The translations under genes and the position numbers were made by a program. From the NCBI GenBank assembly GCA_016771945.1, contig QZLF01000001.1, positions 1,197,447 through 1,261,446 on the forward strand: a DNA stretch of 64,000 bases, read 5' to 3'. The notes beneath the pieces were generated by a model. It worked only from the letters and a program-made list of their open reading frames with translations, did not search any database and was not told the DNA's origin. Origin of the DNA: Candidatus Leucobacter sulfamidivorax. GTDB taxonomy: Bacteria > Actinomycetota > Actinomycetes > Actinomycetales > Microbacteriaceae. Shown here one piece after another: positions 1-64,000 of this stretch (positions are counted from its first letter, which is position 1; each line of letters starts with the position of its first letter).

Positions 1-1
1 G

Positions 2-262
<261 letters not shown>

Positions 263-428
263 GCGTCTCCGTCGCGTCCCGGCCGGCTCGTTCGCCGTCC
301 ACAGGGCTGAATCGCACGAGTTCTCCACGGATCGCGGCTCCGGCCCGGTTTCGGCGATCGCGGCCTGCCCTGGCTGCCTAGGCTGAGGGCACGCCCGGGA
401 TCGGGCGCCGATACCGAGAGGAGGCGGC
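263..428. promoter_or_regulatory. Intergenic region with tag promoter
   Basis: The 166 bp between ligA and the glycosylase hold a TAGGCT -10-like hexamer at 379-384, which would give a leader of about 38 nt, and a ribosome binding site GAGAGGAGG at 415-423. A TCCACGGATCG box at 324-334 resembles boxes found upstream of two other genes (24730 and 33970). No terminator hairpin with a T-run is obvious after ligA. Confidence 0.4.
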
Positions 429-1058
429 ATGACGAGCGCTGCCAGACCCGGCGAGGCGAAGCCGGTGCGGGCCGCCTGGGCGACGAGCGACCCGCTGCTC
501 ACCGAGTACTACGACACCGAGTGGGGCGTGCCCGTCACCGACGATCGCGGCGTGTACGAGCGGCTCGTGCTCGAGTGCTTCCAGTCGGGCCTCTCCTGGC
601 TGGTGGTGCTGCGCAAGCGCGAGGCGTTCCGCGCGGCCTTCGACGGCTTCGACCCGGAGCGTGTGGCCGGGTACGGCGAACGCGAGCTGGCGCGGCTGCT
701 CGCGGATCCCGGCCTCATCCGCAATCGGCGCAAGATCGAGGCGGCGATCGCGAACGCCCGCTCGACGCTGCGGCTGCGGGACGAGGGGCCTGGCCTCGCA
801 GAGCTGGTGTGGTCGTACATGCCGGAGCGTTCGCCCGCGCCCGCGAACGAGGGTGAGGTGCCGTCCTCCTCGCCGGAGTCGGCCGAGCTCGCGAGGGAGC
901 TGAAGCGCCGCGGGTTCTCCTTCGTCGGACCGACCACCGTCTACGCGCTGATGGCCGCCATCGGCATCGTCGACGCCCACCTCGTGACGAGCCACCGCCG
1001 CGGCTGCTCAGGACTCTGGAACGCCGACGGCACGCGCGCGGCGCGCCCGGCCCGCTAG
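429..1058 (+). CDS. tag: DNA-3-methyladenine glycosylase I (Tag family), zinc ligands substituted
   Basis: 209 aa, Adenine_glyco (Tag) family. It would excise 3-methyladenine from alkylated DNA as the first step of base excision repair. Recognisable motifs are YYDTEWGVP (residues 27-35), LECFQSGLSW (48-57, containing the likely catalytic-pocket Glu49) and the FVGPTTVYALMAAIGIVDAH block near the C-terminus. Family members usually carry a zinc site built from an N-terminal RCxW Cys, the His of YHD and a C-terminal H-x3-C pair. Here these read RAAW, YYD and AHLVTS, so only one of the four ligands remains. Start ATG is supported by a strong GAGAGGAGG site 5 nt upstream. The next gene's -10 box overlaps this stop codon. 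Confidence 0.85.
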   Translation: MTSAARPGEAKPVRAAWATSDPLLTEYYDTEWGVPVTDDRGVYERLVLECFQSGLSWLVVLRKREAFRAAFDGFDPERVAGYGERELARLLADPGLIRNRRKIEAAIANARSTLRLRDEGPGLAELVWSYMPERSPAPANEGEVPSSSPESAELARELKRRGFSFVGPTTVYALMAAIGIVDAHLVTSHRRGCSGLWNADGTRAARPAR

Positions 1059-1061
1059 CAT
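1056..1061 (+). promoter_or_regulatory. -10 box of leaderless promoter for the Ntn-hydrolase gene
   Basis: TAGCAT lies exactly 7 nt before the ATG at 1069 and overlaps the tag stop codon. The spacing puts transcription start at or next to the A of the ATG, and there is no Shine-Dalgarno sequence. Confidence 0.55.
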
Positions 1062-1068
1062 TGCGACC

Positions 1069-2031
1069 ATGTGCACGAGATTCGTATGGTCGTCCGAGGG
1101 GCGGCCCGGCGCGGGCCTCGTGCTCGTCGGTCGCAGCATGGACTGGTTCGAGGACACCCGGACGGTGCTCGCCGTGCGACCGCGCGGGGCTTCCCGCGAG
1201 AGCGCGCCGGGGGATCCCGCGAGCTTCTCCTGGGTCTCCGACCACGGCAGCGTGGTGGCGCTCATGTACGGCAGCATCGCCGTCGACGGCATCAACGAGG
1301 CGGGTCTCCAGGTGAGCGGGCTCTACCTCGCCGAGTCCGACTACGGGGCGCGGGATGCGGAGCGCCCCGGTCTCGCGCTGCACCAGGCGATCCAGTGCCT
1401 GCTCGACCGCTTCGACAGCGTCGCCGCCGCGGTCGCGTGGCTGGAGGAGAGCCGGGTGCAGATCATCCCGCTCGAGATCGGGGGCAAGCCCGGCACCGGG
1501 CACATCTCCCTGGCCGACGCGAGCGGAGACTCCGCGATCGTCGAGTTCCTGGACGGCCGGGCCTCCATCCATCACGGCCCCGAGTTCACCGTCATGGCGA
1601 ACTCCCCGGCCTACGCCGAGCAGCTCGAACTGCTCCGGCGGTACACCGGTCTCGGGGGCGACGCGCCGCTGCCCGGAGGCACCGACTCGCCCGATCGCTT
1701 CGCCCGCGCCGCCTACTACTCCGCCCACCTGCCGCTCACCTCCTCGCCTCGCGAGGCGGTCGCCGAGGTGTTCAGCGTGATCCGCAACGCCTCCGCGCCC
1801 TTCGGCACCGTCGACGCCGCGCGCCCCAACATCTCGACGACGCGGTGGCGCGTGGTCGCCGACATCACGAGCCGCACCTACTTCTTCGAGTCGACGCTCG
1901 CCCCGAGCCTCGTCTGGGCGTCGCTCGCGGGGCTCGACCTCTCGCCCGGGCCCGAGCGGGTCTTCGACCCCTCGGCCGATCTCGCGGTCGGCGGGGACGT
2001 GTCGGCGCTGTTCGCGCCGCGCGCGGATTGA
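1069..2031 (+). CDS. Linear amide C-N hydrolase, choloylglycine hydrolase/penicillin acylase (Ntn) family
   Basis: 320 aa. The protein starts Met-Cys (MCTRFVW); in this Ntn family Cys2 becomes the N-terminal nucleophile after Met removal. GRSMDW (residues about 22-27), MANSPAY (about 175) and the C-terminal TRWRVVADITSRTYFF block match the family's catalytic pattern. Members hydrolyse linear amide bonds such as conjugated bile salts, penicillin V or N-acyl homoserine lactones; the substrate cannot be told from sequence. No signal peptide is visible, so a cytoplasmic enzyme is inferred. It lies 10 nt after tag but has its own leaderless-type promoter. Confidence 0.8.
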   Translation: MCTRFVWSSEGRPGAGLVLVGRSMDWFEDTRTVLAVRPRGASRESAPGDPASFSWVSDHGSVVALMYGSIAVDGINEAGLQVSGLYLAESDYGARDAERPGLALHQAIQCLLDRFDSVAAAVAWLEESRVQIIPLEIGGKPGTGHISLADASGDSAIVEFLDGRASIHHGPEFTVMANSPAYAEQLELLRRYTGLGGDAPLPGGTDSPDRFARAAYYSAHLPLTSSPREAVAEVFSVIRNASAPFGTVDAARPNISTTRWRVVADITSRTYFFESTLAPSLVWASLAGLDLSPGPERVFDPSADLAVGGDVSALFAPRAD

Positions 2032-2053
2032 GGCCGGTCCGGGCGGCCCGGAG

Positions 2054-2085
2054 GGCCGGAGACTCGGACGGCCGGATACTCGGAC
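2054..2085. repeat. 16-bp tandem duplication
   Basis: Two units, GGCCGGAGACTCGGAC and GGCCGGATACTCGGAC, lie head to tail with one mismatch, followed by a decayed third partial unit. They sit in the gap between the Ntn-hydrolase and gatC, just upstream of the gatC promoter. Confidence 0.7.
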
Positions 2086-2120
2086 GCCCGGCTCCGACCG
2101 CCTGCCAGGGCGAGCCTCGG

Positions 2121-2126
2121 TAGGAT
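2121..2126 (+). promoter_or_regulatory. -10 box of the gatCAB operon
   Basis: TAGGAT at 2121-2126 predicts transcription start near 2133. This gives a 33-nt leader before the ATG of gatC at 2167. It also sits 7 nt before an in-frame TTG at 2134, so an N-terminally extended leaderless GatC cannot be excluded. Confidence 0.4.
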
Positions 2127-2166
2127 AGGGAGGTTGGTTGAATTCACCCCTTCCCGATGGAGCAGC

Positions 2167-2517
2167 ATGTCTGACATCACCGCGGCCGGCGGCGCCGCGA
2201 CCGGCGCGGGCGCCCAGGGCGGCGAGATCACGGTCGATACCGTGCGCCACCTCGCGGGCCTCGCGCGCATCGCCCTCACCGAGAGCGAGCTCGACTCGCT
2301 CACGAGCGAGCTCGACTCGATCCTGCACAGCATCGCCAAGGTGAGCGAGGTCGCGGGCGACGACGTGCCGGCGACGAGCCACCCGATCCCGATCAACAAC
2401 GTGACCCGGCCCGACGAGGTCGCCGACGCGCTCACGCTCGAGCAGGCGCTCGCGAACGCGCCGGAGACGGCCGACGGCATGTTCCGGGTCTCCTCGATCC
2501 TGGGGGAGGAGCAGTGA
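2167..2517 (+). CDS. gatC: Asp-tRNA(Asn)/Glu-tRNA(Gln) amidotransferase subunit GatC
   Basis: 116 aa, slightly longer than usual because of a Gly/Ala-rich N-terminal lead. The GatC core is clear: [18 protein letters not shown], then [14 protein letters not shown], then PVTRPDEV-like text near the C-terminus. GatC wraps around and stabilises GatA in the GatCAB complex, which converts mischarged Glu-tRNA(Gln) and/or Asp-tRNA(Asn) to the correct amide. The ATG at 2167 is chosen because the following residues fit the family; an upstream in-frame TTG at 2134 would add 11 unconserved residues. The stop overlaps the gatA start (TGATG), implying translational coupling. Confidence 0.93.
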
Positions 2518-4058
2518 TGGCGAACGACGTGATCCGCCTCACCGCCGCAGAACTCGCCGCCGAGCTCTCCGCGGGATCGCTCTCCGCGGTCGACGCCGCC
2601 CAGGCGCACCTCGACCGCATCGCGGCGGTCGACGGGGGGCTGCAGGCGTTCCTGCACACCGACCCCGAGGTCTCGCTCGCCGCCGCCCGGGCGATCGACG
2701 AGCGCCGCGCGGCGGGTGAGGCGCTCGGCGAGCTCGCCGGCGTGCCGCTCGCGATCAAGGACGTGCTCGTCACCACCGACATGCCCGCCACCGCGGGGTC
2801 GAGGATCCTCGAGGGCTATCGCTCGCCCTACGACGCCACGGCGGTCGCGCGCTCCCGCGCGGCCGGGCTCGTGAACATCGGCAAGACGAACATGGACGAG
2901 TTCGCGATGGGCTCCTCCACCGAGAACTCGGCCTACGGCCCCACCCGCAACCCGTGGGCCGCGGACCGGGTGCCCGGCGGCTCGGGCGGCGGCTCGGCCG
3001 TCGCGGTCGCCGCGTTCGAGGCGCCCCTCGCGCTCGGCAGCGACACGGGCGGCTCGATCCGCCAGCCCGCGGCCCTCACCGGCTCCGTGGGCGCGAAGCC
3101 CACCTACGGCGGCGTGAGCCGCTACGGGGCCATCGCCCTGGCCTCCTCGCTCGACCAGATCGGCCCCTGCGCGCGCACGGTGCTCGACACCGCGCTGCTG
3201 CACGACGCCATCGCGGGTCACGACCACCACGACTCGACCTCGTTGCGCCACGAGTGGCCCTCGATGGCGGCCGCCGCGCGCGAGGGCGCTGCCGGCGACG
3301 CGCTGCGCGGCCTGCGCGTGGGCGTCGTGAAGCAGCTCATGCTCGACGGGGTGCAGCAGGGCGTGAAGGAGCGCTTCGAGGAGGCGCTCGCGCTGCTCGC
3401 GGCGCAGGGTGCGGAGATCGTCGAGATCGAGGCGCCGCACTTCGAGTACGCGGTCGCCGCCTACTACCTGATCCTGCCGGCGGAGGCCTCGAGCAACCTG
3501 GCCAAGTACGACTCGGTGCGCTTCGGGCTCCGGGTCACGCCCGAGGGCCGGGCGACCGTCGAGGACGTGATGAGCGCGACCCGCGAGGCCGGCTTCGGTG
3601 CCGAGGTGAAGCGCCGCATCATCCTCGGCACCTACGCGCTCTCCGCCGGATACTACGACGCCTACTACGGCAGTGCGCAGAAGGTGCGCACGCTGATCCA
3701 GCGCGACTTCGCGGCGGCCTTCGCACAGGTCGACGTGATCGCCTCGCCGACCGCCCCCACCACCGCGTGGAGGATCGGCTCCCACGGCGGCGACCCCATA
3801 CAGGACTACCTGAACGACGCGACGACGATCCCTGCGAACCTCGCCGGGATCCCCGGCCTCAGCCTGCCGATCGGCACGGCCGCCGAGGACGGCCTGCCGG
3901 TCGGCCTGCAGCTGCTGGCGCCGGCCTTCGAGGACGCGCGGCTCTACCGCGCCGGGGCCGCCGTCGAGGGGCTCATCACCGACCGCGACGGTCGCCCGTT
4001 CTGGCAGCAGAGCCCGACGCTCGGCTCTCTCAGCACTGAGCAGGAAGGTGCATGCTGA
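2517..4058 (+). CDS. gatA: Asp-tRNA(Asn)/Glu-tRNA(Gln) amidotransferase subunit GatA
   Basis: 513 aa, amidase-signature family. GatA hydrolyses glutamine to ammonia for transamidation. The catalytic Ser-cisSer-Lys triad is visible: Lys in PLAIKDVL (about residue 80), the Gly/Ser-rich block [13 protein letters not shown], and [13 protein letters not shown] carrying the nucleophile serine. The ATG at 2517 overlaps the gatC TGA by one base and follows GGGGGAGGAG; a GTG one codon earlier is also in frame. The stop overlaps the gatB start region, so gatC, gatA and gatB form one tightly coupled operon. Confidence 0.96.
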
Positions 4059-5572
4059 TGGCGAAGACGAAGCTCATGGACTTCGAACAGGCCCTCGAGC
4101 TCTTCGAACCGGTCATCGGCCTCGAGGTGCACGTCGAGCTCAACACGAAGACGAAGATGTTCAGCTCGGCCCCGAACGCCTTCGGCTCCGACCCGAACAC
4201 GAATCTCACCCCGGTCTGCCTCGGCCTGCCCGGCGCGCTGCCGGTGATCAACGATCAGGCCGTGCGCTACTCGATCAGCCTCGGCCTCGCCCTGGGCTGC
4301 GAGATCGCCGAGGTCTCGGGCTTCGCGCGGAAGAACTACTTCTACCCGGACATGGCGAAGAACTACCAGATCTCGCAGTACGACGATCCGATCGCGTTCG
4401 ACGGCTCGGTCGAGGTCGAGACCGGCTCGGGCCGCGTCGTGCACGTGCCGATCGAGCGGGCGCACATGGAGGAGGATGCGGGCAAGCTCAACCACGTCGG
4501 CGGCTCCACCGGGCGGATCCAGGGCGCCGAGTACTCGCTCGTCGACTACAACCGGGCCGGCGTGCCGCTCGTCGAGATCGTCACCCGACCGATCTTCGGC
4601 GGCGAGGCCGACACCCCGGAGATCGCCGCGGCGTACGTGGCGACGATCCGCGAGATCGTGATCGCGCTCGGCATCTCGGACGCGCGCATGGAGCGCGGCA
4701 ACCTGCGCTGCGACGCGAACGTCTCGCTGCGTCCGCGCGGCAACGAGGACGCCGGGATGAGCGTGCTCGGCACCCGCACCGAGACCAAGAACGTGAACTC
4801 GCTGCGCTCGATCGAGCGCGCCGTGCGCTTCGAGATCCAGCGCCAGGCCGCGATTCTCGCCGAGGGCGGCGCGATCACGCAGGAGACCCGCCACTGGCAC
4901 GAGGACACGGGGGAGACCTCGCCCGGACGCCCGAAAAGCGATGCCGACGACTACCGCTACTTCCCCGAGCCCGATCTCGCGCCGCTCACGCCGTCGCGCG
5001 AGCTCGTCGAGGAGCTGCGGGCCGAACTGCCCGAGCATCCCACCCTGCGCCGCCGCCGGCTGCGCGAGGAGTGGGCGTTCTCGGCGCTCGAATTCCAGGA
5101 CGTGATCAATGCGGGCCTCCTGGGCGACATCGAGGCGACCGTGGCCGCGGGCGTCCCCCCGCAGACCGCGCGCAAGTGGTGGACGGGCGAGATCGCCCGC
5201 ATCGCCAACGAGCGCTCGGCCGCGCCCGCCGAGCTCATCACCCCCGAGCAGATCGCCTCGGTGGTCGAGCTCGTCGACGCCGGCACGCTGAACGACAAGC
5301 TGGCCCGCCAGGTGATCCAGGGCATCATCGACGGCGAGGGCACCGCGACGGAGATCGTCGAGGCGCGCGGCCTCGCGATCGTCTCCGACGACGGCGCGCT
5401 CATCGCGGCGATCGACGAGGCGCTCGCGCAGCAGCCGGACGTGCTCGAGAAGATTCGCGACGGCAAGGTGCAGGCCGCGGGCGCGGTCATCGGCGCGGTC
5501 ATGAAGGCGATGCGCGGTCAGGCCGACGCGGCTCGCGTGCGCGAGCTCGTCCTGGAGCGCGCCGCGCAGTAG
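4058..5572 (+). CDS. gatB: Asp-tRNA(Asn)/Glu-tRNA(Gln) amidotransferase subunit GatB
   Basis: About 504 aa. GatB phosphorylates the mischarged aminoacyl-tRNA and completes amidation with ammonia from GatA. The signature FEPVIGLEVHVELNTKTKMF occurs at the N-terminus. GALPVIN and EVTRP/EIVTRP-type blocks follow, then the helical middle domain and a C-terminal YqeY-like domain ending in GAVMKAMRGQADAARV. Two ATGs compete: 4052 and 4058. 4058 is preferred because AGGAAGG (4042-4048) lies 9 nt before it but only 3 nt before 4052, and it repeats the TGATG overlap used between gatC and gatA. Confidence 0.96.
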   Translation: MAKTKLMDFEQALELFEPVIGLEVHVELNTKTKMFSSAPNAFGSDPNTNLTPVCLGLPGALPVINDQAVRYSISLGLALGCEIAEVSGFARKNYFYPDMAKNYQISQYDDPIAFDGSVEVETGSGRVVHVPIERAHMEEDAGKLNHVGGSTGRIQGAEYSLVDYNRAGVPLVEIVTRPIFGGEADTPEIAAAYVATIREIVIALGISDARMERGNLRCDANVSLRPRGNEDAGMSVLGTRTETKNVNSLRSIERAVRFEIQRQAAILAEGGAITQETRHWHEDTGETSPGRPKSDADDYRYFPEPDLAPLTPSRELVEELRAELPEHPTLRRRRLREEWAFSALEFQDVINAGLLGDIEATVAAGVPPQTARKWWTGEIARIANERSAAPAELITPEQIASVVELVDAGTLNDKLARQVIQGIIDGEGTATEIVEARGLAIVSDDGALIAAIDEALAQQPDVLEKIRDGKVQAAGAVIGAVMKAMRGQADAARVRELVLERAAQ

Positions 5573-5664
5573 TCGGACGCGGAGAGCCGCTCGCCCCGCC
5601 GCTCGCCCCCTTCCCATTCGCGCCCGCGCGGGCTACGGTGGCGCCAAGGGAAAAAGGGGGAGAC

Positions 5665-6273
5665 ATGGTCGACACGGCACACACGGGGAATCATCGATCG
5701 GGTGAGGGGCGCGGCTGGCGGGTGCTGGGAACGCTGCCCTTCGCCGCGGCGATCTTCGTCTTCGTGAACGCGCTCTACATCTTCCTGGTCGCGCTCGGCA
5801 ACATCACCGACTACGGGACGAACTACGCCTTCGTGCAGCACGTGCTCTCGATGGACACGACCAACTTCGGGCAGCCGGCCGGGCAGGGGCTGGATCCCGA
5901 TGTGATGTGGCGGGCGATCGACAATCCGGTCGCGTGGAACATCGGGTACATCGGCATCATCATCGCGGAGTCTCTGGCGGCGATCCTGCTGATCGTCGCG
6001 CTCGTGTTCTTCGTGCGCGCGCTGTTCGGTAGGGCCGGGTACGGCCCGGCGCGGCTCTGGAGCAGCATGGGCCTCGCGCTCATCGTGCTGGTCTTCGCCG
6101 GCGGCTTCATCGCGCTGGGCGGGGAGTGGTTCCAGATGTGGCGCTCGGTCGCCTGGAACGGTCTCGACCCGGCGATCCGCAACGCGATGCTCGCCGGGAT
6201 CGGCCTGGTGCTGCTGCACCTGCCGAGTGCGGCCTGGGAGAAGAAGAGCGCGGCGGAGCACGGCGACCGCTAG
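5665..6273 (+). CDS. DUF2165 family small integral membrane protein
   Basis: 202 aa with four predicted membrane helices: about residues 18-42, 88-117, 130-150 and 170-190. The loop FVQHVLSMDTTNFG after the first helix is the hallmark of DUF2165 proteins. Function is unknown; the family is found in many bacteria as a membrane protein. The ATG is preceded by AAAAAGGGGGAGA. A TACGGT hexamer about 26 nt upstream of the start could be the -10. It stands alone between gatB and the convergent arr gene. Confidence 0.75.
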   Translation: MVDTAHTGNHRSGEGRGWRVLGTLPFAAAIFVFVNALYIFLVALGNITDYGTNYAFVQHVLSMDTTNFGQPAGQGLDPDVMWRAIDNPVAWNIGYIGIIIAESLAAILLIVALVFFVRALFGRAGYGPARLWSSMGLALIVLVFAGGFIALGGEWFQMWRSVAWNGLDPAIRNAMLAGIGLVLLHLPSAAWEKKSAAEHGDR

Positions 6274-6324
6274 AACGCCGGCGCTGGCGCGGGTCGCCGT
6301 TCCGTCTCGGGCGGGATCGCGGGA

Positions 6325-6747
6325 TCAGTTGATGATCTCCCCGCGCTCGTGCGCGGGGACGGCCACGAGCCGCTCGCGCCACAGCTGCAGCGCCTCGGGA
6401 GTCAAACGGGTCCATTCGACGACCTCGCCCACCACGCGAAGCGGTGCACCGGTGCGGTACGAGCGCGTGGGGTTGCCGGGGAACTTCTTGTCCGTCACGT
6501 TCGGATCGTTCTCGAACGGCCCGGTGGGCTCGACCTCGTACACGCGCGGCTCAGCGCCGCCCCCCGCGAGCTCCGCGGCGAGCTCCGCCGCGAGCCCCGC
6601 GCCGTCGGGGAGCGCGGTGAAGTAGACGTGATTCATCACGACTTCGGGACGGTAGTTGGACGGGTGCCCCGCGGTGAGGGCGTCGCCCACGCGCAGATCG
6701 ACGATCGTGCCGTGGAAGAACGGCCCGTCGTCCAGCACGTCGTTCAC
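6325..6747 (-). CDS. arr: NAD+--rifampin ADP-ribosyltransferase (Arr)
   Basis: 140 aa, the normal length for Arr. It opens VNDVLDDGPFFHGT and contains NYRPEVVMNHVYFTAL, then VYEVEPTGPFENDPNVTDKK and FPGNPTRSYRT, near-signature blocks of the Arr enzymes of mycobacteria and other actinobacteria. Arr transfers ADP-ribose from NAD+ to a rifamycin hydroxyl and inactivates the drug. GTG start at 6747 is preceded by AAAGGAGG with good spacing. The gene converges on the DUF2165 gene with a 51-bp gap and is divergent from the thioesterase operon. Chromosomal arr genes are common in environmental actinobacteria, so recent transfer need not be assumed. Confidence 0.93.
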   Translation of the reverse strand: MNDVLDDGPFFHGTIVDLRVGDALTAGHPSNYRPEVVMNHVYFTALPDGAGLAAELAAELAGGGAEPRVYEVEPTGPFENDPNVTDKKFPGNPTRSYRTGAPLRVVGEVVEWTRLTPEALQLWRERLVAVPAHERGEIIN

Positions 6748-6924
6748 GAGCCCCTCCTTTCCCGACGCGGATGCGGTCGATGCCCACGCCTCCCCGCCGC
6801 TTCTCGACGGGCTTCCCACTCGAACATGGTACAGAGGCGGATCGGGCGCGGAATCGCTCCGATAGTGTGGGAGCCGAGAGACGAGAGCGCCCTCGGAGAG
6901 TCGAGGACGCGCACGGAGGATTGC

Positions 6925-7719
6925 ATGGTCGAACCGATCGAAGCCGCCTATTTCGTCCCCGAGGGGGACGACCGCTACCGCCCGACGGAGCACACCGGCG
7001 GCGCCTGGCGCGACGACGAGCAGCACCTGGCCCCGGTCTCCGGCCTCGTTACCCACCACATGGAGCGGTGGCGCGAGGCGAACGTCGACCCCTCGCTCGC
7101 CTTCGCGCGGCTCTCCTTCGAGGTGCTCGGGCAGATCCCGCGGGACACGGTCGAGCTCTCGACCGAGGTCGTCAGGCCCGGACGCACGATCGAGCTCGTC
7201 GAGACCACGGCGTCGATCGGGGGCCGCGCGATCATCAGGGCCCGCGGCTGGCTGCTGCAGACCTCGGACACCGCCGACGTCGCGGGCGAGGAGTTCGCCC
7301 CGCTGCCGCCGCTCGAGGAGGGGGTCGACGCCCGGATCAGCGATGACTGGCCGGGCGGCTTCATCCGCAGCGTGCGCTGCAAGCGGGTGGGCGAGCTGCG
7401 GCCGGGCCGCGGCCGAGCCTGGATGACGAGCGACCTCGCCCTCGTCGTGGGCGAGCCCTCCACAGCCCTCGCCGACTTCGTGCGGCTCATCGACACGGCG
7501 AACGGCGTCGCCGTGCGCGAGAGCCCCGAGCGCTGGATGTTCCCGAACGTCGACCTCACGATCCACTTCTTCCGCAGGCCGGAGGGCCGCTGGGTCGGCT
7601 TCGACACCCGGGTCGCCTTCGGGCCCGGCGGCCTCGGCCTCACGAGCTCGGTGCTGCACGATCTCGACGGGCCGGTGGGCACGGTGCAGCAGGCGCTCAC
7701 CCTGCGGCGCATGGCCTGA
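6925..7719 (+). CDS. Acyl-CoA thioesterase-like protein (double hotdog fold)
   Basis: 264 aa, resembling the 4HBT_3 / TesB-like thioesterase families with two hotdog repeats. The N-terminal half has LAPVSGLVTHHMERW and LSFEVLGQIPRDTVEL; the second half has FVRLIDTANGVAV and FPNVDLTIHFFRRPEGRWVG, the usual second-hotdog text. Proteins of this kind hydrolyse acyl-CoA thioesters. The substrate is not determinable here. The ATG follows GGAGGA by 5 nt. It is followed 13 nt later by the SRAP gene, probably cotranscribed; functional linkage is not evident. Confidence 0.75.
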   Translation: MVEPIEAAYFVPEGDDRYRPTEHTGGAWRDDEQHLAPVSGLVTHHMERWREANVDPSLAFARLSFEVLGQIPRDTVELSTEVVRPGRTIELVETTASIGGRAIIRARGWLLQTSDTADVAGEEFAPLPPLEEGVDARISDDWPGGFIRSVRCKRVGELRPGRGRAWMTSDLALVVGEPSTALADFVRLIDTANGVAVRESPERWMFPNVDLTIHFFRRPEGRWVGFDTRVAFGPGGLGLTSSVLHDLDGPVGTVQQALTLRRMA

Positions 7720-7732
7720 GCGGACCCGAACC

Positions 7733-8470
7733 GTGTGCTCGAGCTACGGCATCGACCTGATCGTCGCAGCCGAACCCGGTGCCGCGCGCGGGGAAGGACC
7801 GTCCCGAGGCGCCTCCCCGGTGCGGTTCGAGGCGATCCCTCCGCTGGAGGAACCCGGGACCCGGCGGCGGATCGAGGCCTGGGCGGCGGCCGATCGCGGT
7901 CGCGCGCGTATCACCGGCCGCATCGCCCGGAACCTGAACCCGCTGATCCACGCGCCGCGGGGCGAGCGGGAGCTCGCCTTCGGCTGGTGGTGGCTGCACG
8001 TGAACGGCCGCCCCGCGGAGTACAGCGCCTTCAACTCGCGCGACGACCGGCTGCTGCGCAGCTGGCACGAGCCGTTCCAGCGCCGCGCGCTGCTGCCCGC
8101 GAGCTGGTACGTCGAGAAGGGCCGCGTCTTCGGCCTTCCCGGCGGCGAGCCGTTCGCGATCGCCGCGATCACGACCTCGACACCCCAAGACGGGGGCGGC
8201 ACCCTGCTCAGCTACTCCATGGTCACCCGCGACGCGGTGGGGGAGGCCGCCACCGCGCATCCGCGCATGCCGCTCGTGCTGCCGGCCGCGATCCACGACG
8301 AGTGGCTCGATCGGGCGCGCCCGGGAGACGCGGGCCTCGTCGCGCGCGCGGTCGCCGCCTCGCAGGCGCTGTCCGCGGAGATGCGGATCAGGATCCGCGA
8401 TCCGCGCGCCGGCGGCACCGGGAGCGGCACCGGCGCGACAGCCTCACAGCCCGCGCTCTTCGACCTCTGA
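7733..8470 (+). CDS. SOS response-associated peptidase (SRAP/HMCES/YedK family)
   Basis: 245 aa. SRAP proteins crosslink covalently to abasic sites in single-stranded DNA through Cys2, shielding them from strand breaks. The protein starts MCSSYG, giving the required Cys2. FNSRDD (about residues 101-106) corresponds to the usual N-A-R motif with its active-site Asn, RRALLPASWYVEK carries the conserved Glu, and HPRMPLVL corresponds to HxRMP. GTG start at 7733 is fixed by the need for Cys at position 2. The last 27 bases overlap the 3' end of the oppositely oriented MFS gene. Confidence 0.88.
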   Translation: MCSSYGIDLIVAAEPGAARGEGPSRGASPVRFEAIPPLEEPGTRRRIEAWAAADRGRARITGRIARNLNPLIHAPRGERELAFGWWWLHVNGRPAEYSAFNSRDDRLLRSWHEPFQRRALLPASWYVEKGRVFGLPGGEPFAIAAITTSTPQDGGGTLLSYSMVTRDAVGEAATAHPRMPLVLPAAIHDEWLDRARPGDAGLVARAVAASQALSAEMRIRIRDPRAGGTGSGTGATASQPALFDL

Positions 8471-9949
8471 GCCCGGGGCCGGAGCGGGGACCGCTTCCGC
8501 GGCCGCCCGGCGATCGGTGAAGGCGTCCCGCGGGACGAAGCACAGCAGCACCGCGGAGAGCAGCGCCGTCGCGCCGCAGACGATCCAGACCGTCAGGTAG
8601 CCCGCGAAGGAGCCGGCGGTCGACTCGGCCGCGCCCTCGAGCGCGCCCGCCGCGCCCTGCATCAGGGCGATGCCGAACACGGCCGAGGCGATCGCGCCGC
8701 CGACGGTCTTCGTCGAGTTGGTGAGGCCCGTCGCCATGCCGGTCTGCGTCGCCGGTGCGGCCGCGGCCGCGGCGGCCGGCAGCGCCGCCACGAGCGCGCC
8801 CGAGCCCAGGCCCGCGATCATCATGTTCGCCACGACCTGCACGTAGCCGTCGTGGAAGGGGACGAACAGCAGGTACCCGATGCCGACGAGCACCGCCGCG
8901 CAGATGAGGGCGCCCCGCGGCGTGAGCCGCCGCGCGATCTTGGGGTAGAGCAGCGCGCCCGCGATCATCGCGATGAGGTAGAAGCCGATGAGCAGCGAGG
9001 TCGTGAAGCCCCGCGTGCCGAGTCCGTAGCCCACCGCCTCGGGGTCGGTGCGGGCGAAGGTCGACAGCGGCGCCTGCGCGCCGAGCACGCTCACGCCGAA
9101 CAGACCGGCGGTGAGGAAGATCGGGGCGAGCGACGACGAGCGGAACATGCGCACGTCGATGAGCGGATCCGGGTGGCGCAGCTCGTAGAGCGCGAAGGGC
9201 GCGATCAGGGCGATGCCGAGCACGGTGACGCCCCACGCGAGCGGATCGGCGGGGCCGTTCAGGCGCAGCAGGCTGAGCCCGCCGGTGAAGGCGATGAGCG
9301 CGAGGGAGATGAGCGACAGACCCACGAGATCGAGCCGCCCGCCGGGGTGCAGATCCGCCTCGCGCACGCCGAAGGCGATCACGAAGAAGCAGGCCGCCAC
9401 GAGCAGGGCGGGCACGAGCAGCACCATCCAGAGGGGGAGGGTGTCCACGAGCTGACCGCCGAGCAGCGCGCCCGCGATCGCCCCCACCTCGAGGAAGGCC
9501 ACCAGGATCCCCGCGGCCCGTGCGGTGAGGATCGATCCGCCCTCGCGATTCCGGGTGCGCGACCAGATGATCGCGATCTCGAGCGGCAGCCAGACGACGT
9601 AGAAGCCCTGCAGGGTCCAGGCGATGAGGAAGACCGGGAAGGAGTCGGTGAAGGGCAGCGCGAGTGAGGCGATCGCCGTGAGCGCGGTCGACCACAGCAG
9701 CATGCGCTTGTGCCCGAACATGTCGCCGAGCTTCGCGAAGACCGGCACGACGAGCGCCGAGAGCATGAGCTGGCTGCCCTCGAGCCAGTTGACGTCGGCG
9801 TCGTGGATGCCGAGATGCCTGGCGATATCGGTGAGCATCGGCGTGTAGTAGCCCTGCAGCACGCCGCTCGTGAACTCGACGAAGGCGAGGAGGCCGACGA
9901 CCCCCGCGAGCGCGCCCAGGCGGACCTTCCCGGTCGGTGCCTCGCTCAT
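8444..9949 (-). CDS. MFS transporter, DHA2-like drug:proton antiporter family
   Basis: 501 aa with about 14 hydrophobic helices, the topology of DHA2 antiporters. The loop between helices 2 and 3 has GDMFGHKRMLLWS, the MFS motif A (GDxxGxRR type). An alanine-rich stretch lies in the second half and a soluble Pro/Ala tail ends the protein. Substrate unknown; efflux of small molecules is the usual role. The start ATG overlaps the stop of the upstream M20 peptidase gene (ATGA), so the two are coexpressed. Its 3' end overlaps the SRAP gene tail by 27 bp. Confidence 0.82.
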   Translation of the reverse strand: MSEAPTGKVRLGALAGVVGLLAFVEFTSGVLQGYYTPMLTDIARHLGIHDADVNWLEGSQLMLSALVVPVFAKLGDMFGHKRMLLWSTALTAIASLALPFTDSFPVFLIAWTLQGFYVVWLPLEIAIIWSRTRNREGGSILTARAAGILVAFLEVGAIAGALLGGQLVDTLPLWMVLLVPALLVAACFFVIAFGVREADLHPGGRLDLVGLSLISLALIAFTGGLSLLRLNGPADPLAWGVTVLGIALIAPFALYELRHPDPLIDVRMFRSSSLAPIFLTAGLFGVSVLGAQAPLSTFARTDPEAVGYGLGTRGFTTSLLIGFYLIAMIAGALLYPKIARRLTPRGALICAAVLVGIGYLLFVPFHDGYVQVVANMMIAGLGSGALVAALPAAAAAAAPATQTGMATGLTNSTKTVGGAIASAVFGIALMQGAAGALEGAAESTAGSFAGYLTVWIVCGATALLSAVLLCFVPRDAFTDRRAAAEAVPAPAPGSEVEERGL

Positions 9950-11292
9950 GCGGGCAGCCCCTCGATGAGGGCGCGGTGGAACCGCTCTCCGCGGGCGAGC
10001 TCATCGACCGCCACCCGCTCGTCGACGCCGTGCACCGACGCGCGCTGCGCGGCGTTCATGGTGAGCGGGGCGAAGCGGTAGGTGGCGGGGCAGTAGCGGT
10101 GGAAGTAGCGCGAGTCGGTCGCGGCCATGGTGACGTAGGGCACCGTGATCGCCTCGGGATGCGAGGCTCCCACCGCGCGGGAGATGAGAGCGAACTGCGG
10201 GCCGTCCGACGGGGACTCGGGGCTCGCGTCGTTGCCCGCCAGCACCTCCACGCGCACCTTCCGGTCGCGGATCCTGCGCCGCAGCCGTTTCGCCGAGCCG
10301 TGCACGGTCTCGCCCAGCGCGATCCGCAGGTTCACGGTGGCGCTCGCCTGGGAGGGCAGCACATTGTCGGCCGTGCCGCCCGAGAGACGGGTCGGCGCGA
10401 CCGTGGTGCGCACGAGCGCGGCGGCCTCGCCGCCGAGCGCCGCGAAGACCCTGGCGTTCAGCCACGGCCATGACGCGAGCAGCCGGTAGAGCGGCTGTCC
10501 TACGCCGCGGCTGCGCGGGGCGAAGAGGCCGAGCATGCGCTGGATCGCGCGCGGCGCGCGTGCGGGGAAGGTGCCGGGTGTCAACCGGTTCACGGCCCGG
10601 GCCACCCGGCCCACCGCGGTGAGCGGGGGCGGCACGGAGGCGTGGCCGCCGTCTCCGCGCGCGGCGATCCGCACCACCGCGAGGCCCTTCTCGCCCACCC
10701 CCACCATGGCGGCCGTGCCGGATACGAAGGGCAGCGGCGCGTCGGTGACGGCGCCGCCCTCGTCGAGCACGATCCAGGGGGTGATGCCCCGCTCGTGCAG
10801 GGTCTCGGCGATCCGCCGGGCCGCGTCCCCGAAGGTCTCCTCGTTCCCGCCGAGGGAGAGGTAGACGTCCCGCGCCGGGGTGAAATCCACCGCGAGCAGG
10901 TTCTCGACGGCCTCGAAGAGCACGAGCAGGGGGCCCTTGTCGTCGAGCGCGCCCCGGCCGTGCACGAAGCCGCCCTCGATCCGCCCCTCGAAGGGCGGGA
11001 AGCTCCAGGTGTCGCTCTCGTCGACCGGCACGACGTCGTAGTGCGCCATGAGCACCGCGGGGTCGGCGGCCGAGTCGCGCCCCGCCCAGCGGAAGAGCAG
11101 CCCGAACTCGGTGATGCGCTCGCGGGTCAGGTGCTCGTGCACCAGCGGATAGAGCTCTTCGAGCAGCACCACGAAGGCCTCGAAGGGCCCGGGCCCCCGC
11201 TCCTCGAGCTCGGCCGAGACCGTCGGCAGCTGGATCATGCGGGAGAGCCGCGAGGGTGCCCCCTCGCGGACCTCCGCCTGGACGCCGGACAC
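9946..11292 (-). CDS. M20 family metallopeptidase (carboxypeptidase/dipeptidase-like)
   Basis: 448 aa. Zinc-binding motifs of clan MH are clear: VLMAHYDVVPV, then GRGALDDKGPL, then GGNEETFG and a late YVTMAATDSRYF. The dimerisation (lid) domain lies around residues 200-340 with GDGGHASVPPP. The arrangement is most like the PM20D1/carboxypeptidase S branch, which cleaves peptides or N-acyl amino acids. Start GTG at 11292 is the longest option and lacks a clear ribosome site, so the true start could be slightly downstream. Overlaps the MFS gene by 4 bp, suggesting that hydrolysis and transport are linked. Confidence 0.85.
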   Translation of the reverse strand: MSGVQAEVREGAPSRLSRMIQLPTVSAELEERGPGPFEAFVVLLEELYPLVHEHLTRERITEFGLLFRWAGRDSAADPAVLMAHYDVVPVDESDTWSFPPFEGRIEGGFVHGRGALDDKGPLLVLFEAVENLLAVDFTPARDVYLSLGGNEETFGDAARRIAETLHERGITPWIVLDEGGAVTDAPLPFVSGTAAMVGVGEKGLAVVRIAARGDGGHASVPPPLTAVGRVARAVNRLTPGTFPARAPRAIQRMLGLFAPRSRGVGQPLYRLLASWPWLNARVFAALGGEAAALVRTTVAPTRLSGGTADNVLPSQASATVNLRIALGETVHGSAKRLRRRIRDRKVRVEVLAGNDASPESPSDGPQFALISRAVGASHPEAITVPYVTMAATDSRYFHRYCPATYRFAPLTMNAAQRASVHGVDERVAVDELARGERFHRALIEGLPA

Positions 11293-11305
11293 GGCCGGGG
11301 GAGTC

Positions 11306-12154
11306 TCAGGCCCGCGTCACGACCGTGGTGCGCGGCAGCGACTGGAGCACGCCGTGGCTCACGGAGCCGAGCAGCAGACGCGAGAGCCCGCCGCGGCCGC
11401 GGCTGCCCACGACGATCATGTCGGCGTTCTCGGCGGCCTGGAGCAGGGCCGAGACCGGGGGCGCCTGCACGATCTTGCGCTCGATCACCAGGTCCGGGTA
11501 GCGCGAGGCGAGGCCGGCGGTGCCGATCGCGATGGCCTCCTCGGCGGCGGCGCGCTGCGAGTCGACGAGTTCCTCGCTCCACAGGTACTCGAGGCCGGGG
11601 GTGAGCGGCGGCATCCACGCGTAGACCGCGATCAGCGGGACGCCGCGGAACGAGGCCTCCTCGGCGGCGAACGCGATCGCCTTGCGCGCGGACTCCGAGC
11701 CGTCGATGCCGACGACGACGCCCGGCTGGGGCGTGCCGGGCACGACGAAGGGGACGACCGCCACGGGGCAGTGGGCGACGGCCGCGATCTTCACCGCGCG
11801 GGTGCCGAAGAAGGATCCGGCCATCTTGCTGCCGGAGTGCGCGCCGAGGATCACGAGGTCGGCGTGCTTCGAGGCCTCCTCGACCTCGGCGATGGGATGG
11901 CCGACGAGCGCGGTGCCCGTGATCCTCCCGGTGAAGCCCGCCGCCTGCGCGTACTCGATCTCGAGGGCGAGCATCTGCTCGGAGGCCTCCTGCGCCTCCG
12001 AGAGGAAGGCGACGCTCTCCGAGAGGAACGAGTCGTCGGCGACGTAGAGCAGCTCGACGTGCGCGCCGCTCTGGGCGGCCCGCTTGAGGCCCCAGTCGAG
12101 GGCGGCTCTGCTCTGCTCGGAGCCGTCGACTCCGATGATGTACTTCTCAGCCAT
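11306..12154 (-). CDS. Universal stress protein with two UspA domains
   Basis: 282 aa made of two tandem Usp domains (about 1-140 and 145-282). Each has the start pattern of a Rossmann-like Usp fold (IIGVDGSEQSRAALDW and VVVGIDGSESARKAIAF). Each ends in an ATP-binding loop: GAHSGSKMAGSFFGTRAVK in the first, [17 protein letters not shown] in the second; the second fits the canonical G-2x-G-9x-G(S/T) motif better. Members are induced by starvation or hypoxia in actinobacteria. ATG start with AGAAAGG upstream. It lies 40 bp after gap and 13 bp before the M20 gene on the same strand. Confidence 0.92.
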   Translation of the reverse strand: MAEKYIIGVDGSEQSRAALDWGLKRAAQSGAHVELLYVADDSFLSESVAFLSEAQEASEQMLALEIEYAQAAGFTGRITGTALVGHPIAEVEEASKHADLVILGAHSGSKMAGSFFGTRAVKIAAVAHCPVAVVPFVVPGTPQPGVVVGIDGSESARKAIAFAAEEASFRGVPLIAVYAWMPPLTPGLEYLWSEELVDSQRAAAEEAIAIGTAGLASRYPDLVIERKIVQAPPVSALLQAAENADMIVVGSRGRGGLSRLLLGSVSHGVLQSLPRTTVVTRA

Positions 12155-12194
12155 TGACGGGCCTTTCTCTGGGGAACCGGGTCGGCTCGACGTG

Positions 12195-13634
12195 TCAGTT
12201 CGTGAGCGCGGGCAGGTGGACGGGGTGTCCTCCGGCGAGCTGCTCGATGATGCGCACCACCTGGCAGCTGTAGCCGTACTCGTTGTCGTACCAGACGTAG
12301 ATCACGGCGCTGTCGCCGGTGGCGATCGTGGCGAGCCCGTCGACGATGCCCGCGCGGTTCGAGCCCACGAAGTCGGTCGAGACGATCTCGGGCGACTCGA
12401 CGTAGTCGATCTGCGTGCGCAGCGCGCCCGTGAGCGACACCTGCTCCATGAGCCCGTTGATCTCCTCGGCCGAGACCTCGCGCTCGAACTGCAGGTTCAG
12501 CACCGCCATCGACACGTCGGGGGTGGGGACGCGGATCGCGTTGCCCGTGAGCTTGCCCTCGAACTCGGGCAGCGCCTTCGCGACGGCCTTCGCGGCGCCG
12601 GTCTCGGTGAGCACCATGTTCAGCGCCGCCGAGCGCCCGCGGCGGTCGCCCTTGTGGAAGTTGTCGATCAGGTTCTGGTCGTTCGTGTAGGCGTGCACGG
12701 TCTCGACGTGGCCGCGCTTCACGCCGAACTCGTCGTTCAGCACCTTGAGCACGGGGGTGATCGCGTTGGTGGTGCACGAGGCGGCCGAGAGGATCCGCTG
12801 GTCGTCGGTGATCCTGTCGCTGTTCACGCCGTAGACGACGTTCAGCATGTCGCCCTTGCCCGGCGCGGTCAGCAGCACGCGGGCGATGCCCGGGTTCTTC
12901 AGGTGCTGGCCGAGGCCGTCGGCGTCGCGCCACTTGCCGGTGTTGTCGACGAGGATCGCGTTCTCGATGCCGTACTGCGCGTAGTCGACGCTGCCGGGGT
13001 CGTCCGAGTAGATGACCTGGATGCGCACGCCGTTCGCGAGGATCGCGTTCTCCTCCTCGAGCACCTTGATGATGCCGTTGAAGGGACCGTGCACCGAGTC
13101 GCGGCGCAGCAGGTTGGCGCGCTTGACGAGGTCGTTCTCGGCGCCCTTGCGGACCACGATCGCGCGCAGGTTCAATCCGTGGCCGCTGCCCGAGTGGTCG
13201 ATGATGATGCGGGCGAGGAGGCGCCCGATGCGGCCGAAGCCGTAGAGCACGACATCGGTGCCGGCGGACGGCGCGCCGCCGATCGCCGGGGACAGCTGCT
13301 CGCGCAGGTAGGCCTCGAGATCGGACGAGCCGGATGCGCGGAAGCCGTTCGCGAGGCCCGCGAGATCGACCGACACGGGGCCGGGCTGGATCGCGGCCAG
13401 GGTCTCGATCACCGCGGAGGTCTCGGCGAGCGAGAGCTCGACCTCGTCGATCTTGCGCGCGTAGCTGTGCGCGCGGATGATGTCGATGGCGGATCGGCCG
13501 ACCAGCGGGCGCCCGTGCACGGACATCACCACGTCGTGCTCCCGGTAGAGCTGCCCGATCAGCGGGACCATCCGCTCCGCGAGTTCCTGTTTGGCGTTCC
13601 AGGCCTCCAGTTGAGCTTCAGCACGCTGATTCAT
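12195..13634 (-). CDS. gap: Glyceraldehyde-3-phosphate dehydrogenase, long-form (GapB-like)
   Basis: 479 aa, about 140 residues longer than classical GAPDH. The N-terminal extension (residues 1-125) is helical and contains GRPLVGRSAIDIIRAHSYAR. The NAD(P)-binding domain follows with VLYGFGRIGRLLARII, the catalytic Cys in SAASCTTNAITP, and the C-terminal WYDNEYGYSCQVVR motif. Proteins of this length include C. glutamicum GapB, which works mainly in gluconeogenesis with NADP. Cofactor preference here is inference. ATG start at 13634. A GATAAT -10 (minus strand) at 13708-13713 predicts a leader of about 67 nt. Downstream genes usp, M20 and MFS follow on the same strand. Confidence 0.9.
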   Translation of the reverse strand: MNQRAEAQLEAWNAKQELAERMVPLIGQLYREHDVVMSVHGRPLVGRSAIDIIRAHSYARKIDEVELSLAETSAVIETLAAIQPGPVSVDLAGLANGFRASGSSDLEAYLREQLSPAIGGAPSAGTDVVLYGFGRIGRLLARIIIDHSGSGHGLNLRAIVVRKGAENDLVKRANLLRRDSVHGPFNGIIKVLEEENAILANGVRIQVIYSDDPGSVDYAQYGIENAILVDNTGKWRDADGLGQHLKNPGIARVLLTAPGKGDMLNVVYGVNSDRITDDQRILSAASCTTNAITPVLKVLNDEFGVKRGHVETVHAYTNDQNLIDNFHKGDRRGRSAALNMVLTETGAAKAVAKALPEFEGKLTGNAIRVPTPDVSMAVLNLQFEREVSAEEINGLMEQVSLTGALRTQIDYVESPEIVSTDFVGSNRAGIVDGLATIATGDSAVIYVWYDNEYGYSCQVVRIIEQLAGGHPVHLPALTN

Positions 13635-13707
13635 GTGGGAGTCGGTCCCTTTCTGATTCCGAGATGTGTGCGGCTCGCCGCCGTCGCCCTCCGGGCGTCC
13701 TCCTCCC

Positions 13708-13713
13708 ATTATC
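13708..13713 (-). promoter_or_regulatory. -10 box of gap
   Basis: On the minus strand the hexamer reads GATAAT inside GGGATAATGGG, one mismatch from TATAAT. Transcription would begin near 13701, leaving an untranslated leader of roughly 67 nt before the ATG. Confidence 0.5.
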
Positions 13714-13748
13714 CCATGCGGGATCGGTCCGCGCGGGTGCACTCCGGG

Positions 13749-13754
13749 TACCCT
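13749..13754 (+). promoter_or_regulatory. -10 box of leaderless promoter for the NIF3-like gene
   Basis: TACCCT ends 7 nt before the ATG at 13762 and no Shine-Dalgarno sequence is present, the pattern of a leaderless transcript. Confidence 0.55.
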
Positions 13755-13761
13755 CGGATCC

Positions 13762-14607
13762 ATGAGCGAATGGAAGCTGAGGGACCTGCGCGCGGCCGCC
13801 GAGGAGCTGTGGCCCGCGGCCACCGCGGAGCCCTGGGACCGGGTCGGCCTCGTCACGGGGAGCGACGACGCGCCGCTCGGGCGCGTGCTGCTCGCCGTCG
13901 ACGCGGTGCGGGACACGGTCGACGAAGCCCTCGACTGGGGCGCCGACGTGCTGCTCGCGCATCACCCGCTGCTGCTGCGCGGCGTCCACACCGTCGCGGA
14001 GGACACCGCGAAGGGGGCGCTGATCGCCTCGCTCATCCGCGGCGGCTGCGCGCTGCTCGCGGCGCACACGAACGCCGACGCCCCGGAGGGGGGCGTCAGC
14101 GACGTCATCGCGGAGCGTCTCGGGCTCGCCGACGCGGAGCCCATCGTGGCCGGGGCGGACCCCTCCTCTGGGATCGGGCGCGCGGGCCGCCTCGCGCGCC
14201 CCGAGACGCTGCGCGAGTTCGCCGTGCGGGTCGCGGGGCTGCTGCCCCCGATCGTGAGCGGCGTGCGGGTCGCCGGGGATCCGGATCGCCCCGTCTCGCG
14301 CGTGGCGCTGTGCGGGGGAGCCGGCGACAGCCTGCTCGACCACCCGGCCGTGCGCGGCGCCGACGTCTACGTGACGAGCGACCTGCGGCACCACCCGGCG
14401 CAGGAATCGCTCGAGCAGTCGCGCACCGCGGGCGGGCCGGCGCTCGTCGACATCGCGCACTGGGCCGCGGAGTCGCTCTGGCTCGACGGCGCGGCGGATC
14501 GCCTGAGCGCGATGCTGCCCGGCGTCGAGTTCCGGGTCAGCCGGCTGCGCACCGATCCCTGGAGCTTCGCGCTCGGGGCCGAGACCACTGCCCCACCCGC
14601 AGGCTAG
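13762..14607 (+). CDS. Nif3-like dinuclear metal center hexameric protein
   Basis: 281 aa, NIF3 (DUF34) family. The N-terminal ENWDNVGL-type motif appears as EPWDRVGLVTG. The metal ligands are visible as DVLLAHHPLLL (HHP) and AAHTNAD (HTN), and at the C-terminus DIAHWAAE supplies the closing His and Glu. Family members form toroidal hexamers with a two-metal site per subunit; a GTP cyclohydrolase-type or metal-insertion role has been proposed but is not settled. The gene is followed 9 nt later by the coiled-coil protein, the usual partner in actinobacteria. Confidence 0.9.
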   Translation: MSEWKLRDLRAAAEELWPAATAEPWDRVGLVTGSDDAPLGRVLLAVDAVRDTVDEALDWGADVLLAHHPLLLRGVHTVAEDTAKGALIASLIRGGCALLAAHTNADAPEGGVSDVIAERLGLADAEPIVAGADPSSGIGRAGRLARPETLREFAVRVAGLLPPIVSGVRVAGDPDRPVSRVALCGGAGDSLLDHPAVRGADVYVTSDLRHHPAQESLEQSRTAGGPALVDIAHWAAESLWLDGAADRLSAMLPGVEFRVSRLRTDPWSFALGAETTAPPAG

Positions 14608-14610
14608 GGT
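14605..14610 (+). promoter_or_regulatory. -10 box of leaderless promoter for the coiled-coil protein
   Basis: TAGGGT overlaps the stop codon of the NIF3-like gene and ends 6 nt before the ATG at 14617, so this gene can be transcribed on its own as a leaderless mRNA in addition to readthrough. Confidence 0.55.
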
Positions 14611-14616
14611 GGACAC

Positions 14617-15342
14617 ATGAAAGCGAGCCCCCGCCAGCAGCTGCTGCTGCTCGAGCTGCAAGACCTCGACAACGCGCAGGCGCGGGCGCGCCGGCGTCGC
14701 GCCCAGCTGCCCGAGCGCGCCGAGCTCGCCGGCATGCAGGGCGAGCACTCGGCGGCCAAGGAGGCGTTCATGGAGCTGCAGCGCGAGCTCGACGCGCAGA
14801 GCGCCGACATCGGTCGGCTCGAGAACGACGTCGAGACCGTGCGGCAGCGGCGGGCCCGCGACGAGCAGCTGCTCGCCGCGAGCACCTCGCCCAAGGAGGC
14901 GCAGGCGCTGCAGGGCGAGCTCGAGGCGCTCGCCAGGCGGCAGAACGAACTCGAGGATCGCGAGCTCGAGCTGATGGAGGCGAACGAGGAGACCCGGATC
15001 GGCTTCGACGCGGCGGCGGCGGCGCTCGCGGGGGTCGATGCGCGCAGGTCCCAGCTCGAGTCGGCGATCGCCGAGGCCGAGCGCGGCATCGACGCCGAGC
15101 TGGCCTCGCTCGCCGAGGAGCGCGCCGGGCTCGCCGCCGAGCTGCAGCGCGACCTGCTCGACCTCTACGAGCAGCTGCGCGGGCGCATCGGAGTCGGCGC
15201 GGCGCGGCTGCGCGGCAACGTCTCGGAGGCGAGCAACATGGCGCTCGCCCCGGCCGAGCTGAGCGACATCCGCGCCACGGCGCCCGACGAGATCGTGTTC
15301 TGCCCGGGTACGGGAGCGATCCTCGTCCGCGTGGAGGAGTAG
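14617..15342 (+). CDS. Coiled-coil protein with degenerate C4-type zinc ribbon (DUF164/zf-RING_7-like)
   Basis: 241 aa. Residues about 5-180 are a long charged coiled coil rich in Glu, Leu, Arg and Gln. The C-terminus keeps the shape of the C4 zinc ribbon that ends this family (RLRG...LSxAEL..IRA.xPDEIV.C..CGxILVR). The cysteines are nearly all gone: the first Cys pair is replaced in RLRGNVSEASNMAL, and the second reads FCPGTGAILVR, leaving one Cys. Zinc binding is therefore unlikely. Function of the family is poorly defined; it travels with the NIF3-like gene, as here. Confidence 0.8.
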   Translation: MKASPRQQLLLLELQDLDNAQARARRRRAQLPERAELAGMQGEHSAAKEAFMELQRELDAQSADIGRLENDVETVRQRRARDEQLLAASTSPKEAQALQGELEALARRQNELEDRELELMEANEETRIGFDAAAAALAGVDARRSQLESAIAEAERGIDAELASLAEERAGLAAELQRDLLDLYEQLRGRIGVGAARLRGNVSEASNMALAPAELSDIRATAPDEIVFCPGTGAILVRVEE

Positions 15343-15378
15343 CGGCCCCGGGTCCGGACCGTCGCGGTCGGGGCCGGA

Positions 15379-15766
15379 GGAATGGGCCGGATCATACGCC
15401 GGGTTCTGTCCCGCCCCGCCGAAGCGGCGCGGTGACGGTCATCTCTCTCGGCTCGCCGTTGCCGACGAGCTCTAGCGGCCCACCCGAAGACTTGGCGAGG
15501 AGCGTCGACGTCTTCTGTCTGGCCTTGCTGCGAACGAGGTTTACCTGGCCGCCCGTGTCACCACGGACGCCGGTGGTCTCTTACACCACCCTTTCACCCT
15601 TACCCGGCCCGGCGAAACCGGGCCCGGCGGTCTGCTCTCTGTTGCACTTTCTCGCGGGTTGCCCCGGGTGGGCGTTACCCACCGTTCTCCTCTGTGCAGC
15701 CCGGACGTTCCTCGGCACGCGACCGCCGAAGCGATCCGTGACGCGACCGTCTCACCGACCCATTCC
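15379..15766 (-). ncRNA. rnpB: RNase P RNA (bacterial type A)
   Basis: Read on the minus strand, the region contains the conserved CR-I text GAGGAACGTCCGGGCTGCAC, then ACAGAGAGCAGACCGCC, GGGTGAAAGGGTGGTGTAAG and, near the 3' end, GGACAGAACCCGGCGTATGA, all diagnostic of RNase P RNA. The ends pair: GGAAUGGGUCGG at the 5' end and CCGGCCCAUUCC at the 3' end form a 12-bp P1 helix with one G-U, which sets the boundaries given. Length about 388 nt fits type A. The RNA is the catalytic part of the tRNA 5'-maturation enzyme. Protein-like reading frames across it are spurious. Confidence 0.93.
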
Positions 15767-15836
15767 ATAGGAGATTCTACACGGGCGAGGTATCCGTGGC
15801 CCGGGTCGGCCCGGTCGGGGACATCCGTGACCGATG

Positions 15837-15890
15837 GAGTTGGCACGGATGTGCAGTTGCGGTGCGGGAACGACATATCCGCGCCAACTC
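15837..15890 (+). repeat. Dispersed palindromic repeat, copy A
   Basis: A 54-bp imperfect palindrome. The left end GAGTTGGCACGGATGTG is almost the reverse complement of the right end CATATCCGCGCCAACTC, with a variable centre. Two further copies occur at 33872-33924 (inverted) and 35048-35100 (same orientation). It lies between the 5' end of rnpB and the 3' end of map. Confidence 0.8.
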
Positions 15891-15904
15891 GACCGGGTGA
15901 ATGG

Positions 15905-15960
15905 GGCAGAGCGGACGAGGCAGGGCGGACGAAGCAGGGTGGACCAGGCAGGGGAGGGGA
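15905..15960 (+). repeat. 14-bp tandem repeat, four units
   Basis: Units GGCAGAGCGGACGA, GGCAGGGCGGACGA, AGCAGGGTGGACCA and a decayed fourth follow each other without gaps just beyond the 3' end of map. Confidence 0.65.
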
Positions 15961-15975
15961 CGAAGAGGTCGCGAG

Positions 15976-16845
15976 TCACTCCGAGAGCGTGAGGATCTCG
16001 GCCCCGCCCTCGCGCACGACGATGGTGTGCTCGAACTGGGCGGTGAGGCGGCGATCCCTCGTGACCGCCGTCCAGCCGTCGCTCCACATGTCCCACTCGT
16101 GGGTGCCGAGGGTCAGCATCGGCTCGATCGTGAAGACCATGCCCGGCACCATGAGGTCGTCGAAGCGCGGCGCCGAGTCGTAGTGCGGGATGATGAGCCC
16201 GGTGTGGAAGGACGATCCGACGCCGTGGCCGGTGAAGTCGCGCACGACGCCGTAGCCGAAGCGCTTCGCGTAGGTCTCGATGACCCGGCCGATCACGTTC
16301 ACCCGGCGGCCGGGCGCGACGGCCTTGATCCCGCGCCGCAGGGCCTCCTCGGTGCGCTGCACCAGCAGCTCCGCCTCCTCGGAGATCTCGCCCACGCGGA
16401 AGGTGAGATTGAGATCGCCGTGAAAACCGTCCTTGTAGGCGGTGATGTCGACGTTCACGATGTCGCCCCCGCGCAGCACCGTGTCGTCGGGGATGCCGTG
16501 GCAGATCACCTCGTTCACCGAGGTGCAGCACGACTTGGGATAGCCGCGGTAGCCGAGGGTCGAGGGGTAGGCGCCGTGGGCGATCACGTAGTCGTGGGCG
16601 ATGCGGTCGAGCTCGTCCGTCGTGATGCCCGGTCGGATCGCCTCGCCGACGGCGTCGAGCGCCCGCGAGGCGATCCGCCCCGCTGCGCGGATCCTGCCGA
16701 TCTCCTCCTCGGAGTAGGTGTTGTCGCCGAGGTAGGGCGGCGGCGCCTCCAGCCCGACGTAGGGCGGACGGACGATGTCCGCGGGGACCCGCCGCTCGGG
16801 CGAGAGAACGCCGGAAATGATTCGGCCGTGGGCGTCGAAGGGCAT
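15976..16845 (-). CDS. map: Methionine aminopeptidase, type I
   Basis: 289 aa. Removes the initiator Met from nascent proteins. The pita-bread fold's five metal ligands are all present: Asp in [10 protein letters not shown], Asp in FHGDLNLTF, His in [12 protein letters not shown], Glu in VFTIEPML and Glu in QFEHTIVV. The substrate-positioning His occurs in [12 protein letters not shown] 40-residue N-terminal extension ([13 protein letters not shown]) resembles the SH3-ligand-like linker of actinobacterial MetAPs. ATG at 16845 has no ribosome site but sits 6 nt after a TAGAAT -10, implying a leaderless transcript. With SRAP and Ntn proteins nearby needing a free Cys2, Met removal is relevant generally, not specifically linked. 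Confidence 0.95.
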
Positions 16846-16851
16846 AGGCTC

Positions 16852-16857
16852 ATTCTA
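16852..16857 (-). promoter_or_regulatory. -10 box of leaderless promoter for map
   Basis: On the minus strand TAGAAT ends 6 nt before the ATG of map, with no intervening ribosome binding site. Confidence 0.55.
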
Positions 16858-16939
16858 GAGAGGGCGAATCGCTTCGCCCGACTCGACTCGATGCCGTACC
16901 GGCGGCTCGGGACGCGGTCCGACAAGACGGGAGAGCGCC

Positions 16940-17143
16940 GTGAGCAAGAAGGACTGGGGGATCGACGACCCCGCCGACACCTACTGGTACAACACCAAGA
17001 CCGGCGAGGTCGAGGAGGGCCCGCAGTCGCTCGCGGTGGATCGCCTCGGCCCCTTCGCTACCCGCGAGGAGGCGGCTCGCGCCCCCGAGGTCGTCGCCGA
17101 GCGCGCCCGCAAGTGGGCCGAGGAGGACGCCGCCGAGGATTGA
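16940..17143 (+). CDS. Small conserved actinobacterial protein (SPOR-like, YWYNT motif)
   Basis: 67 aa, acidic. The sequence TYWYNTKTGEVEEGPQS followed by RLGPFATREEAARAPEVV is typical of short actinobacterial proteins often labelled SPOR-domain proteins; the Tyr/Trp-rich strand plus GPFATREEA helix resembles half of a SPOR fold. No signal or membrane segment is present, and function is unknown. Start GTG at 16940; GGGAGAG lies about 4 nt upstream. It sits between map (divergent) and glnA2 (same strand, 57-bp gap). Confidence 0.65.
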   Translation: MSKKDWGIDDPADTYWYNTKTGEVEEGPQSLAVDRLGPFATREEAARAPEVVAERARKWAEEDAAED

Positions 17144-17165
17144 GCCCGGCGGCCCCGCCTGCCGA

Positions 17166-17171
17166 TAGTCT
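17166..17171 (+). promoter_or_regulatory. -10 box of glnA2
   Basis: TAGTCT predicts a transcript beginning about 23 nt before the GTG at 17201. The short leader holds the ribosome binding site AAGGGAG at 17189-17195. Confidence 0.45.
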
Positions 17172-17200
17172 GAAGCTCAGAGCCTGAGAAGGGAGCCGGA

Positions 17201-18538
17201 GTGAGCAAGCAGCGAGATTTCGTCCTGCGCACCATCGAGGAGCGCGGCGTGAGGTTCGTGCGACTCTGGTTCACGGACGTCGCGGGCAACCTCAAATCGG
17301 TCGCGCTCGCGCCGGCCGAGGTCGAGGGGGCCTTCGGCGAGGGCATCGGCTTCGACGGCAGCGCGATCGAGGGCATGACGCGCGCCTACGAGAGCGACCT
17401 GCTCGCGCTGCCGGATCCCTCCACCTTCCAGATCCTGCCCTGGCGCAGCAGCACCGAGCCCACCGCGCGCATGTTCTGCGACATCGCGACGCCCAACGGC
17501 GAGCCCGCGGCGGCGGATCCGCGCAACGTGCTGAAGCGCGCCCTCGCCCGCGCCGGAGAGTCGGGCTTCACCTTCTACACCCACCCCGAGATCGAGTTCT
17601 ACCTGCTGAAGTCGAAGGAGTACGGGCCCGAGGGCCCGCAGCCGGTGGATCGCGCCGGCTACTTCGACAACGTGCCGGGCGGCACGGCCCACGACTTCCG
17701 CCGCGAGAGCGTCAACATGCTCGAGGATCTCGGCATCTCGGTCGAGTTCAGCCATCACGAGGGCGGGCACGGTCAGAACGAGATCGACCTGCGCTACGCC
17801 GACGCCCTCACGACGGCCGACAACATCATGACCTTCCGCGCGGTCGTGAAGGAGGTCGCGATCAGCCAGGGCGTGCACGCGACCTTCATGCCGAAGCCCC
17901 TCGCAGGGCAGCCCGGCAGCGGCATGCACACGCACCTCTCGCTCTTCGAGGGCGACGTCAACGCCTTCTACGATCCGGCCGCCAAGCACCAGCTCTCCCA
18001 GACCGGGCGGCGCTTCGTCGCGGGCATCCTGCGCCACGCCCCCGAGTTCACCGCGGTCACGAACCAGTACATCAACTCCTACAAGCGGCTGTGGGGCGGC
18101 GACGAGGCGCCCTCCTTCGTGAGCTGGGGTCACAACAACCGCTCGGCACTCGTGCGCGTCCCGATGTACAAGCCGGGCAAGGGCGGCAGCGCCCGGGTGG
18201 AGTACCGCGGCATCGACAGCGCGGTCAACCCCTACCTCGGCTTCTCGGTGCTGCTGGCGGCGGGCCTGCGCGGCATCGAGCAGGAGTACGAGCTGCCGCC
18301 CGAGGCCGAGCACAGCATCTGGGCGCTGAGCGACGGGGAGCGTCGCGCGATGGGCTTCGATCCGCTGCCGACGAGCCTCGACCACGCGCTCGCGGTCATG
18401 GAGCGCAGCGAGCTCGTCGCCGAGACGCTCGGCGAGCAGGTCTTCTCCTACCTGATCCGCGAGAAGCGGCAGGAGGTCGAAGCGTACCGCAACCAGATCA
18501 CGCCGTACGAGCTGCAGACCATGCTCGACACGATCTAG
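17201..18538 (+). CDS. glnA: Glutamine synthetase type I, GlnA2-like
   Basis: 445 aa, glutamine synthetase fold: N-terminal beta-grasp with VRFVRLWFTDVAGNLKS, GFDGSAIEGM, catalytic-barrel motifs EIEFYLL, HHEGGHGQNEID, GSGMHTHLSL and NRSALVRVPMY. Ligates ammonia to glutamate with ATP. Length and the glnE neighbour match actinobacterial GlnA2 rather than the main GlnA1. An EYELPPEAE segment stands where the adenylylation loop is found in GlnA1. GTG start with AAGGGAG 5 nt upstream. Followed 10 nt later by glnE, so cotranscription is likely. Some GlnA2 relatives act on polyamines instead; that cannot be settled here. Confidence 0.93.
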   Translation: MSKQRDFVLRTIEERGVRFVRLWFTDVAGNLKSVALAPAEVEGAFGEGIGFDGSAIEGMTRAYESDLLALPDPSTFQILPWRSSTEPTARMFCDIATPNGEPAAADPRNVLKRALARAGESGFTFYTHPEIEFYLLKSKEYGPEGPQPVDRAGYFDNVPGGTAHDFRRESVNMLEDLGISVEFSHHEGGHGQNEIDLRYADALTTADNIMTFRAVVKEVAISQGVHATFMPKPLAGQPGSGMHTHLSLFEGDVNAFYDPAAKHQLSQTGRRFVAGILRHAPEFTAVTNQYINSYKRLWGGDEAPSFVSWGHNNRSALVRVPMYKPGKGGSARVEYRGIDSAVNPYLGFSVLLAAGLRGIEQEYELPPEAEHSIWALSDGERRAMGFDPLPTSLDHALAVMERSELVAETLGEQVFSYLIREKRQEVEAYRNQITPYELQTMLDTI

Positions 18539-18548
18539 GCGGGCCGCG

Positions 18549-21500
18549 GTGCCCAGGGGCCGCCCCGCACTCTCGCTCGGGCAGTTCGCGCGTGCCGGTT
18601 TCCAGGAGCTGGGCGAGTCGCGGGATGCGCTCGCTGGCCTCGCCCGAGTGGTGGATCGTCCGGTCGAGGATCTGCTCGAGGCCTTCGCGCGGGCGGCGGA
18701 TCCCGATGCGGCGCTCGCGCGCATCGGAGCGCTCGCGGATCGGCACCCGGCGCTGCTGGCCGGGCTCGGCGAGGCCGAGTGGCGGCGGCTGACCCTGCTG
18801 GTCGGCGCGTCGCCCGCGCTCGGCGACTTCTTCCTGCGCCGGCACGAGCACCTGCCCGAGGTGCTGGCCCGGGGCGGACGCCTGCCCTCGGACGACGAGT
18901 CGCGGGCCGAGCTGCTGGCGGCGGTGAGCGGACTGGATGCCGCCGCCGGAGCCGTCGCGCTGCGCGTGCGCTATCGCGAGCTGCTGGCCGAGACGATGCT
19001 CTTCGATCTCGAGTGCTCGGCGAGCGGCGAGGCGCCGGAGGCCTTCGCCGCGGTGTCGGCGGCGCTCTCGGGGCTCGCGGTCGCGGCGCTCGAGGCGGCT
19101 CGCCGTGGCCCGGACGGCGGTCGTCGCGGCACGTCGGGCCCGCCGGTCGCGGCGGCGCGGGTCGCCGCCACGCGACTCTCGGTGATCGCCATGGGCAAGT
19201 GCGGTGCGCGGGAGCTGAACGTGGTGAGCGACGTCGACGTCATGTTCGTCGCCGAGGCGGTGGACGATGCGGAGGCGGGCGACGGGGAGCGCGGCGAGTC
19301 GCTCGACACCGAGGGTGCGCTCCGGATCGCCACGCGACTCGCCACCGAGATGATGCGGGCGATCCAGGATCCGGCGGCCGAGCCCCCGCTGTGGCAGGTC
19401 GACCCGAATCTGCGCCCCGAGGGACGCCAGGGCGTGCTGGTGCGGAGCCTCGGCTCGATGCTCAGCTACTACGAGCGTTGGGCGAAGGCCTGGGAGTTCC
19501 AGGCGCTCTTGAAGGCCCGCGCGGTCGCGGGGGACATCGCCCTGGGCGAGGAGTTCGTCGCGCGCACCCGCCCGCCCGTCTGGGCCTCGAGCGACCGGGA
19601 GGACTTCGTGGGCTCCGTGCAGCGAATGCGGGAGCGGGTCACCGAGCACATCGACGGCGACGAGCTCGAGGTGCAGCTGAAGCTCGGCCCCGGCGGGCTG
19701 CGCGACATCGAGTTCAGCGTGCAGCTGCTGCAGCTGGTGCACGGCCAGCGCGACGAGCGGCTGCATCTGCGGGGCACGCTCGAGGCGCTTGAGGCGCTCG
19801 TCGAGCAGGGCTACGTCGCGCGGGGCGACGGCGACCGGCTCGCCGAGGACTACCGGCGGCTGCGGGTCATCGAGCACCGTCTGCAGCTGCGCGAGTTGCG
19901 CCGCACGGCGCTCATGCCGCGCGATCCGGAGGCGCTCCGGGTGCTCGCCCGGGCGACCGGGCTCGCCGCGACCGCCGACGAGCTCATGGAGGTCTGGGAG
20001 GCGATCAAGCTCGAGGTGCGCCGACTGCACCTCAAGATCTTCTACGCGCCGCTCCTGAGCGCCGTCGCGGCGCTGCCGGAGGATGGCGTGGCGCTCGGCG
20101 GCGACGAGGCGCGCGAGCGCCTCGCGAGCATCGGCTTCCGCGATCCGGACGGTGCGCTGCGGCACCTCGCCGCCCTCACCGCCGGCACCTCGCGCACCGC
20201 ACAGATCCAGCGGAATCTGCTGCCCGTGCTGCTGCAGTGGATCGCCTCCGGCACCGACCCCGACTACGGGCTGCTCGCCTTCCGCCGGGTCAGTGAGGCG
20301 AACCGGGACACCCCCTGGTACCTGCGGCTGCTGCGCGACGGGGCGGAGGCCGCCGAGCGGCTGTGCCGGGTGCTGTCGAGCTCCCGCTTCGCGGCCGAGC
20401 TGCTCGAGTCGATCCCCGAGGCCGTGGCCTGGCTGGAACGCGACGCGCTGCTGCGGCCCGTGCCGCTCGAGACGCTGCTCGAGGAGATGCGGGCGCTCGC
20501 CTCGCGCCGCGACAGCGCGGCCGCCGCGGCGACGGCGCTCAGAGCCGTGCACCGGCGCGAGGTGCTGCGCCTCGCGCTCGGGCGGCTGGTCTTCGTGAAC
20601 GACGACGCCGACGTCGCAGCTGGACTCGACGCCGCGCACACGGCGCTGCTCGACGGGCTGCTGCTGGCCCTGCGCGCCGAGGGGGACGGCTTCCCCGGCG
20701 ACCTCGAGATCGCCTTCATCGGCATGGGGCGGTACGGCGGCCGGGAGCTGGGCTTCGCGAGCGACATCGACCTCGTCGCGGTGTACCGGGCTGCGGATGC
20801 GCAAGAGGACGCGCAGCGCACCGCGGAGCGCCTCGTGGCCGAGCTGCGCGGGCTCGTGGCGGATCCGCGGTTCCCCGTCGACCTCGACTTCGATCTGCGC
20901 CCCGAGGGCCGCAACGGGCCGATCGCGCGCAGCCTCGACGCCTACCGCGCCTACTACGAGCGCTGGTCGCTGACCTGGGAGGCCCAGGCGCTGCTGCGCG
21001 CGCGGCCGGCCGCGGGGGACGAGCGGCTCGGCGACGACTTCGTGGAGCTCGCCGACCGAATCCGCTATCCTGCTGAGTTCTCGGAGAACGACGTGCGCGA
21101 GGTGCGGCGGATCAAGGCGCGCGTCGAGGCGGAGCGGCTGCCCCAGGGCGCCGATCCGCGACGTCACCTGAAGCTCGGCCCCGGCGGCATCAGCGACGTG
21201 GAGTGGCTGGTGCAGCTGCTGCAGCTGCGCGACGGCGCCGCCCACCCCGAGCTGCGCACCGTGTCGACCCTGGCCGCCCTTGCGGGGGCTCGGGAGGCCG
21301 GGCTGCTGGGGGAGCAGGACTGCGATCACCTGGAGGCCGCGTGGCGGCTCGCGAGCTCGATCCGCTCGGCGGTGAAGCTGTGGTCCGGGCGGGGCTCGGA
21401 CGTGCTGCCCGTGGAGCGCACCGAGCTCGAGGGCATCGCCGGGGTGCTCGGCCTGCCGAGCGGACGCACGACCGAGCTCGAGGAGAGCTGGTTCACGGCG

Positions 21501-21584
21501 GCCAGGCGGGCGCGGGCGGTCGTCGAGCGGGAGTTTTTCGGCTACGACACCGATCCCTCGGCCTATCCGACGGTCATCGTCTGA
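18549..21584 (+). CDS. glnE: Bifunctional glutamine synthetase adenylyltransferase/adenylyl-removing enzyme GlnE
   Basis: 1011 aa, full length. Two nucleotidyltransferase domains are seen, each with the G-S/D-x-D pattern: NVVSDVDVMFV around residue 225 (expected adenylyl-removing half) and GFASDIDLVAVYR around residue 740 (expected adenylyltransferase half). Each is followed by DPNLRPEGRQG / DFDLRPEGRNG and by KLGPGGLRDIEF / KLGPGGISDVEW helices. It controls glutamine synthetase by attaching or removing AMP on a Tyr. GTG start. Target GlnA1 lies just downstream on the other strand. Confidence 0.95.
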   Translation: MPRGRPALSLGQFARAGFQELGESRDALAGLARVVDRPVEDLLEAFARAADPDAALARIGALADRHPALLAGLGEAEWRRLTLLVGASPALGDFFLRRHEHLPEVLARGGRLPSDDESRAELLAAVSGLDAAAGAVALRVRYRELLAETMLFDLECSASGEAPEAFAAVSAALSGLAVAALEAARRGPDGGRRGTSGPPVAAARVAATRLSVIAMGKCGARELNVVSDVDVMFVAEAVDDAEAGDGERGESLDTEGALRIATRLATEMMRAIQDPAAEPPLWQVDPNLRPEGRQGVLVRSLGSMLSYYERWAKAWEFQALLKARAVAGDIALGEEFVARTRPPVWASSDREDFVGSVQRMRERVTEHIDGDELEVQLKLGPGGLRDIEFSVQLLQLVHGQRDERLHLRGTLEALEALVEQGYVARGDGDRLAEDYRRLRVIEHRLQLRELRRTALMPRDPEALRVLARATGLAATADELMEVWEAIKLEVRRLHLKIFYAPLLSAVAALPEDGVALGGDEARERLASIGFRDPDGALRHLAALTAGTSRTAQIQRNLLPVLLQWIASGTDPDYGLLAFRRVSEANRDTPWYLRLLRDGAEAAERLCRVLSSSRFAAELLESIPEAVAWLERDALLRPVPLETLLEEMRALASRRDSAAAAATALRAVHRREVLRLALGRLVFVNDDADVAAGLDAAHTALLDGLLLALRAEGDGFPGDLEIAFIGMGRYGGRELGFASDIDLVAVYRAADAQEDAQRTAERLVAELRGLVADPRFPVDLDFDLRPEGRNGPIARSLDAYRAYYERWSLTWEAQALLRARPAAGDERLGDDFVELADRIRYPAEFSENDVREVRRIKARVEAERLPQGADPRRHLKLGPGGISDVEWLVQLLQLRDGAAHPELRTVSTLAALAGAREAGLLGEQDCDHLEAAWRLASSIRSAVKLWSGRGSDVLPVERTELEGIAGVLGLPSGRTTELEESWFTAARRARAVVEREFFGYDTDPSAYPTVIV

Positions 21585-21748
21585 GGTCTTCGACCGGCAT
21601 CCGGCCGGTCTTCGGCCGGTCCTCGGATCGCGCTTCGTCCGGGTTTCGCCCCGCGCTTCGCCTGCATCGGAGGCGATTCGAAAAAAGGATCACGAAACGG
21701 TTACAAAAGGGCTAGTCAAATCGAGGCCGAAAGCGTAACCTCATCGTT
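21585..21748 (+). promoter_or_regulatory. glnE 3' region and promoter of the small leaderless ORF
   Basis: Just after glnE come two direct units GGCCGGTCTTC / GGCCGGTCCTC and a weak GACCGG...CCGGTC hairpin (21592-21610), possibly a terminator. Then an unusually A-rich stretch for this genome (21679-21722) leads into a -35-like TAGTCA (21713-21718), 17-bp spacer and -10 TAACCT (21736-21741), 7 nt before an ATG at 21749. Confidence 0.45.
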
Positions 21749-21826
21749 ATGAACTACCTCAACACGTTCCTGGAGGCGCTGCTCTCCGAGGACGAGTTCG
21801 AGCTCGAAGAAGAGCTCGACTCCTAA
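21749..21826 (+). CDS. Candidate 25-aa acidic leaderless microprotein between glnE and glnA1
   Basis: A 25-codon frame running ATG to TAA. It begins MNYLNTFLEALL and ends in an acidic tail of mostly Glu, Asp and Leu (ten acidic residues of 25). The first half would make an amphipathic helix, Tyr3/Leu4/Phe7/Leu8/Leu11 on one face. Codons are strongly GC-ending as in neighbouring genes. There is no Shine-Dalgarno, but TAACCT ends 7 nt before the ATG, the same geometry as the other leaderless genes here. A 14-bp-stem hairpin follows 69 nt after the stop. I recognise no family. A role near glutamine synthetase is only suggested by position. Confidence 0.5.
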   Translation: MNYLNTFLEALLSEDEFELEEELDS

Positions 21827-21894
21827 GAATCAGCGCGACCGCCGCGCGCGGCGCTCGGGGAGGCGACGACGCCCGCCCCGGCGCCGAACGAGCG

Positions 21895-21930
21895 AGCGGA
21901 TCGCCCGGACGCGATGCCGGGCGATCCGCT
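21895..21930. terminator. Bidirectional hairpin terminator between the microprotein and glnA1
   Basis: A perfect 14-bp stem, AGCGGATCGCCCGG and CCGGGCGATCCGCT, with an 8-nt loop, lies between two convergent units. A long U-tract is absent, as is common in high-GC actinobacteria. Confidence 0.7.
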
Positions 21931-21963
21931 TGTCAACGAGGAGAGTCTCGGGCTCGGAGAGAC

Positions 21964-23388
21964 TCAGACCCCGTAGTAGAGCTCGAACTCGTAGGGGTGC
22001 GGGCGCAGCGCCATCGGGGCGATCTCCGCCTCCCGCTTGAGGTCGATCCAGGTCTGCACGAGCTCCTCGGTGAAGACGTCGCCCTCGAGCAGGAACTGGT
22101 GATCCGCCTCGAGCGCCGCGAGCGCCTCCTCGAGCGAACCGGGCACCTGCGGGATGCTCTTCGCCTCCTCCGGGGGCAGCTCGTAGAGGTCCTTGTCGAT
22201 CGGCTCGGCCGGCTCGATGCGGTTGCGGATGCCGTCGAGGCCTGCCATCAGCTGGGCGGCGAATGCCAGGTAGGGGTTGCCCGAGGCGTCCGGCGCGCGG
22301 AACTCGATGCGCTTCGCCTTCGGGTTCGAGCCCGTGAGCGGGATGCGGATGGCCGCGGAGCGGTTGCCCGCCGAGTAGACGAGGTTGACCGGCGCCTCGT
22401 AGCCCTTGACCAGGCGCCGGTAGCTGTTGATCGTGGGGTTCGTGAAGGCGAGCACCGCGGGGGCGTGCTTGAGGATGCCGCCGATGTACCAGCGGGCGAT
22501 GTCCGAGAGCTGCGCGTAGCCGGCCTCGTCGTAGAACAGCGGCGAGCCGTCCTTCCACAGGGACATGTGGGTGTGCATGCCCGAGCCATTGTCGCCGAAG
22601 ACGGGCTTCGGCATGAAGGTCGCGGTCTTGCCCCAGAGCTCGGCGGTGTTCTTCACGATGTACTTGAACTTGAGCACGTCATCGGCGGCGTGCACCATCG
22701 TGTCGAAGCGGTAGTTGATCTCGGCCTGGCCGGGGGCGCCCACCTCGTGGTGCGAGCGCTCGAGGTGCAGGCCCGCCTCGATGAGGCGCAGCGAGATGTC
22801 GTCGCGCAGGTCGGCCTGCTTGTCGACCGGCGAGACCGGGAAGTAACCGCCCTTGGCCGCGGTCTTGTGCGAGAGGTTGCCGCCCTCGTCCTTGCGGGCG
22901 GAGTTCCACATGGCCTCTTCCGCGTCGATCTCGTAGAGCGTGCTCTCGGGCTTCGTCTCGAAGCGCACCGAGTCGAAGATGTAGAACTCGGCCTCGGGAG
23001 CGAAGAACGCCGTGTCGGCGATGCCGGTGGAGGCGAGGTAGCGCTCGGCCTTCTTGGCGACCTGGCGCGGATCCTTCGAGTAGATCTCGCCGGTGCGCGG
23101 GTTGTAGATGTCGAAGATCAGGACGAGGGTCCGCTCGGCGCGGAACTGATCGATGTAGGCGGTGGTCACGTCGGGGATCAGCTGCATGTCCGACTCGGCG
23201 ATGCCCTGGAACCCGCGGATCGAGGAGCCGTCGAACATCTGCCCGACCTCGAAGAAGTCGAGATCCACCGTGGCGGCGGGAATGTTGAAGTGCTGCTGCA
23301 CCCCCGGCAGGTCGGTGAAACGGATGTCGACGAACTTGACGTCGGTCTCCTTGATGTAGTCGAGCACTTCCTGGGGGCTGGTGAACAT
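21964..23388 (-). CDS. glnA: Glutamine synthetase type I-beta (GlnA1)
   Basis: 474 aa, full length. Motifs: [14 protein letters not shown] and [10 protein letters not shown] in the N-domain, [43 protein letters not shown]. The adenylylation site is intact as [13 protein letters not shown] near the C-terminus; the Tyr in this loop is the residue AMP is attached to by GlnE. This is the main ammonia-assimilating synthetase. ATG at 23388 preceded by GAGGAG. Carries its own promoter region of about 120 bp shared divergently with the RDD gene. Confidence 0.97.
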
Positions 23389-23499
23389 GTCGCTCCTCGA
23401 TACGTGATGGCGCACGCGCCTGGGTACGCATCCACCATATGCCACCCCGATTTCGGCTGGATGAGTCCGATGTTTCCGGTGTGTTACAGAGCGCCGCCA

Positions 23500-23505
23500 T
23501 AGACT
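23500..23505 (+). promoter_or_regulatory. -10 box of leaderless promoter for the RDD gene
   Basis: TAGACT ends 7 nt before the ATG at 23513. No ribosome binding site at normal distance. Confidence 0.55.
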
Positions 23506-23512
23506 TGAGGGC

Positions 23513-23950
23513 ATGCCCGCAGCGAACCGGCCTCAGCGATTCGGAGATCTCGAACCCAGCAAGTGGCCGGGAGAGCGCCTGGGTCTGCCCGAGACGGGGA
23601 CGGGCTCGGTGGGGCGGATCGGGCGCCGCTTCCTCGCGATCTTCATCGACTGGGGCATCGCGATGCTCATCGGCCTGCTCTTCGGCCCGTACAACTCGGC
23701 CGCCTACAGCTGGGCGACCTATCTGATCTTCGTGATCATGCAGATCGTGTTCATCCCCACGATCGGCGGATCGATCGGGCACCGGATCACGGGCATGCGC
23801 ATCGTGCCGATCGCCGGCGGCTGGGTCGGGCTGTGGCGGCCGGTGCTGCGCACGGTGCTGCTGGCGCTCGTGATCCCCGTGCTCGTGTGGGACTCGGATC
23901 AGCGCGGCTTCCACGACAAGGTCGCGGGCACGGTGCTGATCCGCGCCTAG
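23513..23950 (+). CDS. RDD family membrane protein
   Basis: 145 aa with three hydrophobic helices (about 42-60, 65-85 and 105-125). The name motif region [14 protein letters not shown] stands in for the Arg-Asp-Asp pattern, with R and D retained in the first helix, and the C-terminal [13 protein letters not shown] is a strong RDD signature. Function unknown; in actinobacteria it habitually neighbours glnA, as here. Divergent from glnA1, convergent with the DUF4191 gene. Confidence 0.85.
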
Positions 23951-23968
23951 CCTCGTCGCCGGTCGCGC

Positions 23969-24673
23969 TCAGCGGGGCCGGCCGGCCCGGACCTTGGTGG
24001 GGTCGATGCCCTTCGGGATCCCGATCGGCGCCCCCTGCAGCGAGGAGATGCGGTTGTAGACCGCCGTGACCTCGGCCTTGCTGAGCGAGGGCTTCAGCTT
24101 CAGGAGCGTGCGGGACAGCTTGGCGACGGGGATGCCGCCCTCGTCGGGGCCCACGTAGAGCTGCGTGATCTTGACGCCGGGGAGCGTCCGCTTGAGCTGC
24201 GTGAGCTCCTTGGCGAGGAGGGGCTTCGTGCGCTGCGACGAGCCCTCCGAGATGACCACGACGCCGCCCTTCCCGACGACCCGGTACACGGCGTCCTGCT
24301 GCTTCGTGATGGCGACGGGCACCTCGGAGCCGCGCCAGGAGCGCCGCAGCGCGCCGCTGATGACCGCGCCGACCGCGCCGGCCTTGCCCTCGATCTGCCG
24401 ATAGGCGACGGCCTCAGCTCGGCGCCCCAGCAGGATCATGGCGAGCAGCAGGCCGACGAGGATGCCGGTGATCGGCCACAGGAACCAGCCGATGAGGCCG
24501 CCGTCGAGCAGCCAGGCGAGCACCAGCGCGATCGCGATGGGCGCGAGGAACAGGAGCAGCAGGAGCGGCGTCAGTGCGCGGTCGTGCACCTTGGTGGTGT
24601 TGTAGACCTGCACCATCTGCTTGATGCGCCCGGGCTGCTTGCTGGTCTTCGCGTCCTTCGTATCCTTGGCCAT
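23969..24673 (-). CDS. DUF4191 family membrane protein
   Basis: 234 aa. A basic N-terminus is followed by two closely spaced membrane helices (about residues 37-56 and 62-83), then a soluble basic domain with AEAVAYRQIEGKAGAVGAVI and GVVVISEG. This layout matches actinobacterial DUF4191 proteins, usually found near glnA and lipoate genes. Function unknown. ATG at 24673 lies 7 nt after a TAAGCT -10 on the minus strand, implying a leaderless mRNA. Confidence 0.82.
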   Translation of the reverse strand: MAKDTKDAKTSKQPGRIKQMVQVYNTTKVHDRALTPLLLLLFLAPIAIALVLAWLLDGGLIGWFLWPITGILVGLLLAMILLGRRAEAVAYRQIEGKAGAVGAVISGALRRSWRGSEVPVAITKQQDAVYRVVGKGGVVVISEGSSQRTKPLLAKELTQLKRTLPGVKITQLYVGPDEGGIPVAKLSRTLLKLKPSLSKAEVTAVYNRISSLQGAPIGIPKGIDPTKVRAGRPR

Positions 24674-24680
24674 GACCTCT

Positions 24681-24686
24681 AGCTTA
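24681..24686 (-). promoter_or_regulatory. -10 box of leaderless promoter for the DUF4191 gene
   Basis: Minus-strand TAAGCT ends 7 nt before the ATG at 24673. Confidence 0.5.
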
Positions 24687-24786
24687 TCGCCGTGCACAGG
24701 GAGCCGTTCGCCGGGAGGAGGCTGAATCGTCCACAGATCGTCGGCTTCGGCGTCTCGCACCTGCGGCGACGGGGCAGGCTGGTGGC

Positions 24787-25452
24787 ATGGAAGTACCCGT
24801 ACGCGGATCCCCGTCGCCCGCCACGCGGCCGAGGGTGGCCGAGGTTGCCTGGCTGCTCGAGGAGCTCTGCCGCAGGGGCATCGCGGCGCGGGCGAGCGGG
24901 TGGTGCCTCGGGGAGCTGCGCTCTCGGGAGCTGCGGTGGGATCCGGACTCGGGATGGCTCGTGCGCGTCGCCGGGGGCGGATCTGCGCGCAGGCGCGCGC
25001 TGCGGCACCTGCGCCGGGGGCACGACGAGGCGTGCCGGGCGTTGGGCGTGCCGGGCGCGACGATCGATCGTCTGCTGCGCTGCTGGGGCGGAGACGATGC
25101 CGCGGACTTCCTCGCCGACGCCGTGGCGGAGGCCGTGGTCGAGGCGGCTCGGCCGGGGACTTCGCGCTTCGCGTCCGCGCGGTTCGCATCCCCGCACTTC
25201 GCATCCCCGCAGTTCGCGTCCTGCCAGTTCGCCCCGTGGAACGCCGACGGGGCCGAGGAGGCGATCGTCTACGCGATCCACCGCCGCATCACACCGCTGC
25301 GGCCCCCGTCTCCGATGGAGAACGAGGGCCGCAGGGGTTCCGAGGATCGAGGCGCTCAGATGCCGAGGTTCGCCTCGAAGCGGGCCTCCTCGAGCCGGCT
25401 CTTCACCTGGCCGAGGAAGCGGGCCGCGTCGGCGCCGTCGATCGTGCGGTGA
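24787..25452 (+). CDS. Hypothetical protein with FASxx pentapeptide repeats, 3' end antisense to sucB
   Basis: 221 aa, no family recognised. Residues about 18-120 look coding: helical, Leu/Arg-rich, with [14 protein letters not shown], then [11 protein letters not shown] and [13 protein letters not shown]. Around residues 123-148 a five-residue repeat F-A-S-x-x occurs about five times, encoded by a degenerate 15-bp tandem repeat. The last 97 bases overlap the 3' end of sucB on the other strand, and the final 35 residues are low-complexity Arg/Ser, as expected for antisense sequence, so the C-terminus may be an extension after loss of an earlier stop. A CAGGCT hexamer lies 6 nt before the ATG. 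Confidence 0.5.
25163..25236 (+). repeat. Degenerate 15-bp tandem repeat within the hypothetical gene
   Basis: About five units of the form TTCGC(A/G)TCC(C/G)CGCAC encode the FASxx pentapeptides. The length in multiples of 15 keeps the frame open. Confidence 0.65.
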
Positions 25453-27095
25453 TCGTACGACAGTGCCAGGTAGACCGTCGAGCGCACGGCGATCGCGTCG
25501 CCGTCGGGGCCCGAGACGACCACGGGCTTCTTCACGACGGCGCCCGTCCCGAGGATCGCCGACTGCGGCAGGAACACGATCGGGGTGTCGAACAGCGCAC
25601 CGCGCGAGCCGGTGTTCGTCACCGTGAAGGTGCCGCCCGAGAGCTCGTCGGGGGTGAGCTTGTTGTCGCGGGTGCGGGCGGCGAGGTCGGCGATCTCCTG
25701 CGAGATCTGCGCGATGTTCTTCTCGCCCGCGTCGCGCACCACCGGGGTGAGGAGGCCGCGCTCCGTGTCGACCGCGATGCTGATGTTCTCGGCGTCGGGG
25801 TAGACGATGCTGTCGCCCTCGACCGTCGAGTTGACGATCGGGTAGGTGCGGAGCGCCTCGGCTGCGGCGAGCACGAAGAACGGCAGGAAGGAGAGCTTCG
25901 CGCCGGTCTTGGCCACCGCGGTGACGTCGACCTCGACCACGCTCGTCAGCTGGGCGGTGGCCTGCAGCGAGGCCACCGCGCGCTCGGCGATGACCTTGCG
26001 CAGCCGGCTCATCGGCTGGGTCGTGCCGCGCAGCGGCGAGACCTCGAGGACGGGGGCGGCTGCTGCTGCCGGCGCCTGCGCGCCCTGCGACCCCCCCTGG
26101 GCGGCCGCGGCGACCACGTCCTCCTTGCGGATGCGCCCGCCGACGCCCGTGCCCACGACCTGCGAGAGATCGACGCCGGACTCGGCGGCGAGCTTGCGCA
26201 CGATCGGGGTCACGTAGCCGGCCGGCCCGGTCGGAGCCTGGGCGGCGGCCGCGGGGGCCGATGCTGCGGGAGCCGGTGCCGGCGCGGGTGCGGCGGGTGC
26301 TGGAGCGGCGGCCGGAGCCGGGGCAGCAGCGGCGACCGGTGCGGGCTCGGGCTTGGACTCGGGCGTGGCCGGTGCAGCCTCGGGCGCAGGTGCGTGAGCC
26401 GCCGGTGCGGGCTCGGCCGCGGGCGCCGCGGGGGCGGCCGCAGCGGGGGCACCGCTGCCGACGCGCGCGAGCACGGCGCCGACCTCGGCGGTCTCGTCCT
26501 CCTGCACCAGGATCTCCTGCAGCACGCCGGCCACGGGGGAGGGCACCTCGGTGTCGACCTTGTCGGTCGAGACCTCGAGCAGCGGCTCGTCGACGGCGAC
26601 CGTGTCGCCGATGCCCTTGAGCCAGCGGGTCACCGTGCCCTCGGTCACGCTCTCGCCGAGCGCGGGCAGCACGATGTCCTCCGCGTCGCCGCCGGCTGCG
26701 GGCGCCGCGGGCGCTGCCGGCTCTGCGGCGGGTGCCGCGGGCGCGGGCGCGGCGGGCTCAGCCGCCGGGGCGGCGGCGGGCGCCGGCTCGTCCACGACTG
26801 CGGGCTCGATGTCCACGTCGGCCGCATCGGGCTCGGCGGCGGGCGCTTCGGCACCGCTGCCGTCGCCGATCCGTGCGAGCACGGCGCCGACCTCGGCGGT
26901 CTCGTCCTCCTGCACGAGGATCTCCTCGAGCACGCCGGCGACCGGCGAGGGCACCTCGGTGTCGACCTTGTCGGTCGAGACCTCGAGCAGCGGCTCGTCG
27001 ACGGCGACCGTGTCGCCGACGTTCTTGAGCCAGCGGGTCACGGTGCCTTCGGTCACGCTCTCGCCGAGTGCGGGGAGCACTACCGATTCACTCAT
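25356..27095 (-). CDS. sucB: 2-oxoglutarate dehydrogenase-type E2, dihydrolipoamide succinyltransferase with two lipoyl domains
   Basis: 579 aa. Two lipoyl domains (about 1-80 and 140-220), each with the lipoylation loop [17 protein letters not shown], are joined by Ala/Pro-rich flexible linkers. A peripheral subunit-binding domain follows (about 330-370: [20 protein letters not shown]). The catalytic acyltransferase domain ends with [17 protein letters not shown], the His-x3-Asp-Gly active site. It transfers the acyl group from lipoate to CoA. It lies 39 bp downstream of lpd (E3). The actinobacterial name may be SucB or AceF; these complexes share E2 in some actinobacteria, so substrate is inferred. 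Confidence 0.93.
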
Positions 27096-27134
27096 CGCGT
27101 TCTTCTCCGATCCTTCGTAGTCTGTTCGCCGCGA

Positions 27135-28508
27135 TCAGATCGCATGCAGCGGCTTGCCGGCGAGCTTCAGCATGGTCTCGCCGATGGTCTCGTTCTGGGT
27201 GGGGTGACCGTGCACGAAGGGGGCCACGTCCTCGGGGTAGGCCTCCCAGTTCACGATGAGCTGCGCCTCGCCGACGAGCTCGCCGACGCGGGCGCCGATC
27301 ATGTGCACGCCTACGACGGGGCCGTCGTTGACCCGCACCGCCTTGACGCTTCCGGCCGTGCCGAGGATGGAACTCTTCGCGTTGCCCGCGAGGTTGTACT
27401 CGTAGCTCGTGACGTTCTCGGCGCCGTACTTCTCGACGGCCTTCGCCTCGGTGAGGCCGACCGAGGCGATCTCGGGATCGCAGTAGGTGACCTTGGGGAT
27501 GTTGACGTCCTCGACGACGACGGGGTTCAGGCCGGCGAGCTCCTCCGCCAGGAAGATGCCCTGCTGGTAGCCGCGGTGGGCCAGCTGCAGGCCCGGCACG
27601 ATGTCGCCGACGGCGTAGACGCCGGGCACGTTCGTCGCGAGGCGCTCGTTCGTGAGCACGAAGCCGCGATCCATCTCGACGCCGACCTCTTCGAAGCCCA
27701 GGCCCTGCGTAGCCGGGCCGCGGCCCACGGCGACGAGCAGGTAGTCGGCCACGACGGTGGTGCCGTCCTCGAGGGTCACGGTCACGCTCGACGCGTCCTG
27801 CGTCACGGACTGGAAGCGCACGCCGAGCTTGAAGTCGATGCCGCGCTTGCGGAAGGCGCGCTCGAGCTGCTTCGAGACCGACTCCTCCTCGTTGGGCACG
27901 AGGTGGGGCAGTGCCTCGATGATCGTCACCTCGGCGCCGAAGGAGCGCCAGACGCTCGCGAACTCGACGCCGATCACGCCGCCGCCGAGCACGGCCACGC
28001 GCTTCGGCACCTCCTGCAGCTCGAGGGCGTGCTCGCTCGTGATCACCCGGCCCTCGATCTCGAGGCCGGGCAGCGAGCGGGAGTAGGAGCCGGTCGCGAG
28101 CACGATGTGGGTGCCGGTGATGCGGTCGTCGCCGACCTGCACGGCGTTCGGGGCGACGAGGCGGCCCTCTCCCTCGATGACGGTGATGCCGTTGGCCTTG
28201 AGCAGGCCCTGCAGGCCCTTGAACTTGCCCTCGACGAGGTTGGTGCGGAAGGCGTTCACGCCGGCGATGTCGATGCCGGAGACGCTCGACTGCACGCCGT
28301 AGTGCGATCCCTCGCGGGCCACATCGGCGATCTCGGCCGAGTGCAGCAGCGCCTTGGTCGGAACGCAGCCGCGATGGAGGCAGGTGCCGCCCAGCTTGTC
28401 CTTCTCGATGACGGCGGCGCTGAAGCCCAACTGCTTCGCGCGGATCGCGGTCGCATAACCGGCGCTTCCGCCGCCCAATACGACGATGTCAAACTGCTGA
28501 TCGGCCAA
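27135..28508 (-). CDS. lpdA: Dihydrolipoyl dehydrogenase (E3)
   Basis: 457 aa. FAD Rossmann motif VVLGGGSAGYATAIRA at the N-terminus, redox-active disulfide GGTCLHRGCVPTK (two Cys), NAD-binding VAVLGGGVIGVEFASVW, FAD site GVYAVGDIVPG and catalytic His in HGHPTQNETIGE. Reoxidises dihydrolipoate on E2. Start TTG at 28508 is chosen because GAGGGAG lies 7 nt upstream and the FAD motif then begins at the usual distance; upstream ATG at 28539 lacks a ribosome site. Operon with sucB. A TAGGCT-like -10 lies about 65 nt upstream of the start on the minus strand. Confidence 0.95.
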   Translation of the reverse strand: MADQQFDIVVLGGGSAGYATAIRAKQLGFSAAVIEKDKLGGTCLHRGCVPTKALLHSAEIADVAREGSHYGVQSSVSGIDIAGVNAFRTNLVEGKFKGLQGLLKANGITVIEGEGRLVAPNAVQVGDDRITGTHIVLATGSYSRSLPGLEIEGRVITSEHALELQEVPKRVAVLGGGVIGVEFASVWRSFGAEVTIIEALPHLVPNEEESVSKQLERAFRKRGIDFKLGVRFQSVTQDASSVTVTLEDGTTVVADYLLVAVGRGPATQGLGFEEVGVEMDRGFVLTNERLATNVPGVYAVGDIVPGLQLAHRGYQQGIFLAEELAGLNPVVVEDVNIPKVTYCDPEIASVGLTEAKAVEKYGAENVTSYEYNLAGNAKSSILGTAGSVKAVRVNDGPVVGVHMIGARVGELVGEAQLIVNWEAYPEDVAPFVHGHPTQNETIGETMLKLAGKPLHAI

Positions 28509-28672
28509 GTGGGATCTCCCTCGGTAGTGCGCGTTCATGGCGAGCGGCGTGGTGTGTGCCCCTGCACGCCGCATCCAGCCTACTACCCGGCGCTGTTCCG
28601 CGGGGGCCATGGAACCCCCGCGGTTTCGCTACGGGCGTGACGCCGAAACCGCCCTTTCGGGGAGCGCGTCCG

Positions 28673-28678
28673 TAGGAT
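28673..28678 (+). promoter_or_regulatory. -10 box of leaderless promoter for the PAC2 gene
   Basis: TAGGAT ends 6 nt before the GTG at 28685, showing that the geometry is also used with a GTG start. Confidence 0.5.
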
Positions 28679-28684
28679 GGAAGC

Positions 28685-29617
28685 GTGACCGATTCCATCT
28701 TCTCCGCCGTGTACGCGGAGCGCCGCGCGAGGGTCCCGAAAGGGCTCCCGCTCATCGTGGCGCTGCGCGGCATCAGCGATGCCGGTGGGGTCGTCTCCCA
28801 GCTCGAGGACTACCTGTGGGAGCACGGCGGGCTCGAGGAGATCCTGCGTTTCGACTCCGACCAGCTGCTCGACTACCGGGCCCGTCGTCCGGTCATCACC
28901 TTCGACCAGGATCACCTCGTCGACTACGCGCCCGAGGAGCTGCTCCTGGCGCTGGGGCACGACGAGCTCGGCGCGCCCTTCCTGCTGCTCTCCGGCTTCG
29001 AGCCCGACTACCGCTGGGAGCTGTTCATCGACACGGTGCTGCTGCTTGTGCACGAGTTCGAGATCTCGACGACCGTGTGGGCGCACGCGATCCCGATGCC
29101 GGTGCCGCACACGCGCCCGGTGCGCATGACCGTGAGCGGCTCTCGCGACGACCTCATCGAGGCCCGCTCCGTGTGGAAGCCCGTGACGAAGCTCGCCGCC
29201 TCCGCCGGGCACGTGCTCGAGTACCGGCTGCACAGCCTCGGCGAGGAGGTGGTCGGCTTCGCGCTGCTGGTTCCGCACTACCTCTCGGGCACCGAGTACC
29301 CGGAGGCGCTGCTGACCGCGCTCGACGGGATCATGGTCGCGACCGGCCTGATCTTCGCGACCGACGAGGTGCGCGAGGCCTCGCGGGCGTTCCACGCGCA
29401 GGTCGACGAGCAGATCGCGGACAACCAGGAATCGCTGGAGATGGTGCGCGGGCTCGAGAGCCGGTACGACTCGTACATGGAGGATCAGTCGCCGAGGTCG
29501 CCGCTCGTCGGCGAGGACGGCTCGATCCCGACCGCCGATCAGCTCGCGAGCGAGCTCGAGCGCTTCCTGGCGCAGCAGCGGGACCAGGGGGCGGGGGAGA
29601 CGCCGAGCGGTCTCTGA
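28685..29617 (+). CDS. PAC2 family protein (proteasome assembly chaperone-like)
   Basis: 310 aa. PAC2 family proteins of actinobacteria share the opening [47 protein letters not shown] and VPMP-type text ([11 protein letters not shown]), all present. A coiled C-terminal segment rich in Glu/Gln closes the protein. The homologous archaeal/eukaryotic chaperones help assemble proteasomes; the bacterial role is unproven and no proteasome genes are in view. Located just upstream of rpoD on the same strand. Confidence 0.87.
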
Positions 29618-29831
29618 ACGCGCCGAAGCGTGCAATAATGGAGGCGCAACCCATTCGAGCCGCGCATTCCCGTTCAGGGAATACCTGGGGCTTGACATGG
29701 GTTTTCATGGTATGCGCACCCGGATCGGGTGCGAGACGGCGCGAGGTGCCGGCGGCCGATGCGCCGACGGCGAAGGGTCGATGAGTGAAATGCCGAAGAC
29801 CGAAAAGCCGATGACACAGAGAGGCGGCCGC
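29618..29831 (+). promoter_or_regulatory. rpoD promoter and leader
   Basis: An extended -10 TGCAATAAT (29631-29639) probably starts the transcript near 29646. The leader of about 185 nt holds a small hairpin ATTCCC-GTTCA-GGGAAT and a 19-nt palindrome at 29715-29733 (CGCACCCG and CGGGTGCG around GAT). Several in-frame ATGs occur here but their codons are not GC-ending, so this is read as untranslated leader. Confidence 0.5.
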
Positions 29832-31259
29832 GTGGCGACTGCAACGGCGTCCAAGACTGCTGCGAAGAAGACGAGTTCCGAGGCCGGCGAGGAGAAGCCC
29901 GCGAGCGCCGCCGCGAAGGGGGCAGCGGTGAAGAGCCCCGCCGCGAAGACCGCGGCCGCGAAGAAGCCGGCGGCGGCCAAGGCCGAGCCCAAGGGGGCGC
30001 CCGCGAAGAGCGCAGCGAAGGCGAAGCCCGCCGAGGAGTCCGAGGAGAAGCCCGCCGCCGCGAAGAAGCCGGCGACCGCCAAGAAGGCCGCTGCCAAGCC
30101 CCGGGGCAAGGCCCAGGGCAAGGGCGCCGAGGACGAGGAGCTCGAGGTCGATCCGACCGCGGACGCGGAGGGCGCCGAGGCGGAGGGCGCGGAAGTTGCG
30201 GACTCCGACGACGCCGACGGCGAGACCTCCGAGGGCGATGCCGACGAAAGCGCACCGGCGAGCAGGGACGAGCCGCTGCCGACCGGCGCGATCGTGCTGC
30301 GCTCCTCGGACGAGGAGGACGTGCCGACCGTCACGACCGCCATCCCCGGCGCGACGGCCGACCCGGTCAAGGACTACCTGAAGCAGATCGGCAAGGTCGC
30401 GCTGCTGAACGCGGCCGAAGAGGTTGAGCTCGCCATGCGCATCGAGGCGGGCCTCTTCGCCGAGGAGAAGCTCGCGACCGAGAAGGGCCTGCCGAAGAAG
30501 CTCGAGCGCGAGCTGAAGTGGGTCGCGCGCGACGGCCAGCGCGCCAAGAGCCACCTGCTCGGCGCGAACCTGCGCCTCGTGGTCTCGCTCGCCAAGCGCT
30601 ACACGGGCCGCGGCATGCAGTTCCTCGACCTCATCCAGGAGGGCAACCTGGGTCTCATCCGCGCGGTCGAGAAGTTCGACTACACCAAGGGCTTCAAGTT
30701 CTCGACGTACGCGACCTGGTGGATCCGCCAGGCCATCACGCGCGCGATGGCGGATCAGGCCCGTACGATCCGCATCCCCGTGCACATGGTCGAGGTCATC
30801 AACAAGCTCGCCCGCGTGCAGCGTCAGATGCTGCAGGATCTGGGCCGCGAGCCCACCCCCGAGGAGCTGAGCCGCGAGCTCGACATGACCCCCGAGAAGG
30901 TCATCGAGGTGCAGAAGTACGGTCGCGAGCCGATCTCTCTGCACACCCCGCTCGGCGAGGACGGCGACAGCGAGTTCGGCGACCTCATCGAGGACACCGA
31001 GGCGGTCGTGCCCGCCGACGCGGTCGGCTTCACGATGCTGCAGCAGCAGCTCGAGCAGCTGCTCGACTCGCTGTCGGAGCGCGAGGCCGGCGTGATCCGG
31101 ATGCGCTTCGGGCTCGGCGACGGGCAGCCGAAGACGCTCGACCAGATCGGCGACACGTTCGGGGTGACCCGCGAGCGCATCCGCCAGATCGAGTCGAAGA
31201 CGATGGCGAAGCTGCGCCACCCGTCGCGGTCGCAGCAGCTGCGCGACTACCTGGAGTAG
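29832..31259 (+). CDS. rpoD: RNA polymerase primary sigma factor (RpoD/SigA)
   Basis: About 475 aa from the chosen start. A Lys/Ala/Glu-rich low-complexity N-terminus (first 150 residues) precedes sigma region 1.2 ([16 protein letters not shown]), region 2 ([20 protein letters not shown], then [16 protein letters not shown]), region 3 and region 4 ([15 protein letters not shown]), all canonical for the housekeeping sigma factor. It directs RNA polymerase to the -10/-35 promoters seen across this window. GTG at 29832 is preferred: AGAGAGG lies 7-8 nt upstream, whereas ATGs at 29697, 29781 and 29811 have weaker context and non-GC-ending codons follow them. A strong terminator follows. Confidence 0.95.
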
Positions 31260-31268
31260 ACCGTGCAA

Positions 31269-31302
31269 GAAGAAAGCCCCGACCTCGGTCGGGGCTTTCT
31301 TC
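31269..31302. terminator. Bidirectional intrinsic terminator between rpoD and the DUF7455 gene
   Basis: A perfect 15-bp stem, GAAGAAAGCCCCGAC and GTCGGGGCTTTCTTC, with a 4-nt loop. The T-rich right arm (CTTTCTTC) and A-rich left arm serve transcripts arriving from either side. Confidence 0.92.
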
Positions 31303-31311
31303 GATCCTGCG

Positions 31312-31533
31312 CTACGCCGTCAGCTTGTGGCTCTCGTCGTGCCACACCTCGGCGATGGGACGAAGCTTCGCCTCGTGCTTGCGCGCGTGGTGCGCGCAGA
31401 AGAGCAGCTCGCTGCCGTGCAGCACGGCGCGGACATAGGCTTGGGCGCCGCAGCTGTCGCAGCGGTCGAGCCCGGTGATCGGGCGGTCCGCCGCGAGCGG
31501 GGCCTCGGCGCGTTCCTGCTCGAGAGTCGTCAT
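31312..31533 (-). CDS. DUF7455-like small zinc-ribbon protein
   Basis: 73 aa. CDSCGAQAYVRAV and LLFCAHHARKHE form a CxxC...CxxH pattern that could bind zinc. This short protein is a fixture between sigA and the topoisomerase IV subunit B gene in actinobacteria; its function is unknown. ATG at 31533 follows GGAGGCG. It converges on rpoD and diverges from parE. Confidence 0.82.
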   Translation of the reverse strand: MTTLEQERAEAPLAADRPITGLDRCDSCGAQAYVRAVLHGSELLFCAHHARKHEAKLRPIAEVWHDESHKLTA

Positions 31534-31741
31534 GGCCGCCTCCGTTCTTCGCGATCCGTGTGATCGATTGACTCCATACAACCATGCTTCGCTGCGTGCG
31601 GCATGCAGCACGGCGGCCGTTTCGCTGAGCGCGTAGATGCGGTCCGAGCTTTCCCCGCGGGTTCTCGCGCCTCCCCGGCGCGCGATCCGCCGAATGTCGG
31701 AGGCCCGCCCTAAGGTTATGGAGTCGGCCGAGAAAGGGGTC

Positions 31742-33841
31742 ATGCCTGTGGCAGAGTCGAGCTATTCAGCCCGCCATCTCACCGTGCTCGAGGGGCTCGA
31801 GGCGGTGCGCAAGCGGCCGGGCATGTACATCGGCACGACCGATTCGCGCGGCCTCATGCACTGCCTGTGGGAGGTCATCGACAACTCGGTCGACGAGGCG
31901 CTCGCCGGGCACGGCGAGGAGATCGGCATCGTGCTGCACGCGGACGGCAGCGTCACCGTGAGCGATCGCGGTCGAGGCATCCCGGTCGACATCGAGCCGA
32001 AGAGCGGCCTCAGCGGCGTCGAGCTGGTCTTCACCAAGCTGCACGCCGGCGGCAAGTTCGGCGGCGGCGGCTACGCCTCCTCCGGCGGCCTCCACGGCGT
32101 CGGCGCGTCGGTCGTGAACGCGCTCTCCTCGCGCCTCGACGTCGAGGTCGACCGCGACGGCAAGACCTGGGCGATGTCCTTCCGGCACGGCGAACCGGGC
32201 GTCTTCGCGGGAGACACCCCCGACAGCCCCTTCACGCCCTTCGAGGACTCCTCGGAGCTGCGCGTCGTCGGCAAGGTCGCCAAGGGGGTCACGGGCACCC
32301 GCGTGCGCTACTGGGCCGATCCGCAGATCTTCCTGCCCACGGCGCGCTTCGAGCCCGAGTCCCTCACCGCGCGGGCCAGGCAGACGGCGTTCCTCGTGCC
32401 GGGGCTCGGCCTCGAGATCCGCGACGAGCGCCCCGAGGCGCTGGGGGAGTCGGGGGAGTCGCCGATCCACAGCTTCCGCTACGAGGGCGGCATCAGCGAG
32501 TTCGTCGACTTCCTGGCGGTCGACGCGCCGATCACCGACACCTGGCGGGTGAGCGACAGCGGCACCTTCACCGAGACCGTCCCCGTCATGGACGAGAAGA
32601 CCGGCCACCTCGTGTCGCGCGAGGTGGAACGGGTGTGCGAGGTCGACATCGCCCTGCGCTGGGGGACGGGCTACGACACCGAGATCCAGAGCTTCGTGAA
32701 CATCATCGCGACGCCGAAGGGCGGCACGCACCTGAGCGGCTTCGAGCAGGGGCTCACGAAGTTCTTCCGCAAGCAGATCGAGACGAATGCGCGCCGGCTC
32801 AAGGCGGGCTCCGACAAGCCGGAGAAGGACGACATCCTGACTGGGCTCACCGCCGTCGTCACGGTGCGGGTGCCCGAGCCGCAGTTCGAGGGCCAGACCA
32901 AGGAGGTGCTGGGCACCGCCGCCGTGCGCCAGATCGTGGCGAAGGCCGTGGCCTCCGGGCTCGACGCGCGCTACGCCTCGACCAAGCGCGACGACCGCGC
33001 GCAGACCGGCGCGCTGCTCGAGAAGATGGTGTCCGAGATGAAGTCGCGGATCGCGCTGCGCGCGCAGCGCGACACCGCCCGGCGCAAGAGCTCGCTCGAG
33101 AGCTCGTCGCTGCCGGCGAAGCTCATCGACTGCCGCTCCCGCGACGTCGCCGACACCGAGCTCTTCATCGTCGAGGGCGACAGCGCGCTCGGCACGGCGA
33201 GGCCGGCGCGCGACAGCGAGTTCCAGGCGCTCTTGCCGATCCGCGGCAAGATCCTGAACGTGCAGAAGGCCTCCGTCGCCGAGATGCTCGGCAACGCGGA
33301 GTGCAGCGCGATCATCAAAGTCATCGGCGCGGGCTCCGGCCGCGACTTCGAGCTCGATTCGGCCCGTTACGGCAAGGTGATCCTCATGAGCGACGCGGAC
33401 GTCGACGGCGCGCACATCCGCACGCTGCTGCTGACGCTGTTCTTCCGCTACATGCGGCCCATGCTCGAGGCGGGGCGGGTGTACGCCGCGGTGCCGCCGC
33501 TGCACCGGGTGATCGTGCAGAATGCGGGGCGCACCCCCAACGACGTGATCTACACTTACAGCGAGAAGGAGCTGCAAGGGCTGCTCGCAGACCTCCGCCG
33601 GCGCGGCAAGAAGTACGTCGAGCCGATCCAGCGCTACAAGGGCCTCGGCGAGATGGACGCGGATCAGCTGGCGGAGACCACGATGGACCGCGAGCACCGC
33701 ACGCTGCGGCGGGTCCGCGTGGAGGACGCGCACGCGGCGGCGCAGATGTTCGAGCTGCTCATGGGCAACGACGTCGCGCCGCGCAAGGAGTTCATCATCG
33801 ACAACGCCGACGACCTCGACCGGGAGCGCATCGACGCGTGA
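31742..33841 (+). CDS. parE: DNA topoisomerase IV subunit B (GyrB-like)
   Basis: 699 aa. GHKL ATPase domain with RKRPGMYIGTTDSRGLMH, EVIDNSVDEALAG and GGLHGVGASVVNALS. The TOPRIM domain has FIVEGDSALGTARPARD and LPIRGKILNVQKA, then DADVDGAHIRTLLLT. The C-terminal IQRYKGLGEMDADQL motif is typical. Together with ParC it decatenates and relaxes DNA. EGDSALG replaces the more common EGDSAGG. ATG at 31742 is backed by GAAAGGGG with good spacing; upstream in-frame ATGs lack conserved text. A TAAGGT hexamer near 31711 is a possible -10. Confidence 0.94.
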   Translation: MPVAESSYSARHLTVLEGLEAVRKRPGMYIGTTDSRGLMHCLWEVIDNSVDEALAGHGEEIGIVLHADGSVTVSDRGRGIPVDIEPKSGLSGVELVFTKLHAGGKFGGGGYASSGGLHGVGASVVNALSSRLDVEVDRDGKTWAMSFRHGEPGVFAGDTPDSPFTPFEDSSELRVVGKVAKGVTGTRVRYWADPQIFLPTARFEPESLTARARQTAFLVPGLGLEIRDERPEALGESGESPIHSFRYEGGISEFVDFLAVDAPITDTWRVSDSGTFTETVPVMDEKTGHLVSREVERVCEVDIALRWGTGYDTEIQSFVNIIATPKGGTHLSGFEQGLTKFFRKQIETNARRLKAGSDKPEKDDILTGLTAVVTVRVPEPQFEGQTKEVLGTAAVRQIVAKAVASGLDARYASTKRDDRAQTGALLEKMVSEMKSRIALRAQRDTARRKSSLESSSLPAKLIDCRSRDVADTELFIVEGDSALGTARPARDSEFQALLPIRGKILNVQKASVAEMLGNAECSAIIKVIGAGSGRDFELDSARYGKVILMSDADVDGAHIRTLLLTLFFRYMRPMLEAGRVYAAVPPLHRVIVQNAGRTPNDVIYTYSEKELQGLLADLRRRGKKYVEPIQRYKGLGEMDADQLAETTMDREHRTLRRVRVEDAHAAAQMFELLMGNDVAPRKEFIIDNADDLDRERIDA

Positions 33842-33871
33842 GGTCCCGCAGCGCGTTTCGCGGCCGTCGCC

Positions 33872-33924
33872 GAGTTGTCGCGGATGTGTCGTAGCCGAGT
33901 TGCAACTGCACATCGGCGCCAACT
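33872..33924 (-). repeat. Dispersed palindromic repeat, copy B (inverted)
   Basis: On the minus strand it aligns with copy A through AGTTGGC, GATGTGCAGTTGC, ACGACA and ATCCGCG. It lies 30 bp after the parE stop and 100 bp before the endonuclease-like gene. Confidence 0.8.
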
Positions 33925-34026
33925 GAAGCCGAGCTATTTGCGGCTCACAGGCGGACTCGGGACGAGCTCTCCACAGATCGGGTCTGCACGGCGTTCGCGA
34001 CGATCCCAGGGGCCGATGATGGGGTC

Positions 34027-35046
34027 ATGACACCCCGATTCGCGCCGCTTCCCGACACACTCGGGGCGTCGTTCTCGCGTGCGGAGGCCACGGCTCTCGG
34101 AGTCTCTTCGCGCAGGCTGTTGCAGTCGGACGTCGAGAGAATTGGGTTCGCGCTGTACCGCCGGCGCGACGCCGTTCCGGCGATACAGGACGGGGGTCGG
34201 CAGGAGGAAGTCCTCGACCGGCACGCGGCGCAGCAGTGGAGGGAGCAGCACTCCGAGCTGCTGCTGGCTCATCGTGACCGCAGGCCGGAGGGAGGCTTCC
34301 TGATCGGAGGATCGGCCGCGGTGCTCTGGGAGCTTCCGGTGCGACCCGGCGCCGACCACCGCATCGATATCGGGCGATTCGCTCCCTCGCGGGCCTCCCG
34401 GCGGATGGAATTCCGTTCCCGGCAGCTGCGTCCGGACCGGGCGCGGGTGGTGCGGCGGCGCGGTCTGCCCGTCACCGACGCGGCGACGACCTGGGCGATG
34501 CTCGCCCCCGAACTCGACCTCCCCGATCTGGTCGCGCTCGGCGACGCCGTGATCCGGCGCAGTCGGATCCCCGGAACATCGCGCCTGAGGCGCTCGCCGC
34601 TCGCCGAGCTCGAACAGTTGCGAGAGGTGGCGGCGATCGGCCGGCGGCCGGGTGCGGCTCTGCTGCGTGCGGCCGTGCCCCTGCTCGTGACCGGCAGCGC
34701 CTCGCCGCCCGAAACGCATCTGAGGCTGCGTCTGCGTGAATGGGGAGCCCCCGAGCCCGAACTCGACCACGACGTGTTCGATCGGAGGGGGCGGCTGATC
34801 GGATGCAGCGAGATCGCCTACCCGAGATACCGCCTGGCGCTCGAGTACGAGGGGGATCATCATCGAACGGAAACCGCCCAGTGGAACAGGGATATCGAGA
34901 AGTATCGGCAGTACGAGCAGAACGGCTGGGAAGTGATCCGAGTGACGGGGACGCTGCTGTAGCGGCGTCGCTACGAACTGCGGGAGCAGGTGTTCGAAGC
35001 GCTCATCCGCCGTGGTTGGGTGCCGGATCAGAGCGCCGACTGGTGA
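34027..35046 (+). pseudogene. AbiEi/DUF559-like protein (VSR-type endonuclease fold suspected), interrupted by TAG at 34960
   Basis: The open frame gives 311 aa ending at a TAG (34960-34962); the same frame continues for 27 codons to TGA at 35044-35046. The N-terminal quarter (FSRAEATALGVSSRRLLQSD) resembles the winged-helix AbiEi-type start. The middle (GGSAAVLWELPVR, VTDAATTWAMLAPELDLPDL) is typical of Microbacteriaceae/Micrococcales proteins of this kind. The C-terminus (LALEYEGDHHR, then WNRDIEKY and GWEVIRVT) resembles a DUF559/VSR-like nuclease core. The reading after the TAG (RRRYELREQVFEAL) looks like the family's normal final helix. So a late nonsense change is likely; activity may survive. 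Flanked by inverted copies of the palindromic repeat. Confidence 0.6.
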
Positions 35047-35047
35047 G

Positions 35048-35100
35048 GAGTTGGCGCAGATGTGCAGCTAGCCTGCGGTAACGACACATCCGCGTCAAGT
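35048..35100 (+). repeat. Dispersed palindromic repeat, copy C
   Basis: Begins one base after the TGA that closes the extended endonuclease-like frame: GAGTTGGCGCAGATGTGCAG on the left, ACGACACATCCGCGTCAAGT on the right, same orientation as copy A. Confidence 0.8.
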
Positions 35101-35153
35101 CGAACGGTGCGGACGGGTGTAGGTGGAGCAAGGAGGGGCCGGCGGAGCCGGGG

Positions 35154-37600
35154 CTACGGCGCGACGCCGATGAAGGCGGCGGCGCCGTCGATGGGGGTGC
35201 CCGAGCCGTCGCGGCGCCCGAGCTCCGTGGGCAGCTTGCGCGCCGCACCGTCGGCGGCGAGGGCGCGCGGCTCGCCTACGCCGACCCAGGCGCAGGCGAG
35301 CCGATCCTCGCCCTTCAGGAAGCGCTGCGCGCGCACGCCGCCCGTGGCGCGGCCCTTCGCCGGGAACTCGGCCCAGTCCGACACCTTGGCGGTGGCCACG
35401 TCGGCCCCCGGCAGGGTCTGCGAGCTGTCGGCGACGGTCACCACGCGGGCCTCGGTCCCGGCGGGCACCGCTCCCGCGAAGACGACCCGGGCGCCCGCGG
35501 CGAGCTTCATGCCGGCCATGCCGCCAGCCGGCCGGCCCTGGGGCCGCACCGAGTCGGTCGGGAAGCGCAGCAGCTGCGCATCGCTCGCCACGGCCGCGAA
35601 CTCCGAGCCGTCGGGCGCGGGAAACGCCGCCACGACGCGGTCGTCGCCCTTCAGCGAGATCGCCTCGAACTCCGGACGCGCGGGCAGATCCTGCAGCACG
35701 ACCCGCTTGACGATGCCGGAAGCGGTGAAGAGCCCGACGGGCACAGGGCTCTCGAGCGGCGCGAGGCCGACCACGCGCAGCTTCTTGTCGGTGATGCCGA
35801 GGTAGGCGGCGAGCGGCACCCCGGCCGAGAAGGCGATCGACGCCGCGGGTACGAGCGGCAGGTCGACGGGGTGAAGCGGTGGACCGTGCCGTCGCTGAGC
35901 ACCGCGCCCAGCTCGCCGCGCACGGTGCCGTCGACGGCGGCTGCCACCGCGCCGTGCTTCGTCGCGCGCGAAGCGCCCCGCGGCGAGTCCGCGGCCGCGG
36001 GGTCGCGGTCCACCCGCAGTGCCCGCCCGGTGGCCGACAGCAGCACGGTGCACGGCGTGTCGGCGACCTCGAGCGAGGCGGCGGCCCCGGCCGACGAGCG
36101 GGCGGGCCGCGCCACCGCGCCCGTGAGCACGGTGCGGCGCGGGGTGCCGTAGGCCTCCGCCGCCTCGTCGAGCTCGGCCGCGACGACCTCGCGCAGGCGC
36201 TCGTCGCTGCCGAGGATCTCGACGAGCGCCTCGATCTCGGCGCGCAGCTGATCGCGCTCGGCCTCGAGCTCGACGCGCGAGAACTTCGTGAGGCGGCGCA
36301 GCCGCAGCTCGAGGATGTACTCGGCCTGCGCCTCGGAGAGGTCGAAGACCTGCATGAGGCGGGTGCGCGCCGAGTCGGCGTCGTCGCTCGTGCGGATCAG
36401 CTGGATGACCTCGTCGATGTCGAGGATCGCGATGAGCAGGCCTTCGACGAGGTGCAGCCGCTCGCGGCGCTTGCGCAGGCGGTACTCGGAGCGGCGCGTC
36501 ACGACGGAGAGGCGGTGGGCGAGGAAGACCCGCAGCATCTCGCGCAGCCCCAGGGTCTGCGGCTGCCCGTCGACGAGGGCGACGGAGTTGATGCTGAACG
36601 AGTCCTCGAGCGGGGTGACCCGGTAGAGCTGCTCGAGCACGGCCTCGGGGCTGAAGCCGGTCTTCAGCGTGATCACGAGGCGCAGGCCGTTCTTGCGGTC
36701 GGTGAGATCGGCGACGTCGCTGATGCCCGAGAGCTTCTTCGCGTCGACGCCCTGCTTGATCTTCTCGATGACCCGCTCGGGCCCCACGAGATAGGGGAGC
36801 TCGGTGACGACGAGCCCGGTCCGGCGCGGGCCGAGCGACTCGACCGAGACCTTGGCGCGCGTGCGGAAGGCCCCGCGGCCGGTGCGGTAGGCGTCCTTCA
36901 CCCCGTCGAGGCCGACGATGATGCCGCCGCCCGGCAGGTCGGGCCCGGGGATGAACTCCATGAGCTCGTCGACGGTCGCCTCGGGATTCGCGAGCAGGTG
37001 CTTGGCGCCCTCGACCACCTCGATGAGGTTGTGCGGGGCGAGGTTGGTCGCCATGCCGACCGCGATGCCGGAGGCCCCGTTCACGAGCAGGTTCGGGATC
37101 GCCGAGGGCAGCACGTCGGGCTGCATGATCTGGTTGTCGTAGTTCGGCACGAAGTCGACGACGTCCTCGTCGAGGGATCCCGTCATCGCGAGCGCCGCGC
37201 CCGCGAGCCGCGCCTCGGTGTAGCGGGACGCGGCGGGGCCGTCGTCGAGCGAGCCGAAGTTGCCGTGCCCGTCGACGAGGGGCAGGCGCATCGCGAAGCC
37301 CTGCGCCATGCGCACGAGCGCGTCGTAGATCGACGAGTCGCCGTGCGGGTGCAGCTTACCCATGACCTCGCCGACGACGCGGGCCGACTTCACGTGCCCC
37401 TTGTCGGGGCGCAGACCCATGTCGGTCATCATGAAGAGGATGCGCCGCTGCACCGGCTTCAGCCCGTCGCGCGCGTCGGGCAGCGCCCGGGAGTAGATCA
37501 CCGAGTAGGCGTACTCGAGGAACGACGATTCCATCTCGGCGGAGATGTCGATGTCTTCGATGCGCTCCACGGCGTTCGAGTTGCTCACGGTGCGGGTCAC
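35154..37600 (-). pseudogene. parC: DNA topoisomerase IV subunit A (GyrA-like), frameshifted near 35868
   Basis: The first 576 or so codons are intact: [21 protein letters not shown] at the N-terminus, [22 protein letters not shown], and the catalytic Tyr in [10 protein letters not shown]. The frame then shifts at the run GGGG (plus strand 35868-35871): the protein breaks off from VHRFTP into nonsense, while the neighbouring frame continues with [18 protein letters not shown] and the rest of the beta-pinwheel domain down to the stop at 35154. One extra base would give about 815 aa, the expected length. Start GTG with AGGAAAGG. ParC is essential with ParE, so a sequencing error or a very recent mutation is suspected. 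Confidence 0.88.
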
Positions 37601-37656
37601 ATGCCTTTCCTGGGCGGACTGGGATAGGGCGCGGTGGCGCGAGACCGCCGCCCGGA

Positions 37657-37662
37657 TACGAT
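37657..37662 (+). promoter_or_regulatory. -10 box of leaderless promoter for the phosphodiesterase gene
   Basis: TACGAT ends 7 nt before the ATG at 37670, which selects that ATG over in-frame starts at 37634 and 37661. Confidence 0.5.
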
Positions 37663-37669
37663 GGTGCTC

Positions 37670-38878
37670 ATGCTACCGACCACCACCGACAACGGTGCGA
37701 GGCTGGCCGCGATTCTGCCGACGGGCCTGGCCGCGGTCGCGCGGGGGACCGGCGCGACGCCCCCCGAGCGGATCGCGCGCGCCGCGGAGGCCGCCGGCGA
37801 ACGGCTGCCCGGGATCCGCTCCCTCGTGATGGTGGTCGTCGACGGGCTGGGCCACGCCAACCTCGGCGCCCGCGCGGGCCACGCGCCCGTGCTCGCGAGG
37901 CTGCCGCGGAGGCGGATCGAGACCGTCGCGCCGTCGACGACGGGCGCCGCCCTCACGACCCTCACCACGGGCGAGCTGCCCGGCCGGCACGGGCTCATCG
38001 GCTACCGCATCCGCCACCCCGAGCTGGGGCTCGTGACGACGCTCAAGGACTGGGACGGCATCGCGGATCGCCGGGCCTGGCAGCGCGCCGCGCCCCTCTT
38101 CGAGACCGCCCGCGAGCTGGGCGCCAGGCCGGTCGCGATCGGCCGCCCGGCCCACGCGACGGGCGGGCTGACCGAGGCGATCCTGAGCGGCGCCGAGTAC
38201 CACCCCGGCCAGCGGATCGAGGATCGCTTCGCGGTCGCCTCGCGCCTCCTGCGCGACGGCGATCCGCTCGTCGCCTATCTCTACGTCGACGAGCTCGACC
38301 GTGCCGCGCACGAGGAGGGCTGGCAGAGCGGGACGTGGGCCGACCGGCTGGAGCGGCTCGACGCGGCGCTCGCCGATCTGCTGCGCACCCTGCCGGGCGG
38401 CACCGGCGTGGTCGTCACCGCTGACCACGGCATCGTCGACGTGGCGCCGCACCAGCAGGTGATGATGGACGCGGATCGCGATCTGCTCGCCGGGGTCGCG
38501 CAGATCGGGGGAGAGCCGCGCTTCCGCTCGCTCTACCTGGAGGAGGGGGCGGATCCCGCCGCCGTCGCCCGCGCCTGGGCAGCGGCCGAGGGCGGGCGCG
38601 CCTGGGTGGCGACCCGGGACGAGGCGATTGCGAGCGGATGCTTCGGCCCCGTGGATCCCGAGGTCGCTCCGCGCCTGGGCGACGTGATCGTGGCGGCGCG
38701 GGCCCGGGTCGCCTACTACTGCAGCGACGACGACCCGCAGTCGCTCGCGATGGTCGGGCAGCACGGCTCCTTCAGCGAGGACGAGCGGGGAGTCCCCCTG
38801 GCGCTCGCGGGCGCGCTGGAGGGCACCGGCTTCGCAGCGGCGGTGGGTGCGGTCGCCGCGACGGCCCCCGAGTCCTAG
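37670..38878 (+). CDS. Alkaline phosphatase-superfamily protein (nucleotide pyrophosphatase/phosphodiesterase type)
   Basis: 402 aa. Metal-site motifs of the superfamily are in order: [13 protein letters not shown] (first Asp), [15 protein letters not shown] (Thr nucleophile), [17 protein letters not shown] (Asp, His), [11 protein letters not shown] (Asp-His) and a late GQHGS (His). This matches actinobacterial phosphodiesterase/nucleotide pyrophosphatase proteins located between parC and sepH. Substrate unknown; no signal peptide is evident. ATG at 37670 is chosen by its leaderless -10; an ATG three codons earlier overlaps that box. Confidence 0.82.
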
Positions 38879-38879
38879 T

Positions 38880-39033
38880 GTCCTCTGCGTCGGAAGTCGC
38901 TTTGCAGAGACGGGTGCTCTCGCGGGGTCTCGCAAGGCGGAGGAGGCTTTGCTGATGGCAAAGCCGACGACGACAACGCCGCGAGACGCTGCGAGGGTGC
39001 CGGGATATGTGAAGCGAATTTCCGACCCAGGAC
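38880..39033. repeat. 154-bp foldback (large imperfect palindrome)
   Basis: The left arm (38880-38952) and the reverse complement of the right arm (38958-39033) align over their full length at roughly 70% by eye. They start GTCCT..GTCGGAA and end with a perfect GGCTTTGC / GCAAAGCC stem around a 5-nt loop. It fills the gap between two convergent genes. It could be a degenerate miniature transposable element or a strong two-way terminator. Confidence 0.65.
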
Positions 39034-39034
39034 G

Positions 39035-40252
39035 CTAGCTCGGGTCCTCCTCGCTCCGAGTGCCGAAGAGGATGTCGTCCCAGCTCGGGATCGACGGCCG
39101 GCCCTTGGAACGGCGGGATCCCGAGACCTGGTCGCCGGAGCCGTCCGGATCGCCGCCGTCCGCATCGCCGCCGGCGGGACCGGCGCCATCGGAGTCGGCC
39201 GCACCGGAATCGGCGGGATCCGGCGCGCCGTCCCGGGCGTCGTCGCCCGCCCGCGCGGCCGTGCCGTCGAGATCGTCATGGTCGTCGTCGGCATCGCCGA
39301 AGCCGGGAAGCGGCACGGGCGGGTTCACGGTGTCGCGGGGGGAGGCGGGGGTCGCGCCGGTCGCGGGATCCGCTCCGCTCCGCTCGCCCCGGCGGCGGCG
39401 CAGCGCGTCGAGCAGGTCGGCCGTCTGACCGAGGTCGGGCAGTTCCGGCTCGGGCGTCTTGATGGCGCGCTCGTCGATGCTGCGGCGGCGGGCGAATTCC
39501 GCGTCGGTGTCGATCGTGGGGATCGAGCCGGTGGAGGGGTGGTCGGGCGCGACGGGCCCCGAGAGGTGCACGCCCTCGTCGCCCTCCTGCGATCCGCCGT
39601 CGAACTCGGCCGTCAGCTGATCGGGATCGAAGGCCCCCGAATCGAAGCGCTCGCTCTGCCGCATGTCGTCGACCGCGCGCAGCTTCGGGATCAGTCGATC
39701 GCCGACGTCCCCCTGCTTCGAGAGCGTCACCGCGTCGGAGGTGATCGGCCCGAGCACGCCCTTGCGGTGGTCGAACGACCAGACGGCATGGTGGTCCACG
39801 TCGTGGGAGGCGAAGTCGAGGCCGACCATCCAGCCGGCCTCCTCGTCGCGCCAGGAGGTCCACTCGATGCGGTCGGCCCCGAGGCCGATGAGCCGCTCGG
39901 CGATGACGACGCCGAACTGCTGCTCCTCGCCGTCGTCGACGGAGGTGCGCACCGCCACGGCGTGGGCGAGCTCGAGGATGTAGCGGCGCTCGGCGAGCAC
40001 CGGCTCCTCGTAGCGCTCGATGTCGGCCTCGTCCAGGCCGGTCAGCGCGGCGATCTCTGCGCGGGTCTTGCCGGCGCGCACGAGCGACTGGATCTCGCGG
40101 GGGCTCGCCTTGCCCGGCCCCTGCTCGCGCCGGCTGAGCTGGCGCAGCTCGGCGAGCACCGTGTCGTCGACGATCAGCCGGAACTCCTCGCCGGCGTCCG
40201 TCGCCACGACAAGGGTGCGGTCCTCGCGCCGCACCAAACGCAACTCCTCCAT
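39035..40252 (-). CDS. sepH: Septation protein SepH
   Basis: 405 aa. The N-terminal DUF3071 domain (about 1-170) has LRLVRREDRTLVVATDAGEEFRL and a helix-turn-helix-like SPREIQSLVRAGKTRAEIAA, then EPVLAERRYILELAHAV. An acidic, Gly/Asp/Pro-rich disordered C-terminus follows, ending with KGRPSIPSWDDILFG, the conserved terminal SepH motif. SepH binds FtsZ and helps Z-ring assembly in actinobacteria. ATG at 40252 follows GGGAGGA by 6-7 nt; an ATG two codons earlier overlaps the ribosome site. Confidence 0.93.
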   Translation of the reverse strand: MEELRLVRREDRTLVVATDAGEEFRLIVDDTVLAELRQLSRREQGPGKASPREIQSLVRAGKTRAEIAALTGLDEADIERYEEPVLAERRYILELAHAVAVRTSVDDGEEQQFGVVIAERLIGLGADRIEWTSWRDEEAGWMVGLDFASHDVDHHAVWSFDHRKGVLGPITSDAVTLSKQGDVGDRLIPKLRAVDDMRQSERFDSGAFDPDQLTAEFDGGSQEGDEGVHLSGPVAPDHPSTGSIPTIDTDAEFARRRSIDERAIKTPEPELPDLGQTADLLDALRRRRGERSGADPATGATPASPRDTVNPPVPLPGFGDADDDHDDLDGTAARAGDDARDGAPDPADSGAADSDGAGPAGGDADGGDPDGSGDQVSGSRRSKGRPSIPSWDDILFGTRSEEDPS

Positions 40253-40431
40253 CGGCATTCCTCCCGCATGTTTGCTCCAAGGGTGGCACGGGAAGGCGTG
40301 GCGCGGAAGGATTGACGCGGGCGGGGCGGAACTTCTTCGAGCGCCGAGCCGCGTCCTCGCGGGGATGATCGCGTTCAGAGAACTCACGGTTCACGGGTTT
40401 GCATCGGCAGCGGATCTGCGGCAAACTATGG

Positions 40432-40459
40432 CCGCGGTTCGTCCTTTCAGCAACCGCGG
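40432..40459. promoter_or_regulatory. Hairpin or operator in the DUF4193 gene leader
   Basis: CCGCGGTT and AACCGCGG form a perfect 8-bp inverted repeat with a 12-nt loop. It sits immediately after an AACTAT -10-like hexamer (40424-40429), at the expected transcription start, so it may be an operator or a 5' stem-loop. The rest of the 237-bp gap shows nothing else I can name. Confidence 0.45.
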
Positions 40460-40489
40460 ACATTCCCCGTAAGGAGAGCTCAGAAGAGC

Positions 40490-40780
40490 ATGGCCACCGA
40501 CTACGACGCCCCCCGCAAGTCCGACGAGGAGACCGACTCGATCGAGGCCCTCAAGGAACGCGTGCCCTCTAAGGGCGCGTCAGCCATCGACTCCGAGGAC
40601 GCGGACAACCCCGGCTTCGAGCTCGCGGGCGCCGATCTCTCCGATCTCGAGCTCGACGTGGTGGTGCTGCCGCAGCAGGAGGACGAGTTCACCTGCGTCA
40701 ACTGCTTCCTGGTGCGCCACCGCTCGCAGATGGACCACGAGACCGATCTCGGCCCCATTTGCGCGGAATGCGCCGGCTGA
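40490..40780 (+). CDS. DUF4193 family zinc-ribbon protein
   Basis: 96 aa, acidic N-terminus. The C-terminus has FTCVNCFLVRHRSQM and GPICAECAG, two CxxC pairs forming a zinc ribbon. ELDVVVLPQQEDEFTC is the family's signature. Small abundant actinobacterial protein of unknown function, regularly found between sepH and dut. ATG at 40490 with AAGGAGAG about 11 nt upstream. Confidence 0.9.
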   Translation: MATDYDAPRKSDEETDSIEALKERVPSKGASAIDSEDADNPGFELAGADLSDLELDVVVLPQQEDEFTCVNCFLVRHRSQMDHETDLGPICAECAG

Positions 40781-40783
40781 GCG

Positions 40784-41245
40784 TCAGCGCGCAGCCTCGA
40801 TCGCGGCGAGGAGCGTCTGCGGGCGCCGGGTGGTGATCACCCAGTAGGGGGTCGGATCCTCCGGATCGATCACCTCGATCTTCACGCCGCGGTGGATGTA
40901 GCCCCGCACCAGCAGATGGGCGCGGGCGTCGAGGCTGGGCCCGATGGCGCTGCGCAGCTCGTCGGCGTCGAGCGTCTCCGCGCTGCCGAGCAGCCGCACG
41001 GGGATGCGCGCGCGACCCGCGGTGAGCGTGCCGTCCTCGACGACGATGCCGGGGGAGGCGAGCGCGAGCGACCCCGCCGCGACCAGGTAGAGGACGATCG
41101 CCAGCGGGATCGCGATGACGGAGTTCATGGGGGTCACCGCGAGCGCGACGGCCGGGATGATCAGCAGCATCGCGACGAACAGCCAGGGCGTCGGCCACAG
41201 GCGTTCGCGGTAGACGGCGGATCTGGCGGAGGGCGCTCGGCTCAT
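40784..41245 (-). CDS. DUF3093 family membrane protein
   Basis: 153 aa. Two hydrophobic helices at about 18-36 and 42-65, then a soluble domain containing YIHRGVKIEVIDPEDPTPYWVITTRRP, the conserved DUF3093 ending. Function unknown; always adjacent to dut in actinobacteria. Convergent with the DUF4193 gene with a 3-bp gap. ATG lies 6 nt after a CATAAT -10 on the minus strand. Confidence 0.88.
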   Translation of the reverse strand: MSRAPSARSAVYRERLWPTPWLFVAMLLIIPAVALAVTPMNSVIAIPLAIVLYLVAAGSLALASPGIVVEDGTLTAGRARIPVRLLGSAETLDADELRSAIGPSLDARAHLLVRGYIHRGVKIEVIDPEDPTPYWVITTRRPQTLLAAIEAAR

Positions 41246-41251
41246 GATCCG

Positions 41252-41257
41252 ATTATG
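41252..41257 (-). promoter_or_regulatory. -10 box of leaderless promoter for the DUF3093 gene
   Basis: Minus-strand CATAAT, one mismatch from TATAAT, ends 6 nt before the ATG at 41245. Confidence 0.5.
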
Positions 41258-41305
41258 CCCGGCCGAGCCTGAGCCCGGGCTCGGCGGCGGGCGATGCCGA
41301 TCCGA

Positions 41306-41311
41306 TACCCT
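41306..41311 (+). promoter_or_regulatory. -10 box of leaderless promoter for dut
   Basis: TACCCT ends 6 nt before the ATG at 41318. The divergent DUF3093 promoter lies about 50 bp away. Confidence 0.5.
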
Positions 41312-41317
41312 TGCAGA

Positions 41318-41767
41318 ATGGTCGATGTCGTGGAACTACCCATTGTCGCCGATGAGGCGCACCTCCCGGCCTACGCCCGCCCCGGAGATGCCGGCGCGGA
41401 CCTGCGCAGTTCCGAGGCGCTGGTGCTCGGGCCGGGGGAGCGCGCGCTCGTCGGCACCGGCATCAGCTTCGCCCTGCCCGACGGCTACGTCGGCTTCGTG
41501 GTGCCGCGCAGCGGCCTCGCCGTGAAGCACGGCATCACCGTGCTGAACTCGCCGGGCACGATCGACGCGGGCTACCGCGGCGAGATCAAGGTGCCGCTGC
41601 TGAACACCGACCCGAGCGAGCCCTTCGCCATCGAGGTCGGCGACCGCATCGCGCAGCTGATCGTGATGCCGGTGTCGCGCGCGCTGTTCACGCCGGTCGA
41701 GGCGCTGCCCGACAGCGAGCGCGGCTCGGGCGGCTTCGGATCGACCGGGGTGCGCGACCGCGGCTGA
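41318..41767 (+). CDS. dut: dUTP diphosphatase
   Basis: 149 aa, trimeric dUTPase. The five motifs are in order: PGDAGADLRS (1), VPRSGLAVKHG (2), GTIDAGYRGEIKVPLLN (3, catalytic Asp), RIAQLIVMP (4) and RGSGGFGSTG (5). Hydrolyses dUTP to dUMP, limiting uracil in DNA and supplying dTMP synthesis. The ATG at 41318 is fixed by a leaderless -10. The two DUF genes downstream form the usual actinobacterial cluster. Confidence 0.96.
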   Translation: MVDVVELPIVADEAHLPAYARPGDAGADLRSSEALVLGPGERALVGTGISFALPDGYVGFVVPRSGLAVKHGITVLNSPGTIDAGYRGEIKVPLLNTDPSEPFAIEVGDRIAQLIVMPVSRALFTPVEALPDSERGSGGFGSTGVRDRG

Positions 41768-41837
41768 GCCGCCGCGGCCGGGCGCCGCGAGACTGTCAAT
41801 GCGAGCCGCTGCAGGCGGCGAGAAGGAGACGATGGAT

Positions 41838-42527
41838 ATGAGCGACGAGAAGCCGCAGGCCGGCGACGAACTCGAGGTGCGCGACGAAGAGGCGCCCGAG
41901 TTCGACGAGAGCAAGTCCGCCCCTGCCGACCGCGAGACCGCGGGCCCCTTCGACATCCTCGAGGTGCCCGCCATGCGCCCCTATGTCGACCTGGGAGCGG
42001 TGAAGGTGATGCCGCGCGAAGGGCTGCAGCTGCGGCTCGAGGTCGACGAGCGGTCGAGCCGCGTGGTCGCGGTCACGCTCGACTACGCCGAGTCGATCGT
42101 GCAGCTGCAGGCCTTCTCCGCGCCGAAGTCGACGGGCCTCTGGCATCGCGTGCGCGGCGAGGTGGGCCAGCAGCTGTCGGCCCAGGGCGCGAAGGTGCGC
42201 GAGCAGCAGGGCGAGTTCGGCCCCGAGCTGCTCGTGCAGAGCCCGGTGCCCAAGGACCAGGGCGGAGGCACCCGGGTGGTCCGCTTCGTCGGGGTCGATG
42301 GCCCGCGCTGGCTGCTGCGCGGCGTGATCATGGGCAAGGCCGTGGTCGACGCCGAGGCGCAGACGAAGGTGCAGGAGCTGTTCCGCGAGGTCGTCGTCGT
42401 GCGCGGCGACGGGCCGATGCCGCCCGGCGAGCTGCTGCCGCTGAAGATGCCCGCCGGCGTGCAGGCCGGGGCGCAGGGACCGGGCGCGCAGGGCTCCGGC
42501 GCGCAGGGCGGATCGGCCCAGGCGTGA
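41838..42527 (+). CDS. DUF3710 family protein
   Basis: 229 aa. An acidic N-terminal 40 residues leads into GPFDILEVPAMRPYVDLGAVKV, LEVDERSSRVVAVTL, IVQLQAFSAPKSTGLWHRVRG and VRFVGVDGPRWLLRGVIMG, matching actinobacterial DUF3710. A Gly/Gln/Ala tail of GAQG repeats ends the protein. Function unknown. ATG at 41838 has AAGGAG 9 nt upstream; ATG at 41832 would leave only 3 nt. Its stop overlaps the DUF3159 GTG start. Confidence 0.9.
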   Translation: MSDEKPQAGDELEVRDEEAPEFDESKSAPADRETAGPFDILEVPAMRPYVDLGAVKVMPREGLQLRLEVDERSSRVVAVTLDYAESIVQLQAFSAPKSTGLWHRVRGEVGQQLSAQGAKVREQQGEFGPELLVQSPVPKDQGGGTRVVRFVGVDGPRWLLRGVIMGKAVVDAEAQTKVQELFREVVVVRGDGPMPPGELLPLKMPAGVQAGAQGPGAQGSGAQGGSAQA

Positions 42528-43285
42528 CGGAGGGCCCCGCGAGCGATCCCGCGGAGGATACTGGCGCCGAGGCGCCGCGCCGCGCGAGCGGCGGGCTCGG
42601 CCGGGTCGTCGAGGCCGGCCTGAGCGGCGAGGCGGTGAGCGCCGGCGGCGTCCTCGCCGTGATCGGCGGCTGGCGCGGGGTCGTCGAGTCCCTGCTGCCG
42701 GCGACCGTCTACCTCGTCACCTACGTCTTCACTCAGGAGCCCCGCATCTCGGCGATCGTGCCGGTCGTGATCGCGCTGATCGCCGTCGCGGTGCGGCTGA
42801 TCCGCCGCGAACCGCTCTCGGCCGCGATCTCGGGCCTGCTCGGTGTCCTCGTCTGCGCCGCCGCGGTGCTGTTCACCGGCGAGGGCAGCAGCTACTACGT
42901 GCCCGGCTTCTGGATCAATGCGGCGTGGATCGCGGCGCACGCCGTGTCGCTGCTCGTCGGTTGGCCGCTGCTCGGCCTGCTGGTCGGCTTCCTCCGCGGC
43001 TCGCTCACGGCGTGGCGCCGCTCGAAGCCCCTCGTGCGCGCGGTCCGGCTGTGCACGGTGGTGTGGATCGCGCTGTTCGCGGGTCGGCTCGCCGTGCAGC
43101 TGCCGCTCTACTTCGCGGACCAGGCGGGGGAGCCGGGCGCGCTCGAGGCGCTCGGCGTGGCCCGTCTCGTGATGGGCGTGCCGCTGTTCGCGGTGGCGGC
43201 GATCTTCACCTGGCTCGTGCTGAGCCGGGTGAGCGCGACGGTGCCGTCGGAGGCCGTGCCGTCCGCCCAATCATCGGATGAATAA
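42524..43285 (+). CDS. DUF3159 family membrane protein
   Basis: 253 aa. After a 45-residue soluble start with WRGVVESLLPATVYLVTY, about six membrane helices follow. The first two helices contain the family text ESLLPATVYLVTYVFT; VPGFWINAAW and VRLCTVVWIALFAGRLAVQ are further DUF3159 hallmarks. Function unknown. GTG start overlaps the DUF3710 stop by 4 bp (GTGA), implying coupled translation. Confidence 0.9.
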   Translation: MTEGPASDPAEDTGAEAPRRASGGLGRVVEAGLSGEAVSAGGVLAVIGGWRGVVESLLPATVYLVTYVFTQEPRISAIVPVVIALIAVAVRLIRREPLSAAISGLLGVLVCAAAVLFTGEGSSYYVPGFWINAAWIAAHAVSLLVGWPLLGLLVGFLRGSLTAWRRSKPLVRAVRLCTVVWIALFAGRLAVQLPLYFADQAGEPGALEALGVARLVMGVPLFAVAAIFTWLVLSRVSATVPSEAVPSAQSSDE

Positions 43286-43345
43286 CACGCCGAGGCGCGG
43301 ACGCGATGCGCCCGGCCCCGGGCCCGCACTCGTATGCGGGGCGTG

Positions 43346-43367
43346 TAGAATTGTCTCGACATCGAGA
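43346..43367 (+). promoter_or_regulatory. acnA promoter with palindromic operator at the transcription start
   Basis: TAGAAT (43346-43351) is a good -10. Three bases further on lies the palindrome TCTCGA-CA-TCGAGA (43354-43367), covering the predicted start of transcription. A repressor bound here would block acnA; the TetR-type gene downstream is the natural candidate. The leader is about 48 nt. Confidence 0.6.
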
Positions 43368-43406
43368 TAAATTCCGAGGTACGGACACATCGACATTGGA
43401 GCGGTC

Positions 43407-46076
<2,670 letters not shown>

Positions 46077-46090
46077 GTTTGCTGGTTGGT

Positions 46091-46118
46091 AGACGGTAGA
46101 CCGGAGACGGTAGACCGG
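46091..46118 (+). repeat. Exact 14-bp tandem duplication
   Basis: AGACGGTAGACCGG occurs twice head to tail, 15 bp after the acnA stop. Confidence 0.8.
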
Positions 46119-46123
46119 TTCGG

Positions 46124-46157
46124 GGCGGCCCCGGGTGCTTCGGCGCCCGGGGCCGCC
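46124..46157 (+). terminator. Hairpin terminator after acnA
   Basis: A perfect 12-bp GC stem, GGCGGCCCCGGG and CCCGGGGCCGCC, with a 10-nt loop; no U-tract. It ends 7 bp before the TetR promoter -10. Confidence 0.7.
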
Positions 46158-46163
46158 GGCCGC

Positions 46164-46169
46164 TACGCT
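46164..46169 (+). promoter_or_regulatory. -10 box of leaderless promoter for the TetR gene
   Basis: TACGCT ends 7 nt before the ATG at 46177. Confidence 0.5.
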
Positions 46170-46176
46170 TGGGGGC

Positions 46177-46743
46177 ATGAGCACCCCGCGAGCCGGCAGG
46201 CCCCGGTCCTCCTCGCTCGAGACGCTCGCGGAGGCGGCCTGCGAGCTGTTCCTCGAACAGGGCTTCGACGCCACCTCCATCGCCGACATCGCGCAGCGCG
46301 CGGGGGTCAGCCGCTCGAGCTTCTTCAACTACGCCTCCTCGAAGTCGGGGCTGCTGTGGGCGGGCTTCGACGCGCGCCTGGACGAATTGCCGGACGCGCT
46401 TGCCGGGTCGGACGGGACGAGCGATCCGGCCGCGGCCCTGCTCACGGTGTTCGCGGACCTCGCCCCCGACGCCCTCGCCCTCACCGTCGCGAACGCCGCG
46501 GCCATGGGGATCGAGGCGGATCTCGAGCGGGAATCGGCGATCAGGCTCGTGCGCATCGCCGCGGCGGTCGCCCTCGCCCTGCGCGCGGCCGGGCGCGACC
46601 CGATGGCGGCGGATGTCGCGGGTTCGGCCTACGCGGGCGCGGTGATGACGGCGCTGCGGCACTGGTCCCTCGCGGGTCCCGGGAAGCGGCCCCTGCGCGT
46701 CTATCTGGAGCGGGCGCTGTCACTAGACTGGGGTGATGCTTGA
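46177..46743 (+). CDS. TetR family regulator, AcnR-like by position
   Basis: 188 aa. The N-terminal TetR DNA-binding domain is clear: LAEAACELFLEQGFDATSIA, then DIAQRAGVSRSSFFNYASSK, the helix-turn-helix. The ligand domain is unspecific. In corynebacteria and mycobacteria a TetR protein encoded right after acn represses acn; the synteny and the palindrome at the acnA start suggest the same here. It overlaps the dxs start by 8 bp. Confidence 0.82.
   Translation: MSTPRAGRPRSSSLETLAEAACELFLEQGFDATSIADIAQRAGVSRSSFFNYASSKSGLLWAGFDARLDELPDALAGSDGTSDPAAALLTVFADLAPDALALTVANAAAMGIEADLERESAIRLVRIAAAVALALRAAGRDPMAADVAGSAYAGAVMTALRHWSLAGPGKRPLRVYLERALSLDWGDA
46724..46729 (+). promoter_or_regulatory. -10 box of leaderless promoter for dxs
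   Basis: TAGACT, inside the last codons of the TetR gene, ends 6 nt before the ATG at 46736. dxs can therefore be transcribed independently of the regulator. Confidence 0.5.
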
Positions 46744-48649
46744 GCGAATCGAGGGACCGCGCGATCTGGACGCGCTGACGCCCGAGCAGCTGAAGCGACT
46801 CGCGGCCGAGATCCGCGAATTCCTCATCGCGAACGTCTCCCGCACCGGCGGCCATCTCGGCCCAAATCTCGGCGTCGTCGAGCTCGCCATCGCGCTGCAC
46901 CGGGTGTTCGACTCGCCGCGCGATCCCATCGTCTGGGACACGGGGCATCAGAGCTACGTGCACAAGCTGCTCACCGGCCGGCAGGACTTCTCGGCGCTGC
47001 GCCAGGCCGGCGGCCTCGCGGGCTACCCGCAGCGGGCCGAGAGCGAGCACGACATCGTCGAGAGCTCCCACGCCTCGAGCTCGCTGAGCTGGGCCGACGG
47101 CATCTCCCGGGCCTTCGCCCGTACGGGTCAGCAGGATCGCCACGTCGTCGCCGTCGTCGGCGACGGCGCCCTCACCGGCGGTATGACCTGGGAGGCGCTC
47201 AACAACATCACCGACGACAACGACCGCAACCTCGTCATCGTGGTGAACGACAACGGGCGATCCTACGCGCCCACGATCGGCGGCATGGCGCGCTTCCTCA
47301 ACAGCGTGCGAGTGACGGGCGGGTACCGCGAGCTGCAGGAGGGGAGCGAGCGGCTGTTCGGCCGGCTCGGCACCCCGGGCCGCACCGTCTACCGGGCCGC
47401 GCGGGGCGCGATGCGGGGCCTCGTCAGCCGGGCGAGCGGCAACCAGGACCTCTACAGCAACCTCGACATCAAGTACGTGGGCCCCGTCGACGGGCACGAC
47501 CTCGAGGCCGTGGAGCACGCGCTGCGGCAGGCCAAGAGCTACGGCCGCCCGGCCCTCGTGCACGTGATCACGGAGAAGGGGCGCGGCTACGCGCCGGCCG
47601 AGAACGACGCGGCCGACCAGTTCCACACGATCGGCAAGATCGACCCGGACACCGGAGAGTCGATCGGCGAGGGCGGCGCGCCCAGCTTCACCGGCGTCTT
47701 CGGCGAGCGGGTGCTCGAGCTCGCGCGGGAGGACGAGCGCATCGTCGCGATCACCGCCGCGATGCTCGCCCCGACGGGTCTCGACGCCTTCGCCGCGGAG
47801 TTCCCGGACCGCGTCTACGACGTCGGCATCGCCGAGCAGCACGCCGTGACCTCCGCCGCGGGCCTCGCCTACGGCGGGCTGCACCCGGTGGTCGCGCTCT
47901 ACTCCACCTTCGTGAACCGCGCCTTCGACCAGCTGCTCATGGACGTCGCGCTGCACCGCGCCGGGGTCACCCTCGTCCTCGACCGCGCGGGCATCACGGG
48001 CCCCGACGGGGCGAGCCACAACGGGGTCTGGGATCTGGCGGTGCTGCAGGTCGTGCCCGGCATCCGCATCGCGGCGCCCCGGGACGAGGACTCGCTGCGG
48101 GAGCTGCTCGGCGAGGCCGTGACGGTGGACGACGGGCCCACGGTGCTGCGCTATCCGAAGGGGGCGGCCGGTGAGCCGCTGCCAGCGCTGCACCGCACCG
48201 ACGACGGGGTGGACGTGCTGCGCGCGTCGGCCGATCCCGCGGAGCCCGCTGCGGATGTGCTCTTCGTGGGGGTCGGGCCGATGAGCCGCGTGGCGATCGA
48301 GGCGGCCGAGATCCTGGCGGGCCAGGGGATCACCGCGACCGTGATCGATCCGCGCTGGGTGGTGCCCGTGGCCTCGTCCGTGGTCGGGATCGCCCGCTCG
48401 CACCGGCTGCTCATCAGCATCGAGGACGGGATCCGGGTCGGCGGCGTCGGCACGCGCATCAGGCAGGCGCTGCGCGACGCGGGCGTCGACACCGCCGTGA
48501 GCGAGCTCGGCACGCCCGACGAGTTCCCGCTGCACGCGAGCCGCGCCGAGCTGCTGGAGCAGGCCGGCCTCACCGCCGAGCGGATCGCGGCCGTCGTCGC
48601 GGAGCAGGTGCGGGGCGAGCGGATCCCCGTCGCCCGTCCGGAGAGCTAG
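46736..48649 (+). CDS. dxs: 1-deoxy-D-xylulose-5-phosphate synthase
   Basis: 637 aa. Thiamine-diphosphate enzyme that condenses pyruvate with glyceraldehyde 3-phosphate, first step of the MEP isoprenoid pathway. Motifs: SRTGGHLGPNLGVVELAIAL (His), GDGALTGGMTWEALNN (the GDG...N ThDP motif), YVGPVDGHDLEAV, DVGIAEQHAVTSAAG (catalytic Glu), DRAGITGPDGASHNG. Length fits. The ATG at 46736 has a leaderless -10; GTG one codon earlier is the alternative start. Confidence 0.96.
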   Translation: MLERIEGPRDLDALTPEQLKRLAAEIREFLIANVSRTGGHLGPNLGVVELAIALHRVFDSPRDPIVWDTGHQSYVHKLLTGRQDFSALRQAGGLAGYPQRAESEHDIVESSHASSSLSWADGISRAFARTGQQDRHVVAVVGDGALTGGMTWEALNNITDDNDRNLVIVVNDNGRSYAPTIGGMARFLNSVRVTGGYRELQEGSERLFGRLGTPGRTVYRAARGAMRGLVSRASGNQDLYSNLDIKYVGPVDGHDLEAVEHALRQAKSYGRPALVHVITEKGRGYAPAENDAADQFHTIGKIDPDTGESIGEGGAPSFTGVFGERVLELAREDERIVAITAAMLAPTGLDAFAAEFPDRVYDVGIAEQHAVTSAAGLAYGGLHPVVALYSTFVNRAFDQLLMDVALHRAGVTLVLDRAGITGPDGASHNGVWDLAVLQVVPGIRIAAPRDEDSLRELLGEAVTVDDGPTVLRYPKGAAGEPLPALHRTDDGVDVLRASADPAEPAADVLFVGVGPMSRVAIEAAEILAGQGITATVIDPRWVVPVASSVVGIARSHRLLISIEDGIRVGGVGTRIRQALRDAGVDTAVSELGTPDEFPLHASRAELLEQAGLTAERIAAVVAEQVRGERIPVARPES

Positions 48650-48687
48650 GCAGCCGGGCCGCCCGCGCTTCCGCGTCCTGCTCTCCG

Positions 48688-48755
48688 CGCAGGCTCATGA
48701 GCCCGGCTCATGAGCGCAGGTTCACGAGCGCGGGTTCACCAGCCCGGACTCGTAG
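48688..48755. repeat. 13-14-bp tandem repeat at the 3' end of the response regulator gene
   Basis: Five units, CGCAGGCTCATGAG, CCCGGCTCATGAG, CGCAGGTTCACGAG, CGCGGGTTCACCAG and CCCGGACTCGTAG, run across the stop codon of the regulator. The last codons of the protein and its 3' flank are thus copies of one unit. Confidence 0.7.
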
Positions 48756-49399
48756 GCCGCGACCACGATCTGCGTGCGGTCGCGCAGGCCCAGCTTGGCG
48801 AGCGTGCGCGAGACGTGGCTCTTCACGGTCTGCTCGGAGAGGAAGAGCGCCTCCGCGATCTCGGCGTTCGAGGCGCCCGTGGCCACGAGCCTCACGACCT
48901 CGAGCTCGCGCTCGGTGAGCTGCGAGAGCGCGGCCCCGGAGCGGCGCGCGGGCCGGGAGGCGTAGTCGGCGATGAGCCGCCGCGTGACCGAGGGCGCCAG
49001 CAGCGCTTCTCCCGCGGCCACCACCCGCACCGCGGCGACGAGGTCCTCGGCCGTGGCGTCCTTGAGCAGGAAGCCGCTGGCACCGGCCCGCAGCGCCGAG
49101 AAGACGTACTCGTCGGCGTCGAAGGTCGTGAGCATGATGACGCGGGGAGGCGTGCCGGGCATCGCATGGATGGCGCGGGTGGCGTCCAGTCCGTTCGTGT
49201 TCGGCATGCGGATGTCCATGAGCACGACGTCGGGGCGGGACCGGCGCACGAGCTCGACGGCCTCGCTCCCGTCGGCGGCGCTGCCGACGACCTCGATCCC
49301 CGGCTGCGCGTCGAGCAGGGCGGCGAAGCCCTGTCGCACCATGGCCTGGTCGTCGACGATGGCGACGCGGATGGCGGGCGCGGATTCCGGTGCCGTCAT
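48722..49399 (-). CDS. NarL/LuxR-family response regulator
   Basis: 225 aa. Receiver domain (1-120) with the acidic pair in VAIVDDQAMVRQG, the phospho-acceptor Asp in VVLMDIRMPN, Thr in VIMLTTFD and Lys in GFLLKDA. The C-terminal LuxR helix-turn-helix is LTERELEVVRLVATGASNAEIAEALFLSEQTVKSHV. Partner of the divergent histidine kinase at 49544. ATG at 49399 is set by a TATCAT -10 7 nt upstream; an upstream in-frame start at 49438 would include that promoter. Confidence 0.93.
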   Translation of the reverse strand: MTAPESAPAIRVAIVDDQAMVRQGFAALLDAQPGIEVVGSAADGSEAVELVRRSRPDVVLMDIRMPNTNGLDATRAIHAMPGTPPRVIMLTTFDADEYVFSALRAGASGFLLKDATAEDLVAAVRVVAAGEALLAPSVTRRLIADYASRPARRSGAALSQLTERELEVVRLVATGASNAEIAEALFLSEQTVKSHVSRTLAKLGLRDRTQIVVAAYESGLVNPRS

Positions 49400-49406
49400 G
49401 CACCCG

Positions 49407-49412
49407 ATGATA
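49407..49412 (-). promoter_or_regulatory. -10 box of leaderless promoter for the response regulator
   Basis: Minus-strand TATCAT ends 7 nt before the ATG at 49399. The kinase gene is transcribed the other way from the same 144-bp gap. Confidence 0.5.
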
Positions 49413-49543
49413 GCGGCGAGCGGAGCGGCGGTCGTCACTCCGCGGAGTGAGACCGGAATCGCTCTCGCGGGTGATGCCCGTGCCGGAGACGGCCGCCTAC
49501 GGTGGGGCGATAGCCGGAGCCCGCCGAATGAGGAGAGACTGAC

Positions 49544-51529
49544 ATGGTGACCACGATTCCCGAGCCGCCCGCGGGCGAGGCGCCCCGTCCCGGCCTCGCG
49601 CGCCGCCTCGGCCTCACCCGTCTCGGCGCCGACCTCGCCTTCGTGCTGCCCGGCTTCTTCGTCTCGCTCTTCGCCTTCGTGCTGCTGGTGCCGCTGTTCG
49701 CGGTCTCCGTCGGCACCCTCGTCATCTGGATCGGGGCGCTGCTGCTGCCGCTGACGCTCTTCATCGCCTCCGGCTTCGCCGAGCTGTCGCGACGGCGCCT
49801 GCGCGGCTGGGGCGCGTCACTGCCCGAGGCGCGCTACCGCCGGCGGGGCCCGGGGCTCACCGGGCTGTGGCGCTGGGTCGCCGACCCGCGGCGCTGGCTC
49901 GACCTCGTCTTCGAGACCGTCGTGGCGTTCCCGCTGCACGTCTTCACCTTCGCGGTGTCGGTGACCTGGATCGCCGGAGCGACGGGAGGGCTGACCTGGT
50001 GGGCCTGGGCGTTCCACCTGCCGATCCCGGATGACGAGCCCATGTGGCCGGGGGAGATCCTCGAGGCGCTCACCGGCGGGGCGGCGCCCGACGCACTGAC
50101 GCACTCGTTCGCCTTCGAATCGGCGTTCTACCTCGTCTGCGGCCTCGCCTTCCTGCTCACCCTGCCGCTCATCATGCGGCTGCTGGCCAGCCTCGACGCC
50201 GCGGTGACGGCCGCGGCGCTCGGCGGCGGCGGAGGTGGCCTCGGCGGTGCCGAGCACGACGACCGCCCCTCAGCGGGGGCGGCCCCCTCGGAGCCCTTCG
50301 CAGCGCCGTTCACCGCGACGGCTCCCGCTCCGGCGCAGGGCTCCGACCCGGCGGACCCCGCCGCGACGACCGCGATCCCGACCCCCTCCGCCGAAGGGTG
50401 GGGCTGGATCGTCGCCGGCTTCACCGCCGTGGCGGCGATCGCGATCGGCTGGCCCGTGCTGGCCGCCGTCTCGGGCGTGCACGTGGCGCTGGCCATGCTG
50501 GTCGTCGTCGCCCAGGCCGCGGGCCTGATCCTCGCCCTGCGGCTGCCCGCCGTCGGCATCGCGCTCGCCGCGCTCGCCCCCGCGGCGGCCGGCCTGCTCG
50601 CCTCGAACCTCTCGACGGCCTGGCCGTGGCCGGTGACCATGCTGATCGTGCAGGCCGTCCTCGTCCTCATCGTGGCCCTTCGCCGCCCGTGGCCGTGGGT
50701 GCTCACCGCCTGGGCGCTGCCCCAGCTCGCGGTGCTCGTCGTCGCGATCAGGGTCGACCTGAACGATGCGATCCCGAACCTCGTCGTGTGCGCCTCGATC
50801 TCCGCGGGGGTCGGCGCGATCGGCGCGATTCTGCGCCTGTGGCTGCTCAGCCGGGGCGCGCTGCGGGTCGAGCGGAGCACGAGCGCCGAGCTCGACGCGC
50901 GCCGGCGCGAGCTCGCCGAGCGCAATCGCATCGCGCAGGAGCTGCACGACGTGGTCGCCCACAGCATGTCGGTGATCAGCGTGCAGGCGACGACGGCGAA
51001 GTACCGCCTGGAAGGCGTGGGCGACGAGGCCGCGGGCGAGTTCGAGTCGATCGCCGAGTCGTCGCGCCAGGCGCTCGCCGAGATGCGCGGGCTGCTCGCC
51101 GTGCTGCGCACCGAGGACGGCGAGGCCGAGCTGGGACCCCGCCCCGGGCTCGGCGACATCCCGGGCCTCGTCGAGGCGACGCGGCGCTCGGGGGCGAGCA
51201 TCGAATGGGCGGGCGAGACGGCGTCGGCGAGCGCGCCGCCCGCGACCGCGCTCACCGCCTACCGCATCGTGCAGGAGGCGCTGAGCAACGCGGTGCGCCA
51301 TGCGCCGGGATCGGCGATCCGCGTCGCGGTCCGGGCAGGGGAGGAGGGCCTCGAGATCGAGGTCGTCAACGGCCCCTCGGCGGGCGACGCGGAGGGTGAT
51401 CCCGCACCCGGTGCCGGGCTCGGGCTCGCCGGGATAGCGGATCGCGCGGCGGCCCTCGGCGGCGCGGTCGAGGCCGCGCCGACGGGAGACGGCGGCTTCC
51501 GGCTGCGCGCGATCCTGCCCCTCGGGTGA
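49544..51529 (+). CDS. Histidine kinase with Sensor domain and a second multi-helix membrane module
   Basis: 661 aa. Residues about 20-220 look like the PF13796-type Sensor module (LGADLAFVLPGFFVSLFAFV and several further helices). A low-complexity Gly/Ala/Pro linker (about 225-285) is followed by a second block of about five helices (290-435). HisKA_3 dimerisation follows with the phospho-acceptor His468 in ELHDVVAHSMSV, then the HATPase domain (AYRIVQEALSNAVRHAPGS, GLGLAGIADRA). ATG follows GAGGAGAGACTGAC. It signals to the divergent NarL-type regulator; the stimulus is unknown, membrane or cell-envelope state is an inference. Confidence 0.88.
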   Translation: MVTTIPEPPAGEAPRPGLARRLGLTRLGADLAFVLPGFFVSLFAFVLLVPLFAVSVGTLVIWIGALLLPLTLFIASGFAELSRRRLRGWGASLPEARYRRRGPGLTGLWRWVADPRRWLDLVFETVVAFPLHVFTFAVSVTWIAGATGGLTWWAWAFHLPIPDDEPMWPGEILEALTGGAAPDALTHSFAFESAFYLVCGLAFLLTLPLIMRLLASLDAAVTAAALGGGGGGLGGAEHDDRPSAGAAPSEPFAAPFTATAPAPAQGSDPADPAATTAIPTPSAEGWGWIVAGFTAVAAIAIGWPVLAAVSGVHVALAMLVVVAQAAGLILALRLPAVGIALAALAPAAAGLLASNLSTAWPWPVTMLIVQAVLVLIVALRRPWPWVLTAWALPQLAVLVVAIRVDLNDAIPNLVVCASISAGVGAIGAILRLWLLSRGALRVERSTSAELDARRRELAERNRIAQELHDVVAHSMSVISVQATTAKYRLEGVGDEAAGEFESIAESSRQALAEMRGLLAVLRTEDGEAELGPRPGLGDIPGLVEATRRSGASIEWAGETASASAPPATALTAYRIVQEALSNAVRHAPGSAIRVAVRAGEEGLEIEVVNGPSAGDAEGDPAPGAGLGLAGIADRAAALGGAVEAAPTGDGGFRLRAILPLG

Positions 51530-51538
51530 ATCATCCCG

Positions 51539-51599
51539 CGCAAGGGGACGCATTCTGCTGTCCCGGCAGTGCCCGGACGACCGAATGCGTCCCCTTGCG
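51539..51599. terminator. Long 17-bp-stem palindrome between convergent genes
   Basis: CGCAAGGGGACGCATTC and GAATGCGTCCCCTTGCG are perfect inverted repeats separated by 27 nt. Placed between the kinase and fadB 3' ends, it would terminate both. Stem and spacing also resemble a dispersed intergenic palindrome; only one copy was seen here. Confidence 0.65.
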
Positions 51600-51614
51600 G
51601 CGAGCCTCGCCGGC

Positions 51615-53765
51615 TCAGCGACCGCCGGCGATCGGCGGGTTGTGGAACTTCGCCCCGAAGACGCGCTCGCTCGCGCCCACCCGGTCGAGGTAGGGCGTCG
51701 CGCCGCCGGCCTGGAACGGCCAGCCCGCGCCGAGGATGAGGCAGAGGTCGATGTCCTCGGCGGCGGCGACCACGCCGCCTCCATCAGCGGCGCCGTCGAG
51801 CATGATCCTGATCTCCTGCGCGAGCTCGTCCTCCACGCGGCGCAGGATCTCCTCGCCGGAGACCGGCGACTTGCCGAAGCTCAGCGCCTTCTTCGCCTCG
51901 CGCGAGAGGTCCTCGACCTTGCCGGCCTTGTTCTTCGCGAGCGGCTGCTCGAGCTCGGCGGCCGCGTGGAGGTTCGGCGAGGCGTAGAAGCGATCGGGGA
52001 ACGCCGCGACCATCGTGTCCTGCACGTGGGCGGCGACCTTCCACCCCACCAGGTCGATGAGCTCGAAGGGCCCCATCGGCAGCCCGATCGGGTCGAGCGC
52101 GTGCTCCACGACCGGCATCGGGGTGCCCTCGTCGAGGGCGCGGGCGGCCTCGCCCATCACCTTCGCCAGCAGGCGGTTCACGACGAAGCCCGGGCGATCC
52201 GCGGTGATGACGGCGGTCTTGCCGAGCTTCTTCGCGACCTCCATCGCCGTGGCGAGGGTGGCCTCGTCCGTGGTCGGCACCTTGACGACCTCGATGAGCG
52301 GCATCACCGCGACGGGGTTGAAGAAGTGGAAGCCGACGAGGCGCTCGGGGTGGGCGAGCTTCGCGCCGATCTGCTCGACCGAGAGCGAGGAGGTGTTGGT
52401 GGCGATCACGGCCTCGGGCGAGACGATCGGCTCGATCTCGGCGAAGACCTGCTGCTTCACCGAGAGCTCCTCGAACACGGCCTCGATGACCCAGTCGCAG
52501 TCCGCGTAGAGCGACTTGTCGGTCGTGCCGCTGACGAGCGCCTTGATCTGGTTCGCATCGTCCTGCGTGAGACGCCCCTTCTCGAGCATCTTGTCGACCT
52601 CGCCGTAGATGTAGGCGATGCCCTTGTCGACTCTGGCCTGGTCGAGGTCGGTGATCAGCACCGGCACGCGCAGCTTGCGGGCGAAGAGCAGCGCGAACTG
52701 CCCGGCCATGAGGCCCGCGCCGATGACGCCGACCTTCTGGATCTTGCGCGCGAGCTCCTTGGGGGGCGCGCCCGCGGGGCGCTTCGCGCGCTTCTGCACG
52801 AGGTCGAAGGCGTAGATCGAGGCGTGGAACTGGTCGCCCGAGATGAGCTCGGTGAGGGCGTCGTCCTCGCGCTCGAAGCCGCGCGCCACGTCGCCGTCCT
52901 TCGCCGCGTTCAGCAGATCGAGGGCGATGTAGGGGGACTTCGCCGCGGTGCCGATGCGGCTGCGCAGGGTGTCGCGGGCGATCTTGATCGCGGCCGGCCA
53001 CTTGGTGAGCCGCTCGATCTTGCCCGGGACGTGCGGACGCTCGACCTTCACCGCGCCGCTCAGCACGCCGTCGGCCCAGCGCACGGACTCCTCGAGGAAG
53101 CGGGCCGAGCCGAACATGACGTCGAAGAGGCCGGCGTCGAGCGCCTGCTTCGGCTTCAGCACCCGGTTGTTCTTCAGCGGGTTCGAGACGATGATCTCGA
53201 GCGCCTGCTCGATGCCCACGAGATTGGGGACGAGCGTCGCGCCGCCCCAGCCGGGGATGAGGCCCAGGAAGACCTCGGGGAAGGCGAGCGCCGCGGCGGA
53301 TGAGTCGAGCGTGCGGTAGTCGCAGTTCAGCGCGACCTCCATCGCGCCGCCGAGTGCCAGCCCGTTCACGAAGGCGAAGGAGGGCACGCCCATCGCGCCG
53401 AGCTTGCCGAGCACGAAGTGGCCGTACTGGGCGATGAGGCGCGCGTTCTCGCGGTTGGCGAGCGTCGAGACCTTCGAGAGGTCGGCGCCCGCGGCGAAGA
53501 TGAACGGCTTGCCCGTGACCGCGACGGCGCGGATCTCGCCCGTGGCGGCGCGTTCCCGCTGCGCGTCGATCGCCCGGTTCAGGCTCTCGAGGCTGCGGGG
53601 TCCCAGGGTGTTGGGACGGGTGTGGTCCTGGCCGTTGTCGAGGGTGATGAGCGCGAGGAGGCCGCCGGAGGGGAGCTTCACGTCGCGCACGTGGGCCTCG
53701 GTGACGACCTCGCCCTCGGCCGCCGCGAGCAGCGGGGTGAAATCGATGGTGCTGTAGTCGGTCAT
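51615..53765 (-). CDS. fadB: Fatty acid oxidation multifunctional enzyme (enoyl-CoA hydratase/3-hydroxyacyl-CoA dehydrogenase)
   Basis: 716 aa. The N-terminal crotonase domain (about 1-270) has FAAGADLSKVS (oxyanion hole), GLALGGAMEVAL and LGLIPGWGGA. The NAD-binding HAD domain has KVGVIGAGLMAGQFALLFA, then ATNTSSLSV and VGFHFFNPVAVMPLIEVV. Two C-terminal HAD helical domains end the protein (DRPGFVVNRLL, GLPMGPFELIDLVGW). It hydrates enoyl-CoA and oxidises 3-hydroxyacyl-CoA. ATG lies 5 bp after the thiolase stop; the pair forms a beta-oxidation operon. Confidence 0.95.
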   Translation of the reverse strand: MTDYSTIDFTPLLAAAEGEVVTEAHVRDVKLPSGGLLALITLDNGQDHTRPNTLGPRSLESLNRAIDAQRERAATGEIRAVAVTGKPFIFAAGADLSKVSTLANRENARLIAQYGHFVLGKLGAMGVPSFAFVNGLALGGAMEVALNCDYRTLDSSAAALAFPEVFLGLIPGWGGATLVPNLVGIEQALEIIVSNPLKNNRVLKPKQALDAGLFDVMFGSARFLEESVRWADGVLSGAVKVERPHVPGKIERLTKWPAAIKIARDTLRSRIGTAAKSPYIALDLLNAAKDGDVARGFEREDDALTELISGDQFHASIYAFDLVQKRAKRPAGAPPKELARKIQKVGVIGAGLMAGQFALLFARKLRVPVLITDLDQARVDKGIAYIYGEVDKMLEKGRLTQDDANQIKALVSGTTDKSLYADCDWVIEAVFEELSVKQQVFAEIEPIVSPEAVIATNTSSLSVEQIGAKLAHPERLVGFHFFNPVAVMPLIEVVKVPTTDEATLATAMEVAKKLGKTAVITADRPGFVVNRLLAKVMGEAARALDEGTPMPVVEHALDPIGLPMGPFELIDLVGWKVAAHVQDTMVAAFPDRFYASPNLHAAAELEQPLAKNKAGKVEDLSREAKKALSFGKSPVSGEEILRRVEDELAQEIRIMLDGAADGGGVVAAAEDIDLCLILGAGWPFQAGGATPYLDRVGASERVFGAKFHNPPIAGGR

Positions 53766-53770
53766 GGTCC

Positions 53771-54967
53771 TTACTTCCCCTTCTTGCCGTCGAAGTGGGG
53801 GTTCTCCCAGATGACGGATCCGCCCTGGCCGAGGCCCACGCACATCGCGGTGAGGCCGTAGCGCACATCGGGCCGCTGTTCGAACTGCCGCGCGAGCTGC
53901 GTCATGAGCCGCACGCCGGAGGCGGCGAGCGGATGACCGAGGGCGATGGCGCCGCCCCACGGGTTCACGCGGGGGTCGTCGTCGGCGATGCCGAAGTGGT
54001 CGGTGAACGAGAGCACCTGCACGGCGAAGGCCTCGTTGAGCTCGAACAGGCCGATGTCGTCGATCGTGAGGCCGGCGCGCTTCAGCGCCTTCTCCGTCGA
54101 GGGCACCGGGCCGAGTCCCATCACCTCGGGCTGCACGCCAGCGAAGGCGAAGCCGAGCATGCGCATCTTCGCGGTGAGACCCAGTTCCGCCGCCGTGTCG
54201 GCGCCGGCGAGCACCGACATGGTCGCGCCGTCCGTGAGGGGGGAGGCGTTGCCGGCGGTGACGCGGCCGTGGGGCCGGAAGGGCGTGCGCAGCGTGGCGA
54301 GGCCCTCCATGGTGGTCTCCGGGCGACGGCCCTCGTCCTCGGTGGCGAGCCCCCAGCCGGTCTCGCTGCGCGTCGCGACGGGGACCAGGTCGGCCTGGAT
54401 GTCGCCGCGGTCGTAGGCGGCCTGCACCTTCTGCTGGCTCAGCATGCCGAAGCGATCGGCGCGCTCCTTGGTGAGGTGCGGGAAGCGGTCGTGGAGGCGC
54501 TCGGCCGTGATGCCCATGTTCAGGGCGTCCGGGCTCACGAGGCGCTCGGCGACGAAGCGGGGATTGGGATCGGCATCGCTGCCGCCGATCGGGTGGCGGC
54601 CCATGTGCTCGACCCCGCCCGCGATCGCGATGTCGTACTGGCCCGCGCCGATGGCGGCGCCCATGAGGGAGGCGGTCGTCATCGCCCCGGCGCACATGCG
54701 GTCGAGCGCGAAGCCCGGAACGGTGATCGGCAGGCCGGCGAGCAGCGCCACCGTGCGACCGAGTGTCAAACCCTGGTCGCCCTGCTGCGTGGTCGCCGCG
54801 ATGCCCACGTCGTCGACCCGGTCGAGCGGCAGCTGCGGGTTGCGCTCGAGCAGGCCCTGCAGCGCCTTGACCGCGAGATCATCGGCCCGCGTGCCCCAGT
54901 ACATGCCCTTTTCGCCTGCGCGTCCGAACGGGGTGCGCACCCCGTCGACGAACACGACCTCTCTCAT
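53771..54967 (-). CDS. fadA: Acetyl-CoA C-acyltransferase (thiolase)
   Basis: 398 aa. Cleaves 3-ketoacyl-CoA. Nucleophilic Cys in LDRMCAGAMTT (about 90), His in GGAIALGHPLAASG and second Cys in AMCVGLGQGG, Asn-Glu in ELNEAFAVQ; the set fits thiolase. First gene of the fadA-fadB operon. ATG at 54967 gives MREVVFVDGVRTPFG; GTG at 54976, three codons earlier, has GGAGG 4 nt upstream and is an alternative start. Confidence 0.94.
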   Translation of the reverse strand: MREVVFVDGVRTPFGRAGEKGMYWGTRADDLAVKALQGLLERNPQLPLDRVDDVGIAATTQQGDQGLTLGRTVALLAGLPITVPGFALDRMCAGAMTTASLMGAAIGAGQYDIAIAGGVEHMGRHPIGGSDADPNPRFVAERLVSPDALNMGITAERLHDRFPHLTKERADRFGMLSQQKVQAAYDRGDIQADLVPVATRSETGWGLATEDEGRRPETTMEGLATLRTPFRPHGRVTAGNASPLTDGATMSVLAGADTAAELGLTAKMRMLGFAFAGVQPEVMGLGPVPSTEKALKRAGLTIDDIGLFELNEAFAVQVLSFTDHFGIADDDPRVNPWGGAIALGHPLAASGVRLMTQLARQFEQRPDVRYGLTAMCVGLGQGGSVIWENPHFDGKKGK

Positions 54968-55012
54968 TGCCCCCACGGTGCCTCCAGTGCCTCATGTGTC
55001 TGCGTGGTACCC

Positions 55013-55041
55013 ATAATAGGACTGAGTCTCAGGGTTGTGAA
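55013..55041 (-). promoter_or_regulatory. fadAB promoter with palindromic operator
   Basis: On the minus strand TTCACA (55041-55036), a 17-bp spacer and TATTAT (55018-55013) form a good promoter with a leader of about 40 nt. The spacer contains the perfect palindrome CTGAG-A-CTCAG (55022-55032), placed where a repressor would block polymerase. Confidence 0.6.
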
Positions 55042-55087
55042 GAGCGATGGGGAATCGCTGCCGGGAAGCCGCGGGGCGTCCCTCGTG

Positions 55088-56296
55088 TTATGCGACTCCT
55101 ACAAAAGCGGCAGCGATCAGTGGTGCGGTCAGGTCGGCCTGCCAGGTGCGCGCGCCGAGCTCGAGCAGGCGCTCGCGCACGGCCTCGGGGCCCGCGGCCG
55201 AGCCGTCCCCCGTGGCGGGAGCGGGCGGATCCCAGGCCACCCGGCGCAGCAGCTCGGGCGTGAGCAGGTTCTCGGTCGGCATCCGCAGCCGCTCGGCCTC
55301 CGCCGCCACGGCCTCCCGCGCGGCGACGAGTCGCGCGGCGGCCTCGGGGTACCGCTGCGCCCAGCCGCGGTGGTGCGGCATCGCATCGGGATCCCGGGGT
55401 GCGCGCTCCGGCAGCTCGTCCGTGGTCTTGCCGCGCAGCGCGGCGGCCCACCAGCGCTCGAGCTCGGTCCGGCTGGCGCGGCCCTTGAATTCGGCGAGGC
55501 TCGCGAGGTGCCCGGCCGAGCGGGGCTGCGCCGCCGCGGCCACCACGATGGAGGCGTCGGGCAGCAGCCGTCCGGGCGCGGTGTCCCGGGCGCGGGCGAG
55601 CTCGTCGCGGGCGAGCCAGAGCTCGCGGGCGATCGCCAGCTCGCGGGGGCTCTTCAGCCGGTTGCCGCCCGAGAGCCGGCGCCAGGGCTCCGCCGGGATC
55701 GGCTTCGGCGGCCGCGTGCGCACGGCCTCGAACTCCTGCGCGGCGAACTCCTCCTTGCGCTGCGCGGCGAGCTCGTCCGCGACCGCGTCGCGCAGCTCGG
55801 GGAGCAGGGCGACGTCGAAGGCGGCGTACTCCAGCCAGGGCTCGGGGAGCGGGCGCGTCGACCAGTCGGCTGCCGAGTGGGCCTTGTGCAGGCGCACGCC
55901 GAGCAGCTGCTCGACGATGGCGCCGAGGCCGACCCGCTCGAAGCCGAGCAGGCGGGAGGCCAGCTCGGTGTCGAAGAGGCGCTCGGGCACGAGGCCGAGC
56001 GCCTCGAGGCAGGCGAGATCCTGGCTCGCGGAGTGCAGGATCCACTCCTCGCCGGCGATGGCCTCGGCGAGCGGGTCGAAGCCGTCGAGCAGCGTCGGGT
56101 CGAAGAGGAAGGTGCCGGCGCCGCGACGGTGCACCTGCACGAGATAGGCCTCGCCGCCGTACCGGAAGCCCGAGGCCCGTTCGGCGTCGACCCCGACCGG
56201 GCCGGTGCCCGCGTCGAGCGCCTCGGCCGCATGCTCGAGCCCCGAGCGGTCACCGATGAGCGACCAGCTCGCCTCGAGCTCGTGCTGCTCGACCAC
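55088..56296 (-). CDS. rnd: Ribonuclease D (HRDC domain)
   Basis: 402 aa. DEDDy exonuclease domain (about 1-190): ExoI Asp/Glu in VGVDAERASG, ExoII Asp in LFDTELASRLLG, and the ExoIII Tyr-x3-Asp in YAAFDVALLPEL. HRDC helical domains follow (NRLKSPRELAIARELWLARD). Trims 3' ends of structured RNAs such as tRNA precursors. GTG at 56296; the DUF3000 gene ends 3 bp upstream, so the two are cotranscribed. Confidence 0.92.
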   Translation of the reverse strand: MVEQHELEASWSLIGDRSGLEHAAEALDAGTGPVGVDAERASGFRYGGEAYLVQVHRRGAGTFLFDPTLLDGFDPLAEAIAGEEWILHSASQDLACLEALGLVPERLFDTELASRLLGFERVGLGAIVEQLLGVRLHKAHSAADWSTRPLPEPWLEYAAFDVALLPELRDAVADELAAQRKEEFAAQEFEAVRTRPPKPIPAEPWRRLSGGNRLKSPRELAIARELWLARDELARARDTAPGRLLPDASIVVAAAAQPRSAGHLASLAEFKGRASRTELERWWAAALRGKTTDELPERAPRDPDAMPHHRGWAQRYPEAAARLVAAREAVAAEAERLRMPTENLLTPELLRRVAWDPPAPATGDGSAAGPEAVRERLLELGARTWQADLTAPLIAAAFVGVA

Positions 56297-56299
56297 CGC

Positions 56300-56911
56300 C
56301 TAGGCCCTGCCGCCGCGCCTGGCCCGCCGGGTCCCGAGCGACGCCACGCCCTCCTGGTGGGGCAGGCCCGCGAGTAGACAGAGCAGCTCGCTCCAGGCCT
56401 CGGCGTGCGCGGCGAAGCCGTCGCCGAGCGGGGTCCACGAGGCGCGGATCTCGATCTGGGCGGCGTCGCCCTGCTCCTCGAGGGTGCCGAACCCCGTCGA
56501 GAGGGTCTTGGTCGCCGTGCCGGAGGCGAAGGTGTACTTCGCCCCGCGGGAGTCGAGCGCGTCGATCAGCCACGACCACGCGACGTCGGCGATGAAGGGG
56601 TCGACGCCGATCTCCATCTCGAGCGGTGCCTGGGCGAAGCAGACGATGCGGAACGGGCCGCCCCATTCGGTGGCGGAGGCCGGATCGTCGAGCAGGATCA
56701 GCCGCCCGGCCCCGTACGGGGAGTCGCCCTGGTCCTCGTCGGGCCGCGCCCGTCCCTGCACGACGCCGGCGGAGAAGGCGACGGAGCGGGGCGCGATGCG
56801 CTCGGGCGCGGGGATCTCCCGCACCTGCAGCTCGCTGCGGAAGCGTGCACCGCGCAGCTGAGCCGCAGCGGCTTCGAAGGCCGCGTCGTCGCCCCGCAGA
56901 TGTGTGGTCAC
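56300..56911 (-). CDS. DUF3000 family protein
   Basis: 203 aa. It contains VREIPAPERIAPRSVAFSA, RLILLDDPASATEWGGPFRI, ADVAWSWLIDALDSRGA and TLSTGFGTLEEQGDAAQIEI, the core of actinobacterial DUF3000, always beside rnd. Function unknown. GTG at 56911 has a TAGTCT -10 7 nt upstream, indicating a leaderless transcript that continues into rnd. Confidence 0.9.
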   Translation of the reverse strand: MTTHLRGDDAAFEAAAAQLRGARFRSELQVREIPAPERIAPRSVAFSAGVVQGRARPDEDQGDSPYGAGRLILLDDPASATEWGGPFRIVCFAQAPLEMEIGVDPFIADVAWSWLIDALDSRGAKYTFASGTATKTLSTGFGTLEEQGDAAQIEIRASWTPLGDGFAAHAEAWSELLCLLAGLPHQEGVASLGTRRARRGGRA

Positions 56912-56918
56912 GCTGCCG

Positions 56919-56924
56919 AGACTA
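56919..56924 (-). promoter_or_regulatory. -10 box of leaderless promoter for DUF3000-rnd
   Basis: Minus-strand TAGTCT ends 7 nt before the GTG at 56911. Confidence 0.5.
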
Positions 56925-56989
56925 GAGTTTGCTGTGTACCTCGGCGTGTTGCCACGCCGGGCATAGGCGATTCCGAGATTGGGGCGAGG

Positions 56990-58225
56990 ATGCGCGAGCG
57001 GCGACGGGCCGGCAGGCTGAGGCTCACGGCGACCGCCCTCGGCGCGATCGTCGCGGGTCTGGGGGGCGGCTCGCTCGCCCTCGCGACGCATTTCGCTCGC
57101 AAGGTGCTGACCCCCGCGGTGCGACCCGACGCCCGGGTGACGGTGTGGGCGATCGAGGACGACGCCGCGGCGCCCGGGGGCCGAAGGGTGTGGATCCACG
57201 GCCCCGACGCCGCGCTGCCCGGCGAGTACTCCTTCATCTTCGACGGCGGATCGGGGCACGCCCGGCTCGGACCGGTCGTCGACCGGGTCCTCGACGTCGG
57301 CTCCAGCGGAGCCCGGGGCAGTGGGGTGGATCGCGTGGCCCGCGAGGTGGTGGCCGTCGATCGCGGCGAGCTGCGCGTCGGCGCCAGGGGCCGGGTGACC
57401 GGCTGGTGGTACACCGACCCCGCCGAGCTCGGCCTCGAGACGGAGCGCGTCGTCATTCCCGTCGACGGAGGGCTCACCTGGGCGTGGCTCGTGCGGCCCG
57501 AGCCGGGAGCCGAGCAGGAGGGCCGCTGGGCGGTGCACGTGCACGGCCGCGGCGCGCTGCCGGAGGAGGCGCTGCGGGGGGTGCGCCCGCTGGCCCGCGC
57601 GGGCGTGACGAGCCTCGTGCTGGCCTACCGCAACGACCCGGGTGCGCCGCGGGGCCTGCGGGGCCGCTACGGTCTCGGCATCGCGGAGCGCCGGGACGTC
57701 GACGACGCCATCTCCTACGCGATCGCGCACGGCGCACGGCGGGTCACGCTCGTCGGCTGGTCGATGGGCGGCACGGCGAGCGTGCTCGCCGCCGGTCGCG
57801 GGCCGCACCGCTCCGTCGTGGACGGGCTCGTGCTCGACTCCCCGGCGCTCGACTGGCCGTCGCTGCTGCTGCGGCAGGCCGCGCTCGTCAGGCTGCCCTC
57901 GGCCTTCGCCCGGCTCGCGATGCGCCTCATGCAGCGCGGCTGGGTGCGCGGCGCGGTGCCGGGCGCGAAGGGGACCGACCTCGGCGCGCTCACGGCCGAG
58001 GAGCTGGCGGGCGGACTGCGGGTGCCGGTGCTCATCCACGCGAGCGCCGACGACACCTACGTGCCCTGGGGCGGATCGCTGCGCGTCGCGCAGCTGCGGC
58101 CCGAGCTCGTGACGCTCCGCGAGGCGGCGGGGGAGCACGTGAAGCTGTGGAACGTCGACCCCGGGGCCTGGGAGCGCGCGACGGAGGAGTTCGTCCGGGC
58201 ACTGCCCGCGCCAGGCAGCGCCTGA
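56990..58225 (+). CDS. Alpha/beta hydrolase, membrane-anchored
   Basis: 411 aa. A basic start and one hydrophobic helix (about residues 12-32) suggest a signal anchor. Residues 60-175 form a beta-rich domain with GPDAALPGEYSF and TGWWYTDPAEL. The hydrolase fold then follows: nucleophile elbow GWSMGGTAS, catalytic Asp region PVLIHASADDTYVPW and a His near the C-terminus in AGEHVKLWN. Substrate unknown. ATG is preceded by GGGGCGAGG. Divergent from DUF3000-rnd with 78 bp between. Confidence 0.82.
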   Translation: MRERRRAGRLRLTATALGAIVAGLGGGSLALATHFARKVLTPAVRPDARVTVWAIEDDAAAPGGRRVWIHGPDAALPGEYSFIFDGGSGHARLGPVVDRVLDVGSSGARGSGVDRVAREVVAVDRGELRVGARGRVTGWWYTDPAELGLETERVVIPVDGGLTWAWLVRPEPGAEQEGRWAVHVHGRGALPEEALRGVRPLARAGVTSLVLAYRNDPGAPRGLRGRYGLGIAERRDVDDAISYAIAHGARRVTLVGWSMGGTASVLAAGRGPHRSVVDGLVLDSPALDWPSLLLRQAALVRLPSAFARLAMRLMQRGWVRGAVPGAKGTDLGALTAEELAGGLRVPVLIHASADDTYVPWGGSLRVAQLRPELVTLREAAGEHVKLWNVDPGAWERATEEFVRALPAPGSA

Positions 58226-58243
58226 AATCCGAGGGACACGCCC

Positions 58244-58249
58244 TAGACT
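58244..58249 (+). promoter_or_regulatory. -10 box of leaderless promoter for zapE
   Basis: TAGACT ends 8 nt before the ATG at 58258, the widest spacing of the set. Confidence 0.45.
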
Positions 58250-58257
58250 TGAGGGCG

Positions 58258-59316
58258 ATGTCAGAAACCTCGCAGCACAGTTCCGCCCGCCTCGTCGACC
58301 GCCACCCCCGCATCGCGGGCGCCGAGCTCGTCGCGGGCATGGTGCCGCCCCGCCAGTTCGACGGGGCCAGCTTCGACTCCTACCGGCCCGATCCGGAGTA
58401 TCCCTCGCAGACCCAGGCCCGCGACACCCTGCAGGAGTTCGTGACGCCCGCCGCCCCGGTGGCGAGGGGCGGCTTCTTCAGCCGCAAGAAGAAGGCCGAG
58501 CCGAACCCGAACGCGGTGACGAAGCCGGGCGTGTACCTCGACGGCGGCTTCGGCGTGGGCAAGACGCACCTGCTCGCGGCGACCTGGCACGCGATGCCCG
58601 GCCGCAAGTACTTCGGCACCTTCATCGAGTACACGGCGCTCGTGGGGGCGCTCGGCTACGCGGGCGCCGTGGCCGTGCTGCAGGGCGCGCGGCTGATCTG
58701 CATCGACGAGTTCGAGCTCGACGATCCGGGCGACACCATGCTCATGACCCGCCTGATCGGCGATCTGGTCAGCACCGGCTCCCGGGTCGTGGCGACCTCG
58801 AACACCCCGCCCAACGCGCTCGGCGAGGGGCGCTTCGCCGCTGCCGACTTCCTGCGCGAGATCCAGGCGATGGCCGATCGCTTCGAGACCATCCGCATCG
58901 ACGGCGTCGACTACCGGCAGCGCGACATCCACGGCGAGGCCGTCGTGCTGAGCGACGACGCCTACCGCTTCGTGCTGGCCGACTCGGCGGCCGCGGGGGA
59001 GCGCATGACCGACGACTCCTTCGACGAGCTGATCGCCCACCTCGCCACCGTGCACCCCTCGAGCTACATCGGCCTGCTCGACGGCGTGCAGACGATCGGT
59101 CTGCGCGGCGTCCACGAGCTCACCGACCAGTCGGCCGCGCTGCGCTTCGTCGCCTTCATCGACCGGGTCTACGACGCCCAGGTGCCCATCCGCGCGACCG
59201 GCGATCCGCTGACCTCGATCTTCGGGGGCGGCATGCTCGACGGCGGGTACCGCAAGAAGTACCTGCGCTGCATGTCGCGCCTCAACGCGCTGACGCAGGG
59301 ACGGGTCGAGGCGTGA
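58258..59316 (+). CDS. zapE: Cell division protein ZapE (AFG1-like ATPase)
   Basis: 352 aa. Walker A DGGFGVGKTHLLAA (about residues 97-110), Walker B RLICIDEFELDD, sensor 1 VVATSNTPPNALGEG, and late RFVAFIDRVYD match the AFG1/ZapE P-loop ATPases. In E. coli ZapE interacts with the Z-ring; in mitochondria the homologue acts in quality control. An insertion before Walker A contains basic FFSRKKKAE. ATG is read 8 nt after TAGACT. Its stop overlaps the GTG of the PemK-like gene. Confidence 0.93.
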   Translation: MSETSQHSSARLVDRHPRIAGAELVAGMVPPRQFDGASFDSYRPDPEYPSQTQARDTLQEFVTPAAPVARGGFFSRKKKAEPNPNAVTKPGVYLDGGFGVGKTHLLAATWHAMPGRKYFGTFIEYTALVGALGYAGAVAVLQGARLICIDEFELDDPGDTMLMTRLIGDLVSTGSRVVATSNTPPNALGEGRFAAADFLREIQAMADRFETIRIDGVDYRQRDIHGEAVVLSDDAYRFVLADSAAAGERMTDDSFDELIAHLATVHPSSYIGLLDGVQTIGLRGVHELTDQSAALRFVAFIDRVYDAQVPIRATGDPLTSIFGGGMLDGGYRKKYLRCMSRLNALTQGRVEA

Positions 59317-59981
59317 TCCTCTCCGCGCTCGAAGCCGCCGAGAGCGCGGATTCCGCCGCGCAGGGGCAGATGACCTGGACCGGCGCGGCGGTCCTGATCG
59401 TCGCGATCGTGATCGGACTGCTGCTGAGGCGGCTGAAGCAGCGGCGTGGAGGCCGTTCGGGGCAGGGCGAGGCGGCCGCCAACACGAGCGGCGACGACTG
59501 GCGCAAGTCGGTCGGCGTGCTGCGCGAGACGACCGCCGCGCCCCTGCTCGACACGCAGGCCGCGAGCCCGGGGCGCTACGGTCTCGGCGCGACCCGCGAT
59601 CTGGACGCCGCCGAGATCCGCGCGCTGCGACCCTCGTACTCGCCGCGCATCGACGGCGAGCCCGATCCGGGCGAGATCGTGTGGACCTGGGTGCCGTACT
59701 CGGAGAACGACGGGCGGGGCAAGGATCGCCCGGTGCTCATCATCGCCCGCATCGACGAGGGCTCGTTCGCCGGCTGCTATCTCAGCACCAAGCCGCATCG
59801 CGGCTTCGTCTCGGTCGGCACCGGCGGGTGGGACTCGCAGCGCCGCGAGAGCTTCCTCGCCCCCGACCGGGTGCTGCGCGTCGAGACCGGCGGCATGCGC
59901 CGCGAGGGGCAGATCCTCGCCCGGGACCGGTTCGAGCACGCGGTCGACGCCGTCTCGCGGCTGCATCGCATCAGCGGCTGA
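59313..59981 (+). CDS. Membrane-anchored PemK/MazF-like protein, no antitoxin gene
   Basis: 222 aa. One hydrophobic helix at about residues 21-40 (MTWTGAAVLIVAIVIGLLL) is followed by an Arg-rich cytoplasmic linker. The C-terminal half (about 105-215) looks like the PemK/MazF barrel: PDPGEIVWTWVPY, DRPVLIIARI, FAGCYLSTKPH, and DRVLRVET. MazF toxins are soluble mRNA endonucleases paired with an antitoxin; here neither an antitoxin nor its site adjoins, and the protein is tied to the membrane. The actinobacterial orphan family's role is unknown. GTG start overlaps the zapE stop (GTGA). Confidence 0.75.
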   Translation: MILSALEAAESADSAAQGQMTWTGAAVLIVAIVIGLLLRRLKQRRGGRSGQGEAAANTSGDDWRKSVGVLRETTAAPLLDTQAASPGRYGLGATRDLDAAEIRALRPSYSPRIDGEPDPGEIVWTWVPYSENDGRGKDRPVLIIARIDEGSFAGCYLSTKPHRGFVSVGTGGWDSQRRESFLAPDRVLRVETGGMRREGQILARDRFEHAVDAVSRLHRISG

Positions 59982-60026
59982 GCGGACCGGGACGGAACGG
60001 GCCGAGACGGGAACAGGAGCCGAACA

Positions 60027-60587
60027 GTGGACGACGACATCGTGATCCTGCCGCCGGCGGATGCGCCGGGCAGACGCTTCCCCTGGTGGATCCCGCTCGC
60101 TCTGGGCGTGATCCTCATCGCCGTCGGCGTCGGCCTGCTCATCTGGCCCTTCATCGCGGCCACCTGGCTGCTCGCGGCGCTCTTCGGCTCGCTGCTGATC
60201 GCGAACGGCATCGCGCTGCTGCTGCGCTCCCGCCCGAGCGGAGCCTCGATCGCGGGCGGGCTGGTGCTCGCGATCGTCGGGGTCGTCGCGATCGTCTTCC
60301 CCGAGGTGACCGCCCAGGCCTTCGTCGCGTTCTTCGGGGTCGTGCTCATCGTCCTGGGAGCCTTCGGCATCATCGTGGCCGCCCGCTTCGGCGGGCTCGC
60401 GGTGGTCCCGGCGGTGTTCGCCCTGCTGGGCGGCATCGCCGCCCTCGTCTGGCCGCAGTTCGCGCTGACCGTGGTCGCCGTGGTCTGCGGGGTGATCGCG
60501 GTGTTCATCGGGGCGTGGGTCGTCGCCTTCGCGATCCGCGTGCGCGGCCTGCGGATGCCGCCGGGCGTCTCGGGCCCCCGGCGCTGA
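60027..60587 (+). CDS. DUF308/HdeD family membrane protein
   Basis: 186 aa, six hydrophobic helices in three hairpins (about 20-40, 44-62, 70-90, 94-112, 118-135, 140-160), the HdeD arrangement. Family members have been linked to acid resistance in enteric bacteria, but in actinobacteria no role is known. GTG at 60027 with CAGGAG upstream. Same strand as zapE and the PemK-like gene, probably cotranscribed. Confidence 0.8.
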   Translation: MDDDIVILPPADAPGRRFPWWIPLALGVILIAVGVGLLIWPFIAATWLLAALFGSLLIANGIALLLRSRPSGASIAGGLVLAIVGVVAIVFPEVTAQAFVAFFGVVLIVLGAFGIIVAARFGGLAVVPAVFALLGGIAALVWPQFALTVVAVVCGVIAVFIGAWVVAFAIRVRGLRMPPGVSGPRR

Positions 60588-60623
60588 GGGGCTGAGCTCC
60601 GGAGCCGTCGGAGCGGCGGCGCA

Positions 60624-61364
60624 TCAGAGGATCCGCGAGACCTGCGCCCGTCCGCTCGGAGCGGCGCCCGCGAGCCCCTCGCCGAGCCCGATGTCCACGA
60701 GCACGATCCCTTCCGAGAGCTCCGGCCCCCGTCCGCGGGCGAGCCCCCGCTTGACCGCGCCGAAGGTGACGGTCGTCGCGGCCGGCAGCACCGCGTCGTC
60801 CGCCTCTCCGGTGTCCGGGTGGAGGCCGCTCGGCAGATCCACCGCGAGCACCCGGCTGCGACCCGCCCGCACGCTCGGGAGCAGTTCGAGGACCGCCTCG
60901 CGGGCCTCGCCGCGCAGCGCCGGATCGGCGGCCGTGCCGATGCCGAGGACGCCGTCGAGGACGAGGTCGTAACCGTCGGCGCGGATCCGCGCGCACAGCT
61001 CGGCGAGATCGATCTCGCGCGCGCCGGCGGCGAGTGCCGCCGCGAACCCCGCCTCGTGGCGGCGCGACGAGGCGGGGAGGAGCTCGACCTCGGCCCGCCC
61101 GGCCAGTCGCGCGGCCGCGAACAGCGCGTCGCCTCCGTTGTTGCCGCTGCCGGCGAGCACGAGCACGCGCGGCCGCCGCGGCGATCCGTCCGCCGCATCG
61201 AACTCGGCGAGGGACTCGGCCGCGATGCGGGCGAGCGCGGCGGCGGCGATGTCCATGAGCGGCTCGCCGGCCGCGAGCAGCGGCGCCTCGGCCGCGCGCA
61301 CCTGCTCGGCCGTGTACAGGGGGACGCTGTGCATCGGGGCAGCGGGCGTCGAGGGGCCGGGCAC
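60624..61364 (-). CDS. nnrE: NAD(P)H-hydrate epimerase
   Basis: 246 aa, YjeF N-terminal domain alone. Motifs GSGNNGGDALFAAARLAGR and DLVLDGVLGIG (catalytic Asp), then DLPSGLHPDTG. Epimerises R-NAD(P)HX so the S form can be repaired by the dehydratase; no dehydratase domain is fused, so it is expected elsewhere. GTG at 61364 with GAGGCGG ahead lies 10 bp after the hydroxylase stop; ATG at 61334 is an alternative. Confidence 0.88.
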   Translation of the reverse strand: MPGPSTPAAPMHSVPLYTAEQVRAAEAPLLAAGEPLMDIAAAALARIAAESLAEFDAADGSPRRPRVLVLAGSGNNGGDALFAAARLAGRAEVELLPASSRRHEAGFAAALAAGAREIDLAELCARIRADGYDLVLDGVLGIGTAADPALRGEAREAVLELLPSVRAGRSRVLAVDLPSGLHPDTGEADDAVLPAATTVTFGAVKRGLARGRGPELSEGIVLVDIGLGEGLAGAAPSGRAQVSRIL

Positions 61365-61374
61365 TAGATCCGCC

Positions 61375-63285
61375 TCAGCCGCGCTGCGGCAGCAGGTGCG
61401 CCGCGAAGAACTCGGCGAGCTCGGCCCGCGCGGACAGGGGGAGGACGGCCGCGACGTACATGTCGGGTCGCACGACGACCACCGCGCCGTCCCGGCTGAT
61501 CCCGCGCTCGGCGAAGATGTCGGTGCCGTGCCCGCCCGCGAAGATCTTGTCGAGGTCGACGAGGTCGAAGGGACCCTTGGCGGGCTTGAACACGCGGGGC
61601 ACGTCGCCCGGCTCGACCTCGGTGTAGTCCTGCTGGTAGACGACCTTGACGTCGAGCACCGCGTCGTCGTCCGCGCCCTCGCGCGTGCAGCGCAGCAGGG
61701 GAGAGGCGGGATCCGCGCCGAACCACTCGGCCCAGGCCTCGAGCGCCGAGCCCGGGGTGCCGGGTGCCGCGGCGTCGGCGAAGGCGTAGACGCGCCAGCG
61801 GCCGTCGGCCTCGTGCAGATGACCGAGGTGCAGCGGATTCGCATCGCTGCGTCGCACGACCTCAGCCGACTTGAAGCGCTTGCCGATCGGGAAGCCCGTG
61901 GCGAGCGCCTGGTGCTCGGCGCCGCCGACGATCATCGACGGCAGGTACTCGGTCTTGAAGCCGTTCGAGAACTCGGCGCCCTGTACGTAGAAGCGCTCGA
62001 GCTCGGTCGGATCCTCCATCTCGTCGGCCGGGGTCGCCATGAGGGTCGACCAGACCCGGTCGAACTCGATCAGGTCCCTCGCCGTGACCGAGCGCTCGGC
62101 CGCGTAGGTGGCGAGGAGCGTCTCGGGGCTCTGCCCGCGGAGCACCAGGCCGAGCTTCCAGCCGAGATTGAAGCCGTCCTGCATCGAGACGTTCATGCCC
62201 TGACCGGCCTTCGCGGAGTGCGTGTGACAGGCATCGCCCATCAGGAAGACCCGCGGCGTCCGTCGGCCCGAGAGCTCCGCGGGCACGTCGTCGAGGCCGT
62301 CGGCGAGGCGGTGGCCCACCTCGTAGACGCTGTGCCAGGCGATCGACTTCACGTCGACCGAGTAGGGATGCAGGATCGCGTTCGCGCGGGCGATGATCTC
62401 GTCCGTGGGCGTCCGCCGCACGGCGCCGTCGTCGTCCTCGGCGACCTCGCCGAGATCGACGTACAGACGGAAGAGGTACCCGCCCTCGCGGGGGATGAGC
62501 AGGATGTTGCCGCCGTCGTGCGACTGGATGGCGCTCTTGGTGCGCACGTCCGGGAAGTCGGTGTTCGCGAGCACGTCGAGCACGCCCCAGGCGTGGAACG
62601 CCGCATCCCCCTCGAGCCGGCGCCCGATCGAGGCGCGCACCCGGCTGCGGGCGCCGTCGCCGCCGACGACGTACTTCGCGCGCACGGTGCGCTCGGCGCC
62701 CTCGGGCGCGCCGCCGTCGGGGTCCGCGCTGCGCCGCAGGGTCGCGGTGACCGGGTGGCTGCCGCGATCCGCGATCTCGAGCCCCGTGAACTCCCAGCCC
62801 CAGTCGGGCACGATCCGGCCGGGGGCGTTCGCCGCGGCCTCGGCGAAGTAGTCGAGCACCCGCGCCTGGTTGACGACGAGATGGGGGAACTCGCTCAGGC
62901 CCTGCGCATCGTCCGGCGTACGGGCGGTGCGCACGATGCGCGAGGGGTCTTCGGGGTCGGGCTTCCAGAACGCGGTCTCGGTGATGCGGTACGCCTCGGC
63001 GATGATGCGCTCGGCGAAGCCGAAGGCCTGGAAGGTCTCGACGGTGCGGGCCTGGATGCCGTCGGCCTGCCCGACCGGCAGGCGGCCGCCGCGCCGCTCG
63101 ACGATGCGCACCACGAGCTCGGGGAAGCGCGAGAGCTGAGCGGCCAGCAGCATCGCGGCCGGGCCGGCCCCCACGATGAGCACGTCGACCTCGTCGGGGA
63201 TCTCCGCGGGCCGGTCGATGCCGGCTCCCGCGGCGGGGCGCACCCGCGGATCGGTGGACTCGTAGCCGTGGTGGTGGAATTCCAT
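61375..63285 (-). CDS. FAD-dependent aromatic hydroxylase (phenol 2-/3-hydroxybenzoate 4-monooxygenase type)
   Basis: 636 aa, class A flavoprotein hydroxylase. FAD motifs: VLIVGAGPAAMLLAAQLSR (about 36), VVGGDGARSRVRASIG (DG motif) and GDACHTHSAKAGQGMNVSM (second GD motif). The C-terminal 180 residues form the thioredoxin-like domain seen in phenol hydroxylases and 3-hydroxybenzoate 4-monooxygenases, with VVVVRPDMYVAAVL. Length (about 640) matches that group. It oxidises an aromatic acid or phenol with NADPH and oxygen. ATG is preceded by GAGGAG. The divergent IclR gene fits local control of aromatic catabolism. Confidence 0.88.
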   Translation of the reverse strand: MEFHHHGYESTDPRVRPAAGAGIDRPAEIPDEVDVLIVGAGPAAMLLAAQLSRFPELVVRIVERRGGRLPVGQADGIQARTVETFQAFGFAERIIAEAYRITETAFWKPDPEDPSRIVRTARTPDDAQGLSEFPHLVVNQARVLDYFAEAAANAPGRIVPDWGWEFTGLEIADRGSHPVTATLRRSADPDGGAPEGAERTVRAKYVVGGDGARSRVRASIGRRLEGDAAFHAWGVLDVLANTDFPDVRTKSAIQSHDGGNILLIPREGGYLFRLYVDLGEVAEDDDGAVRRTPTDEIIARANAILHPYSVDVKSIAWHSVYEVGHRLADGLDDVPAELSGRRTPRVFLMGDACHTHSAKAGQGMNVSMQDGFNLGWKLGLVLRGQSPETLLATYAAERSVTARDLIEFDRVWSTLMATPADEMEDPTELERFYVQGAEFSNGFKTEYLPSMIVGGAEHQALATGFPIGKRFKSAEVVRRSDANPLHLGHLHEADGRWRVYAFADAAAPGTPGSALEAWAEWFGADPASPLLRCTREGADDDAVLDVKVVYQQDYTEVEPGDVPRVFKPAKGPFDLVDLDKIFAGGHGTDIFAERGISRDGAVVVVRPDMYVAAVLPLSARAELAEFFAAHLLPQRG

Positions 63286-63354
63286 GTCGGGGCTCCTCGG
63301 GTGCCGCATCGGCCCGGTGACGCATCCGGGGTCGATATGCTCTATATTAGAGAC

Positions 63355-63377
63355 GATTGATCTTTTAACGAACAATC
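63355..63377. promoter_or_regulatory. Divergent promoter region with a candidate IclR operator
   Basis: The 142 bp between the hydroxylase and iclR hold the most A/T-rich DNA nearby. GATTG and CAATC (63355-63359 and 63373-63377) bound a 23-bp inverted repeat. On the minus strand TTGTTC, an 18-bp spacer and TCTAAT could be the hydroxylase promoter, with the repeat covering the -35 and spacer. Confidence 0.5.
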
Positions 63378-63427
63378 TATGCACATGGTAATCGCCGCGG
63401 CGCGCGGCGGCAAGGGAGAGCATGGTC

Positions 63428-64000
63428 ATGGCAACGGAGTCGAGGGTCTCGAGCGGGGTCACCTCTCAGACGCTGTCGCGCGGTCTGAGCATCCTGGAAC
63501 TCCTCGCGGCCCGCGGGGGTGCGGCCTCCAGCTCCGAGATCGCCGCCGAGCTCGGCCTGCACCGCTCCATCACCTACCGGCTGCTGCGCACCCTCGAGGA
63601 GCACCGCCTCGTGGTGCGCGACGAGCGCGGGAGCTACGAGCTCGGGCCCCGGCTGGCCTCCCTGGCGGCGACGGTGGAGCGCGACCTGCAGCAGGCATCG
63701 ATGCCGGCGCTGCGCGCCGCGGCCGACGACCTCCAGGCCACCTGCTTCCTCGTCCGTCACGACGGCGACGTCGCGATCACGCTGACGAGCGTCGCCCCCC
63801 GGCGGTCGATCGTGACGGTCGCGCAGCACCCCGGTACCCAGCATCCGCTCGGCATCGGCGCGCCGGGACGCGCGGTGCTCTGCCAGCTGCCCGTGCAGCA
63901 GTGGCCCGAGGAGCTCGGCGAGCGACAGCGGGCGGACACCGCGGCCGTCGCCGGCACGGGCTATGCGGCGAGCCGCGACGAGGTCATCCCCGGCCTCCAC
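63428..64000 (+). CDS. IclR family transcriptional regulator (partial, 3' end outside window)
   Basis: 191 codons are present before the window ends, no stop. The N-terminal IclR winged helix reads SRGLSILELLAARGGAASS, EIAAELGLHRSITYRLLRTLEEH, LGPRLASLA. The effector domain begins after it (CFLVRHDGDVAITLTSV, then HPLGIGAPGRAVL). It probably senses an aromatic compound and controls the divergent hydroxylase. ATG at 63428 has GGGAG 9 nt upstream; ATG at 63422 is closer to it (3 nt) and less likely. Confidence 0.88.
   Translation, partial: MATESRVSSGVTSQTLSRGLSILELLAARGGAASSSEIAAELGLHRSITYRLLRTLEEHRLVVRDERGSYELGPRLASLAATVERDLQQASMPALRAAADDLQATCFLVRHDGDVAITLTSVAPRRSIVTVAQHPGTQHPLGIGAPGRAVLCQLPVQQWPEELGERQRADTAAVAGTGYAASRDEVIPGLH

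Follow-up and report, generated by a model that had tools for sequence, protein, structure and literature searches.

A nuclease-like gene and the palindromes that often bracket it in Leucobacter, Microbacterium and similar bacteria: an apparent enzyme-plus-repeat system not described before

In Leucobacter, Microbacterium and bacteria like them, a nuclease-like gene is often bracketed by long palindromes, and gene and repeats together have the look of an enzyme-plus-repeat system not described before. We analysed one such gene in a stretch of 64,000 nt from Candidatus Leucobacter sulfamidivorax (the window), together with its homologues in other genomes. The explanation that we favour, with moderate confidence, is that the gene and the palindromes are two halves of one REPIN/RAYT-like system built from unrelated parts. 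The cognate pairing of gene and palindrome is well supported. The features of the window are as follows.

15837..15890, + strand: 54-bp palindrome copy A, a dispersed solo copy; flanking genes called convergent; RNA fold z -6.0
33872..33925, + strand: 54-bp palindrome copy B, the upstream bracket; RNA fold z -3.5
34027..34962, + strand: AbiEi-like plus Vsr/EDxHD-like nuclease gene, 311 aa up to an in-frame TAG at 34960
34027..34686, + strand: AbiEi/Rv2827c-like region, about residues 1-220; matches to 6y8q and 1zel; boundary approximate, set by eye
34702..34947, + strand: Vsr/EDxHD-like nuclease domain, residues 226-307; matches to 1vsr and 3r3p (I-Bth0305I); E229, E262, E273, H279, D289
35048..35101, + strand: 54-bp palindrome copy C, the downstream bracket, inverted relative to copy B; RNA fold z -3.3

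A search with GAGTTGGCGCGGATGTG, allowing up to three mismatches, gave six arm matches in the window, which combine into three palindromes of exactly 54 bp each. Shuffled versions of the window gave 0.45 matches on average and three at most, and six were reached in 0 of 100 shuffles. The three palindromes of about 54 bp named in the original prediction are thus present, with coordinates correct to within one base. Its count of three holds for the window and not for the genome, where we found 10 full copies of equal length. Copy B consists of two inverted arms of about 20 bp and a 14-nt centre; in the pattern search its arm matches fell at 33872-33888 and 33909-33925, and those of copy C at 35048-35064 and 35085-35101. 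Copy B and the segment 35049-35102 form an inverted pair with 78% complementarity. The opposite orientation claimed for B and C was also found, the inverted alignment scoring best (57 vs 31), and the centre differs between the two. Copy C begins at 35048, one base past the extended stop TGA at 35044-35046, as had been described. Folding the RNA of each copy, which had been suggested as a check, gave the z-scores listed above. The long frames around the bracket lie at 31637-33841 and, on the other strand, end at 35154. The nuclease-like gene is, as claimed, the sole gene between B and C, and its neighbours fit parE and parC by reading of their translations.

Homologues in other species are bracketed in the same way by palindromes of other sequence, in agreement with the earlier idea of a cassette made of a gene and its ends. 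For each locus, the 600-bp upstream and downstream flanks were aligned with each other, and outer flanks at 700-1300 bp of the same loci served as the control. The 144 loci were reduced to 128 distinct ones by dropping 15 duplicates and one locus with a short flank. At 74 of these 128, which come mostly from Microbacteriaceae, the repeat match between the upstream and downstream flank was higher than in any of 112 outer-flank controls, whose top value was 42. The Leucobacter set contributes 35 of its 64 loci and the remaining set, mostly Microbacterium, 39 of 64. Loci in Mycetocola, Leifsonia, Agromyces, an Agrococcus bin and Occultella, the last from a different family (Ruaniaceae), were also above the control. 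Of 94 homologue rows listed, 64 were examined, mostly better-scoring, a few rows being second pieces of one gene, and the wider homologue set was drawn from the best 80 of 412 relatives. Two of the contigs (L280, L282) are labelled Planococcus and Stenotrophomonas, yet their relatives are actinobacterial; the assemblies are likely to be mislabelled or mixed. At 68 of the 74 bracketed loci, each flank has a palindrome whose centre is clear. When the upstream flank of one locus was aligned with the downstream flank of another (992 pairs), the 95th percentile was 35; the maximum, 342, lies above every true pair because some loci adjoin the same genes. No matching pair above the control was found at 54 of the 128 loci, including L032, one of three homologues in the window's own genome (41 vs a control maximum of 42). 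The prediction had named as contrary evidence relatives that keep the gene without repeats, or repeats with no link to the gene family and no empty sites. As a whole this is not what was seen, the repeats being tied to the gene family and short gaps existing (see below), and the 54 loci without a pair are the part that goes the other way.

The palindrome sequence matches within a locus and differs between loci (GGGTCAGTTTCTGG, GGTCAGTAAGGTGCAC, GTTGGCGCTCCGCG, TGACTTGGCGTATATGTACG and others), and close homologues can have the same sequence. Another Leucobacter, G009, has a homologue of 46% identity that is enclosed by window-type palindromes at 107653 and 108832, a spacing of 1179 bp compared with 1176 bp in the window. 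The idea that the window palindrome stands at all homologues of its own genome was rejected, as the paralogues L032 and L033 carry palindromes of their own. An otherwise unique centre is common to both palindromes in direct orientation at 12 of the 68 bracketed loci, in inverted orientation at 4 of 68 and in either orientation at 15 of 68, where sharing means at least the 99th percentile of unrelated pairs. Six loci (L137, L139, L132, L148, L245 and L248) look like one palindrome duplicated around the gene. Two or more palindromes apparently stand in succession on one side at L286, L290, L295, L299 and L301. Proteins and palindromes also diverge together (Spearman 0.155 over 69 loci; 0 of 2000 permutations as high). 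This is not independent evidence, because palindrome similarity is mostly limited to pairs above 60% protein identity, and the closest pairs often have a genomic site in common.

The palindromes are also dispersed away from the gene. Across 54 genomes of the genus, the window type has the 10 copies of its own genome, 13 in G009, including the two around its homologue, and 6 weaker ones in G022, which holds a truncated homologue of the nuclease gene; none were found in 48 genomes. Single weak matches in G024, G028 and G035 are background, because single control matches arise in 6 genomes. If the pairing is general, the palindrome type around the G024 and G035 homologues ought to be dispersed in these two genomes as well, and this follow-up test succeeded. 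That type (GGTGTAGYCATATTGC-N21-complement, hereafter the GGTGTAG type) has 11 copies in G024 and 13 in G035. It was found in none of the other 52 genus genomes, and a reversed-pattern control gave zero in all 54 (up to three mismatches). Besides the bracketing pair, each of the four genomes counted has eight to eleven copies between other genes. A search of plasmid DNA with copy A gave nothing useful; the gene itself matched four plasmid records and one phage record, all below 60% identity.

Most copies stand at gene ends. The 43 copies of four genomes divide into 20 between convergent, 18 between co-oriented and 5 between divergent genes; none lies inside a called gene, and 38 adjoin a gene 3′ end on at least one side. 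Gene positions were taken here from a codon-position GC heuristic, with no annotation and no intergenic background, and the 43 take in the bracketing copies of the window's own genome and of G009 and leave out those of G024 and G035. With 10-13 copies per genome in the four genomes, these positions bear out the other reading first offered for the repeats, a REP-like family that collects at gene ends. The cassette and the REP-like family are the same thing.

Presence and absence of the cassette can be seen at parE-parC. The gap between these genes was read in 30 of the 54 genus genomes, the window's own included, and measured end to end in 21. Empty sites had been proposed as a check, and short gaps without the gene do occur: the gap is merely 44-62 bp in 3 of 20 measurable relatives (G031, G361 and G029). 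It is 105-198 bp in G023, G004, G001 and G016, with a long palindromic hairpin in that of G001. In the remaining gaps, of 571-1434 bp, lies either a cassette or remnant or else an ordinary gene, for example one for an EamA-type transporter or an acyltransferase by reading of translations. Six genomes, again including the window's own, have a cassette or remnant here, and the cassette palindromes are unlike one another (GTTGTCGCGGATGTG in the window, GGGGACGCAGA in G364, GGGGTCGCT in G017). Other cassettes adjoin gltA, purK, rlmB, polA or menC-like genes, judged from the translations read. At the gltA-like site (L158, L033, L156, L175, L176, L192), homologues are found in both orientations across Leucobacter genomes.

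One site is common to 19 loci (L257...L307), nearly all from Microbacterium. A matched pair above 42 was found at 13 of the 19, and 12 of these 13 have a clear palindrome on both sides, with several very unlike sequences among them. The flanking DNA is about 81% identical and the proteins only about 53%, the flank value coming from BLAST pieces and being noisy. Vertical descent was considered for this site and is unsupported (Spearman -0.21 between protein and flank identity). As protein identity does not track flank identity, the site demonstrates neither plain vertical inheritance nor an insertion in recent times. Either repeated entry at one place or a joint change of both flanking palindromes would give such a site.

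Movement might have been supplied from elsewhere. On this view an IS481-family transposase, a RAYT or some other enzyme would mobilise the palindromes as miniature elements, and the nuclease gene would have been captured between two of them. An IS481-type element of the window's own genome (C3, about 688.5-689.9 kb; L097, L099) has TGTCACCGATGTG in both ends, which agrees with TGTCACGGATGTG at 12 of 13 bases. However, the motif faces outward, opposite to the terminal repeat of a miniature element, and of 11 IS481-type loci examined, one had the motif, two had TGTCAGAGATGT and eight had neither. The palindrome around the nuclease family, moreover, changes from one kind of locus to the next. We regard capture between miniature elements as very improbable, and an IS481 origin of the palindrome was rejected, since orientation and relatives did not fit. 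The ends of the same element also contain repeated TGTCACCGATGT motifs that resemble the palindrome half-site.

Across types the palindromes measure about 53-65 bp, with arms of about 20-27 bp and a centre of 9-14 nt, whose length is constant within a genome and whose sequence is free. In the GGTGTAG type of G024 and G035, the 22-bp arms are nearly invariant and the central 9 nt differ in every copy. The outer extensions covary (AATCC/GGATT, AATCG/CGATT, AAAAC/GTTTT), with a C/G position mismatched in 4 of 24 copies. At six orthologous solo sites of the two genomes, the arms differ at 9 of 264 positions, the centres at 19 of 54 and the 10 outer bases at 7 of 60; the adjoining 60-bp flanks differ at 317 of 796 alignment columns, gaps included. 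Thus the arms are near-constant in place, and the centre drifts about as fast as its surroundings. Nine solo sites were resolved between G024 and G035, of which eight are common to both and one is in G035 only, so the majority of solo palindromes are old and spread slowly. L331 could not be placed, and L324, L327, L335 and L338 were without a match in the stretches compared. The outer arms extend palindromically, and a constant target duplication outside the ends is not evident by eye, with no statistics applied.

The arms also show compensatory changes. In the GGTGTAG type, 9 of 27 arm pairs change on both sides, a number reached by 0 of 500 shuffles. The window type, read in 18 copies from its own genome and G009, has 91.8% of cells paired. 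Both members have changed in 8 of its 17 pairs, which 10 of 500 shuffles equal or surpass; the covariation score is attained in 0 of 500. These changes would also suit a hairpin in RNA or in single-stranded DNA. The palindromes might accordingly be RNA hairpins, namely bidirectional terminators or mRNA stabilisers, and the protein might act on RNA or stand nearby by coincidence. The position beside gene 3′ ends and the strong RNA folding of all five copies examined (z -3.3 to -13.6) would be expected as well. But by eye neither copy B nor copy C is followed by a T-run, whichever strand is read, and a terminator scan of 33700-35300, covering loops of 3-8 only, gave none at these copies; the GC-rich stem with T-run of an intrinsic terminator is not what stands there. 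Nor does a terminator need arms that are identical genome-wide, or a sequence that follows the family of the neighbouring gene. At the Rfam gathering score, zero families matched in the five loci scanned. We consider it quite unlikely that the palindromes serve as RNA hairpins.

The protein resembles DNA-binding and nuclease proteins. Its AlphaFold model is confident (pLDDT 92.6), and the top match among solved structures is AbiEi (6y8q, E 1.6e-4). All other matches are weak (E >0.001), namely Rv2827c (1zel, E 7.8e-3) and, for the C-terminal part, Vsr (1vsr, E 0.11, probability 0.95) and the catalytic domain of I-Bth0305I (3r3p, E 0.12, probability 1.00, TM 0.63 on the target). A profile of the family matched the sequence of 3r3p weakly (E 0.12), and some family members have weak AbiEi profile matches. 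All 69 full-length sequences, namely the window protein and the 68 of 80 named loci with a full-length frame, 12 being left out, retain the positions E229, D/E262, E273, H279 and D289. By motif order rather than superposition, we assign them as the putative EDxHD catalytic residues. At E ≤0.01, 65 of the 69 proteins match the MTES_1575 profile and 37 match DUF559. The window protein itself matches MTES_1575 below the curated cut-off, and an MTES_1575 match extends across the in-frame TAG. The name AbiEi/DUF559-like first given to the gene is apt, as the N-terminal part is AbiEi-like by fold and the nuclease part groups with MTES_1575/DUF559. The protein that gave MTES_1575 its name is a very long HEPN protein of many domains (PMC3710099). 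Past the TAG at 34960, the frame stays open to the TGA at 35044-35046. The C-terminus of the window copy is probably damaged, because homologues also have this open continuation and align there too.

The fold raises another explanation. AbiEi and Rv2827c are described as autoregulators whose binding sites are paired 23-bp inverted repeats separated by 3 or 13 bp (PMC7319586). The window protein matches both in fold, and its family's arms are conserved in place at common sites. The palindromes could be solely regulatory sites of an AbiEi-like autoregulator that also influences neighbouring genes, the nuclease domain having another role and nothing moving. However, a downstream copy at the 3′ end of the gene and 20 of 43 copies between convergent genes are poor places for promoter control. 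The catalytic positions are kept in every one of the full-length frames, and presence and absence of the cassette at parE-parC requires movement or loss. A purely regulatory role is, in our view, unlikely.

We prefer the reading of gene and palindromes as two halves of one REPIN/RAYT-like system. Each family member would recognise a palindrome of its own, about 53-65 bp long. Two protein molecules would bind, one per arm, with their nuclease domains meeting over the centre, and the dimer would probably act in this variable part; the AbiEi-like region is proposed as the putative binder of one arm. One pair of sites would bracket the gene, and about ten more would be scattered between genes, mostly beside 3′ ends. 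Acting on these sites, the protein may have spread and maintained the palindromes over evolutionary time, and a lineage-specific protein would carry a lineage-specific site sequence. The cognate pairing, the dispersal of copies, the constant arms around free centres, the compensatory changes in the arms and the retained catalytic positions are observed here. We infer binding of the palindrome and the dimer from geometry, and, more weakly, nicking or cutting in the centre and the spread of gene and palindromes by this route.

A more detailed form of this reading, which we put forward only tentatively, joins nuclease action, arm copying, palindrome duplication and co-shifting specificity in a nuclease-palindrome system that tracks itself. 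The nuclease would act in the free centre of its own palindrome, and repair would copy arm onto arm, leaving the arms matched and the centre free to drift. Insertion of the gene at a palindrome would duplicate the palindrome and produce the bracket. If the specificity of the protein shifted, the bracketing sites would shift along with it, so that genes at the same place in different species would carry unlike palindromes.

By working principle, the system is closest to REPtrons. The REPIN/RAYT system has an enzyme gene beside its cognate repeats, which are dispersed and form hairpins; their ends are conserved, the centre is less so but its length is important, and the changes are compensatory (PMC3116915, PMC3733652). 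The likeness in working lies in a resident enzyme gene with bracketing and dispersed hairpin repeats (PMC3116915, PMC3733652, PMC8266576), and the palindromes lie near gene 3′ ends, as REPs do (PMC3733652). Dispersed palindromes, conserved ends, a free centre of fixed length and compensatory changes are all present here, and the enzyme gene is flanked by cognate repeats in 74 of 128 loci, the flanking being absent in 54 of 128. In contrast to a RAYT, which is a HUH tyrosine transposase, the flanked enzyme here is an AbiEi-like plus Vsr/EDxHD-like nuclease. The GTAG/CGTC end tag is absent by eye from the window copies; GTAG occurs inside the arm of the G024/G035 type, rather than as an end tag. 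One palindrome of 53-65 bp in about ten copies per genome is present here, whereas REP copies number hundreds per genome. We do not count the system as a member of the REPIN/RAYT family, since its enzyme folds differently and the window copies lack the end tag.

Other known systems resemble it in part. The AbiE type IV toxin-antitoxin system shares the N-terminal fold (6y8q, E 1.6e-4) and inverted half-sites of similar size. It differs in its toxin gene (AbiEii nucleotidyltransferase), which is absent beside the window gene, the neighbours being parE and parC frames; here a nuclease domain is fused, and the sites lie on both sides of the gene and are dispersed. With I-Bth0305I and Vsr there is a likeness in catalytic domain fold (at weak E-values), in the conserved acidic and histidine positions and in target size, I-Bth0305I dimerising on a target of nearly 60 bp (PMC3943268). 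Unlike that of I-Bth0305I, the gene here lies outside introns, its protein has a different DNA-binding part, and the target stands on both sides of the gene and elsewhere, undestroyed by insertion. A DDE insertion sequence differs in its transposase, which is absent between the palindromes, where the sole gene is nuclease-like. Because REPtron, AbiE, DDE element and terminator each have one or more defining features that were tested and are absent here, we class the gene and its palindromes as a new kind of system, parallel to a known one, with an inferred mechanism of spread. Judged by title and the start of the abstract, the matches listed in the open-licence PMC literature gave no description of a nuclease-palindrome system, and those listed for MTES_1575/DUF559 gave nothing linking it with palindromes.

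REP sequences are widespread in bacteria and are usually associated with a single-strand transposase. That a REP-like arrangement also exists around an enzyme with a different fold, and in several genera of actinobacteria, suggests that the strategy evolved convergently. The bracketed genes also supply dozens of candidate protein-target pairs, as each predicts a target of its own of about 55 bp, so the DNA specificity of AbiEi-nuclease fusions is directly testable. The predicted targets are long enough to interest students of sequence-specific nucleases. A poorly annotated family (MTES_1575/DUF559 domain plus AbiEi-like N-terminus) also gains a concrete hypothesis.

As a lead, arm divergence rises with gene damage across five genomes, compared with two arm lengths and in mismatch-limited searches. 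It is 0.019 in G035 (intact 330-aa frame), 0.078 in G024 (frameshift), 0.083 in G009 (frameshift), 0.133 in the window's own genome (early TAG) and 0.264 in G022 (5′ part lost), where two of the six copies are doubtful and the best four give 0.226. Covariance-model searches scored 20 candidates per genome. In G281, from another genus (L044), at least 10 places match the palindrome model, five with equal score. The one sequence read at L044 forms a perfect palindrome that has CCGGACGTCCGG at its centre and a related arm, GTCGCGGATGTG, and the centre may be conserved in G281. In G182, from another genus of the family (L043, L067), palindromes of the GTCACGAATGTG type are partly tandem with a 40-bp period, neighbours sharing arms.
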